Under the pieces are notes generated by a model. That model was not told the origin of the DNA. It saw nothing but the letters and a program-made list of their open reading frames with translations, and made no database searches. From contig JAJZWM010000005.1 in NCBI GenBank assembly GCA_021846665.1, positions 1 through 43,132 on the forward strand: a stretch of DNA of 43,132 nucleotides, in the 5' to 3' direction. Source of the DNA: Nanobdellota archaeon (GTDB taxonomy: Archaea; Nanobdellota; Nanobdellia; Parvarchaeales; Parvarchaeaceae). A program made the position numbers and the translations under genes. This document shows positions 1 through 43,132 of the stretch, in pieces (position 1 is the stretch's first letter; every line of letters starts with the position of its first letter).

Positions 1-84
1 CGCTGGGTGCAGGATTCGAACCTACGAAGGGAAAATCCCAACTGGCTCTCAAGGCCAGCGCTTTAACCGCTCAGCCAACCCAGC
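1..84 (-). tRNA. tRNA-Ser(UGA)
   Basis: Reverse complement GCTGGGTTGGCTGAGCGG...CTGGC-CTTGAGA-GCCAG...long variable arm...GGTTCGAATCC...ACCCAGC-G folds as a class II tRNA with anticodon TGA; it touches the window edge. Confidence 0.93.
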
Positions 85-145
85 ATTGATTTAACTATAA
101 ACTTATTGTTAAATATAAGTATATTTATTTTAAGTTATAGTTATT

Positions 146-970
146 ATGATAACAAAAGTTGATAATTTTTCATTGGATAGAACATTGAATTCAGGGCAGT
201 TATTCACCTTTTTCAAAGACGGTAAGAATTGGTATTCATTTGTAGATAAACCTTTGGAAATACGACAGGAAGGTGAAAATTTAATTTATTCAGGTTTAGA
301 TGAAACTAGTATAAAAGAGCTTTTAGGACTTAATGACCCAGTTGATGAAATAAAGGCAGAAGTTGACAAGGATGATTTTATAGATAAGGCTATACGCTAT
401 TCTGGTTCTTTACGCGTAGTAAAAAGTGGGATATGGCCAGCAACTTTGGGTTTTGTGTTATCTATACAATCTAATGTAAGCCTTATTTTGAGGAGGATAA
501 AAGCAATGTCTGATTATTATGGAAAAGAAAGTGAGATAAACGGTAAGATTTTAAAAAGTTTTCCTTCTTTTGAAAATATATATGAAAAAGGATATGATGA
601 GCTAAAGCAGTTTAATCTAGGTTTCAGAACCAAATTTGTGTTTTCTGCTGCAGAGTACTTTTACAAAAATGAGATAAATGAAAGTTTTACAGAAGAAGAT
701 ATAAGGAAAAATTTGATTAATATAAATGGTATAGGAGAAAAAGTACTTGATTGTATACTTCTTTATGGTATGCATGATCTATCGGCTTTCCCAATGGATG
801 TGTGGATATTAAGGACGTTATCTTTGTATTATAGTCATATTCTAGGTAATGCAAAGAATTATAAGGATAAAAGAAAGGCAATGACAGATTATTTTGGCAG
901 ATACGCAGGATATGCTCAGATGTTTATATATGATTACTCAAGGATGAATGCGATACGTTCTAAAATTTGA
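146..970 (+). CDS. OGG1/AlkA-type DNA glycosylase (8-oxoguanine DNA glycosylase, HhH-GPD)
   Basis: OGG1 N-terminal motif 'LDRTLNSGQLFTF'; HhH-GPD 'NINGIGEKVLDCILLYGMHDLSAFPMDVWILR' with catalytic Lys and Asp. Confidence 0.88.
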   Translation: MITKVDNFSLDRTLNSGQLFTFFKDGKNWYSFVDKPLEIRQEGENLIYSGLDETSIKELLGLNDPVDEIKAEVDKDDFIDKAIRYSGSLRVVKSGIWPATLGFVLSIQSNVSLILRRIKAMSDYYGKESEINGKILKSFPSFENIYEKGYDELKQFNLGFRTKFVFSAAEYFYKNEINESFTEEDIRKNLININGIGEKVLDCILLYGMHDLSAFPMDVWILRTLSLYYSHILGNAKNYKDKRKAMTDYFGRYAGYAQMFIYDYSRMNAIRSKI

Positions 971-2060
971 CAGCCTTTAATTCTTTAATACTATCTTTTA
1001 TTATTTTTTCTATTTCTATGTCATTTTCCAATTTTTTAATTATTTTTGGATTAGACTTGGTAGCAGGGTTATTTGATACTATTGAGCAGCAGTCTTTATA
1101 TTCTTCTATTGATAAATCATAAAGACCATAAATTATAGATTTGTCTATTATCTCTCCTTTATTATAACCGATAAAAGGCCTGAATACTGGTAATTGTATA
1201 CCAAAGCTTATAGCGTTTATATTCTCTATTGTCTGAGAGGCTACCTGAGACAATGCGTCTCCAGTTATTATTGCCAAGTATCCTTTGTCCTTGCTTATTT
1301 CCTCTGCTAATTTTAATAAGAATCTTTTGAAAAGTACAAGCTCATATCTTTTATCTATTTTTAATGCAGCAACACTGAAATAATGAAAAGGTACTAGGTA
1401 AAGAGTTAGGCCTGTTTCTACTTTACTTAATTTTTCAGCTATGGTTTTTATTTTGCTTTCTAAGGCAAAATCAGGTGAATTTAACGCATAAACATGCAAT
1501 AAGTCTACCTTTGCTCCTCTTTTCATCATCTCTAATGGCGCTATACTAGAGTCTATACCACCTGAGAATAATGATAATAACTTTCCAGAACTTCCCACGG
1601 GTAAACCACCTAAACATTTTTCTATGTTATAATTTATTATAAATGAATCACTCATTATTTCAATTCTTATTTTTTTACCTTTCTTATCAAATCTAAGTTT
1701 TAATTTTTTTGCAAGTTCTTCCTTTAGTTTTAAAGAGGTTTTCTCGTAGTTTTTATCTACTCTTTTAACATCAATGTTTACATTTTTATTTTCCCCCGTT
1801 ATTTCATCAATTAATTTAGCTAGCTCATTTTCATCTCTTTCGATTCTGTATGCTTCACTTATCCATGCTATCCCCGGTGTTAATTTCAGTTTTTCTATAT
1901 CATCTAAACTGTAATCCTCTAAAACAAGCCGACTTTCAATAACTTTTATCTCTTTGTTTATTTTTTCCTTTATGTTTTTTATTAGAAGACCTTGAAAATA
2001 ACCTCTTTGTTTTCCTTTTAATGCTATTTCGTCATAGTGAATAGATAGTATTTTTTTCAT
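960..2060 (-). CDS. thiI: tRNA 4-thiouridine synthase ThiI (THUMP + PP-loop, no rhodanese domain)
   Basis: PP-loop 'LLSLFSGGIDSSIAPLEMMKRGAKVDLLHVYAL'; N-terminal THUMP-like region; C-terminal 'DCCSIVSNNPATKSNPK'. Confidence 0.9.
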   Translation of the reverse strand: MKKILSIHYDEIALKGKQRGYFQGLLIKNIKEKINKEIKVIESRLVLEDYSLDDIEKLKLTPGIAWISEAYRIERDENELAKLIDEITGENKNVNIDVKRVDKNYEKTSLKLKEELAKKLKLRFDKKGKKIRIEIMSDSFIINYNIEKCLGGLPVGSSGKLLSLFSGGIDSSIAPLEMMKRGAKVDLLHVYALNSPDFALESKIKTIAEKLSKVETGLTLYLVPFHYFSVAALKIDKRYELVLFKRFLLKLAEEISKDKGYLAIITGDALSQVASQTIENINAISFGIQLPVFRPFIGYNKGEIIDKSIIYGLYDLSIEEYKDCCSIVSNNPATKSNPKIIKKLENDIEIEKIIKDSIKELKAVKF

Positions 2061-2479
2061 ACATCTAAAACTATCTTACATCTAATTAATCCTTTTTGCT
2101 TTTTTACCTCTAGATCATGCAAAGTGGCAGCTTTTACGTCTGCCAAAAATCTATCTTTAAGTTTTTCTAGTTTTTCTGCAACCGCTGTACATTGAAGATT
2201 AAATTTTTTATCTATCTCTATCTTAGCATCTGTAACAAGTAAATTTTTGTAATCTTTATAAAATATTATTTTATTTATGAAGTCTACTACAAGGTAATCA
2301 AGATTTTCGGCTTTCAATTTAAAGCTTATTCTTTTGTTTCCTTCTTTTCTTACATTTAAAATCATTACATTTGATACTGCAATAGCTATATTTCTAAAAA
2401 GTTCATTAAGGGTTCTGCCATATGCTATAAATGCTATGTCAGCAGTAGCTTCATTTTTAAGCAGTTTGTATCTTTCCAT
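2057..2479 (-). CDS. Archease (RtcB activator)
   Basis: 'MERYKLLKNEATADIAFIAYGRTLNELFRNIAIAVSNVM...' and 'VKAATLHDLEVKKQKGLIRCKIVLDV' match the archease family; sits between thiI and rtcB. Confidence 0.92.
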   Translation of the reverse strand: MERYKLLKNEATADIAFIAYGRTLNELFRNIAIAVSNVMILNVRKEGNKRISFKLKAENLDYLVVDFINKIIFYKDYKNLLVTDAKIEIDKKFNLQCTAVAEKLEKLKDRFLADVKAATLHDLEVKKQKGLIRCKIVLDV

Positions 2480-3948
2480 TACCCTTTTATATTTCCTATA
2501 GGTCTTAAGCTTAGAACCTTTAGGCTTATCCCAGCTTTATCCATTGAATCAACAACCTCGTTTATGTCTTTGTAAGCTAATCCCCCTTCCTCTGTTAAGC
2601 CAGTAATGCTATTAGCTTTTATATATATCCCTTTTTCTTTCATACCTTCAATCAGTTTATCTGCTTTTATAGAACTTCTTGCTGCTACTCTGCTCATTGT
2701 TCTACCACTACCGTGTAATGTTGTTCCAAAGCTTTCTTCTTCAGCTTTTTTAGTTCCTATACAGAGATAAGAACCTGTTTCCATGCTGCCTCCCACTATT
2801 ACAGGCTGACCTATCCTTTTGAGTATTCCCTTCAATTCCTTATTTCCAGGACCAAAGCTTCTTGTTGCTCCTTTTCTATGTATTATAACATTCCTTTTTT
2901 TGTTTTCAAGAGTATATTCTTCTACCTTAGCAGTATTATGTGAGACATCATAAACAACATCTAAACCAAGGTCTTTTTCTGTTTTTTTAAATGTGCTTTT
3001 GAATGCTTCTCTTATCTGATAAGTTATTATCTGTCTGTTAACAAAAGCGAAGTTTATTCCGCAAGACATGGCTTTAAAATATGCCTGGCCTTCTTCAGAA
3101 TTGAAAGGTGCATAAGCCAACTGTCTGTCCTTTAGAGTTATCCCATTCTTAGAAGAGTAATCAAGGAATTTTTTAATATAATCGCTTGCTATCTGGTGGC
3201 CAAAACCTCTCGAACCTGTATGGAACATAATAACTACCTGTTCCTTCATTACATCCAAATCCAGTGAATTTGCTATCTCTTTATTGAAGTCTTTATTTAT
3301 TACCTGAATTTCAAGATAATGGTTTCCTGATCCAAGTGTTCCTAGTTGTTTTTTCCCCCTTTTAAATGCTTCTTCACTTATCTCCGAAAAATCTGCAGAT
3401 TTTACTTTACCTTGTTCTTCAATTCTCTCTTTATCTTTTTCTGTAGCATATCCTCTTCTTATGGCCCAGTCTACACCCTCTTCAGTTATTTCCTTTAAAT
3501 CTGATTTACTTAAATTCTTTAAATTTGTAAGCATTTGCGGAGAGTTAGAACCTACTCCCGCAGGAATCATCTTAAATAAGGTGTCAATTAATTCCTTTAT
3601 TTTTGGTTTAACTTCCTTTAAAGTCAAGTTTGTTTTTATCAGGCGCATACCACAATTTATATCAAAACCTATAGCGCCAGGTGAGATTATCCCTTCATCT
3701 AAATCAAATGCTCCTGCCCATCCCACAGGTACGCCATAGCCTATATGAGCATCGCTGAATAAATAAGAAAATTTTAGTATTCCTGGCAAGAAGGCCGCGT
3801 TTGCCGCTTGCTTAAATACATCATCTTCCATTTTTTTAAGAAGATTTTTATTTGCGTATAATTTTATAGGAACGTTACCAACATTTTTTGATTCCCAAGT
3901 GTTTTTATCAACTTCTTTTAATGAGTTTCTTATTTCTTTTACTTCCAT
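2479..3948 (-). CDS. rtcB: RNA-splicing ligase RtcB
   Basis: 'GVPVGWAGAFDLDEGIISPGAIGFDINCGMRLIKTNL', 'LGTLGSGNHYLEIQVI', 'MFHTGSRGFGHQIA', 'HRKGATRSFGPGN', 'TLHGSGRTMSRVAA' are RtcB signatures. Confidence 0.97.
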   Translation of the reverse strand: MEVKEIRNSLKEVDKNTWESKNVGNVPIKLYANKNLLKKMEDDVFKQAANAAFLPGILKFSYLFSDAHIGYGVPVGWAGAFDLDEGIISPGAIGFDINCGMRLIKTNLTLKEVKPKIKELIDTLFKMIPAGVGSNSPQMLTNLKNLSKSDLKEITEEGVDWAIRRGYATEKDKERIEEQGKVKSADFSEISEEAFKRGKKQLGTLGSGNHYLEIQVINKDFNKEIANSLDLDVMKEQVVIMFHTGSRGFGHQIASDYIKKFLDYSSKNGITLKDRQLAYAPFNSEEGQAYFKAMSCGINFAFVNRQIITYQIREAFKSTFKKTEKDLGLDVVYDVSHNTAKVEEYTLENKKRNVIIHRKGATRSFGPGNKELKGILKRIGQPVIVGGSMETGSYLCIGTKKAEEESFGTTLHGSGRTMSRVAARSSIKADKLIEGMKEKGIYIKANSITGLTEEGGLAYKDINEVVDSMDKAGISLKVLSLRPIGNIKG

Positions 3949-3977
3949 TTATTCTAGTGAATTTTATTGGATAAATA

Positions 3978-4742
3978 TTAACCATTGCTCATATTATTAT
4001 ATCCTTTTATTACATGCATATTATCATCTTCTTTTTTCATTTTGTTTATATTTTCTGATATTTCTGCTTTCTCCATTTTTTTGCTGCATATAATTATCGT
4101 ATTTCCTGAGCCTAAAGGATTATTTACAAGGTATACCTTAAAGTATTTTTTAAGTTTGCTTATATAATTTTGGAAGAAAACAATGGCCTTGAAACTCATC
4201 GCATAGTTTATGGCTAGTATCCCATCACTTGTAAGAGTATTATTTATGTATGATATTGTTTTTTCATCAAGAAAGCTATCCGGGATCTTATCTCCATCAT
4301 ATGCATCTAGAAATACTAATTCATACTTTTTTTTGCTTTTTTTAAGAAATTCTATTCCATCTTCTATGAATAAATTTATATTTTTTATGTCTTCAGGTAT
4401 AAATTCTCTTGCAAGTTTAACCATATTCTCATCTATTTCAACTACATCGATATCTATTTTTTGGTTGTATAATCTGTTTATCTGGTAAACAATTGTTCCA
4501 CCACCTAAACCTATCATTAGTATACTAGGTTTATCATACAGTAAAGGCAGTGGTGTAAAATAATCCCAGTAAGAACCAGTAAATATCTTTTTTTTAGCTC
4601 TTCTTGAATACGTTATTCCGTTAAATTTAACGCTTATATCCTCAGGACCCTCTGTTAATGTCAAAATTTTATTTTCATCCTTTTCTGTTCTTATTACTCT
4701 TTCTCCCTTTATTTTTTCAATCATTTTATTTATTATGCTCAT
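3978..4742 (-). CDS. Spermidine synthase-like SAM-dependent methyltransferase/aminopropyltransferase fold
   Basis: 'SILMIGLGGGTIVYQINRLYNQKIDIDVVEIDENMVKLAREFI' and 'YELVFLDAYDGDKIP' SpeE-like motifs. Confidence 0.8.
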   Translation of the reverse strand: MSIINKMIEKIKGERVIRTEKDENKILTLTEGPEDISVKFNGITYSRRAKKKIFTGSYWDYFTPLPLLYDKPSILMIGLGGGTIVYQINRLYNQKIDIDVVEIDENMVKLAREFIPEDIKNINLFIEDGIEFLKKSKKKYELVFLDAYDGDKIPDSFLDEKTISYINNTLTSDGILAINYAMSFKAIVFFQNYISKLKKYFKVYLVNNPLGSGNTIIICSKKMEKAEISENINKMKKEDDNMHVIKGYNNMSNG

Positions 4743-7020
4743 ATTTCTTAAGTCCTGGCCACCAATTGTATTTTTGTAATAAAAACATTATTGACGGAAC
4801 TATAAATAATACTGATATTGCTGAATCGATTAAAATTCCTATTGCAACTATAAATCCAACTTCTTCTATTATTGGCACACCACTTGCCAAAAGAGACAGA
4901 AAGACTATTGAAAAAATTATTCCTATACTTGCTACTATTGGTCCACTTTTTATTAGCCCCATTTTTATTGCGTCAAAGTTGTTTTTGCCTTCCTTTACGT
5001 ATTCTCTTATCCTCATTACTAAGAATATATCATAGTCTACACCAACTCCCATTATGCTTGTTATGAGGAATATCTGGGCAATTGACACGAATGGCAAAGA
5101 TAATATATAGTGAAATATCAATAGTGTAACTCCATTCGCGGCTATAACATTTGCAATTATAAGAAGTACCAAACGTAAAGGAGTATATATTGAGAAAAGG
5201 ATTACGAACAATACTACAAAAATCATAGCTCCTAAAGAAAATATTAGCAATGGAACATCTCCGTTCATAGTTTTAACAGCACTGCCAAGAAATACTTGTA
5301 GACCTTTAATACTATAGTTTACATTACTAGCTTCTAAGTAATTGTTTATATTGTTATAGTCATTTAATGCAGGCGTGCTAAAGCCAAGTGGTTTTAAGTA
5401 AGTTAGTATCTGCATCGAATTATTTTTTCTTGTCAATTGAGTGTAGCTTACTCCATTCATTGACTTTATTGAATTGTAAATTCTTGTTTCATTTAGATTT
5501 AGTGTGTTGTTTATTGTTATCACAATAGGATCTATAGGGTCAAATTTAAAGTTGTTTGTGGCTACATAAAAAGCGGTTTTCGATCCTGAACTTGGAAGTA
5601 ATCCAAGGAAATTTAATCCTGGTTGGTATACTACAAAGAAATATGCAGCTATTGCAATTAGTACAATGAAAATTGAAATTATAAAGTATCTATTCTTATA
5701 GTTAAAGTGCGCTAACCTAGTGAACGAATTTTCGAATGAAAATCCTGGTTTAAAATTTGGATAGAATACCTTTTTCCCTAAAGAGATAAGTATTGATGGC
5801 ATGAATGTGAGCGCTGATAGAAGAACTATAAATACTCCAACAGAATCTAAAATTCCCGTAGATCCAAGAAATGCTAGATTAAACCCTGAAAGTATACTAT
5901 AAGCTAATACTACTGTAGTGCCGCTTACAAGTATTGCTGCGCCAGCGCCACCTATACTTATTTTTACACTTTTCCTATGATCCTTTCTCAATTCCTGTTT
6001 AAATCTGTAAAGCATGTATACTAAATAATCAGTTGATATACCTAACATAAGTATTGCTGCTAGGGCAGGGTCAAAAAAAGATACAGTACTTTTTAAGATT
6101 ATATGATATATTACGTAAAATACTGAAAATGCAATTGTAAGGTCAATTCCATATACCATAAAAGGTACAAATGCTGCTATCGGTGACCGAAAAATAAATC
6201 CAGTTACTAATATAACCATAAGAATTCCTATTGCAATTGCAAGAAATGTACCGAAATCGGTTTCTTTTTCTATGTTGCTACTTAACCCTTTGGAACCAGT
6301 AACATATGCAGAAATTCCATAATTTTTTGAGATTTTACCTATATATGAATTTACAAAAGAGTAGTTAGAGTTGTTAACTGTAGATAGCATAGTTGTATGG
6401 TTATAATTTATAAGTGTTACAGTTTCGTTTGTGTTAGGTATTATCGGATAATTGGTAAAGTTATAATTATTTATTATGTATAATGGAGAAGAATTATAAT
6501 ATCCTTTTATAATTCCTATAATGAAATCATAAGATGAATTGTGTTCAATAATACTTGAACTATTAAGATCATTTTTTATTGTCTCAGCAACTTTCATTAT
6601 TATAGTATTGTTTAAGCTTTTAGGTACCGTTTCAGGAGTAAGGTTATATTTAGAGTATGCAGAGTCCAATGCAAATTCTGCATTTTTCTGTATCTTATAG
6701 TATGTTGAATTTAAAAGACTATATTCTATAGAATATAAAGAGGTAATATTTTTGTAAGCAAAGTTATCTGAAATATTTTCAAAGAAATTTTTCGTGCTAT
6801 TTGCGTATGCATTACTGCTTACACTTACAATCAATTGAAGGTTATTACTACTACTTGTAGTGCTATTTGATGAATTTCCAGTTACATTATATGATACTAT
6901 GCTAAAAAGGTGTACTGCTATCGGTATAGAAATGAGAAAAACAGCTAGCCATATTATTATTATTTTTTTATGATGTTTATCTATAATACTGCTGAATTTA
7001 TTTAGATTAATTTCCATCAA
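4726..7020 (-). CDS. MMPL/RND-superfamily membrane transporter
   Basis: 764 aa; two repeats of long extracytoplasmic loop plus TM bundle; 'GISTDYLVYMLYRFKQELRK' and 'GVGVDYDIFLVMRIREYVKEG' are the MMPL TM4 motifs. Confidence 0.9.
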   Translation of the reverse strand: MMEINLNKFSSIIDKHHKKIIIIWLAVFLISIPIAVHLFSIVSYNVTGNSSNSTTSSSNNLQLIVSVSSNAYANSTKNFFENISDNFAYKNITSLYSIEYSLLNSTYYKIQKNAEFALDSAYSKYNLTPETVPKSLNNTIIMKVAETIKNDLNSSSIIEHNSSYDFIIGIIKGYYNSSPLYIINNYNFTNYPIIPNTNETVTLINYNHTTMLSTVNNSNYSFVNSYIGKISKNYGISAYVTGSKGLSSNIEKETDFGTFLAIAIGILMVILVTGFIFRSPIAAFVPFMVYGIDLTIAFSVFYVIYHIILKSTVSFFDPALAAILMLGISTDYLVYMLYRFKQELRKDHRKSVKISIGGAGAAILVSGTTVVLAYSILSGFNLAFLGSTGILDSVGVFIVLLSALTFMPSILISLGKKVFYPNFKPGFSFENSFTRLAHFNYKNRYFIISIFIVLIAIAAYFFVVYQPGLNFLGLLPSSGSKTAFYVATNNFKFDPIDPIVITINNTLNLNETRIYNSIKSMNGVSYTQLTRKNNSMQILTYLKPLGFSTPALNDYNNINNYLEASNVNYSIKGLQVFLGSAVKTMNGDVPLLIFSLGAMIFVVLFVILFSIYTPLRLVLLIIANVIAANGVTLLIFHYILSLPFVSIAQIFLITSIMGVGVDYDIFLVMRIREYVKEGKNNFDAIKMGLIKSGPIVASIGIIFSIVFLSLLASGVPIIEEVGFIVAIGILIDSAISVLFIVPSIMFLLQKYNWWPGLKKYEHNK

Positions 7021-7032
7021 GGATCCTTATAA

Positions 7033-7413
7033 TCAATCGAGCTTTTTTAAGGTTACTTGTCCATCTTGGCCAGGTCTATTTATTACAACGGCCTTTCCCT
7101 GATCAGTTTCGATTATTGCTCCTTTTGTGATTATATTACGTCTAGCATATGATCTATTTGCTTTGTTTTCTAAAACTCTTACTATCTTTACTTTTGAAGT
7201 TTTTTTGCTTTTTGGGTCGAAAAGGTTACCCTGGTCTGCTTTTAGTGATATTATTTTTATATTTCCACCGACTGTTCTAGCCGTTTTTATTTTTCTCTCA
7301 CCTACCTGTAAAGGAACTGAAAGACTCTTAGACTCACTCTTCCTCTTATCTCTTCTCTTTTTCTTGAATCCTCCTCCTTTTTTCTTAAGAGTAGGCGCTG
7401 TGCTTTTAGACAT
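7033..7413 (-). CDS. 30S ribosomal protein eS8 (S8e)
   Basis: 'KKRRDKRKSESKSLSVPLQVGERKIKTARTVGGNIKIISLKADQGNLFDP' and 'NIITKGAIIETDQGKAVVINRPGQDGQVTLKKL' match archaeal S8e. Confidence 0.92.
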   Translation of the reverse strand: MSKSTAPTLKKKGGGFKKKRRDKRKSESKSLSVPLQVGERKIKTARTVGGNIKIISLKADQGNLFDPKSKKTSKVKIVRVLENKANRSYARRNIITKGAIIETDQGKAVVINRPGQDGQVTLKKLD

Positions 7414-7455
7414 ATTGTTATCTTATAAAATACGTTATATTTAAATCTTTTTAAT

Positions 7456-8118
7456 CTAATTATCGATAGAAATTAATATCTCCACTTCTAACTTGTTTAA
7501 TAATAATTTTTTAAATTCCTGTGCTTCTCTTTCAGTTCCAATACCCGAGCCATAATGCATAGGTATAGCTATCTTTGGATTTATCTTTAAAGCAGCTTCA
7601 GTGGCTTCATTCGGTGTCATAACATATATGCCGCTCACTGGTAATAGTGCAATGTCAGTTTTAAAGCTACTAATCTCAGGTATATCATCAGTATCCCCTG
7701 CAATGTAAATCCTTACATTATCTACAATAAAAATATATCCAACATTACCTTTTTCTTTTGGGTGGAATGCCATTCCTTTTTCATTAAACTTGTTTATATT
7801 ATAAGAAGGAACTATTTTTATTGTTATGTTCTTTACTATTTTTACTTCATTGGGCGAAACGAATATCTTGGCATTTTTAAACTCTTTTAGCAAACTTTGA
7901 CAGTCTTTTGGAGCAACCAATACCGTTTTATCATTTATTAATTTTTTTATGCTTTCACTCTCCAAATGATCATAATGATCGTGTGTTATAAGTATCAAAT
8001 CTGCGTCATTATAACTATTTTTTACTTTATAAGGATCTGTATATATAATCTTATTCTTCCCTACTATCCTAAAACATGAATGGTGAAGCCATTCTATGTT
8101 TATTTCTTGGAATATCAT
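7456..8118 (-). CDS. MBL-fold metal-dependent hydrolase (UPF0173/YtkL-like)
   Basis: 'ILITHDHYDHLESESIKKL' HxHxDH-type motif, 'YIFIVDNVRIYIAGDTDDIPE', 'AIPMHYG'. Confidence 0.88.
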   Translation of the reverse strand: MIFQEINIEWLHHSCFRIVGKNKIIYTDPYKVKNSYNDADLILITHDHYDHLESESIKKLINDKTVLVAPKDCQSLLKEFKNAKIFVSPNEVKIVKNITIKIVPSYNINKFNEKGMAFHPKEKGNVGYIFIVDNVRIYIAGDTDDIPEISSFKTDIALLPVSGIYVMTPNEATEAALKINPKIAIPMHYGSGIGTEREAQEFKKLLLNKLEVEILISIDN

Positions 8119-8123
8119 AACAA

Positions 8124-8199
8124 TTTATCAATTTTTTATGATAAATATTTTGTTTTTACAAAACAATAAATTTTTATACTGTAATAATTTAATCATTAC
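8124..8199. promoter_or_regulatory. Divergent intergenic region with three successive palindromes
   Basis: TTTATCA-N8-TGATAAA (8124-8145), TTTTGT-N4-ACAAAA (8148-8163), GTAATAATT-T-AATCATTAC (8181-8199, one mismatch), between divergent MBL and dcd genes. Confidence 0.35.
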
Positions 8200-8721
8200 A
8201 TGATATTAAGTGATAAAGATATAAGAGAGTATCTGGATAAGAAGCTGTTTTCTATAGAACCTCTTTCAGATGATACAATAAGAGAAAATGGCATAGACCT
8301 TAGGATTGGTGATGAACTATTACGGTTTGTTTATAATAAAGATCCAGTAGACATAAATGATAAGACTTCGCTTGAAAAAGTTTATACTAAAGAGAAGGTT
8401 GAGAAAGACTTTGTCATATTCCCACAAGAAAGAGTTTTAATAAAGATAGATGAAAAAATAAAGATGCCAAATAACCTAATTGGAATGTGTAATATACGTT
8501 CAACATTTGCTAGATTAGGAATAGCAATTCCTCCAACAATAGTAGATGCAGGTTATGAAGGAAATCTTACAATAATGATGATGGGTGGAAATGTTCCAGT
8601 AAGAATCTCAAAAGGAACTAGGTTTTTACACCTAATATTAAGTACTACATTAAGTGATGTACAAAAACCGTATTCTGGAAACTATCACCAAAGTTCCAGT
8701 GTTACTGGTGCCAAAATATAA
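8200..8721 (+). CDS. dcd: dCTP deaminase (dUTPase family)
   Basis: 'NGIDLRIGDELLRF', 'GMCNIRSTFARLGIAIPPTIVDAGYEGNLTIMMMGG' typical Dcd motifs. Confidence 0.92.
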   Translation: MILSDKDIREYLDKKLFSIEPLSDDTIRENGIDLRIGDELLRFVYNKDPVDINDKTSLEKVYTKEKVEKDFVIFPQERVLIKIDEKIKMPNNLIGMCNIRSTFARLGIAIPPTIVDAGYEGNLTIMMMGGNVPVRISKGTRFLHLILSTTLSDVQKPYSGNYHQSSSVTGAKI

Positions 8722-8745
8722 ATGGGGTGAAAATGTAATTATTAT

Positions 8746-8862
8746 ATGAAAAGAAGCTCAAAAAATTGGAAGAAGTATCATAAAGACAGATGGAAAACGC
8801 GAAAGAAGAAGATGTTGGACAGAAAACGAAAGAGAAGGCTTCTGCGTGAAAAGAGTGCTTAG
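8746..8862 (+). CDS. Very small, extremely basic ORF; candidate eL41-like ribosomal protein
   Basis: Read by eye (below ORF-track cutoff): MKRSSKNWKKYHKDRWKTRKKKMLDRKRKRRLLREKSA*. More than half Lys/Arg/His; the second half (RWKTRKKKMLDRKRKRRLLREKS) resembles eL41 ([23 protein letters not shown]). GGGGTGA purine tract about 15 nt upstream. Confidence 0.5.
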   Translation: MKRSSKNWKKYHKDRWKTRKKKMLDRKRKRRLLREKSA

Positions 8863-8895
8863 TTATAAATAATCAGTCGCACTTATCTATTGGAA

Positions 8896-9017
8896 GCAGA
8901 GGTAGCGAAGTTTGGCCCAACGTGCAGGACTTAAGGTCCTTATCTGTCTTTGTGTTTACAAAGAATAAGATATCCTGTGGCTTAGCGCCCTCGAGGGTTC
9001 AAATCCCTCCCTCTGCA
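8896..9017 (+). tRNA. tRNA-Leu(UAA), intron-containing
   Basis: GCAGAGG...CCCTCTGC-A acceptor, anticodon stem CAGGA/TCCTG, loop C-T-TAA-G interrupted after position 37, class II variable arm, GGTTCAAATCC T-arm. Confidence 0.93.
8936..8971 (+). other. 36-nt archaeal tRNA intron at canonical 37/38 position
   Basis: gtccttatctgtctttgtgtttacaaagaataagat; internal CTTTGT-GTTT-ACAAAG hairpin; excision restores a 7-nt anticodon loop. Confidence 0.85.
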
Positions 9018-9022
9018 ATAAC

Positions 9023-9325
9023 ATGAAAATATACGAATATAAGAGGGGAAAAGTAACAAAGCGGGTAGCTAAAGATTATCTGCAGAATAGAAATGTTAAT
9101 TATAAAATTTTGAAAGACTTGCACTTTTTATTTGCTGCAATATCAATTGTTTTTATACTTCTGTCTATAGTGATAGCATTTTCAGTAATATCTGTTGTAT
9201 TCTATAATGGATCGTTTTTTTTATCAATATTTATAGATACTGTTGCAATTCTTTCCTCATTTGGTATAATTTTTAATTTATGGTCTAGATATAAAAAAGA
9301 TTTGTTAGGATTAAAGTCCAGCTAA
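9023..9325 (+). CDS. Small membrane protein of unknown function (two predicted TM segments)
   Basis: 100 aa with hydrophobic segments 'FLFAAISIVFILLSIVIAFSVISVVFY' and 'FLSIFIDTVAILSSFGIIFNLW'. Confidence 0.6.
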   Translation: MKIYEYKRGKVTKRVAKDYLQNRNVNYKILKDLHFLFAAISIVFILLSIVIAFSVISVVFYNGSFFLSIFIDTVAILSSFGIIFNLWSRYKKDLLGLKSS

Positions 9326-9820
9326 TCTCTTTACAGCTTTTAATTCCTTTATTCTTATTTTTGCATAACCTCTTACTGGAAAATGCATAATATATATTAT
9401 TGAGCTAGAGTATTTACCTTGTAATCCGAATCCGAAATTTTTATCTCCTCTAAACTTGTTAAATGTGATCTTCCCTATAAAACAAACAACCTTTGGCTTT
9501 TTTTGTTCTATTATTTTAATTAGTCTTTTTACTCCTTCAGTTTCTTCTCCCTTTTTGAGCTGGGATACATCCCTTGTCGGCTTGTTTATTATATTTATAA
9601 AATTTATTTTATATTTTTCTGAAATAATTTTATAAAGCCTTTTAAGTTTTTTATCATCCTTTAAAAATTCTCTTGGTTCTTTTATTATATCTGCCTTGGA
9701 AAGCAGGTACCAGAACATTTTATTGTTTGAAAAGGGCACTCCTTTGTTATAAGAACCGAAATGGGGATTTATGCCTACAAATAGTATTGCGGCGTTTTTT
9801 GAAATATAGTACTTTATCAT
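9311..9820 (-). CDS. G:T/U mismatch-specific uracil/thymine DNA glycosylase (MUG/TDG-type UDG)
   Basis: 'AAILFVGINPHFGSYNKGVPFSNNKMFWYLLSKADII' is the UDG family 2 GINPG-like active-site motif; 'VVCFIGKITFNKF' core strand. Confidence 0.85.
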   Translation of the reverse strand: MIKYYISKNAAILFVGINPHFGSYNKGVPFSNNKMFWYLLSKADIIKEPREFLKDDKKLKRLYKIISEKYKINFINIINKPTRDVSQLKKGEETEGVKRLIKIIEQKKPKVVCFIGKITFNKFRGDKNFGFGLQGKYSSSIIYIMHFPVRGYAKIRIKELKAVKRLAGL

Positions 9821-9856
9821 TTTATATTTATAATCTATGTATGTTCTTTAATCTTT

Positions 9857-10207
9857 GTGATAGTAACAGAAAGAGTGTACAGAAATAAAGAAAAAGGGTT
9901 TAAGATACTAGTAGATAGGGTCTGGCCAAGAGGACTTACTAAAGAGGCAGTAGCTGCTAATATTTGGGAAAAAGATATTGCGCCAAGTAATACTTTAAGA
10001 AAATGGTTTTCGCATGATGAAAGCAAATGGGCTGAATTCAAGAAGAGGTATGAAAAGGAACTTGATTCTGCAGAGAATATTGAAAAGATAAAATACATAA
10101 AATTATTGGAAAGAAAACATAGTAAAATTATACTTTTATTTGGAGCAAAAGATGAGTTACATAATCAGGCGGTTGTATTAAAGGAAGTTCTAGATAAACT
10201 TAAGTAA
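9857..10207 (+). CDS. DUF488 family protein (YeaO-like), GTG start
   Basis: 'GFKILVDRVWPRGLTKEAVAANIWEKDIAPSNTLRKWFSHDESKWAEFKKRYEKEL' matches the DUF488 consensus. Confidence 0.9.
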   Translation: MIVTERVYRNKEKGFKILVDRVWPRGLTKEAVAANIWEKDIAPSNTLRKWFSHDESKWAEFKKRYEKELDSAENIEKIKYIKLLERKHSKIILLFGAKDELHNQAVVLKEVLDKLK

Positions 10208-10233
10208 TCTTTATAAATAAGTACTGTATTTAA

Positions 10234-10554
<321 letters not shown>

Positions 10555-10593
10555 TCTTAAACATTTAAATTCTTAGTTTTATTTAATATATTA

Positions 10594-10827
10594 ATGGTAG
10601 ATCAAGATGATGTGTTCGTTGGCGTTTCTTATTTAACTAAGTTGCAATATGAGGAACTTAAAAAGGTAGTCGATCGTGCATCAGATTCCTTCAATAAATT
10701 TAAAATTAGTAGTGATGAATATGAAAAGTTGTCTCCAAAACTTTCTTCTGACTTAAAAAGTATACATGAGTCTTTTGAATCTATTTTTAATGATTTAAAC
10801 AAATCTAATGTTGAAAATAAAAGTTAA
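10594..10827 (+). CDS. Hypothetical protein (77 aa, helical)
   Basis: Uninterrupted ORF with an AT-rich promoter-like region upstream; no family recognised. Confidence 0.55.
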   Translation: MVDQDDVFVGVSYLTKLQYEELKKVVDRASDSFNKFKISSDEYEKLSPKLSSDLKSIHESFESIFNDLNKSNVENKS

Positions 10828-10912
10828 CGTAATATTTAGCGTTTAAATAAACTTATTTAAGCTTAATTGTTATAATATCTTGAATACCTAAGTTTGAGTC
10901 TAGGTTGATTTT

Positions 10913-11017
10913 GCAGGGGTAGCAAAGCCTGGCCAAATGCGGCAGACTCAAGAAAAGTGCGTGTTTGGGCCATCTGCTCTCTTTGTGAGTTCGAGGGTTC
11001 GAATCCCTTCCCCTGCA
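10913..11017 (+). tRNA. tRNA-Leu(CAA), intron-containing
   Basis: GCAGGGG...CCCCTGC-A acceptor; anticodon stem GCAGA/TCTGC; loop C-T-CAA-G; class II variable arm; GGTTCGAATCC. Confidence 0.92.
10953..10971 (+). other. 19-nt archaeal tRNA intron at position 37/38
   Basis: aaaagtgcgtgtttgggcc; exon CTCAAG pairs with intron TTTGGG (with G-U), consistent with a BHB splicing fold. Confidence 0.8.
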
Positions 11018-11073
11018 TTTAATTACAAATATGGATCTTAAAAATCACATTTATTTTTATTGTAGCTTTTATT

Positions 11074-13488
11074 TTAATATATTATAGAAGACACGCCTGA
11101 TTCTTTTTTCATTTTTATTACATTATCAGCGATATTTTTCATGTTATCTTCATGCGTTACTATTATTATCTGTTTTAAATCCGTTATTTTAGTTATTGCA
11201 TTTGTAAGTGCATTTATATCTTCTTTGTCTAATCCAGATGTTGGTTCGTCCATTATTATAATTTCATTTTTTCCAATCCCGCCGAGAATTGAAGCAAGTG
11301 AGGATAATGCAAGTCTATATGCTATCGCTACCGATGTTTTTTCTCCTCCCGATAACGATCTTGCATCCATCTTTTCATCCCCAGCAGTAATAATGACGTT
11401 ATAATTGTTGTCTATATCTATATCATAATCAACTTCATTTCTAAGTTCTTCAAAGCGTGTTTTAAAAAGTGATCTAAAATCATTTATAAAACGTAGTCTA
11501 ACATACTCTCTAATCCCACGTATATCCTCTCTTAAATTTGACATAGTTTTTAAGAAATTCTCCTTCTTATTTAGAATATTTGAAAGTTCTTCCTTCTTTT
11601 TTATTTTTCTTTGAAGTTCTTCTTTTTCATGTTCATCAGTTATTAGTTGAAATTTTCTAAGTTCTTTCTCCTTTTTTATCTCTGTAAGTCTATAATTGAT
11701 TTTATTTACTTCTTCAGAGATTAGTTTAAATTCATTCTCAATTTCATTTAATCTTATATCGTCAAATTTTATTTCGGATAAATCCTCTTTCAATTGTGTT
11801 ATCTCCAGATAGTAATCACTTATGGATTTATCAATTTCATATACCCTGTTTTTATAACTTTCAATTTCAAAAAGCCTTTTTTCCTGTTCTTGTATAAGTC
11901 TCATTTCTTCTCTTGCGTTTTTAAGGTCTTTGGAGATATCCTCTAATTTCTGTTTTTCTTTTTCGTAATTCTCTTTTATATCGAGATATTCTTCTTCTTT
12001 TTCGTTGTTTTGGTTTTCCTTTAATTTTGATTCTAGTTTTGATAGGTTATTTTTGGTTGTTTCTACTCTTATCTTGTTTAATCCAATATTTTTTTCAAGG
12101 TCATTTTTAGAATATTTTATACTATTCGCAATATTTGTCAATCTTTCTATTTCATTTTTGTATTTGCTTATTTTACCTGAGTATTCTCTTTCTAAGTGAT
12201 TTTGATCATTTATTATGTTTCCACAGATAATGCAGATTCCCTTTTCAATTGATTGTGAGCGTTCTTTTTCCAGGTCTTTTACTAAATTATTTAATTCATA
12301 AACTCTACCATTTATCTCTTCTTTATTTTCTATTTCAGTTATGTTTTTAATTTGTTTATCTAGTTCTTCTTGCTTCTTATTTAGTTCTTCCAAAGTTTTA
12401 TTTTCATTTTCTATTTCTTTTTTAATTTCACTAATTTCATTTTTAGCTTTTTTGTATGAATATTCTATTTGGAAGAATTTTTCATATAGTTTTTTAACAT
12501 TTTCATCTTCTAGTTTATTTTGATTTTCAAGGTCATTAATTACTTTTTCAATTTCTTCTTTTTTTGATTTTTCTATCGGCTTTACATCCTTGTTTGTTTC
12601 CTCTATTTTTTGTGTAATTTTTATTTTTTCAAGTTCAAGCTTAGACTTTTCATTTTCTTTTATTTTAATTTCGGTTGAAGCTTTTTCAAATTTTATTTTT
12701 TTATCTCTTTCAAATTTTAGTTCGCTTTCTTTCTGGTTTTTCTCTATTATTTTATTATTCAGAAGTATTTGATTATTTGTCGTTTCTTCTTCTAAGTTTT
12801 TTATTTTGTTTTGATTTTCATTTATTTTATTTTCTATTTTTATTATATCATTTTGATCAACACTTAATTCAAGTTCTTTTTTGTTCAGTTCTATCTCATT
12901 TTTTATCTTGTTTATAATTTCCTTTGTACTTTCGTAAACATCTAAGTATCTGTTAAGTTGTAAAAGACTATCTATATATTCTTGTTTGTATTGCCCAGTT
13001 TCAAATATTAGTGTTTTTAGTTCATCCTGTTTGATGTACGTTATTGTTTCAAAAGTTTCTAAAGGATTTTCCGATTCTATTTTTAATAATCTTTTTACGT
13101 ATGTGTTTATATCAGAGGCTCTATTCTGAAGGTCTACTCTTTCATTGTTTTTGTTTATGTAATTTTTTGAGTCATCATTTCTTACAGAATCGTTTACTCG
13201 TTTCAATCCCCTACTTATCTCATATTCGTCATTTCCATTTTTTATTTCTATTTTTATTTCTCCCTCTTGGGAGTTTCTTCTTAGTAGCATTTTTCCCTCT
13301 TCTTTTCCTTCTCCGATCTTTCCAAAAAGTGCATATTCTATTGACATTAATATTGAGGATTTACCGCTGCCAGTATTACCAGTTATTACATTTATGCCCT
13401 CTTTAAAAGGTATCTCTGTTTTATGGTGGCTTCTTATATTCTCAAGCTTAATTTTCGAGATTATCATGTGAATAAAATAATTTTTCAA
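11074..13488 (-). CDS. rad50: DNA double-strand break repair ATPase Rad50 (real start probably MIISKIKL..., ~13467)
   Basis: Walker A 'GNTGSGKSSIL', zinc-hook 'KGICIICGNII', coiled coils, 'SLSGGEKTSVAIAYRLALSS' signature and 'IIIMDEPTSGLD' Walker B. Confidence 0.96.
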   Translation of the reverse strand: MKNYFIHMIISKIKLENIRSHHKTEIPFKEGINVITGNTGSGKSSILMSIEYALFGKIGEGKEEGKMLLRRNSQEGEIKIEIKNGNDEYEISRGLKRVNDSVRNDDSKNYINKNNERVDLQNRASDINTYVKRLLKIESENPLETFETITYIKQDELKTLIFETGQYKQEYIDSLLQLNRYLDVYESTKEIINKIKNEIELNKKELELSVDQNDIIKIENKINENQNKIKNLEEETTNNQILLNNKIIEKNQKESELKFERDKKIKFEKASTEIKIKENEKSKLELEKIKITQKIEETNKDVKPIEKSKKEEIEKVINDLENQNKLEDENVKKLYEKFFQIEYSYKKAKNEISEIKKEIENENKTLEELNKKQEELDKQIKNITEIENKEEINGRVYELNNLVKDLEKERSQSIEKGICIICGNIINDQNHLEREYSGKISKYKNEIERLTNIANSIKYSKNDLEKNIGLNKIRVETTKNNLSKLESKLKENQNNEKEEEYLDIKENYEKEKQKLEDISKDLKNAREEMRLIQEQEKRLFEIESYKNRVYEIDKSISDYYLEITQLKEDLSEIKFDDIRLNEIENEFKLISEEVNKINYRLTEIKKEKELRKFQLITDEHEKEELQRKIKKKEELSNILNKKENFLKTMSNLREDIRGIREYVRLRFINDFRSLFKTRFEELRNEVDYDIDIDNNYNVIITAGDEKMDARSLSGGEKTSVAIAYRLALSSLASILGGIGKNEIIIMDEPTSGLDKEDINALTNAITKITDLKQIIIVTHEDNMKNIADNVIKMKKESGVSSIIY

Positions 13489-14626
13489 CCTCCTCCTTTA
13501 TTTTATCTGTACTTTCTCCAAGAGAATCTATTAAATATCTTGCAATTTTTATCTCCTTCTCATTATAGCCCTTCTTCTTTAAAAATTCGTATTCTATTGT
13601 TGATAATTCCTTTGTTTTTATCTCATTTTCTTGTATGTCTGTATATTTGTCATTTAACTTTGATTTGTTTATACTTATATATGAATAACCAAGTTCGTAC
13701 CCCATCTGTTTAATTTTTACAATGTTAATATCGGATACTTTATCTGCTAACTGCCCCTCTAATTTTACAACTAATATAAATCCATCATTTTTCTTTAGTC
13801 TACTTATTATTTCATTTTCTAATTCTATAGCTTTTTTGTCATCGGCATTTATTGTAAAAATTTGTTTATCTCTTGTTTTTATTATTTTATATTCTATAGA
13901 ATTTATCCCACTATTATCATATGATATTATAAAAAAGCCCCTATTCGGATTGTCAACTATCTCCTTTTCATCACAATATTCAAGTGAACCTGGGTACTGT
14001 ATTATCCCTTTGTCGTATTTTATGTTTTCTTTATGTCCATGCCAGTGACCTGCAGCGTAGTAATCAAATCCTTTTGGAAGACTTTCTGTTTCAAGATCCT
14101 TAAACTTTTCTCCTAGATCTGAAATAGTGTGATGAAATACAAAAATTTTAATGAATGCAGAATTATCCATTTCTATTTTTAATTTTTTAAATATCTCATC
14201 TTCTACTTTACTCCTCTTGCCTTTTATTCCGCATATAAATGCATTTTTATATTTCTCACCCTTAAGATCTACATTTTCTCCGAATTTAATATATTTTTTG
14301 GAATTTAGGTTTATAAGAAGATTGTTTCTGTGAAAAAGTTCTATAATACTCTCCTCTTCTCCCACACCAACATCATGTGATCCTGGGATTATAAATAACG
14401 GTATACCTGCAGTTTTTAACTTGTTTAATTCGTCTGTTACGAATAAAAGAGAATCCAAAGGTGGGTTGCCGGAGTCGAAAAGATCTCCTGAATGTACAAT
14501 AAAATCCATTTTTTCTGATATGGCATAATCTATCATTTGTATAAATGCTTCTTTTATATCATTATTTCTAGTGTCATTTTTATATACTTGCCCAATATGA
14601 GTATCTCCAACATGTATGAATTTCAT
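13448..14626 (-). CDS. mre11: Mre11 nuclease
   Basis: 'FIHVGDTHIGQVYKNDTR', 'VHSGDLFDSGNPP', 'FIIPGSHDV', 'VFHHTISD', 'YYAAGHWHGH' phosphoesterase motifs; overlaps rad50. Confidence 0.95.
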   Translation of the reverse strand: MKFIHVGDTHIGQVYKNDTRNNDIKEAFIQMIDYAISEKMDFIVHSGDLFDSGNPPLDSLLFVTDELNKLKTAGIPLFIIPGSHDVGVGEEESIIELFHRNNLLINLNSKKYIKFGENVDLKGEKYKNAFICGIKGKRSKVEDEIFKKLKIEMDNSAFIKIFVFHHTISDLGEKFKDLETESLPKGFDYYAAGHWHGHKENIKYDKGIIQYPGSLEYCDEKEIVDNPNRGFFIISYDNSGINSIEYKIIKTRDKQIFTINADDKKAIELENEIISRLKKNDGFILVVKLEGQLADKVSDINIVKIKQMGYELGYSYISINKSKLNDKYTDIQENEIKTKELSTIEYEFLKKKGYNEKEIKIARYLIDSLGESTDKIKEEVEKLFYSHDNLEN

Positions 14627-14723
14627 TTTTATTATTGTTATTGTAGAAATTAAAGCTTACTTCATTAATTGCCTGCTACTTCCTTAATAATGTATATATA
14701 CCCTAATCTAATAATATATATTT

Positions 14724-15743
14724 ATGGATATTGAAGAACGTTTGAATTTAATAAAACGTAATACTCTTGAAATAATAACCATTGAAGAGCTAAGAAATTT
14801 ACTGAATGAAGGAAAGCCACTTTCTATTTATATAGGCAGAGCACCAACAGGTTCAATACATTTAGGTCACTTAGTTGCATTGGGCAAACTATTTGATTTT
14901 GAAAAAGCAGGTATACATACTAAAATTCTAATAGCAGATTTGCATGCAGCATTGGATGATTTGAAATCAAAATGGGAAGAACTAGATAATAGAGTTGATT
15001 ACACAAAAAAATGTATAGAACTTGCATTTGACTGGGAAAGGATGCCTGAATTTGTAAGAGGCTCAGATTTTGAATTGAGTCAGCCTTACGTTTCAGATCT
15101 ATTAAAGCTTTCTACTATTACCACCGTTGATAAAGGTATTCATGCAGCTTCTGAAGTTACAAGGATGAAAACTCCTAAGATAAGTGAAGTTATATATCCG
15201 CTTATGCAGACTTTGGATGAAGAATATTTAGATGTTGATATGCAGCTTGGGGGTATGGATCAAAGACATATCTTTGCGTATGCAAGAGAATACTTAGAAA
15301 AGCTTGGTTATAGAAAAAGAGTCGAAATATTAACTCCCCTTATTGCCTCAATACGTGGTCCAGGAACAAAAATGTCTTCTTCCGTTCCAGAAAGTAATAT
15401 TAAGATCTATGATTCCGAGGAATCGATAAAAAAGAAAATAATGAATGGGTATTGCCCAGAAGGAGTAATTGAAGATAACTTTATAATTCAAATAGTTAAC
15501 TTTTTCATACTACCAAATGATGGCGAATTAAAAATAGAGAGAGAACAAAAATTTGGTGGTGACATAATTATAGAATCACCAGAGCAGATGATACAGTTAT
15601 ATACCGAAAAGAAAATACACCCTCTTGATTTGAAAAATGCAGTTATACAAAACTTAACCGAAAGATTCAAAAATGCAAGAGAATACTTTGAAAGGCAAAC
15701 TGACTTGCTTCAAAGTCTTGGAGAAAGCTTTATGCCTTACTGA
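14724..15743 (+). CDS. tyrS: Tyrosyl-tRNA synthetase (archaeal type)
   Basis: 'YIGRAPTGSIHLGHLVALGKL' HIGH-like motif; 'MQLGGMDQRHIFAYAREYL'; 'GPGTKMSSSVPESNI' KMSKS-like motif. Confidence 0.95.
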   Translation: MDIEERLNLIKRNTLEIITIEELRNLLNEGKPLSIYIGRAPTGSIHLGHLVALGKLFDFEKAGIHTKILIADLHAALDDLKSKWEELDNRVDYTKKCIELAFDWERMPEFVRGSDFELSQPYVSDLLKLSTITTVDKGIHAASEVTRMKTPKISEVIYPLMQTLDEEYLDVDMQLGGMDQRHIFAYAREYLEKLGYRKRVEILTPLIASIRGPGTKMSSSVPESNIKIYDSEESIKKKIMNGYCPEGVIEDNFIIQIVNFFILPNDGELKIEREQKFGGDIIIESPEQMIQLYTEKKIHPLDLKNAVIQNLTERFKNAREYFERQTDLLQSLGESFMPY

Positions 15744-15745
15744 AT

Positions 15746-16147
15746 ATGGAATATGATTATTCTTTCAAAGAAGATGTGAAAATATACGATACTGATGCAC
15801 AGGGTATTGTGCATTATGCAGGTTACTATCGGTTTTTTACTGATGCAATGCAGGAATTCATAAACTCAAAAGGATACAGTTTCCCGATTATAGATGAAAA
15901 TAGGTGGGTGGTTGTTTTAGAATCAAATGCAAAGTATATTAATTCGGCAAGGATGGGAGATACTCTTAATACATCTCTTAAAGTTAGCTTAATATCTAAA
16001 AAGATATTAAGGTTTGATTTTGATATAACCCGCAATGAAGAACAAATTTGTCAGGGGTATATACTTCATATCTGCATAGATAAAAATAGCTGGAAATCAA
16101 CAGAATTACCACAAGAGTTTATTGAAGACTTAGTTAAAAAAGTTTAG
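15746..16147 (+). CDS. Acyl-CoA thioesterase, 4HBT/YbgC-like hot-dog fold
   Basis: 'VKIYDTDAQGIVHYAGYYRFFTDAMQEF' catalytic motif of the 4HBT family. Confidence 0.85.
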   Translation: MEYDYSFKEDVKIYDTDAQGIVHYAGYYRFFTDAMQEFINSKGYSFPIIDENRWVVVLESNAKYINSARMGDTLNTSLKVSLISKKILRFDFDITRNEEQICQGYILHICIDKNSWKSTELPQEFIEDLVKKV

Positions 16148-16786
16148 CGTGTTAAAATTTGTGTATTTAACTGTACTCCAAGTTTTTCTTATGAATTTTT
16201 TGTATGGTTCTTGAGTTATATTCCCATTATCCGTTATTATTTTTATGAATTGTATGGTTTTTGGATCTGAGGGATATCCACTTCCGAAATCATATCTCAA
16301 TTCCTTTTTTATTTTTTCTACTTCTCTTTCTCTGTTTGCCTTTGCTATTATGGAGGCAGCGGATACTTCAACATGATTTTTGTCTGCGTAGTTTTCTGCT
16401 ATTACTTCTTTATTTTTTATCTTTTTTATTAAATATTCTCGTATTTTTTTAGTGTTTCGACTTGGGGAATCAACTATAACAGTATGTCCATTAAGCGCAT
16501 TTGCTATCTCTATCATATTATCAAGTTCTAAGTAATTCAAGTTTTTTCCGTCTTCAAATCTATTATCTATTTGTTCTGCAGATATCTTAATAATCTTAAA
16601 ATTATCGCATGTTTTAATTATTTCTCTTTCTAGAAGATAGATCCTTTTGATACTTAGCATTTTTGAGTCCTTGACTCCTAAGAGTTTAAAATTCTTGGCA
16701 GTTTCTTCATCTAAACCTATCCCTGCTATTGTCATTGGGCCTATCAATGGGCCTCTGCCTGCTTCATCTATACCAATAGTTATCAT
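16130..16786 (-). CDS. rnhB: Ribonuclease HII
   Basis: 'TIGIDEAGRGPLIGPMTIAGIGL', 'VDSPSR', 'AENYADKNHVEVSAASIIAKANREREVEKI', 'GSGYPSDPKT'. Confidence 0.95.
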   Translation of the reverse strand: MITIGIDEAGRGPLIGPMTIAGIGLDEETAKNFKLLGVKDSKMLSIKRIYLLEREIIKTCDNFKIIKISAEQIDNRFEDGKNLNYLELDNMIEIANALNGHTVIVDSPSRNTKKIREYLIKKIKNKEVIAENYADKNHVEVSAASIIAKANREREVEKIKKELRYDFGSGYPSDPKTIQFIKIITDNGNITQEPYKKFIRKTWSTVKYTNFNTLNFFN

Positions 16787-17107
16787 TTAACCACTACTTT
16801 TACCAAGTTCATCAGCTCTGAATCTTGCATGTCCAAATTGTATAATCGCTTTTATACCAAATTTACCAAGACCAGTTGGTATGTCGCATGCACCATAAGT
16901 GCTTCCTCCCCATATGTATACCTCTGCTCCAGAGTTTGTACTTATCATATCTGCAATGTCTAGTGCATGCAACTTAAAACCATCTGGTATCTGTATTGCT
17001 ACTTTATCGTATTTTTTTTCACGTATGTTGTCTATTAGGTTATCAAAATCAATATCGTACTTTTCTGTAAGATATTTTAAACCATCATTTTTTATCTGAT
17101 ATTTCAT
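16787..17107 (-). CDS. Dph1/Dph2-like protein reduced to N-terminal domain 1 (106 aa)
   Basis: 'YDKVAIQIPDGFKLHALDIADMISTNSGAEVYIWGGSTYGACDIPTGLGKFGIKAIIQFGHARF' matches Dph2 domain 1 including the first Cys (YGACD); terminates at 106 aa whereas Dph2 is normally >300 aa. Confidence 0.75.
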   Translation of the reverse strand: MKYQIKNDGLKYLTEKYDIDFDNLIDNIREKKYDKVAIQIPDGFKLHALDIADMISTNSGAEVYIWGGSTYGACDIPTGLGKFGIKAIIQFGHARFRADELGKSSG

Positions 17108-17165
17108 TTAATCCCTATTATTTTTGTGCTTAAATTATTTATTACTGTAAGTTTATTGTTGATTT

Positions 17166-17819
17166 GTGGATAAAAAAGAGTTTGTAAAGGCAGTAAAGAT
17201 AATAACAAAGAAATACTATATAAAAGAAAGAAAGGCACGTCCATTTGAGATACTTGTGCATGGGATACTGTCTACAAGAACAAAGGACACTACAACTTTT
17301 CCTGCGCAGAAAAGACTGCTTTCAATTGCAGATACTCCTGAAAAGATAGTAAGGTTACCGACTAAAAAAATAGAAAAGTTAATTTATCCTGTTGGGTTTT
17401 TTAGAGTTAAAGCAAAACTTTTGAAAAGAGCCTGCAGGATACTTATAACTAACTTTGATTCAAGAGTTCCTTCTAATAAAGTTGATTTAATGCAAATACC
17501 TGGTGTAGGTGAGAAAGTTGCGAGTCTTGTGCTAGAATGGGGTTTTAATATGCCTTATATAGCGGTAGATACGCATGTAAATAGAATATCGCAGCGATTA
17601 GGAATTGTACCAGAAGGAACAAAACCTAAAAAGACAGAAGCTGTACTTGAAAGTATACTGCCACCAAATTTAAGTATCTCAATAAATTATTCGTTTGTAA
17701 GGTTCGGCAGGGAAGTCTGTAAGCCGGTTTCTCCGCAATGCGGTATCTGTCCCGTATACAAATATTGTGGTTTTAAGCTAAAATCCAAATACGCAAAAAG
17801 AATGCTTAGTGCTAAATAA
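17166..17819 (+). CDS. nth: Endonuclease III (HhH-GPD, C-terminal [4Fe-4S]); GTG start
   Basis: 'LMQIPGVGEKVASLVLEWGFNMPYIAVDTHVNRISQRLGI' with catalytic Lys/Asp; Cys cluster 'CKPVSPQCGICPVYKYC'. Confidence 0.95.
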   Translation: MDKKEFVKAVKIITKKYYIKERKARPFEILVHGILSTRTKDTTTFPAQKRLLSIADTPEKIVRLPTKKIEKLIYPVGFFRVKAKLLKRACRILITNFDSRVPSNKVDLMQIPGVGEKVASLVLEWGFNMPYIAVDTHVNRISQRLGIVPEGTKPKKTEAVLESILPPNLSISINYSFVRFGREVCKPVSPQCGICPVYKYCGFKLKSKYAKRMLSAK

Positions 17820-17854
17820 GATAAGAATATTAATTATGTGCATAATTAATAATA

Positions 17855-18607
17855 ATGAAAGAGCAAAGTAGACTTAGTTCATCTTTATCAAGTTTGGTTT
17901 ACGGCCTTAAGTCATTATCAGAACTTAGTTCTTTTTTTACTTTTATTTCAATTTCACTCATAATATTTCTTTTTGGCTTTGTTGTTATCTTTAGATATCT
18001 TGGATTAGGGGCATTTTTGAATGTAGGCTTTATTTTTACGCCTTCAGCTTCTAGAATAATTACTGGAGAATTTGTATTTGTACTATCTTTTCTACTTGTT
18101 ATATTCTCTTTGACAACTTTATTTTATTATAAATTATATTATCTAGTTTCGAGCAATTTAAGGGTAAAATCTTTAATAAAGCGTTCATTGGAAGTTTTTC
18201 CTAAATTTCTAATAGCAACTTTTACTCAGGCCATAATATCTATAATAGGATTGATTGCACTGGTTATTCCTGGAATATACTACGGTAGTTCTTTCATGTT
18301 TTTTAACTTTTTTTCAATATACGGTAATTCTACTTTACATTCAGCAATTATAAACAGCAGAAGACTTGCAAAGAATATACGTTTAGAATCATTGTTTATA
18401 TTCGTTGTATATCTTGTTTTACTATTTGTTTTCATTTATTTGGTTAGTAGCTTTCATCTGTCAGAAATCTATTCTGCATTTCTTTATTCTATATTCCTTT
18501 CATATTGGATTATAAGTTATAGCAACACAGTATTTAATCTTGCAGAAAAGAATTTAAATGTGCTTACTGAAAGATCGGCTTATAAAAAGATGTTTAGCAA
18601 GGGTTAA
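17855..18607 (+). CDS. Polytopic membrane protein of unknown function
   Basis: About six hydrophobic segments; 'LVIPGIYYGSSFMFFNFFSIY' reminiscent of DUF7847/YciC-like families. Confidence 0.6.
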   Translation: MKEQSRLSSSLSSLVYGLKSLSELSSFFTFISISLIIFLFGFVVIFRYLGLGAFLNVGFIFTPSASRIITGEFVFVLSFLLVIFSLTTLFYYKLYYLVSSNLRVKSLIKRSLEVFPKFLIATFTQAIISIIGLIALVIPGIYYGSSFMFFNFFSIYGNSTLHSAIINSRRLAKNIRLESLFIFVVYLVLLFVFIYLVSSFHLSEIYSAFLYSIFLSYWIISYSNTVFNLAEKNLNVLTERSAYKKMFSKG

Positions 18608-18667
18608 TAATTGTATTTTTAAAGTAGTGAATGTGAATTAATAGCAGATAATTTAGTAATAGAAAAG

Positions 18668-18719
18668 TTTAAATACTAGAAGTATTATAGAATAGAATTA
18701 TAAATTATACTTAAGAGGT
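18668..18719 (+). promoter_or_regulatory. Putative rpo operon promoter (TATA TTTAAATA 18668-18675) and Shine-Dalgarno GAGGT (18715-18719)
   Basis: TATA about 59 nt before the TTG start, leaving a short leader; GAGGT 7 nt before TTG at 18727; AATACT-AGA-AGTATT palindrome adjacent. Confidence 0.6.
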
Positions 18720-18726
18720 TCCCCCT

Positions 18727-18960
18727 TTGGATATCGATGTATTTAATAGCCGTTTATCGCCGCAATATAGAATTATGCTTAAAGAGGAGATAGACCAATT
18801 ATTAGCCAGATACAATATCGTTATAAAAGACCTTCCTAAAATAAAATCAAATGATCCTGCAGTTAAACTTTTAGATGCAAAGGAAGGTGATGTTTTGGAG
18901 ATAAAAAGAAACAGCAAGACTGCTGGACAGTATAATTATTATAGGTTGGTGGTAAAATAA
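18727..18960 (+). CDS. rpoH: DNA-directed RNA polymerase subunit H (Rpb5-like), TTG start
   Basis: 'LPKIKSNDPAVKLLDAKEGDVLEIKRNSKTAGQYNYYRLVV' archaeal RpoH; first gene of the rpo operon. Confidence 0.93.
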   Translation: MDIDVFNSRLSPQYRIMLKEEIDQLLARYNIVIKDLPKIKSNDPAVKLLDAKEGDVLEIKRNSKTAGQYNYYRLVVK

Positions 18961-18961
18961 A

Positions 18962-20440
18962 ATGGAAAAAAATACTTATCAAATATTGCTTAGAGCTGCC
19001 CTAGGTTCAACTGCTTTGGCAGCGCATCATATCTCATCATTCGAATACTTTATAGATAATGGACTTAAGAAGATAATAGATAGCGAAGGTTTGATAGAGC
19101 CAGTTATAAAACCTTTAGGAGTTGACGATTTTAAAATAAAGATAAATAAAATAACAATTGGAAAACCAGACATAATAGAAGCAGATAGTATAGTGCGGTT
19201 AATTAATCCAATGGAAGCAAGAATTAGAGATCTTACTTACGATGCGCCTCTTATGCTTTCTGTTTCTTATTTAGCGGATGGTAAAGAAATTGTAAATGAG
19301 GATGTTTTTATAGGACGTATGCCAATAGTGGTAAAATCAAAATATTGCAATCTTTACGGCTTATCAGCCAGCGAATTAACTGAAGCAAAGGAAGATCCTA
19401 CAGACCCAGGAGGATACTTTATAATTAACGGAACCGAAAGGATAATAATAACTACAGAGGATCTTGCTCCAAACAATATATTGATTTCTAAAGATAATCA
19501 AGAAGGATTTAAGTTCACTGCAAAGATATTTGCTGATGCGGATGCAATAAAGGTTCCACATACTTTGCAGATTTCTGGTAGTAACCTCCTTTACATAACT
19601 TTCGGGAAGTTAAAAAGAGTGCCTATCATTACATTGATAAAAGCGTTAGGTGTTACTAATGAAAACGAAATAATCAAAAAGATAGGAAAAGATGATGAGG
19701 ACATAATAAATACAGTGGACATGAATCTTATAGCTTTTAATATAAATTCAGAAAATGAGGCATTAGATACAATTGGTAAGATGCTTCATTCAATTCATAC
19801 TAAAGAGACGGCAGAGCTGAACATAGATTCTCTATTGTTCCCATTTTTAGGCAGAGATAAAGACTCAAGAAAAATAAAAGCAGAGTACATTATGTATGTT
19901 TCAAATCTACTAATAAAGAGTGCATTGCAAGGAAAAGAAGTTGATAAAGACCATTATTCAAATAAAAGGCTGCATGCTGAAAGCTACAATCTCGATATGC
20001 TTTTCAGGTTCATATTCAAGCAGATATTGAATGATGCTAAGTATAACTTTGAAAGAGGGATAAGGAAAGACAGAGTTCCTAATCCAAAGTATATATTTAC
20101 TTCTGATCAATTGACGGCTAGGTTAAGGTCAGCACTCGCAACTGGTCAATGGGTCGGTGGCAGAGTAGGTATAACTCAGCATTTAGACAGAAGAAGCTTT
20201 CCATCAACAATATCACATTTAAGAAAGGTAGAGTCTTTACTTACTTCAAATAGGGAAAATTACAGGGCCAGAGATCTTCATGGAACTCAATTTGGTAGGT
20301 TCTGTGCAGTAGAAACTCCAGAAGGTCCAAAGATAGGTCTTACCAAGAACCTTGCGGTTTTATCTATGATGTCAAAAGAGGGTGTAGATACTGAAATGGT
20401 TAAAGGTTTACTGAAGAATTATGGGGTGAAAAAGATATGA
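18962..20440 (+). CDS. rpoB2: RNA polymerase subunit B'' (split RpoB, N-terminal part)
   Basis: 'GGYFIINGTERIIITTEDLAPN', 'RDLHGTQFGRFCAVETPEGPKIGLTKNLA'. Confidence 0.97.
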   Translation: MEKNTYQILLRAALGSTALAAHHISSFEYFIDNGLKKIIDSEGLIEPVIKPLGVDDFKIKINKITIGKPDIIEADSIVRLINPMEARIRDLTYDAPLMLSVSYLADGKEIVNEDVFIGRMPIVVKSKYCNLYGLSASELTEAKEDPTDPGGYFIINGTERIIITTEDLAPNNILISKDNQEGFKFTAKIFADADAIKVPHTLQISGSNLLYITFGKLKRVPIITLIKALGVTNENEIIKKIGKDDEDIINTVDMNLIAFNINSENEALDTIGKMLHSIHTKETAELNIDSLLFPFLGRDKDSRKIKAEYIMYVSNLLIKSALQGKEVDKDHYSNKRLHAESYNLDMLFRFIFKQILNDAKYNFERGIRKDRVPNPKYIFTSDQLTARLRSALATGQWVGGRVGITQHLDRRSFPSTISHLRKVESLLTSNRENYRARDLHGTQFGRFCAVETPEGPKIGLTKNLAVLSMMSKEGVDTEMVKGLLKNYGVKKI

Positions 20441-22239
20441 GTTTCGTATTTGTTAATGGTGTGCTTTCAGGAGTTACTGATGATCCAGGAAAGCTTGTTA
20501 AAGATATAATAGAAGATAGAAGGCAGAGCAAGATACCAAAGGAAATAAATGTAAGATATAGAAAAGATACGGATAGTGTAATGATAAATTCTGACAGTGG
20601 AAGACTACGCAGAGCGCTTATAGTAGTTAAAAATGGAAAGCCTTTGGTTACGAAAGAAGATGTAGAATTGCTTTCTGAAGGCCACTTGACTTGGCAGGAT
20701 CTAATTGATAAAGGAAAAATAGAATATCTCGATGCAGATGAAGAAGAGCTTGCTTACACTGCTTTAAATGAAGAAGATTTGACTCCTGCACACACTCATC
20801 TTGAGATAACTCCTCTTTCTGTTTTTGGTACACAAGCTTCATTACTTCCGTTTATAAATCATAGTAATGCACATAGAAACGTTACGGCGGTAAAAAGTGT
20901 GCAACAGGGTGTAGGTTTGTATACTACAAATTACCTAATAAGACATGACAATGACTCAATGATAGCAATTGATCAGCAGATGCCAATAGTTAAGACAGAA
21001 ATGTACGAAAATGAAAACTTTAAGTCTCATCTGGCTGGGCAAAACATAGTCGTAGCAGTGCTTTCTTATCTTGGTTATAACATGGACGATGCAATAATAA
21101 TAAATAAATCCTCGGTTGAGAGAGGACTTTTCAGAGCGATGTTTTTCAGACCATATAAAGTAGAGGAAATAAAATACGTTGGAGGGCAGAGTGACGTTAT
21201 AACTGTTCCAGATAAAGATGTGGCAGGTTATAGGTCAGAGGATTCATATAAATATCTTGATGAGGATGGTATAGCTGCCATAAATTCGCATGTTAACGGC
21301 GGAGACGTTCTTATTGGAAGGATTTCACCACCAAGATTTGTTTCTTCTATAGATAAATTTAGATTAGGGGTACAGAAACAGGTCGAATCTTCAATTGAAT
21401 GTAGGACTGGAGAAAATGGTGTTGTTGATAATGTATTTATAACTTCAACAGCAGAAGGAAATAAATACGTATCATTAAAGATAAGAGAGGATAGGCCTGT
21501 TGAAATCGGAGATAAGTTTGGGCCAAGAAGCGGACAGAAAGGAGTTGTAGGTATGCTTTTGAATCAAGAAGATATGCCATTTACTTATTCAGGAATAATC
21601 CCAGATTTAATATTCTCTCCTTATTCTATACCATCAAGAATGTCAATGTCTTATTTGCTTGAATTAATAGGTGGTAAAGTTGGATCGCTTGGAGGTAGAT
21701 ATATTGATGGTACTTCTTTTACAGGTGAAACAGAAGAAGATCTTAGAAAAGAATTGATGGAATATGGATTTAGAGAGAACGGTGTAGAAACAATGTACAA
21801 TGGTATAACCGGTGAAGAAATGAAAGTAAGAATATTTGTAGGAGACATGACTTATATAAGATTAAAGCATTTAGTTGAATATAAAATACAGTGGAGGGCT
21901 AGGGGTCCTATACAATTGCTTAATAGACAGCCTACTGAAGGAAAATCAAAACGTGGTGGACTTAGATTAGGAGAAATGGAGAAGGATTGTTTTGTAGCAT
22001 ATGGAACTGCTTTAGCTCTAAAGGAGAGGTTTGATTCAGATAAGGTTACTATTCCTGTGTGCTCAAAGTGTGGAATGGTTGCTGTTTATAATGTAAAAAA
22101 GAAGACAGGTTACTGTCCTATAGATGGAGAGGATGCGCAGATAAAACTCATAGAAGTATCAGTTTCATTTAAAATACTTCTTGATGAGTTAAAGTCAGTA
22201 GGAATATATCCAAAGATGGTTTTGGGGAGTAAAGTATGA
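20437..22239 (+). CDS. rpoB1: RNA polymerase subunit B' (split RpoB, C-terminal part)
   Basis: 'GQNIVVAVLSYLGYNMDDAIIINKSSVERG', 'GDKFGPRSGQKGVVGML', 'RARGPIQLLNRQPTEGKSKRGGLRLGEMEKDCFVAYG'. Confidence 0.97.
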   Translation: MSFVFVNGVLSGVTDDPGKLVKDIIEDRRQSKIPKEINVRYRKDTDSVMINSDSGRLRRALIVVKNGKPLVTKEDVELLSEGHLTWQDLIDKGKIEYLDADEEELAYTALNEEDLTPAHTHLEITPLSVFGTQASLLPFINHSNAHRNVTAVKSVQQGVGLYTTNYLIRHDNDSMIAIDQQMPIVKTEMYENENFKSHLAGQNIVVAVLSYLGYNMDDAIIINKSSVERGLFRAMFFRPYKVEEIKYVGGQSDVITVPDKDVAGYRSEDSYKYLDEDGIAAINSHVNGGDVLIGRISPPRFVSSIDKFRLGVQKQVESSIECRTGENGVVDNVFITSTAEGNKYVSLKIREDRPVEIGDKFGPRSGQKGVVGMLLNQEDMPFTYSGIIPDLIFSPYSIPSRMSMSYLLELIGGKVGSLGGRYIDGTSFTGETEEDLRKELMEYGFRENGVETMYNGITGEEMKVRIFVGDMTYIRLKHLVEYKIQWRARGPIQLLNRQPTEGKSKRGGLRLGEMEKDCFVAYGTALALKERFDSDKVTIPVCSKCGMVAVYNVKKKTGYCPIDGEDAQIKLIEVSVSFKILLDELKSVGIYPKMVLGSKV

Positions 22240-24758
22240 AATTAGACTCGAACTTTGTTTTTAGTAAGATAGATGCCTTGGAATTTGGGATAATGTCTCC
22301 TAAAATGATACAAAAGATGAGCGCAGTTGCTATAACGTCTTCTGAGCTTTATGATATTGATGGATTCCCGGTTGATGGAGGTCTTTCTGATTTAAGGATG
22401 GGTGTTATTGATCCAGGATTAACATGTAAAACCTGTGGGAACACAATAAGAGACTGCCCAGGACACTTTGGTCACTTAGAGCTCGCCAGACCAGTATTTA
22501 ATATAAAAACAGTTCCTTATGTATATAATCTTATAAATTCGACTTGTACTTCTTGCGGCAGGATACTTATCTCAGATGAGCATCTCAAAAAACTAAGTGA
22601 AGATATCATATCTGCAGAGATAAATGAAGGCCATAAAAAGAAAATAAAACTTATCAAGGCGCTTATAAAACATGCAAAGAATGTAACTGTATGTCCATTT
22701 TGTAGGGCGAAACAAAGAAAGGTAAAGCTTGAAAAGCCTTATACATTTGTAGATGGAGATCAAAAGCTTACTCCAATAGATGTGCTTAATAGACTTGAAA
22801 AAATAAAAGATTCAGATCTGCAGTTTTTTGGTTTGGATCCTGATTATTCAAGACCAGAATGGATGATGGTTTCTATCTTGGCAGTGCCACCTATAACTAT
22901 ACGACCTTCCATTACTTTAGAGAACGGACAGAGAAGCGAAGATGATCTTACACATAAACTTACTGATATAGTTAGGACTAATCAAAGACTTGCAGAGAAC
23001 ATAAGGTCAGGAGCTCCAGAAATAATAATAGATGAGCTTTGGGATTTGCTTCAATATCATATAACTACTTTTATATCTAATGGTTCTGCGCAGGTTCCAG
23101 TCGCAAGGCAGAAATCAAATAAGAAGCTTAAAAGCTTAGAAGATAGAATAAAAGGAAAGGAGGGAAGATTCAGAGGATCTGCACTTGCTAAACGTGTAAA
23201 TTACAGTGCCAGGTCAGTCATTTCTCCAGATCCATTCTTAAGGTTCGATGAAGTTGGGGTTCCACTAAAAATAGCAAGAGAAGTAACATATCCAGAGTAT
23301 GTTACAGACTTAAATATAGATAGATTAAAAGCTACTATTAAAAACTTTAATTCATATCCTGGGGCAAATTACGTTATAACTCCAGATAATATAAAAAGAA
23401 AAATAACAGAAATGACTGTAGACAATATTATAGACGAGCTTAAATCTGGCTATATAGTTGAAAGGCACATAAAAGATGGAGACATAATACTATTCAATAG
23501 GCAGCCTTCATTACATAGGCTTTCAATAATGGGCCACAGAGTAAAAGTCTTACCTTATAAAACATTAGGTATAAACCCAGCATCTGCTCTGCCATACAAT
23601 GCAGATTTTGATGGAGATGAGATGAATATACATGTTTTGCAGAACGAAGAAGCTCTTGCAGAAGCGGACATGATAATAAATATAAAGAATAATATAGTTT
23701 CACCGAGACATGGTTTGCCATTAATTGGTGCAGCACAGGATTATATCTCTGGTTGTGCTTTGCTTACTTCCAAAGAAACAGAATTTGGAAAAGCAAGTGC
23801 TGAATTTTTGCTTTCTAATATAGGTATAGTTACAGATTTAAAGAAAAATAAATATAATGGTAGAGAATTGTTTAGCATGATTTTACCAGAAGACCTTAAT
23901 TTTGAAAGTCAAAGTAGTACTTATAAGATAACAAAAGACAATGATTCAATTGTAAGGATCAAAAATGGAAAACTTATCTCTGGAGTTATAGATGCAGCAA
24001 CTATTGGTAGGGAGAGTGGAAGTTTGCTTCAGTTCTTATTTGTAAGATATGGCCCAGAAGTTACAGCTAAATTTATAGATCAGGTAAATAAACTTGGGCT
24101 TATGACTATCTTTAAGTTGGGTATGAGTGTAAACATAAGAGATTTTGACATTCCAAAGGCGGCTTACACTGAGATAGAAAAAGTCGTTAAGGAGGGAGAA
24201 AGCAACGTATCAGATCTTTTAAAGGATTACGACGATATAGCTGAGGCAAAGATACTTAGTATAGCCAATAGGATAAGAATAAAGGTAAGAAATATAATAG
24301 ATGCTTACGTTGATAAGGATAATAACGATGTAGAAGCGATGATAACAACAGGAGCGAAAGGAAGTATAACAAATCTTATACCAACTATTGGTCTTGTAGG
24401 CCAGCAGATGCTTAGAGATGTAAGAATAAGTAACGGATTTTCAGATAGACTTACTTCACACTTTAAAAAAGGAGATAATGGTCTTATTGCGCGTGGTTTT
24501 ATCGTTTCAAACTATAGAAAAGGACTAAATCCTGTGGAATACTTCCTTCACGCCGCAAGTAGCAGAGAAGGATTAATGGATAATGTTATACGTACTCCTA
24601 TCTCTGGTTATATGCAGAGAAGGCTGTCATCAGCATTAAATGATCTTAAAGTAACGGACGATCTGTCTGTAAGGCTTGGCAGTACAATAGTACAGTTTAA
24701 ATACGGAGAGGATGGACTTGACGTATCAGCAAGCGACAAGGGTGATCTTAAATTATGA
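22236..24758 (+). CDS. rpoA1: RNA polymerase subunit A'
   Basis: '[17 protein letters not shown]', '[13 protein letters not shown]', '[21 protein letters not shown]', '[13 protein letters not shown]'. Confidence 0.98.
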
Positions 24759-25885
24759 AAATAGAAATACCGGAAAAATACATTGTAGCATTTAAGGAAA
24801 AATATGGAGAAAATGCCGATTTATCCGAACTTGAAAAGATATACAAGAAATCGTTGGTTACACCAGGTGAAGCTGTTGGGGTTATAGCAGCACAAAGTAT
24901 AGGTGAAGCAAGTACCCAGCTTACGCTTAGGACAAAGCATGCAGCAGGTCTTTCAGTAATTAATACAACTAGCGGTTTACCAAGATTGGTTGAGATATTT
25001 GACTCCAAAAAAGATATTTCTACCCCATTTATGGATATATATCTAAAGGAAGAATACGCAAGATCAAAGCAGAAAGCAAGCGAAGTAGCTTCTAAAATGA
25101 TCGAGATAAAGATAGGGGATATAACTTCTTCTTATACGGTATCTCTTAGGAAAAAGTCGATAGAATTTGTACTTGATAAAGAGCTTTTGAAAGAATATGG
25201 ATTTACAACAAAGGATGTTATAGCAAAGTTTTCAAACTTAAAGGTATCCGCAGCATTAGAAGGAGATAATCTTTCAGTTATAGACAAATCAGCAGACAGT
25301 GTTAAAAAGTTGATAAGGCTGAGGAATAAAATAGTAGAGATAAACCTTTCAGGTTTGTCAGGTGTTTCAAGAGCCATATTAAATCAGGATTCAAATGGAA
25401 ATTATTGGATAAAAACTATAGGTACAAATCTTTCAGAAGTACTTAAAATGGAAGAAGTAGATCAGAAAAATACAGTATCAAATGACATAATAGAAGTTTC
25501 AAAAGTATTAGGTATAGAAGCCGCAAGAAATTTAATAATAGAGGAAGTAAACTCTACCTTGCAAAATGTAGGATTAACTGTTGATCTAAGACATATATTC
25601 TTAATAGCAGATGCGATGTGCCTTGATGGTACGGTAAGGGGAATAGGAAGATACGGACTAAGCGGAGAAGCCGATTCGGTACTTGCAAGAGCATCATTTG
25701 AAGTCCCATTAAAGCATCTTATAGAAGCAGGGCTTTACCATGAATCAGATCCATTTAAATACGTTGCAAACAATATACTTTCAAATCAGGTAATACCAGT
25801 AGGTACAGGTGGAGTAGAATTAGTGGTGAAGGAAAATGGAAAAGGAAATAGCGAAGAAAGTTCAGGAAAAGATAAAGAGCAATAA
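24755..25885 (+). CDS. rpoA2: RNA polymerase subunit A''
   Basis: '[31 protein letters not shown]', '[26 protein letters not shown]'. Confidence 0.97.
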
Positions 25886-26093
25886 AGTGTTTATAGGTTT
25901 AAATTCTACTTTAAGAGCCTATAAAAATGGAGAGGTCTCTTTTGTAGTATATGCTAGCAATGCCAGTGAAGAAATCCTTAAAGAGTTAGATGGGCTTGAA
26001 ACTGAAAAATATAAGTATGACGGAGATAGTGATGCTCTTTCAATTGCCTGTGGTAAGTCATTCGGCGTAACTGTTTTAGGAATTAAGAAGTAA
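25836..26093 (+). CDS. Ribosomal protein eL30 (L30e)
   Basis: '[37 protein letters not shown]...[15 protein letters not shown]'; conserved position after rpoA2; overlaps rpoA2 by 50 nt. Confidence 0.9.
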
Positions 26094-26097
26094 AAAT

Positions 26098-26508
26098 ATG
26101 AACATAAAATTTGATAACGATATTATTTTATCAATGAATCTATTTTCTGATGTTACAAGTGTTATGCCAAGAGATTGCATAAATTTTGAAGATAAAATAG
26201 TATTTGTTGTAAATCAGGGCCAAGCTGGCTTGGCGATAGGTAAAAATGGAATCAAAATAAAAATGCTACAAGAAATGCTAAAGAAAGAGGTAATAGTAAT
26301 AGAGTATTCCGATGATCCAGTAAAACTTTTTGAAAACGTTATAAGGCCAAATAAACTTATATCAGGATACATAACAATCAATGGAAAAGAAGATAGCTCT
26401 AAGAAAGTAGAGGCTTCTGTTGATGGTAAAGTAAGTAGTAACAAAATAAAATTGATTAAAATGCTAATGCAAAGGTATTTTAATATAGTTAGTATAAATA
26501 TTAAGTAA
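26098..26508 (+). CDS. nusA: Archaeal NusA-like KH-domain transcription factor
   Basis: 'VVNQGQAGLAIGKNGIKIKMLQEMLKKEVIVIEYSDDPVKLFENVIRP'; canonical operon position. Confidence 0.9.
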   Translation: MNIKFDNDIILSMNLFSDVTSVMPRDCINFEDKIVFVVNQGQAGLAIGKNGIKIKMLQEMLKKEVIVIEYSDDPVKLFENVIRPNKLISGYITINGKEDSSKKVEASVDGKVSSNKIKLIKMLMQRYFNIVSINIK

Positions 26509-26515
26509 AAAATTT

Positions 26516-26953
26516 ATGGGAAACAAGACACGAGGGTTATTTAACGGAAAAATGTTGCTTCGCCGAAAGGAGAGAGTAAGGTTCAGTAAAAATAAAAGTA
26601 AGTCTTATTTCAGTGGAAGTTGGAAAAAGAATGATCCATTGGAAGGTGCGCCTCAGGCAAGAGGAATAGTTTTAGAGAAGGTTGAGATAACACCAAAAAA
26701 GCCATCATCTGGTAAAAGGAAATCATGCAAAGTACAGCTTACTAAAAATGGCAAAGTAATAACTGCGTATATACCTTGGAGTAAAGGCGTCTCATTTGTA
26801 GATGAACATAATGATGTTATAATCGAAAGAATCGGGGGAGCACAGAAAGGAGCACGTGGTGACCTTCCAGGAGTTAAGTTTAAGATAACAAAAGTCAATG
26901 GAATATCATTGAAAGAATTAGTTAAAGGGAGAAAACAAAAACCGGTTAGATAA
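26516..26953 (+). CDS. rpsL: 30S ribosomal protein uS12
   Basis: 'LEGAPQARGIVLEKVEITPKKPSSGKRKSCKVQLTKNGKVITAYIPWSKGVSFVDEHNDVIIERIGGAQKGARGDLPGVKFKI'. Confidence 0.97.
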   Translation: MGNKTRGLFNGKMLLRRKERVRFSKNKSKSYFSGSWKKNDPLEGAPQARGIVLEKVEITPKKPSSGKRKSCKVQLTKNGKVITAYIPWSKGVSFVDEHNDVIIERIGGAQKGARGDLPGVKFKITKVNGISLKELVKGRKQKPVR

Positions 26954-26954
26954 A

Positions 26955-27584
26955 ATGGAAGAAGAAAAATCATTAGAAAACGTCAAAAAGGAGAATGAGA
27001 TAAAGCTCTTTGGAAAATATAGTTTCGATGGAGTTGTAGTAAATGATTTAGGACTTAAAAATATAATATCATTAAAACCTGTCATAGTACCTAAAACTTC
27101 AGGTAGGTTATCACAGCAGAGGCTTGCAAGGGAAAGAATGAGTATAGTCGAAAGGCTTATCAGTCATCTTATGGTTCCAGGCCATAGGGGAAAGAAGCAT
27201 TTAAGAACCAGTAAGTTGATGTCCGGTAGATTTAATACTACTTCCAATTTAGTTGAAAGAGCATTTGATATGATAAGTAAAGATGGATTAAATCCATTGC
27301 AGGTTCTTGTAAAAGCGATAGAGAATTCAGCACCAAAAGAAGAAGTAATGACTCTTTTAATAGGTGGGCAAAGGCTTGCAAAGCAAGTTGACACGGCACC
27401 AGTAAGGAGAGTAGACTTGGCATTAAGATGGATAGCAGAAGGAACATATCAATTGTCAGCAACAGGTAAAAAAGCAGATAGGGCTTTGTATGAAATACTT
27501 ACTCAGGCAGCAAATAATCAGGACATAGCATTTCCTATCTCGAAAAGAATAGACACAGAAAGACAGGCTGCATCCAGTAGATAA
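26955..27584 (+). CDS. rpsG: 30S ribosomal protein uS7
   Basis: 'IVERLISHLMVPGHRGKKHLRTS', 'NPLQVLVKAIENSAPKEEV', 'APVRRVDLALRWIAEGTYQLS'. Confidence 0.96.
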   Translation: MEEEKSLENVKKENEIKLFGKYSFDGVVVNDLGLKNIISLKPVIVPKTSGRLSQQRLARERMSIVERLISHLMVPGHRGKKHLRTSKLMSGRFNTTSNLVERAFDMISKDGLNPLQVLVKAIENSAPKEEVMTLLIGGQRLAKQVDTAPVRRVDLALRWIAEGTYQLSATGKKADRALYEILTQAANNQDIAFPISKRIDTERQAASSR

Positions 27585-27602
27585 AGTTGAAATTTTTATA
27601 AC

Positions 27603-28349
27603 TTAATGGGCAACTTTTCTTATAAAGAGAAGGAAAGCAGTATGAAGTATTCCATTGCTTTCAGGCCTTAGTATATCTCTTTCTATTTCAGTCTTCCAAT
27701 TTATTTCATTATTTTGTATTAATCTTTCTACCTTCATATTCTTTGGAAGTGATCTAAGCGTTTTTTCTACTTGTATAATAGATGGAGAGTACGTAACTAT
27801 TCTAGCACCAATTTTGAAGTTTTTTTCTATTACCAGCAGCACTTCCCAAGGGTCTGGCAGGTCGAGAACTCCGCAGTCAAAATTTTTTTCTTTTATTCCT
27901 TTTTTGACGTCAAAATTGTTGAATTTTATATTTTCAAGGTTAAATAATTCCGCATTTTTCTTAGCTACTTTAATGAATTCTTTTCTTATCTCATAGGAAT
28001 ATACTTTTATATCTTTTGAAAGATTTGCCAATGAGCATGCAACAACTCCAGAGCCAGTTCCGGCGTCAAATATCTTGCTGTCATTTTTTACTCCTAAATA
28101 CATTGCTATACTTCCAATATCCTTTAATGTAATTATCTGTGGCAGTCTTATTATTTTTTTTATTAAATCCGGTGTCTTGGGCTCAATGATATAAAATTCA
28201 TTTCCATTGTGGGTTTTTACCTTAGATCCCGGTTTTTTACCTTTTAATTTATCTGGTTTGAATATTCCAAATTGTGTATTATTTTCTTTATCTCCGTCTA
28301 TGACTATTGAATTGTTTTCATTAAGTAAAAATATCTTGTTTTTTTTCAT
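27603..28349 (-). CDS. tRNA (adenine-N1)-methyltransferase TrmI (m1A57/58)
   Basis: 'RLPQIITLKDIGSIAMYLGVKNDSKIFDAGTGSGVVACSLANL', 'FDCGVLDLPDPWEVL'. Confidence 0.88.
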   Translation of the reverse strand: MKKNKIFLLNENNSIVIDGDKENNTQFGIFKPDKLKGKKPGSKVKTHNGNEFYIIEPKTPDLIKKIIRLPQIITLKDIGSIAMYLGVKNDSKIFDAGTGSGVVACSLANLSKDIKVYSYEIRKEFIKVAKKNAELFNLENIKFNNFDVKKGIKEKNFDCGVLDLPDPWEVLLVIEKNFKIGARIVTYSPSIIQVEKTLRSLPKNMKVERLIQNNEINWKTEIERDILRPESNGILHTAFLLFIRKVAH

Positions 28350-29137
28350 ATTTCAGTTTTTATAACATTCACCATATTGCCAAAACTTTTGTTTCCAGTG
28401 ATTTTTTCAGCATTTGTAAGTATAAATGTTATTGTTTTATAAACAGTACTATAACCCATTGCATTTATAAAGTCCTTCTTTAATATTGATTTTTTGTTTA
28501 ATATCTGTACAATTACTTTTATTCTGTGCTGTCCATATGAGCACAAGAAAACACCTTTCTCAATTTCTTTAGGTTCTTCAAATCCATTTTTTATTAGAGT
28601 TTCATTAAATTCTTGTTTTATTATCTCTTTCTTTTCTCTGGGTTTTTTTACATTTATTTCATGTTGAATCGGTTTAGACTTTTCATCTTTTGTATTTATA
28701 GCGGATTTTACCTCTTCTAAGCTTAATCCTTGTTCATAGAGATAATCTGCTTTTTGTCCTGTTTGGTTGTCCTGCGCTGAAACCTTTTTCATGAAATCAG
28801 TAAGATTTTGAGATAAGTATCTCTCTGTCGATGAAAGAGATTCCATGTTAATTACTTTCTTTTCTCTTATTTTGTTCACAAGAGTTTTTTCCTGGTTATT
28901 TAATGTCTGCATAAGCAAGTTTAGTGCTTTTTCTCTGTCTTTTTCAAAAAAGTAGATAGGCGAAGAGCCGAACTTTCTAGAGGTCTTTTTTATCTCGCCC
29001 TTTGCTGCAAAATAATCTACTATTGTTTGCGTCTGTAAAGTATCCTTCTCTATCCTCTCGGCTATCTCAAGTATAAGTGACGGGCCTTCATTTAATTTAC
29101 TAATTATTTTATCATAAATCTCATTTATGTCTTCCAT
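28346..29137 (-). CDS. Hypothetical protein with N-terminal winged-helix-like region
   Basis: N-terminus 'IISKLNEGPSLILEIAERIEKDTLQTQTIVDYFAAKGEIKKTSRKFGSSPIYF' looks like a wHTH; overlaps trmI by 4 nt. Confidence 0.6.
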   Translation of the reverse strand: MEDINEIYDKIISKLNEGPSLILEIAERIEKDTLQTQTIVDYFAAKGEIKKTSRKFGSSPIYFFEKDREKALNLLMQTLNNQEKTLVNKIREKKVINMESLSSTERYLSQNLTDFMKKVSAQDNQTGQKADYLYEQGLSLEEVKSAINTKDEKSKPIQHEINVKKPREKKEIIKQEFNETLIKNGFEEPKEIEKGVFLCSYGQHRIKVIVQILNKKSILKKDFINAMGYSTVYKTITFILTNAEKITGNKSFGNMVNVIKTEI

Positions 29138-29206
29138 TAATAATAGTCCACCATATATTATTTATATTCTGTAATTTAATATTTAATAATAAAAGTAATC
29201 ATCAGT

Positions 29207-29269
29207 ATCTGTGAGATTGGTGCCGTTTATTTTGTTGCTTACTAGATTAGTAGTGCCAGTTTTACAGAT
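29207..29269 (+). ncRNA. Candidate structured RNA / 5'-UTR stem-loop
   Basis: ATCTGTGAGATTGGTGC (29207-29223) pairs over 17 consecutive positions with GTGCCAGTTTTACAGAT (29253-29269), 12 Watson-Crick + 5 G-U; nested TACTA-GAT-TAGTA hairpin in the loop. Confidence 0.5.
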
Positions 29270-29295
29270 TAATACCATGAAAGATTTATAGATTT

Positions 29296-29823
29296 ATGGA
29301 TAAAAAAGGGCAGATATTCACAATAGACTTGCTTATCTCTTTGTTTATATTCTTGCTTTTATTTACAACAGTTCTCCTTTTTCTTTATTCAAATGCGGAC
29401 ATAGACAATTCTTATTCTTCTTATTATTCTCAAATAACTTCAAATTACATCAATAATATTGCGGTCCAGGGAGCTAGTTCTTTGATTGGTTCTGAAGGTT
29501 ATCCCTCAAATTGGTATTCTATTTCTTGTAACCAGATAAAGCAGGTAGGGGTTATGCAAAATAATCTTGAAGTATCACCGACAAAACTTTATAATCTTAC
29601 TACTTTACCATTATCATGTCTTTCTTCATTGCTTAAGACCGGTGATTCATTCAATATAACATTTTACTATCTAAATGGTTCAATATTAAAGCTGGGTGGA
29701 AAAGCTATAACAGCAGGTTTCCCAATAGATTATTCCTCTAATTATATAGCTTCTATACAGAGATTTACTGTGTTATATCCAGGTAATGAAATAATTAGAC
29801 TTTCTTATACGGAGTGGTCATGA
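29296..29823 (+). CDS. Type IV pilin-like protein (class III-type signal peptide)
   Basis: 'MDKKGQIFTIDLLISLFIFLLLFTTVLLFLY' prepilin-like short charged leader then hydrophobic helix. Confidence 0.65.
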   Translation: MDKKGQIFTIDLLISLFIFLLLFTTVLLFLYSNADIDNSYSSYYSQITSNYINNIAVQGASSLIGSEGYPSNWYSISCNQIKQVGVMQNNLEVSPTKLYNLTTLPLSCLSSLLKTGDSFNITFYYLNGSILKLGGKAITAGFPIDYSSNYIASIQRFTVLYPGNEIIRLSYTEWS

Positions 29824-30530
29824 ACAAAGGACAAGTTTTTACGATTGATCTTGTAGTCGGGAGCATAATAATACTCAGCGTTATAACTTCCGCATATGCA
29901 ATAACAAGCTATTATCTTAAGTTGAATAGTTCAATAACTACTGATAGCGATTTTATCTCTCAGGTATACTCTGCAGTTTCATCCTTTTCACTTGTTTCAT
30001 CTACAGAGAATCAGCTTTTATTATTTGAAAATGGTGGCTCTGCTTCAGCATTAGACTCTTATGTTTCCTCGGTTTTAGGTTCTGAATTATCCGGCCCATT
30101 CCTTTTAAATGTGTTCACAAAATCTAATTACTCAAACAGTTCTCTGCCGTCTAACCTTATATTTTCATATAACTCAAGGTTTTTATCATCTTCTTCCTAC
30201 TCTACTTTTTATGAGCCATTAGTTGTAACAAATTATAGTAGTGCATGCGGTTCATCATGTAATGCTTCTTTATCTATAAATAGTGTATTTCCCTCTTACA
30301 ATGACACGATAAATGCTCCAAATTGTAACGTACTTTATGGAAATGGAACAGTGACTGGATGGACTATATTAAATGATACTCCTTCGGGTTACTGTACAAT
30401 TCTTGTACCTTCTTACGCGAATCCAAACAGCTATGATGTTGTTACTTCCTCTTCAACAGGAGTTTCTACTGGTTCAGCTACTTTACATATCCTTGCTATA
30501 GATCTTTTGGAATTCAAAGTTCAGAAGTAA
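29814..30530 (+). CDS. Type IV pilin-like protein, paralog-like neighbour
   Basis: 'MNKGQVFTIDLVVGSIIILSVITSAYAI...' same KGQ-(I/V)FTIDL signature; Ser/Asn/Tyr-rich ectodomain. Confidence 0.65.
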   Translation: MVMNKGQVFTIDLVVGSIIILSVITSAYAITSYYLKLNSSITTDSDFISQVYSAVSSFSLVSSTENQLLLFENGGSASALDSYVSSVLGSELSGPFLLNVFTKSNYSNSSLPSNLIFSYNSRFLSSSSYSTFYEPLVVTNYSSACGSSCNASLSINSVFPSYNDTINAPNCNVLYGNGTVTGWTILNDTPSGYCTILVPSYANPNSYDVVTSSSTGVSTGSATLHILAIDLLEFKVQK

Positions 30531-30531
30531 T

Positions 30532-30774
30532 CTATATAAAAGCTATAGATTTGTTCCTTTCTTCGCTTCTAAGCTTCGTTTCCATGGCGTTTAACTCAGC
30601 TTCTACATCTCCCCTATAAACTCCTACTTTTATGGCAAGGTTGTTTATATCCATTAGAAGTTTGCTTAATTTTTGGGCTTTTTCGAAATCTATGTTGTTT
30701 TTATATTGGTTGTATAAAGTTATCTGCTGTAGCAGTTTTTCGTATAAATCTCCCATTTCCTCCATCCTTTCCAT
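30532..30774 (-). CDS. Hypothetical small helical protein (80 aa)
   Basis: Open reading frame convergent with the pilin-like gene; no family recognised. Confidence 0.55.
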   Translation of the reverse strand: MERMEEMGDLYEKLLQQITLYNQYKNNIDFEKAQKLSKLLMDINNLAIKVGVYRGDVEAELNAMETKLRSEERNKSIAFI

Positions 30775-30879
30775 TTTTATCCCCCCCTCATATCTATTTT
30801 AGAAATATTCCAAATAAAAAGGGCTGTTTTGTATTACTTATATATTATTGAAATGGATTTATTATTAACTCCTCTGTGG

Positions 30880-32598
30880 TTACTCTGCAAAGTAAATATT
30901 AGCAGTTTTCTGCTCTATATCTAAACGACTTCCCTTTTGGTTAATTCTTGGCCTTCCGCTGTCTTTATCCCTTCTTATTGTAACATCTATATTTTTAAGG
31001 AAGTTATTTATGGCCTTGCCAGTGCTTTCTATTTCATCAGTCATACCCCTTACTCCCTTTTTACCGCTGAATAATATACTTTTTGGGCATGTAGAATCAA
31101 GGAAAGCAAGGTCATGGTCAACAACTATTGCACATTTGTTTCTAGATGAAATAAAGGAGGATATTATATTCATACATTCTAGTCTATCTTCTATATCCAG
31201 ATTTGCAGATGGTTCATCTATAAGGTAAATATCTGCAGGTTTCATAAGTGTAGTCATTATTGCAAGTTTTTGAAGTTCTCCGCCTGAGAGATTATTTACA
31301 TTTTTATTCATTAATTTGTTTATTCCTAGTTTGTTGATAGCAGATATTACTCCTAAATCTTTTTCATATTCTGGATTTATACTCAATAAAGCATTACTAA
31401 CTAACATATCAAATGGCTTTAATATCTGTGGTTTGTATGAGAGTTTTATACCAAGATCAAGTTTACCAATATTAGTCTCGATTAGGCCAGCAAGCGCTTT
31501 TATAAACGTGCTTTTTCCTATACCGTTCTCTCCTATTATACCAATTATATCTCCCCTGTAAAGCTGTCCACCTTTCGTATCTAGCTTGAAATCCTTTAAA
31601 TCAACGACAAATTCCGGCCATGAGATAAATGGCTCATTACTAACTGGTGGCAGTGTCTTCTTAATTTTTATGTTATAATCTCTAAATCTTACGTTTTCAG
31701 TAGGTAGATATCCTTCTAAATAATTGTTTATTCCATTCCTGGAAGGCATAATGTGTGAAGCTATCCCATAGTTTGATTCAGAGCCATATAAAACCTGTAT
31801 GAATTCTGTAAGGTAATCAAGCATTACTAAGTCATGTTCTACTACTACAACTGTCTTATTATTAAGTGCTTCTTTTATCTTAGTAGCAACATTTATTCTT
31901 GCGTTTATATCAAGGTAATTCATCGGCTCATCAAATATATAAACATCTGCAGATTCATCAAGAGTTTTAGCTATTTCAACAATCTGGGCCTCTCCCCCAG
32001 ATAAAGTCTCAGTATCTCTATCTAAAATATCTTCTGTTACTAAGTTAAACCTATTTGTTTTTACTAAGTCCCTTACTTTTCCAGTTTGTGTAAATGACTG
32101 TGATTTCTTTGCTATCTTTAGATTGTTGCTATAAAGTTTTGTAAGATAAGGTTGTATGTCCTTTCCTCTGAATGATTTTATTACTTCTTCATATGTGTAT
32201 TCTCTTTTAAAATCACCAAAATTTGGGACTAACTCGTTTGAAATTAGTTTTATGTTTGTAGTTTTTCCTATTCCATTTCGGCCTATTAGACCTACTACTT
32301 TGTTTTCTATAGGGGTTGCTATATTAAAGGTTCTAAAGGTATTGACACCATATTGGAATGTAATATTCTTTGCCATTTCATCCGGCAAATTGATTATACG
32401 TATTGCATCAAAAGGGCATCGTTTTACACAAATTCCACAGGATATACATAAGCTTTCTGTTATGGCTGCCTTTCCGTTCTCTCTTGCATACACTGTTTCT
32501 TTTGCGCCTTGTCTTACTCTTGGACAAACCTCTGCACAGATGTAATTGCAATTATCTGGTGCTTCACATTCCGATTCTTTTATTACGGCAACTCTCAT
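30880..32598 (-). CDS. ABCE1/RLI ribosome-recycling ATPase
   Basis: N-terminal 2x[4Fe-4S] 'CNYICAEVCPRVRQGAKETV...CISCGICVKRCPFDAI', two ABC domains ('GRNGIGKTT', 'GENGIGKSTF', 'LSGGEAQ', 'LSGGELQ'). Confidence 0.97.
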   Translation of the reverse strand: MRVAVIKESECEAPDNCNYICAEVCPRVRQGAKETVYARENGKAAITESLCISCGICVKRCPFDAIRIINLPDEMAKNITFQYGVNTFRTFNIATPIENKVVGLIGRNGIGKTTNIKLISNELVPNFGDFKREYTYEEVIKSFRGKDIQPYLTKLYSNNLKIAKKSQSFTQTGKVRDLVKTNRFNLVTEDILDRDTETLSGGEAQIVEIAKTLDESADVYIFDEPMNYLDINARINVATKIKEALNNKTVVVVEHDLVMLDYLTEFIQVLYGSESNYGIASHIMPSRNGINNYLEGYLPTENVRFRDYNIKIKKTLPPVSNEPFISWPEFVVDLKDFKLDTKGGQLYRGDIIGIIGENGIGKSTFIKALAGLIETNIGKLDLGIKLSYKPQILKPFDMLVSNALLSINPEYEKDLGVISAINKLGINKLMNKNVNNLSGGELQKLAIMTTLMKPADIYLIDEPSANLDIEDRLECMNIISSFISSRNKCAIVVDHDLAFLDSTCPKSILFSGKKGVRGMTDEIESTGKAINNFLKNIDVTIRRDKDSGRPRINQKGSRLDIEQKTANIYFAE

Positions 32599-32764
32599 TT
32601 TCTTGATACCATATTTCTATTAATAAATAGGTTATTCTTCATTTTTAAATTATATTACTAGCAATTTAAGTTAATATTATTAAAAATATCCGTCATTAAT
32701 TCTATATATTTAATCAAAACATTAAACCTTTTACTCTTTTATATTTGTAATGTTTTAACTTTAA

Positions 32765-33238
32765 ATGGAAATAAATGATCCGGAGTGTTCTATTGAAGAA
32801 CATGAAAAGATAATAAAAATGCCAAAAGACAAGCATACTGATGAGGAAATAAAGAATATTCTCTTGAAATACAAAAATGTAGCTGTAGTGGGTATGTCAA
32901 GAGAAGAAGGAAAAGATAGTCATGAGATACCAAAATATTTGATGAATAAAGGATATAATATAATTCCTGTAAATCCTAATGCAGATTCTATAATGAATAA
33001 GAAATCCTATCCTTCAATTTCAGATGTTCCAGAGAATGTAGATATAATTGATATTTTTAGGCCATCCTCTAAGGTTCTACCAGTTGTTCAGGCAGCAATA
33101 AGCAAAAATCCAAAGGTGATATGGATGCAGGAAGGAATTTCAAATGATGAAGCTAAAAAACTTGCGGAAAGCAAGGGAATAACCGTAATATTCAACAGAT
33201 GCATGATGAAAGAGCATGTTAGATTATTTGGGAATTAA
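32765..33238 (+). CDS. CoA-binding domain protein (YccU-like)
   Basis: 'YKNVAVVGMSREEGKDSHEIPKYLMNKGYNIIPVNPNADSIMNKKSYPSISDVPENVDIIDIFRPS' CoA_binding_2. Confidence 0.92.
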   Translation: MEINDPECSIEEHEKIIKMPKDKHTDEEIKNILLKYKNVAVVGMSREEGKDSHEIPKYLMNKGYNIIPVNPNADSIMNKKSYPSISDVPENVDIIDIFRPSSKVLPVVQAAISKNPKVIWMQEGISNDEAKKLAESKGITVIFNRCMMKEHVRLFGN

Positions 33239-33279
33239 TAAAGAAAAGCATATAAAATTAAGATATCTTATTAAAACTT

Positions 33280-33690
33280 ATGACAACTTCAGTCTGTAAG
33301 TGCTATAAATGCAATTATAAGTTTAATTATGAGTATATCCCAGGAGTTTCATATCATTCAATTAGGTTAGGAAATAAAAGAATATTCCGCTGTCCTAAAT
33401 GTAAAACTCTGCAGAAATTCGATTTAAGTAGTAAGGGGCCAAATAACTCATTAAAAACATATGGAGACAGTTCAGAACTTGGAATTGGTGCAAGGATTTG
33501 GATGTTAATGCTTTTGCCAACTTTTCTTCTTTTAGCATTAGGAAACTTTTCTTTCTTTATTTTCCCACAAGTTATTTATATCCCATTTGTTCTGATCTTT
33601 TTAGGTGTAGTTTGGGTATTCGGGTATTTAATATATCTAATAATGAGTGTGGGTCCAAAAACTACAGGAACAAAAAAGGTGGGTAAATAA
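33280..33690 (+). CDS. Zinc-ribbon plus two-TM membrane protein
   Basis: 'CKCYKCNYKFNYEY...RCPKCKTLQKF' double CxxC-type ribbon then two hydrophobic segments. Confidence 0.65.
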   Translation: MTTSVCKCYKCNYKFNYEYIPGVSYHSIRLGNKRIFRCPKCKTLQKFDLSSKGPNNSLKTYGDSSELGIGARIWMLMLLPTFLLLALGNFSFFIFPQVIYIPFVLIFLGVVWVFGYLIYLIMSVGPKTTGTKKVGK

Positions 33691-34235
33691 TGGTATACAG
33701 TTTTGCGGTTTCATCTGGTTTTAATTTTATATTTCTTATACCAATAGTAATAGGTTTAATTGTCATTCTTCTTGCTATTTTTACTAAGGGAAAAAATGAG
33801 AATACAAAGGGAATTAAGCATACTTTCTACATTACTATAGGAATAGGAGCTGCAGTTATTGTAATAGGGATAGTATTGTTAATCGCATTAACTACTCCGT
33901 ATAAAGTTAAAATGGGAACTGGTTATATATCTGTATATGCTCCCAGTATAGCTGGCGGCAATATTAATGTAACTTCCAGCGAGATTCAATCTGCATATAT
34001 TGGTAATATTGTAAATGGAAATATTACATTATCTGTAAGAACCGACGGTACAAGTATAGGTAATTTAAATGCAGGCAGGTTTTTACTTAGCAACAATGCT
34101 AAAGCTTACGTTGTATCTGATAACAACACAGATGTAATAATAAAATTGAAGAGCGGTAGTTACCTAGTTTTAGGAAATAATAATACTGACATGTTAGCAT
34201 CTATAATATCTAAGCTAGTTTATAATATTAGCTGA
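33690..34235 (+). CDS. Membrane protein with bacterial-PH-like extracytoplasmic domain
   Basis: Two N-terminal TMs, then 'VRTDGTSIGNLNAGRFLLSNNAKAYVVSDNNTDVIIKLKSGSYLVLGNNNTDM', which resembles bacterial PH (bPH) domains; start overlaps previous stop (TAATG). Confidence 0.55.
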   Translation: MVYSFAVSSGFNFIFLIPIVIGLIVILLAIFTKGKNENTKGIKHTFYITIGIGAAVIVIGIVLLIALTTPYKVKMGTGYISVYAPSIAGGNINVTSSEIQSAYIGNIVNGNITLSVRTDGTSIGNLNAGRFLLSNNAKAYVVSDNNTDVIIKLKSGSYLVLGNNNTDMLASIISKLVYNIS

Positions 34236-34290
34236 TCTATCTGCAATAACAATAAAAAAGCATTTATCTTATAATCACCAATATTAACTT

Positions 34291-36018
34291 ATGACAGAAT
34301 ATATGCTTAATAACAAGTTTAATGACCCTTTTAATAAGGTACAGTTTGGGGTTTCTATAGGGGAGAGAAATCAGTTGGAAGAGTTTTCTAAAGTTCTTAG
34401 AAGCGGTGCTAAGATGGTTGAAATAGATGTAGCAAGTGTGTACGGATTTGAAGGGGAGCAAGGCAATTCTGCGGATACACTGGGAAAAACAGAAAGAGAA
34501 GCAATAGCGAATCTTGCAAAGACAAATGATGTTGATTTGAGTGTTCATGCACCTTGGGCGATAAACTTTTCAGGGATAGAGCCGCAGTCCAAAGCCAAAT
34601 CAGAAGTATATGGACATCTTGTCGAAAAGGAAGTAGGAACAGCTTTGGAATTTGCCGATGACATAAGTAAAAAGATGGGCAGACAGAACATGCCTGTTAT
34701 TTTCCATGCTTCTTCGGATCATCTTTCAGATCCAGATAAAAGCTTAGTTTATTCAGTTTATGATGAAACAGAAAGCAAGGTTATTCAGATTCCAAAACAG
34801 GAAATAGAATTAGGTATCGATAAAGATAAGGTAAGCGATCCAGAAGAAAGAAAGAGAATAGCAATGCAGAAGTTTAAATCTATCTACGGGGAAAGCTTTT
34901 ATAAAAAAGTGTTTGAAAATAAGGATAATAACCGTCTTGGATTCGTTTCTGATGATGGTAAGGTGATATTGAACCCAGAAGGTGCGCTTGAATTTTATAA
35001 GAAAAGTAAGTCACAGCAGCTTAATCAGGAGATGGCTAATCTTAATATTAGTTTAAGGAATCTAGAATACCAGAAGACAGATCTTCTGGTGAAAATGAGT
35101 GCAGCAAAGGCGCAATCTGACAAAAAAGAAATCGATAATATACAAAGGGCTCTTGAAAGCATAGAAAACATGGCCAAAGATCTAAATCAAAGAAATTCAG
35201 AGCTAGAAATAGAGGAAAAAACACTTGATAATAGATTTGTACCGTATGATAAAAAGGCACCAGAACTTGCTGCTCAGGGTATAGTAAAAGCCGCGATGTT
35301 TTCTTATAACAATACAGAATCAAAACCAATGATACTCGTTGAAAACCCAATGTCGCCAGAAATGTCATTAAGTAACCCAAAAGATACCGCAGAAACAGTA
35401 AGAATAGCTAGAGAGGAGTTTGCAAAAGAACTACATGAAAAACAGCACTTATCACTTAAAGAAGCAGAAAAGATAAGCAGTGATATTATTGGTATAAATC
35501 TTGATATAGGGCATATAAATGTCTTTAAATCCTATATAAATCCAAAAACAGGACAGCCTTACTCTGATAAAGATATAGTAGAAATGGCTAAGGCTACTGA
35601 AGATTATCTAAAAAGATATCACTTAAATGATAATATGGGAAACAAAGATAGTCATCTTCCTTTGGGGCAAGGAAACGCTCCTATAAAGGAAGTTTACGAT
35701 GCAATGATGGAAAAAGGACTTGACGTTCCCGCAATAATGGAAGTATTTGGAGGATTAGGTGGACTTGAAGCAGGGTCTGTTCAGTCCTTACAATATATGG
35801 GAGCACCTTTGTATGGTAATACTCCATATGTATCCCTGCCATCATATCTTGGCCAGCCTTACTCTTCTATAGTGGGTGATTATTCCTCTTATTCTAATTT
35901 TGGATTGAAACAAGATATGTTCTCATATGGTGGTTTTTCAGGTATATTCCCTGCTGTAGGAGGTGGTTACATGGATAATAGAGGTAATTCAGGTTTTTCG
36001 GGGGCGCCAATGGTATAA
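34291..36018 (+). CDS. Xylose isomerase-like / AP-endonuclease family 2 TIM-barrel protein with coiled-coil insertion and Gly/Tyr-rich tail
   Basis: 'LSVHAPWAINFSG', 'VIFHASSDH', 'ILVENP', 'GINLDIGHINVFK', 'YHLNDNMGNKDSHLPLGQGNAPIKEVYDAM', 'AIMEVFGGLGG' TIM-barrel metal-ligand pattern. Confidence 0.8.
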   Translation: MTEYMLNNKFNDPFNKVQFGVSIGERNQLEEFSKVLRSGAKMVEIDVASVYGFEGEQGNSADTLGKTEREAIANLAKTNDVDLSVHAPWAINFSGIEPQSKAKSEVYGHLVEKEVGTALEFADDISKKMGRQNMPVIFHASSDHLSDPDKSLVYSVYDETESKVIQIPKQEIELGIDKDKVSDPEERKRIAMQKFKSIYGESFYKKVFENKDNNRLGFVSDDGKVILNPEGALEFYKKSKSQQLNQEMANLNISLRNLEYQKTDLLVKMSAAKAQSDKKEIDNIQRALESIENMAKDLNQRNSELEIEEKTLDNRFVPYDKKAPELAAQGIVKAAMFSYNNTESKPMILVENPMSPEMSLSNPKDTAETVRIAREEFAKELHEKQHLSLKEAEKISSDIIGINLDIGHINVFKSYINPKTGQPYSDKDIVEMAKATEDYLKRYHLNDNMGNKDSHLPLGQGNAPIKEVYDAMMEKGLDVPAIMEVFGGLGGLEAGSVQSLQYMGAPLYGNTPYVSLPSYLGQPYSSIVGDYSSYSNFGLKQDMFSYGGFSGIFPAVGGGYMDNRGNSGFSGAPMV

Positions 36019-36800
36019 TGGAAGAAAATAACATAGAAGGACATTTAGAGTTAAAAGGATACGATGCTGCTTATAAGTTTGCTAAAGGGATATTTGAAAT
36101 GTATCCGAAAGTAATGAAAACAATTGTTTTATTCGGTTCTTACAGCAAAGGCAAAGAAACAGAAGACAGCGATGTAGATATAATGATAGTAATGGATGAT
36201 GTTCTGAATAAGCTGGATGAAAAAGTTCAGTCTTTAATATTTTCAGATGTTGACAAGCTGGTAAAGGAAAGCCAAGTAAAATTGCATATAAACTTTGTAA
36301 CATTAACTGCTTTTTGGCGTGGAGTTATCGCTGCAGATCCAGTTTCAGTAAATGTTCTAAAGTATGGCGTTCCTTTAATAGACACTGGCTATTTTGAACC
36401 GTTACAGGCTCTACTTAATATGGGTGAGATAAAGCCAACAGATGAATCAATATACGCTTCTTTAACGAGGAGCGAATTATATTTAAATTCAGCGAAACTT
36501 AAGCTTGCTTCTGTTATTACAGATATATACTGGTCTGTTGTAAACTCTGCACAGGCTGCAATAATGAGACAAGGAGATATTCCCCCTTCACCAGAAGTTA
36601 TACCTGAAATGCTTTTGAAGCTTGAAGAAAGAGGACTGGTAAACAAGAAGCAGATTGATGATTTCAATGAGATATTCACGCTTGGAAAAAGACTGTTTCA
36701 CGGCGAAAAAATAGATATAACTGGAGAAAAAGCTCAGGAGATAATAACGAAAGGAACTGAATTTAGTTCAAAGATGGCAGATCTTTCAAAATCTAAATAA
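36018..36800 (+). CDS. MNT-type nucleotidyltransferase fused to HEPN-like helical domain
   Basis: 'TIVLFGSYSKGKETEDSDVDIMIVMDD' (GSx10DxD); C-terminal helical region ending 'FNEIFTLGKRLFHGEKIDI' like HEPN; start overlaps TIM-barrel stop (TAATG). Confidence 0.8.
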   Translation: MEENNIEGHLELKGYDAAYKFAKGIFEMYPKVMKTIVLFGSYSKGKETEDSDVDIMIVMDDVLNKLDEKVQSLIFSDVDKLVKESQVKLHINFVTLTAFWRGVIAADPVSVNVLKYGVPLIDTGYFEPLQALLNMGEIKPTDESIYASLTRSELYLNSAKLKLASVITDIYWSVVNSAQAAIMRQGDIPPSPEVIPEMLLKLEERGLVNKKQIDDFNEIFTLGKRLFHGEKIDITGEKAQEIITKGTEFSSKMADLSKSK

Positions 36801-37344
36801 ACATATTTATAAGTATACCTAAAAAAGCGCTTATCGCGGCTATAAGTAATCCTATTCCTGCGGTTTTCAATCCCTCCTTTATTTTTTTTGTCTTTTCTTC
36901 CTGAGAGTAACCTCCTATAAACATAAGTATTATCAAACTTAAGATAAGTGAGATAACGCTTGTAATAATGCTTTGCTTTGCATTTAAAGCGTAATAAACA
37001 AGGTAAGGCAAAAGGACAATAAAGCTGCCTAATAGTGTTGAAAGAAACCCTATTTCGGCATATTTAAGATTTTTTGCTTTTTTTAGCTGTGTAATTTTGT
37101 TAGGGTTATATTCCTTAGCAAATAGTATCTTTCTATATTCCTTTATTTGCTGACCTAATACAAAATTTTCAGCGTTATAAGCAGAAAAGAAATTGGAAAG
37201 AGAACCGCTTACTCCAACTAAAAGGATAGATGCAAAAGTAAGCTGATAACTATGAAAAACAGAAATACCTAAGGAGATGCCTAACCCAAGAAATAGTCCA
37301 TCACTTAAACCTAGAATTATATATCTATTTTTTGCTCTTTCCAT
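36793..37344 (-). CDS. VIT1/CCC1-family membrane protein
   Basis: 'YIILGLSDGLFLGLGISLGI...ILLVGVSGSLSNFFSAYNAENFV' and C-terminal TMs typical of VIT1/CCC1 relatives. Confidence 0.78.
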   Translation of the reverse strand: MERAKNRYIILGLSDGLFLGLGISLGISVFHSYQLTFASILLVGVSGSLSNFFSAYNAENFVLGQQIKEYRKILFAKEYNPNKITQLKKAKNLKYAEIGFLSTLLGSFIVLLPYLVYYALNAKQSIITSVISLILSLIILMFIGGYSQEEKTKKIKEGLKTAGIGLLIAAISAFLGILINMFI

Positions 37345-37597
37345 TAGAACTTACTGTAGCTTCATCTAAACTGTTTATTACCGCCCCTCTATCTTTTAAA
37401 GCCTTTTGTATTCCTTCAAAGTTTATTTTTGAGCCTTCAATGACTATCTTTAATCCTTCAGTGTGTATATCAACTTCTACAACCTTTATGAAAACATCTC
37501 CATTTCTTACATGCTTTGCCATATCACTGGCTAGGTCTATTATACTGTACTCACCAATTGGCTTTACCGCATCTATAACAAGTCTACTTAAATACAT
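37325..37597 (-). CDS. DUF211 family protein
   Basis: 'YLSRLVIDAVKPIGEYSIIDLASDMAKHVRNGDVFIKVVEVDIHTEGLKIVIEGSKINFEGIQKALKDRGAVINSLDEATVS' matches archaeal DUF211. Confidence 0.88.
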   Translation of the reverse strand: MYLSRLVIDAVKPIGEYSIIDLASDMAKHVRNGDVFIKVVEVDIHTEGLKIVIEGSKINFEGIQKALKDRGAVINSLDEATVSSNGKSKK

Positions 37598-38040
37598 CAG
37601 TAACTCCGAAAGTATAAGTCACTTTCTAACTTTCCTGTTTCTGCGGCAATGCTTGCTATGGGCTTTTCCATGTATGCTTTAGCTAATTTTATCTTTGCTT
37701 TATTTCTGTTCTTTGAGCCTTTCTTCTTTTTAGATAATTGTCTATTTCTGATCTTAAGAAGCTTCTCTGATTCCTTAAGTATCTTTGGATTCTCGATTAA
37801 TTCTCCGTTAGAAGTAGCTATAATGGAAGCAAGGCCTACATCTATGCCAACAGCCTGAGCTGAAATATGTGTAAAGTTCTTTTCCTTTTTTATCTCTAGT
37901 GCCAGTTCATTTAAATCGTATCCTAACATACTCTCCTTCTCTTCCTTGTATGCTTCGATACTTGCTTCTTCTATCTGCTTGTTTAAGTTCTCTCCCAGTT
38001 CCCTCGCTGGATATATTCTATATTTAAATGCTCTCTTCAT
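37597..38040 (-). pseudogene. Internally deleted IS200/IS605-type TnpB (OrfB) relic, 147-aa ORF
   Basis: N-terminus 'MKRAFKYRIYP' and RuvC-I block 'AVGIDVGLASIIATSNGELIENPKILKESEKLLKIRNRQLSKKKKGSKNRNKAKIKLAK' are TnpB; most of the middle and the C-terminal RuvC-II/III and Zn-finger are absent. Confidence 0.85.
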
Positions 38041-38180
38041 ATCTGTTCTACAAGTTTGCCAATTAATTATATTACTTTTGGACTACTGTACATACAATGT
38101 GTATTTTATATTCTTTAACATTAATAAATCTTTAATTTTGAGATATCTATTAATTCCTCATAAATTTTAGTAAAAAAGAA

Positions 38181-38190
38181 ATATTTAAAT
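38181..38190 (+). promoter_or_regulatory. TATA box of prepilin gene (probable leaderless transcript)
   Basis: ATATTTAAAT centred about 22 nt before ATG at 38208, preceded by an A-rich BRE-like tract. Confidence 0.55.
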
Positions 38191-38207
38191 AGGATAAATC
38201 TTAATAG

Positions 38208-38606
38208 ATGAATATGATATTAAATAAAAAGGCTCAAGGCTTGCCTATAAATACTATTATACTTATAGCAGTAGGTCTGCTTATACTTGTTCTTTTAGTT
38301 ACATTTGTATTAGGCGGATTTAAGGGATTAGGAGGTGGTGCTAGTACAAGTAGTAGTGCCATTAGCGCATTTGAGGCACAGTGTCAAACGACGGCCTCTT
38401 CTGCTTCTTCATCTGGTTCTTTTCCTTACAGTTGGTGTAGTTCAACAACAAAAGAATCTAATGGTAAGATTCTATGGTGTTACACAAATCCTTCATCGCT
38501 TTCAAATACCACTACTATAACTTTATATAATGGAACTACATTAGCAGGGCCTGCTACTTCAGGTGCGCCAACTGGTTCTAATATAGTAAATTGTCCTGCT
38601 CCATAA
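38208..38606 (+). CDS. Archaeal type IV pilin-like protein (class III signal peptide)
   Basis: 'NKKAQGLPINTIILIAVGLLILVLLVTFVLGGFKG' prepilin leader/helix; Ser/Thr-rich ectodomain with 3 Cys pattern 'CQ..WC..WC..NC'. Confidence 0.8.
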   Translation: MNMILNKKAQGLPINTIILIAVGLLILVLLVTFVLGGFKGLGGGASTSSSAISAFEAQCQTTASSASSSGSFPYSWCSSTTKESNGKILWCYTNPSSLSNTTTITLYNGTTLAGPATSGAPTGSNIVNCPAP

Positions 38607-38613
38607 GTAGCCT

Positions 38614-38639
38614 TCATTAAAAAGCTTTTTATTTAATGA
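38614..38639 (+). terminator. Inverted repeat between pilin and downstream gene (terminator or operator)
   Basis: TCATTAAA-N10-TTTAATGA, 8-bp stem, containing AAAAAGCTTTTT; T-rich tract follows. Confidence 0.35.
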
Positions 38640-38654
38640 CTTTGTTTTTAGTAA

Positions 38655-39290
38655 ATGAAGAAAAGACATACTTTAACTAATGTATTAATGATAGTGCTTT
38701 TAATAATAATTCTGATAGCAATATTTTATGCATTTAAAATGCATATAGTTCTCTTTAATTCCTGCTATTTTGCAAATGAAACCCTTGCAGTGAATGGTTC
38801 AGGGCCTTTTTGCCTGTCAAATAGTGGTGTAAACATAATAATAAATCGGTCTATACTTTCTTATTATCCAAATTCTACTTTAGCAATACACAATCAGAAT
38901 GTTTCTGCTTTGCCATTTTCATTTCTTGATAATAAGCCTTTAATAACAGTATGGAATGAACCTACGGTTTTGGGCCAAGATTCATACTCATTCCTTACAA
39001 TACCTGATACTTTCAAAGTTCATATGGTATACAATGCATCAGTATCTACTAATTTTATAGTTATGACTAATCAGCAATACGTTGAATGGGTAACTACAAA
39101 ACAGATTAATAACAATTATGTGGCTATTGCAACAGGTAAAAATATATCTGTATGGTTCAATGAAAGTACTGGGTGTGCAGGTTATGTTGCGGTCATCAAA
39201 CCTGTTTCAGGTAATGCTGTTACAATTTCGCCAGACGAAAAAATACTTTATGACCCTGCTACTTCACCAACAGGGGCATGTGCTGGCTGA
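38655..39290 (+). CDS. Exported/anchored single-TM protein, Cys-containing ectodomain
   Basis: 'MKKRHTLTNVLMIVLLIIILIAIFYAFKM' anchor; 4 Cys and several N-x-S/T sequons in the ectodomain. Confidence 0.65.
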   Translation: MKKRHTLTNVLMIVLLIIILIAIFYAFKMHIVLFNSCYFANETLAVNGSGPFCLSNSGVNIIINRSILSYYPNSTLAIHNQNVSALPFSFLDNKPLITVWNEPTVLGQDSYSFLTIPDTFKVHMVYNASVSTNFIVMTNQQYVEWVTTKQINNNYVAIATGKNISVWFNESTGCAGYVAVIKPVSGNAVTISPDEKILYDPATSPTGACAG

Positions 39291-39328
39291 AATGTCAATT
39301 TTAAATTGTTTAATTTACATTATATAAC

Positions 39329-39940
39329 ATGGAAATCGATATTTTTGATGCGGTAAATGAGCTAAAGAGCTTTTATGAAGACAATGCTCCTCTTTCGAAG
39401 ATAAGTGGTTTGATAAATTATAAGAAAGTATCCATAAGTCTTGAATACAAAGAGAGCGTTATAACAATAAAGTCGCAGCATCCTTTAACAATAAAAATAT
39501 ATAAAATATATAATATCTTGCTAAGACTTTTCCTTATAAACTCTGTAAAATTAACTATCGATTTTATAGAGAATAATCAGCAAAAATCGGTTTCAAAGCA
39601 ATTCGGTTCGGATGAAAACATAGATCCTGTAATAGAAGATCTTAAGGGTTTACCTCATGATAGCATAACTGACATAGTAATTGATACAGATTACTTTAAA
39701 ATAGTTGAAACTCAAGATATGAGTGATAAAGTTTCTATAATGCTTAAAAAGAGTGGTAAAAAGGAACTTTTTAAAAGTCTTTCAAATTATCTTTTTCCAT
39801 TCATAAATATGCCTGCAAATGAGTCTTTGTTGGAGGAAATAAGTTTTCTAAAACAGGAGGATCAGCTGACAGTGGATGTATTAATGAAGATTGATGGTTC
39901 CCCGATGGGGATAAAATCAAAAAAAGTAAGGTTGGTTTAA
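39329..39940 (+). CDS. Hypothetical protein in the KaiC/GTPase cluster
   Basis: 203-aa ORF ending 1 nt before the next start; no family recognised. Confidence 0.65.
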   Translation: MEIDIFDAVNELKSFYEDNAPLSKISGLINYKKVSISLEYKESVITIKSQHPLTIKIYKIYNILLRLFLINSVKLTIDFIENNQQKSVSKQFGSDENIDPVIEDLKGLPHDSITDIVIDTDYFKIVETQDMSDKVSIMLKKSGKKELFKSLSNYLFPFINMPANESLLEEISFLKQEDQLTVDVLMKIDGSPMGIKSKKVRLV

Positions 39941-39941
39941 T

Positions 39942-40610
39942 ATGGAAGGAATAAAAACTGGTTTTAAAAATTTTGATGAGCTTACTAATGGTTTGGATTA
40001 CAGAAGAGTTTATTCTTTATTTGGAAACAAAGAATCAGGAAAAGAACAGTTTATATATAAACTTGTGCAGTCTGCACTTTCAGCTAAGGATGCAATTGTT
40101 TATGTTTTAACTTCAAAGTCATATTCTGATTTAATAAATGAATTCAATTCCAGAGGTATAAATATAAATTCGTATCTTGGTACAGATTTTAAAATATTGG
40201 ATGATTTTAGCAGGACAAATTCACCTAGTGCCACGGATAATTCCTATGCTAAGATATTAAATGGGCCTTTGGATCTAACAGGTTTATCAGTTTCTTTATC
40301 GAGTGCTAACAGTGATTTTATAAAAGATGCAAAGCCAGTTATAAACATATTTGATAACTTGTCAAATCTACTTTTATACAATAATCCTGTAACAGTATAT
40401 AGATTTCTTCAGTTTGTTGTCGGCAAGGCAAAGTTAGCAGGAATAACTACAATATTCTCTATAGACGTTGCTATGCATCCACCGGAAGTTATAGAAACTA
40501 TAAAGAACCTATCTGATGCAATAATAGACCTGAAACTTGAAGATGGTAAAAGATATTTTAAGCTCTCTGGTACAAGCAAAGAAGTACTTCAGTTTACGGA
40601 AATTGAATGA
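39942..40610 (+). CDS. KaiC/RecA-like protein with degenerate Walker A
   Basis: 'GIKTGFKNFDELTNGLDYRRVYSLFGNKESGKEQFIYKLVQSAL' (GNKESGKE instead of GxxxxGKT/S); 'PVINIFDNLSNLLLY' at Walker B position. Confidence 0.75.
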   Translation: MEGIKTGFKNFDELTNGLDYRRVYSLFGNKESGKEQFIYKLVQSALSAKDAIVYVLTSKSYSDLINEFNSRGININSYLGTDFKILDDFSRTNSPSATDNSYAKILNGPLDLTGLSVSLSSANSDFIKDAKPVINIFDNLSNLLLYNNPVTVYRFLQFVVGKAKLAGITTIFSIDVAMHPPEVIETIKNLSDAIIDLKLEDGKRYFKLSGTSKEVLQFTEIE

Positions 40611-40644
40611 TATTTTATATCTAATTGGTCAATTTATTCAGAGG

Positions 40645-40656
40645 ATATATTTAAAA
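40645..40656 (+). promoter_or_regulatory. TATA box upstream of KaiC-GTPase fusion
   Basis: ATATATTTAAAA about 31 nt before ATG 40682. Confidence 0.45.
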
Positions 40657-40681
40657 GCAATAATTACTATATCTTTATTAT

Positions 40682-41923
40682 ATGGCAGAATATAAAGGGT
40701 TAGATGGAGTAACAGATAAGGACTTTGATCCTTACTTTGGAATAGCCAAGCTAGATGAACAACTTAAAGGAATACCGTCTAAGAAGATGGTATTAATATC
40801 TGCTTCACCATCAGTAGGAAATGAAGTTTTTGGGTATCAGATAATACATAAGAATATAACCTCTGATGTAAAAGTTCTTGTATTTCTTAATAGGACTTCT
40901 CCGCAATCATATCTTACAGATATGAAGGAATATGATTTTCCAGCAAATGATAATTTATTCATAATAGATGCATATAGTGGTATAACTGGTATAAAATCTG
41001 ATGAAACTGATCATATAAGAGTTATAAATAATCCTTATGATAAGGAAGAAGTAAAGACAAGGGTTCTTAAAGAACTAGAGAATGGATATGGCTTATTTGT
41101 AATAGACTCTTTCTCATTGCTTGCAGATTTCTTCGATTTTTCATTTGCTGATTCATTCATGAATGATATAAAACAGAAAATTATAAATAAAGATTCAGCA
41201 GCGGTGCTTCTTTTTACAGATTGGGGCTACGAAAAACAAAACGTAGATAAAATAATTTCGAATGTCAATTCGACAATAGAGATTAAAGGAATAGAAAAGC
41301 GGGTTATCTTTGGTCAATACTTTGCAGTATTAAAGTGCGATTGGATCGAAGAAAATCCGACATTTTCATCTGTTTTATTTAAAGCAATTAAACCTGGAGG
41401 AATAAAAGTTTATTTCCCCAAGATTTTAGTTACGGGGCCAACTGATGCAGGTAAAAGTTCTTTTATACATAGTGCTTCTAAAAATGCTGTAAGTGTAGAT
41501 AAGCTTGGAGGCACTATAGCATTGGATCATGGAACAGTTGATTTTCAGGGTTATCGTGCGGATTTATTTGGAACTCCAGGACAGGAGAGATTTGATCCTT
41601 TACTTAAAATGCTTGGTGGTGAGGCCATTGGAGTATTTCTTGTGGTAGACTCGACTAAGCCAGAACAATTCCCAAGAGCAGTTGAGATGCTTAGGAAAAC
41701 AGAAACTTATGGTTTGCCTGTAGTAGTAATTGCAAATAAAGCTGATCTTAATGGCTCTCTTAAAAAAGAGGATATAAGAGAAAAGCTTCATTTAGATTCT
41801 GCAATAACTTTAGTACAGACAGTTGCGGAGGATCTATCAAAAGTAGATCCGAATGAACCAATAAAATTAAAGGAGGAGGGAGTAAACGAGGCGTTATCTG
41901 CTTTGTTCAAGCAGTTAACATAA
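40682..41923 (+). CDS. Degenerate KaiC-like domain fused to Ras-like small GTPase (MglA/Rup, COG2229-like)
   Basis: N-term 'FDPYFGIAKLDEQLKGIPSKKMVLISASPSVGNEVFGYQIIHKN' (no GK[ST]) with 'GYGLFVIDSFSLL'; C-term G1 'GPTDAGKSSF', 'GGTIALDHGTVDF', G3 'DLFGTPGQERFDPLL', G4 'NKAD'. Confidence 0.88.
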   Translation: MAEYKGLDGVTDKDFDPYFGIAKLDEQLKGIPSKKMVLISASPSVGNEVFGYQIIHKNITSDVKVLVFLNRTSPQSYLTDMKEYDFPANDNLFIIDAYSGITGIKSDETDHIRVINNPYDKEEVKTRVLKELENGYGLFVIDSFSLLADFFDFSFADSFMNDIKQKIINKDSAAVLLFTDWGYEKQNVDKIISNVNSTIEIKGIEKRVIFGQYFAVLKCDWIEENPTFSSVLFKAIKPGGIKVYFPKILVTGPTDAGKSSFIHSASKNAVSVDKLGGTIALDHGTVDFQGYRADLFGTPGQERFDPLLKMLGGEAIGVFLVVDSTKPEQFPRAVEMLRKTETYGLPVVVIANKADLNGSLKKEDIREKLHLDSAITLVQTVAEDLSKVDPNEPIKLKEEGVNEALSALFKQLT

Positions 41924-41935
41924 TTATTTAAATAA
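41924..41935 (+). promoter_or_regulatory. TATA box of Roadblock gene (probable leaderless transcript)
   Basis: TTATTTAAATAA centred about 24 nt before ATG 41954. Confidence 0.5.
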
Positions 41936-41953
41936 GAAAATCGTAAATTAACT

Positions 41954-42328
41954 ATGGCTACAAAATCTGAACAATTAAAAAGCGTTTTACAAAGATTAAG
42001 TACGGTTGGTGGAATAAAGGCATCTGCTGTTATATCAGCTAATGGTTTACCTATGGTATCATTAATGCCTGAAGACGTAGATCCAAATACTTTTGCTGCA
42101 ATGCTGGCTTCAATGGTAGGTTCAGCAGAAACAGCTATCAAATCTTTAGGTGCAAAGAATACTCTAGAAAGAGTAGTTGCAGAGTCAAAAGATATAAGGG
42201 TAGTAGCTGTACAAGCAGGAACTGATGCAATACTTACAATAATGATTGATCCTAATACAAATTATGGTTTGATTCTTTTAGAATCTTCTAAAGCTTCAAA
42301 TGAAATAGCAGAAATAATGAAGCAATAA
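41954..42328 (+). CDS. Roadblock/LC7 domain protein (MglB-like)
   Basis: 'LQRLSTVGGIKASAVISANGLPMVSLMPEDVDPNTFAAMLASMVGSAETAIKSLG...VVAVQAGTDAILTIMIDPNTNYGLILLESSKAS' Roadblock pattern. Confidence 0.9.
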   Translation: MATKSEQLKSVLQRLSTVGGIKASAVISANGLPMVSLMPEDVDPNTFAAMLASMVGSAETAIKSLGAKNTLERVVAESKDIRVVAVQAGTDAILTIMIDPNTNYGLILLESSKASNEIAEIMKQ

Positions 42329-42330
42329 GA

Positions 42331-42738
42331 ATGTCATTTGTTCTTTTTATTTGTAAGTATAATACTAGCAGAAGTCAAATAGCAGAAGCATTGTTTAATG
42401 GACTTACTAAAAAACATAAAGCTGTAAGTGTAGCAGGCAGTTCTGTTGGTAATGGAATAAATTCTATAGATATAAAATTAGTACAAGAAACATTTGGAAT
42501 AGACATGAGTAAGCAAATTCCTAAACTACCTACTCTAAATTTATTGAAAAGCGCTGACAAAATAATAGTTGTCTGTGATCCTAAGGATTGCATACTTATA
42601 CCAGAAAGCTATATACAAAAAGCGGAGCACTGGTACATACCAGAATTAGATGGTCTTTCTGCAGAAGAAAAAATAAAAATAATTAAGGAGATATACAAAA
42701 AAGTAAAGGAATTAATTTTAGAGCTGGATAGAGAATAA
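42331..42738 (+). CDS. Low-molecular-weight protein tyrosine phosphatase / ArsC-like
   Basis: P-loop 'VLFICKYNTSRSQIAEALFN' (CX5RS); 'GIDMSKQIPKL', 'ADKIIVVCDPKDC', 'AEHWYIPELDGLSAEEKIKIIKEI'. Confidence 0.87.
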   Translation: MSFVLFICKYNTSRSQIAEALFNGLTKKHKAVSVAGSSVGNGINSIDIKLVQETFGIDMSKQIPKLPTLNLLKSADKIIVVCDPKDCILIPESYIQKAEHWYIPELDGLSAEEKIKIIKEIYKKVKELILELDRE

Positions 42739-43048
42739 TAAAACTTTCAACTTTTCAGAGTTTTAAGTATCTTATTTATATTATTCTGTTTTATCGCTTA
42801 TATTACCGCTAACTTCATTTTTCTATATTTTAGTTATCTTCAATTACTATCTGTTCAAGTTTATAATTATTTTTCATTTCTTGGCTAAAATCTCACTTTT
42901 TAATTGTAATTATTTAATCTTATTTTCTTTACTGTTTTATCTATCTAATGTTTATATCTTTATTTTATGTATAAGTGTTAAATTTTGGAACTTAAATATT
43001 CTGTGATAGGTATTTATAAGTTCTTCTAAATTATATATAATGTTTTAA

Positions 43049-43132
43049 GCTCAGGTTGCGTAACCTGGCATCGCGTAAGCCTGGAGAGCTTATGGGAGCA
43101 ATCCCTTGAGGGTCCGAATCCCTCCCTGAGCG
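43049..43132 (+). tRNA. tRNA-Ser(GGA)
   Basis: GCTCAGG...CCTGAGC-G acceptor; anticodon stem-loop GTAAGC-CTGGAGA-GCTTAT gives anticodon GGA; class II variable arm; GGTCCGAATCC. Confidence 0.92.

Follow-up and report, generated by a model that had tools for sequence, protein, structure and literature searches.

Four adjacent genes of a tiny acid-loving archaeon, represented by a 725-kb Ca. Parvarchaeota MAG, form a core unit in the order u203-pKaiC-KaiC/GTPase-Roadblock, and this unit probably encodes an MglA/MglB-type switch, with its GTPase fused to a dead KaiC domain and accompanied by a KaiC-like partner, that regulates type IV pilus assembly. In bacteria, type IV pili are controlled by MglA/MglB, and control by the KaiC-like ArlH is known for archaella. 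At this locus, a single conserved gene unit of an archaeon combines both kinds of regulator, an MglA-like GTPase and a KaiC-like protein. Since distant relatives carry the same switch beside complete type IV pilus machinery, the switch probably controls surface pili.

The window, which is the whole stretch of 43,132 nucleotides that was analysed, contains seven co-directional genes on the forward strand at 38208-42738, in the order class III prepilin, membrane protein with an ectodomain (ecto), u203, small KaiC-like protein (pKaiC), KaiC-GTPase fusion, Roadblock protein, and LMW-phosphatase/ArsC-like protein (Table 1). All seven reading frames were recovered in an ORF check, and a Pfam search found domains in the products of the last four genes and no family for those of the first three. 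The seven-gene, same-strand island described in the initial annotation was thus borne out. The second pseudo-KaiC protein and the GTPase listed there were both recognised by Pfam as domains, but they are encoded by a single fused gene rather than separately.

Table 1 Features of the pilin-KaiC-GTPase-Roadblock region and the associated minor pilin genes
Feature	Position	Strand	Evidence or remark
Class III-like minor pilin	29296..29823	+	HMM link to G227/G068 pilins
Second class III-like minor pilin	29814..30530	+	N-terminal NKGQVFTIDLVVGSI motif; ~10-bp overlap with the first
TATA-like element of pilin, TTTAAATA	38184..38191	+	TTTAAAT-type
Class III prepilin-like protein, 132 aa	38208..38606	+	ORF, motif, 22 homologues
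TATA-like element of ecto, CTTTTTATTTA	38625..38635	+	Kept in close relatives
Ecto, single-span membrane protein with Cys-containing ectodomain, 211 aa	38655..39290	+	Hydrophobic N-terminal segment
TATA-like element of u203, TTTTAAAT	39299..39306	+	TTTAAAT-type, most of 26 loci
u203, soluble alpha/beta protein, 203 aa, first gene of core unit	39329..39940	+	Homologues
pKaiC, small KaiC-like protein, 222 aa	39942..40610	+	PF06745, 2.5e-11
TATA-like element of KaiC-GTPase gene, TTTAAAAG	40650..40657	+	Window's close clade only
KaiC-GTPase fusion, 413 aa	40682..41923	+	KaiC 2.8e-6; Arf/Ras 7e-11 / 3e-8 (Pfam)
TATA-like element of Roadblock gene, TTTAAATA	41927..41934	+	TTTAAAT/CTTAAAT-type, essentially all 26 loci
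Roadblock/LC7 protein, 124 aa	41954..42328	+	PF03259 (Robl_LC7), 3.6e-14
LMW-phosphatase/arsenate-reductase-like protein	42331..42738	+	C-x5-R motif; PF01451 (LMWPc), 3e-10

The fusion gene is present in a single copy in the genome. Its product consists of a KaiC-like domain (approximately residues 1-235) and an MglA-like GTPase domain (approximately residues 245-413), and its NCBIfam match was TIGR00231 (small_GTP), above the cut-off. When 23 GTPase sequences were compared, the G1 motif GPxxxGK[ST] was present in all, and the G3 motif GTPGQ and the G4 motif NK were each present in 22. GTPGQ is the G3 motif of MglA groups 2-5 (Wuichet & Sogaard-Andersen 2014, PMC4316618). The best Pfam and PDB matches of the GTPase domain are generic Arf/Ras proteins, and its likeness to MglA rests on the GTPGQ motif and on the neighbouring Roadblock gene, which lies beside the GTPase gene at 27/27 loci of the family and also in the distant relatives G108, G227, and G344. 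With its 413 residues, the fusion is outside the single-domain size of the MglA family (150-240 aa); the MglA survey left out proteins of more than 240 aa (PMC4316618).

The KaiC domain of the fusion lacks Walker A, SASPSVGNE standing in place of GxxxxGK[ST], and this motif is lost in G068 and G108, too. In pKaiC, motif counts showed that SGK of the P-loop is retained together with a Walker-B-like Asp and that the Ser/Thr after the lysine is replaced by Glu/Asp. Of the two KaiC-like proteins annotated as degenerate, the smaller one is only partly so. KaiC and ArlH/FlaH (4yds) were found among the PDB profile matches of pKaiC; the score against the ArlH equivalog was 18 bits, far below the cut-off of 215.

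The Roadblock gene is the only one in the genome. The PDB profile matches of its product include MglB, the best ones being generic Roadblock/LC7 proteins ahead of MglB, and it scored 17 of the 200 bits of the NCBIfam MglB equivalog. Homologues of u203 were found at the 27 family loci, together with a lone distant one in G039. Profile searches found no PDB or Pfam relative of u203, and its predicted model, of low confidence (pLDDT 63), gave no structural match, with a best Foldseek E value of 8.6e-3 and a TM score of about 0.2. The alignments for structure prediction of u203 and ecto were shallow because only close relatives entered them, and the model of ecto (pLDDT 38) was unusable. The possibility that u203 is a hidden Roadblock protein was ruled out by hhalign (probability 0.2%).

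The product of the first gene has a short basic leader, an [AG]Q site, and a hydrophobic helix of ca. 20 aa, as expected of class III prepilins; since it has no Pfam or NCBIfam match, the class was assigned by motif. Translation probably starts at 38214, where the Met is conserved in 22/22 homologues, and processing is predicted between KKA and QGLPIN. Nearly all of the 22 homologues have a K[AG]QGLPINTIILIAIGLLILVLFITF-type N-terminus, and the N-terminal helix is almost invariant (mean pairwise identity, 91%), whereas the Cys-containing head is variable (33%); three Cys are found in every homologue. Ecto matched no known family in Pfam, NCBIfam, and further profile searches, and its four Cys (positions 37, 53, 174, and 209) are conserved in 21/21 aligned homologues. 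The two minor pilin genes at 29296 and 29814 stay adjacent in relatives. An HMM built from only the Parvarchaeaceae copies of the 29296 gene product matched the pilins adjoining the fusion in G227 and G068 (1.6e-15 and 5.2e-13, respectively), and this minor pilin is probably, judging from its sequence, a structural partner of the same pilus.

Within Parvarchaeaceae, the four core genes are unbroken at all 27 loci, in each of which u203 and pKaiC are spaced by -8 to +5 bp. Six genes hold their order across the genus of the window at identities down to about 40-60%, and most of the gene arrangement is thus beyond chance. Pilin and ecto lie 5' of the core in this genus and in one sister genome (G030). 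In G028, pilin, ecto, and core are each on different contigs; pilin and core also occupy separate contigs in G029, where ecto was not found. The linkage of pilin to the core that had been annotated therefore holds in the genus and G030, but not unconditionally. Assembly breaks lie at or beside the pilin gene in G011 and G020, and these absences were left out of the loss count. The genes upstream of the pilin gene (34291 and 36018) show synteny as tight as its own, so that linkage within the family is, by itself, weak evidence. The synteny check proposed earlier for pilin and phosphatase thus supported the former in the genus and one sister; the phosphatase gene adjoins the core at only 8/27 loci, as a subclade add-on, and the phosphatase was removed from the system. 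Its score against arsC_pI258 was below the cut-off.

A search for the fusion within the phylum, covering 259 sampled genera, gave matches in seven at E <= 1e-25, one of which involved the KaiC part only. Independent support for a role in pili is given by far relatives at the class level. In G227, the fusion gene lies 134 bp behind a locus of five class III-like pilins, PilB, and two TadC genes, and in G068, it lies 104 bp behind five pilins, with PilB adjacent to the pilins; the genomes of G227 and G068 have only a few PilB-like loci each. This arrangement may be shared by the two through single inheritance. The fusion adjoins pilin-type genes in G054 and G028 too, and a pilin-type gene lies beside a homologue of the KaiC part in G042. 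These observations, together with the pilin linkage in the genus and in one sister genome, uphold the earlier proposal that the GTPase/Roadblock/KaiC switch is tied to a pilus-like structure. The genome of the window has one PilB-TadC-TadC set (PF00437 and two PF00482 genes, at C36), at which no KaiC gene is present, and no archaellum genes were seen in the vicinity of either the cluster or the motor. In a PilB phylogeny, this ATPase and the fusion-linked PilBs shared one well-supported clade of 18 rows, a grouping that holds at the clade level only.

Three rival readings of the locus were weighed. It is improbable that pilin and ecto merely derive from the same ancestral block as 29296, 34291, and 36018 and came to lie by chance beside an unrelated GTPase-KaiC unit. 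Such a history would agree with G029 and G028, where pilin and ecto, respectively, remain with 34291-36018 and the core unit is elsewhere, but in unrelated families, entire pilus loci adjoin the same fusion, and a pilin of these fusion-linked loci is a homologue of the Parvarchaeum minor pilin. Somewhat less remote, and still unlikely, is a conservon-like general signalling module of sensor, Roadblock, GTPase, and KaiC with varying output (gene expression, secretion, or envelope), for which pilus genes would be one neighbour among several. The fusion neighbours in G344 and G108 are exported or sensor genes, not PilB; in G227, G344, and G108, sensor genes (PAS, HAMP, and V4R) flank the Roadblock and pKaiC genes or separate them, a FIST sensor is among those flanking the module in far relatives, and the pKaiC gene of G068 is 3' of a HAMP gene. 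The CvnA-D operon of actinobacteria has a similar layout (PMC13343842). Against this, pilus or prepilin genes adjoin the module in G227, G068, G054, G028, and the genus of the window, and the core unit of Parvarchaeaceae contains no sensor gene.

An intracellular organiser with no pilus role, engaged in envelope, division, or vesicle-like (Rag/Ragulator-like) membrane regulation, appears highly improbable. A link to membrane signalling is described for the Roadblock-GTPase pairs of Asgard archaea (PMC10933270), and the order of the Roadblock PDB matches described above would suit such a role, but the pilus linkage recurs in several lineages, and the G3 motif GTPGQ is of the MglA kind, not of Rab/Rag.

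Under the pilus-switch reading, the core unit would be a cytoplasmic G-protein switch controlling the type IV pilus. The MglA-like domain would cycle between GTP and GDP, with the single-copy Roadblock protein probably serving as its GAP/GEF or platform, and the fused KaiC-like domain, its P-loop lost, would be a docking or oligomerisation module. pKaiC, with its partial nucleotide site, may be an ArlH-like partner engaging the motor (PilB/TadC) encoded elsewhere in the genome. Sensor proteins would feed the module in far relatives, a place that u203 and/or ecto may fill in Parvarchaeaceae, and pilin and minor pilins would be the structural output. The GAP/GEF role, the contact between the KaiC-like domains, the action on PilB, and which of assembly, placement, or retraction is set are inferred, as are a direct action of the switch on the motor and a control of polarity. 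More speculatively, it is conceivable that the dead KaiC-MglA fusion and the second KaiC-like protein form an ArlH-type assembly on the motor, that GTP hydrolysis controlled by Roadblock decides pilus building, and that a host-dependent archaeon thereby deploys contact pili.

MglA/MglB of Myxococcus and Thermus and archaeal MglA group 4 resemble the window in having a GTPGQ GTPase beside Roadblock; in the window, however, the GTPase makes up the C-terminal half of a fusion with KaiC, and the GAP/GEF role is putative. Since archaeal group 4 showed no conserved neighbours in the survey (PMC4316618), a pilus context would give these GTPases a testable role. The presence of KaiC-family ATPases and Roadblock proteins at pilus loci of archaea had been pointed out before (PMC4858521). 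With ArlH/FlaH and other KaiC-like proteins that regulate archaeal pili and archaella (PMC8978795, PMC4858521), the window shares the association of a KaiC-like P-loop domain with T4P-type machinery; unlike ArlH, the window proteins are far below the equivalog cut-off, and one KaiC copy lacks Walker A and carries a GTPase. With the conservons CvnA-D (PMC13343842), the system shares a sensor, Roadblock, a Ras-like GTPase, and a small unknown protein, the sensors being interchangeable in far relatives; it differs in its KaiC domains and pilus-gene linkage, and neither a histidine-kinase-like CvnA nor a DUF742 CvnC was found, either in the cluster of the window or among the scanned products of distant relatives. 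Inactivated KaiC-like domains of archaeal signalling proteins are termed iKaiC in a passage of PMC5847659 citing Makarova et al. 2017; as far as that passage goes, the use of such a domain in signal transduction is common to both, the partner in the window being an MglA-like GTPase. DPANN archaea are dependent on hosts, with which they may make contact via pili (PMC10134863), and the unit described here points to a switch, present in a single copy, that may control this contact.

A single-promoter operon was not supported: TATA-like elements lie 5' of several genes, which makes the cluster unlike such an operon. In every complete homologous locus compared, the pilin gene has a TTTAAAT-type element ca. 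25-30 bp 5' of its start.

An ORF check confirmed that the seven genes on the same strand are real and co-directional. The pseudo-KaiC pair and the GTPase of the initial annotation were recovered as KaiC (PF06745) and Arf/Ras domains, but the second KaiC and the GTPase form one protein. Protein-family model searches gave no recognisable domain for the pilin, the membrane-anchored ectodomain protein (ecto) and the 203-aa protein (u203). The source MAG (725 kb, 39 contigs, the window being contig 33) carries the KaiC-GTPase fusion and the Roadblock gene in single copy, and the fusion protein is 91-94% identical in close relatives, labelled Candidatus Parvarchaeota or Nanoarchaeota. Since TATA-like elements precede individual genes (pilin, ecto, u203, Roadblock and, in the close clade, the fusion), the cluster appears to be transcribed as several units in the same direction, not as a single mRNA.

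Coordinates of the cluster genes and of other features in the window
Feature	Position	Strand	Domain or description
RNA polymerase subunit B	18962-22239		encoded by a pair of neighbouring genes (492 and 600 aa)
Minor pilin genes	29296-30530		two, overlapping, class III-like; 8 kb upstream of cluster
OrfB_IS605 (TnpB-like) remnant	37597-38040	-	147 aa, PF01385 1.6e-12; between DUF211 gene and pilin
Pilin	38208-38606	+	
Ecto	38655-39290	+	
u203	39329-39940	+	
pKaiC (small KaiC-like protein)	39942-40610	+	PF06745 KaiC
KaiC-GTPase fusion	40682-41923	+	KaiC plus Arf/Ras within a single 413-aa protein
Roadblock	41954-42328	+	Robl_LC7
Phosphatase	42331-42738	+	LMWPc (LMW-phosphatase/ArsC-like)

The GTPase motifs are kept in nearly all sequences (G1 GPTDAGKS, G3 FGTPGQERFDP, G4 NKxD), GTPGQ being the form of G3 that marks MglA groups 2-5, archaeal group 4 included (PMC4316618), and within the family the GTPase half is the better conserved (mean pairwise identity 81%, against 62% for the KaiC half). 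The description of both KaiC-like proteins as degenerate holds for the fusion's KaiC half, which has SASPSVGNE at the Walker A position, a loss common to the fusions of the relatives G068 and G108. It fails in part for pKaiC, which retains SGK and the Walker-B Asp, with Glu/Asp after the lysine; structures matched by its profile are those of KaiC and ArlH. For Roadblock, a profile match to MglB was obtained, and the protein has an Asp/Asn-Gly pair similar to the one described as conserved in MglB of groups 2-5 (PMC4316618).

In all 27 Parvarchaeaceae loci examined, the u203-pKaiC, pKaiC-KaiC/GTPase and KaiC/GTPase-Roadblock junctions were unbroken (gaps mostly -4 to 5, 33-50 and 30-35 bp, respectively). 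Ecto-u203 was kept in 25 of the 27 and pilin-ecto adjacency in 22 loci; of seven loci without the latter, four are interrupted by the end of a contig, and the other three belong to the rearranged genomes G028 and G029. G028 has pilin, ecto and core on three separate contigs, while in G029 the pilin lies apart from the core and ecto was not found. Since these links are broken and the three junctions are intact, the core comprises four genes. The claimed linkage of the pilin stands for the window's genus and G030, where pilin and ecto accompany the core, but not for G028 and G029, where pilin and core are separated. G011 and G020 were rejected as losses, their contigs stopping within or beside the pilin. 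Within the family, synteny is just as tight for 34291 and 36018, which lie upstream of the pilin, so linkage at this level alone is no strong proof of function. The phosphatase, counted initially as a cluster member, follows Roadblock in only 8 of the 27 loci, all from the subclade nearest the window, and is an add-on, possibly for arsenic resistance in mine-drainage lineages. The OrfB_IS605 remnant looks truncated; in most relatives the DUF211 gene and pilin are only about 75-300 bp apart. A lone, distant u203 homologue occurs in G039 (L111:9318-9953, E 1.3e-9), near an EF-Tu-like GTPase gene; G039 has no fusion match at the threshold used.

The fusion is patchy: of 259 genera sampled within the phylum, 7 match its profile (E <= 1e-25), including G042, which matches over the KaiC part only. 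In G227 the fusion lies 134 bp beyond two TadC genes (both PF00482), which are themselves preceded, in this order, by KaiC, five class III-like prepilins and PilB (PF00437, 7e-30); downstream of the fusion lie a membrane protein, Roadblock genes interspersed with HAMP and PAS genes, and pKaiC. One run there (L104:1354-9335) alternates three Roadblock genes with HAMP, FIST, PAS and metallo-beta-lactamase-fold genes, and is an expanded sensor array on the fusion/Roadblock module. In G068, a single 1.3-Mb contig, the fusion has PilB and an intact KaiC upstream as well as five prepilins, the last of which is 104 bp away. Since G227 and G068 have only a few PilB-like loci per 1.3-Mb genome, the immediate PilB neighbourhood of both fusions is unlikely to be due to chance, although both may go back to a single inherited gene order. 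In G054 the fusion and pKaiC face convergent class III pilins, and in G028 a pilin-like gene lies two genes past Roadblock.

An HMM of window gene 29296, built from Parvarchaeaceae copies only, matched the 175-aa pilins of the G227 and G068 pilus loci (1.6e-15 and 5.2e-13), which links the window's own pilus to this fusion-linked kind. The motor of its genome comprises one PilB and two TadC genes on contig C36, a locus without pilins or KaiC. In the PilB tree, this PilB shares an 18-row clade with the fusion-linked ATPases (support 100/99), and the tree places it no more closely than that; a PilB from G054, which also carries the fusion, belongs to the subclade of the fusion-linked ATPases (97/91). 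The N-helix of the cluster pilin is near-invariant (91%) and its head fast-evolving (33%) with three invariant Cys; ecto has four. A second pilin of this family lies elsewhere in the genome (G000:C21:9712-10065, minus strand, L115; leader KGQGLPISTLIIIILG).

Direct observation covers the gene unit and its domains, the motifs that are kept or lost, the pilus surroundings in unrelated families and the homology between pilins. For the initially proposed switch of pilus-like structure assembly, polarity or adhesion, Roadblock would regulate the GTPase in the manner of MglB, the dead KaiC half may dock on pKaiC or the motor, and pili would be the output. pKaiC might play an ArlH-like part, ArlH being an ATP-binding protein with a stimulating effect on the motor ATPase ArlI (PMC8978795). 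Control of polarity by the unit is possible. The nearest rival is a general conservon-type signalling module with variable outputs; in G344 and G108 the fusion is followed by Roadblock, a PAS sensor and pKaiC, and V4R or exported proteins take the place of pilus genes. As for the components of the proposed pilus switch, earlier work places KaiC-family ATPases and Roadblock proteins of arCOG02603 at T4P loci of archaea (PMC4858521), control of bacterial pili by MglA is established (PMC7668184, PMC9481161), and inactivated KaiC domains are known from archaeal signalling (PMC5847659). In the literature covered, which did not include Makarova 2017, no paper was found to describe a fusion of KaiC and MglA that occurs together with Roadblock beside pilus genes.

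Follow-up and report, generated by a model that had tools for sequence, protein, structure and literature searches.

The window, that is, the whole 43,132-nucleotide stretch of DNA analyzed here, encodes at 40682..41923 (+) a 413-aa protein that joins a pseudo-KaiC domain to an MglA-type GTPase, as identified from the ORF, Pfam, homologues, and AlphaFold2 with Foldseek. The gene belongs to a conserved four-gene core that runs, in the window's family, in the order 203-aa protein (39329..39940, +), KaiC-like protein (222 aa; 39942..40610, +), fusion, and Roadblock/LC7 protein of the MglB type (124 aa; 41954..42328, +). The KaiC-like partner was assigned from PF06745 (43.8 bits), alignment and its adjacency across phyla, the Roadblock protein from PF03259 (52.7 bits), alignment and a search of its own genome, and the family-specific first gene from synteny and AlphaFold2. 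Directly upstream of the core lies a gene for a 211-aa single-TM protein (38655..39290, +), in conserved synteny in relatives, preceded by one for a 132-aa pilin-like protein (38208..38606, +) with the N-terminus KKAQGLPINTIILIAVG. The pilin-like protein has no Pfam match and was assigned by eye from its N-terminal motif and from its position upstream of the core in relatives. An arsenate reductase/LMW phosphatase-like gene (42331-42738) follows the Roadblock gene; among relatives, only the closest have it in this position. At 37597-38040 (-) we noted by eye what looks like a short TnpB-type transposase remnant (KYRIYP start, VGIDVG motif), and two overlapping pilin-like ORFs (29296-29823 and 29814-30530; GQIFTIDLL and GQVFTIDLV) lie ~10 kb upstream of the operon.

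The KaiC/ArlH-fold domain of the fusion spans residues 19-243 (40736..41410, +); Pfam matches residues 20-245 to KaiC PF06745 with 27.3 bits, narrowly above the 26.6 cut-off. An AlphaFold2 model built on a 28-row alignment (pLDDT 82) contains two folded domains in a single chain. Foldseek matches of the N-terminal domain include ArlH/FlaH (4yds; TM 0.72 by target, 22% identity), PH0284 (2dr3; TM 0.76 by target) and cyanobacterial KaiC. The GTPase domain, which by itself accounts for ~170 aa of the 413-aa protein (residues 244-413; 41411..41920, +), was assigned from PF00025/PF00071, NCBIfam small_GTP and a tree. Its best Pfam match is Arf, with residues 247-410 scoring 42.3 bits against the Arf/Ras-type model PF00025 (cut-off 22.3). 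There is no linker between the domains, and the final KaiC strands lead directly into the first GTPase strand (PGGIKVYFPKILVTGP). The protein is a fusion of a KaiC fold and an MglA-type GTPase. The initial annotation had described such a polypeptide, with an N-terminal part of RecA/KaiC type; its ORF, coordinates and motifs hold, Pfam and AlphaFold2 agree, and the predicted structure of the N-terminal part is KaiC/ArlH-like.

The ATP site of the KaiC domain is degenerate. Its P-loop ASPSVGNEV (residues 41-49; 40802..40828, +) was located by alignment with a canonical KaiC encoded in the same genome: PGAGKTTF in the intact same-genome KaiC proteins becomes PSVGNEVF in the fusion, and relative to KaiC GxPGTGKTxF the window's SASPSVGNEVF has Asn for Lys and Glu for Thr. 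This loss of GK[ST] had been claimed for the window, and none of the 62 aligned members has GK[ST] in the P-loop column. Additionally, the KaiC catalytic Glu pair is replaced by Arg-Thr in the window fusion and is lost in all representatives aligned. Since two separate active-site features are altered wherever they were aligned, the earlier dead-KaiC claim is valid family-wide. Fourteen naive Walker A pattern matches in the N-terminal domain were rejected as chance occurrences of GGIPxGK[ST] type, located in the loop leading to the first strand and not in the P-loop. The Walker B-like strand GLFVIDS (VIDS) is kept in the window fusion, as had been noted, though many relatives lack it, several euryarchaeal members among them. 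Between pairs from the genus, dN/dS was 0.02-0.05 in the KaiC part and 0.01-0.04 in the GTPase part, rough values because synonymous sites are near-saturated in some pairs. Such low values indicate that the dead KaiC domain is being preserved, not eroded.

The GTPase domain looks complete, as first described, with G1/P-loop GPTDAGKS (residues 252-259; 41435..41458, +; GPTDAGKSS with the next residue), a further motif TIALDHG, G3 GTPGQERF (residues 297-304; 41570..41593, +) and G4 NKAD (residues 352-355; 41735..41746, +). Among the aligned members GxxxxGK[ST] is present in 62/62, GTPG in 61/62, GTPGQ in 58/62 and NKxD in 52/62; the remaining 10 have a changed G4 (NKAN, NMKD, HKQA and others), and G3 is damaged in the most distant member, L031. 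Fusion ORFs of some Parvarchaeota (L021, L022, L024, L025, L026 and L027) carry NKxN in place of NKxD in an otherwise intact GTPase domain; the G4 position altered in NKxN is a determinant of guanine specificity in Ras-type GTPases. The motif counts support the GTPase as the only active-looking nucleotide site in the fusion polypeptide. The proposal that it is the only active nucleotide switch appears to stand within the polypeptide, but neighboring genes encode a further KaiC-like protein, likewise degenerate, and a Roadblock protein.

Assignment of the GTPase to the "MglA/Rup type" had left two families in play. According to Wuichet and Sogaard-Andersen (PMC4316618), MglA and Rup are separated by MglB coupling, GTPGQ is common to MglA groups 2-5, and none of the Rup proteins in the published census shows MglB coupling. 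The fusion GTPase carries this GTPGQ G3 signature and is coupled to an adjacent Roadblock/MglB gene or, in L161, fused to one. Because of its GTPGQ motif and its Roadblock partner we place it on the MglA side and reject Rup membership, so that the first half of the earlier label stands and the second does not. At 413 aa the fusion falls outside the small-size definition of MglA (240 aa or less). A further criterion for MglA groups 2-5 is an extra threonine next to that of G2; most fusions read GTT here, and those of Parvarchaeota, including the window's, have Gly at this position (GGT). A tree was built from GTPase domains of 33 fusions and 52 other proteins, with known Rup, Arf and group 1 rows absent; in it the fusions cluster together (support 80/87) next to bacterial GTPases of the GTPGQ type. 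This is consistent with a single fusion event, although one tree group is no proof.

A search of archaeal genomes for the two-domain architecture, suggested at the outset, found it in several phyla. Within the genus, 25 of 28 genomes carry the full-length fusion (62-94% identity, near relatives 91-94%), as do 3 of 4 genomes from sister genera (50-64%), and G068 at 41%; identity in other phyla is ~41%. A scan of named genomes found it in ANME-2, Methanoperedens, Archaeoglobaceae, Methanosarcinales, Methanobacteriaceae, Micrarchaeota and Aenigmatarchaeota. In genome samples taken by phylum, it occurs in 52/296 genomes for that of an Archaeoglobaceae genome (with partial alignment in a few), 18/152 for that of a Methanobacteriaceae genome, 7/156 for that of a Micrarchaeota genome (one partial) and 1/29 for that of a Thermoproteota record; 279 genomes of the window's own phylum yielded 13 full-length fusions. 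The fusion is a family spread over several archaeal phyla, with many methane-cycling archaea among its carriers, and no oddity of the window genome. Apparent extra domains in open frames of ~632-638 in some Methanobacteriota were set aside, as the ORF is 393 aa in both cases checked (L192 and L193).

The partners of the fusion are also conserved. In Euryarchaeota as in other phyla, the KaiC-like, fusion and Roadblock genes recur as a trio whose order varies. A KaiC-like gene adjoins the fusion in most loci examined, often with the Walker A Gly-Lys kept; in the window partner the Walker A motif is GNKESGKE, with Gly-Lys kept, Ser/Thr changed to Glu and the catalytic Glu lost. One methanogen ORF (L161:4752-6392, -, 546 aa) is a triple fusion of KaiC, GTPase and Roadblock, and this single chain directly supports the GTPase-Roadblock pairing, which we regard as well supported. 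Loci that we take to be from a Methanoregula-like group keep the KaiC-like neighbor, and there the profile model detected no Roadblock beside the fusion. A search of the window genome itself found 41954..42328 as the sole Roadblock and the fusion as the sole Arf-like GTPase; the genome is only 0.7 Mb, and it follows that strong genome reduction has not removed the switch. The 203-aa protein was modeled by AlphaFold2 with pLDDT 91 and gave no significant PDB fold match; it is possibly a new fold. Its matches to Roadblock/Ragulator proteins were too weak (E > 0.1), and that relationship was set aside.

The genes around the fusion provide the main indication of function. In L171, a sister lineage in the window's class, pilin-like ORFs, a PilB-type ATPase and two TadC-type membrane proteins come first, and after them the fusion and three Roadblocks, with two HAMP sensors beside the Roadblock genes. 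The fusion there is part of a type IV pilus operon, and this neighborhood is the strongest functional hint. Furthermore, the fusion comes after a run of pilin-like ORFs in G068; in Methanobacteriales two pilin-like ORFs precede the order Roadblock-fusion-KaiC-KaiC, followed by a TPR protein; and in many Parvarchaeota relatives a pilin-like and a single-TM gene precede the operon, most of these pilin assignments being based on N-terminal motifs without Pfam support. The TPR assignment comes from Pfam in L063, and the proteins in the same position in L192, L193, L194 and L195 have similar N-termini. No recognizable pilus genes lie beside the trio in the Halobacteriota loci (ANME-2, Methanosarcinales, Archaeoglobaceae). 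Two operons for pilus-type motors are present in the window genome, on contigs other than that of the fusion (C36 and C19). A stand-alone pseudo-KaiC without GTPase (G042, L039:6211-6909; P-loop SKPGVENAPF) was also seen directly downstream of a pilin-like ORF.

This context accords with published observations on related proteins. MglA-GTP activates type IV pili in Myxococcus via a TPR protein (PMC7668184), the archaeal Roadblock arCOG02603 is frequent in pilus loci (PMC4858521), and ArlH docks on the archaellum motor ATPase ArlI (PMC8978795). Taking these three together with the pilus genes near the fusion in L171, G068, Methanobacteriales and Parvarchaeota, we infer a pilus-motor switch, and we consider it on balance probable that the system is an MglA/MglB-like GTPase switch carried on a dead ArlH-like KaiC adaptor and gating a pilus-type motor. 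To judge from its motifs, the C-terminal GTPase would cycle between GTP and GDP, and the neighboring Roadblock protein would bind it and serve as a putative GAP or other regulator. The pseudo-KaiC domain would no longer bind or hydrolyze ATP by the KaiC mechanism and would instead offer an assembly surface, docking on a hexameric secretion/pilus motor, as ArlH does on ArlI, and/or on the adjacent KaiC-like partner. The GTP state and partner binding may then set the engagement of the motor-associated complex, with control of type IV pilus-like surface structures as the likely output. The "scaffold or localisation module" of the initial annotation can thus be sharpened to a candidate ArlH-like docking module, for which the pilus-gene context is the main hint.

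The same neighborhoods can be read as a general signaling relay of conservon type, in which sensor input would travel through the GTPase and its Roadblock to varied outputs such as metabolism, transcription or cell shape, and pilus genes are one local neighbor. HAMP sensors adjoin the fusion in G068 and G217, PAS proteins occur in L169 and a V4R protein in L167, the neighborhoods vary among lineages, and conservons also couple GTPase and Roadblock (PMC4316618). However, three lineages have pilin-like or pilus-motor genes next to the fusion, and no sensor adjoins the operon in the window; we regard such a relay as rather unlikely. A mixed KaiC-type ring seems more doubtful still. KaiC-family proteins form hexamers, and the pseudo-KaiC domain could assemble with the KaiC-like partner that adjoins it in most loci examined, the ATP state of the partner ring controlling the attached GTPase. 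The frequently kept Walker A Gly-Lys and the hexameric state of unphosphorylated ArlH (PMC8978795) fit this scheme, whereas the partner lacks the catalytic Glu and has an atypical Walker A (GKE/GKD, in some cases lost). Such a ring would be compatible with the pilus-motor switch as its upper layer. A frameshift or misassembly joining two genes, the artefact named at the outset, is ruled out with near certainty by full-length conservation in near relatives and other phyla, with identical architecture in dozens of independent assemblies, single-contig genomes included.

If the pilus-motor switch is correct, the fusion would seem to be an archaeal counterpart, so far overlooked, of the switch controlling bacterial pili. 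More tentatively, we suggest an unrecognized family of archaeal GTPase switches of sufficient age to be common to DPANN and Euryarchaeota. In it, a dead KaiC would plug MglA/Roadblock directly onto a type IV pilus-type motor, and one polypeptide would be both MglA and motor adaptor. The GTPase activity, GAP role, motor docking and pilus output are all predictions of this model. The fusion ties together two archaeal puzzles, the role of many KaiC-like proteins and the targets of archaeal MglA-like GTPases. Wuichet and Sogaard-Andersen saw no conservation among the neighbors of the archaeal MglA proteins of group 4 (PMC4316618), whereas the conserved and partly fused neighbors of the fusion name partners to test. 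The results also suggest GTPase control of pili beyond bacteria, and the presence of the fusion in methanogens makes it testable there.

Archaeal KaiC homologues, inactivated ones included, were reportedly proposed by Makarova, Galperin and Koonin in 2017 as hubs linked to varied input and output domains, and the KaiC-GTPase fusion may be listed there. No published description of the fusion was found in the literature searched, the coverage of which did not take in this 2017 survey, a possible source. Similar to the fusion, MglA/MglB modules of groups 2-5, including CvnD/CvnB, have GTPGQ, GxxxxGK[ST] and an adjacent Roadblock. By definition, known MglA proteins have a single domain and at most 240 aa, whereas the fusion's GTPase makes up the C-terminal half of a protein with a KaiC fold, and a second KaiC-like gene belongs to the unit, unlike in known MglA/MglB modules. 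Myxococcus MglA, which belongs to group 1, switches type IV pili and in its GTP form acts through the TPR protein SgmX; the Methanobacteriales fusion loci also include a TPR protein. Conservons, which pair a GTPase with Roadblock (PMC4316618), comprise in actinobacteria a CvnA-type histidine kinase, CvnB Roadblock, CvnC and CvnD GTPase; Roadblock and GTPase are common to the window operon, and its ORFs and Pfam matches include no kinase or CvnC-like gene. Rup and Arf/SRbeta GTPases have the same Ras-superfamily fold, and unlike the census Rup proteins the fusion has an adjacent or fused Roadblock (PMC4316618). ArlH/FlaH is archaeal, has the same RecA/KaiC fold (Foldseek, 4yds) and is tied to type IV pilus-type machines. 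In contrast to ArlH, which binds ATP, the fusion's N-terminal domain lacks the Walker A Lys/Thr and the catalytic Glu and is fused to a GTPase. ArlH orthology was rejected on a score of 20 bits against a cut-off of 215, the absence of an archaellum cluster (no archaellum genes were seen among the window ORFs) and the lost ATP site. We therefore call the fusion family a variant on known MglA and KaiC themes: KaiC hubs had reportedly been proposed and MglA/MglB modules were known already, and what is apparently new is their fusion.
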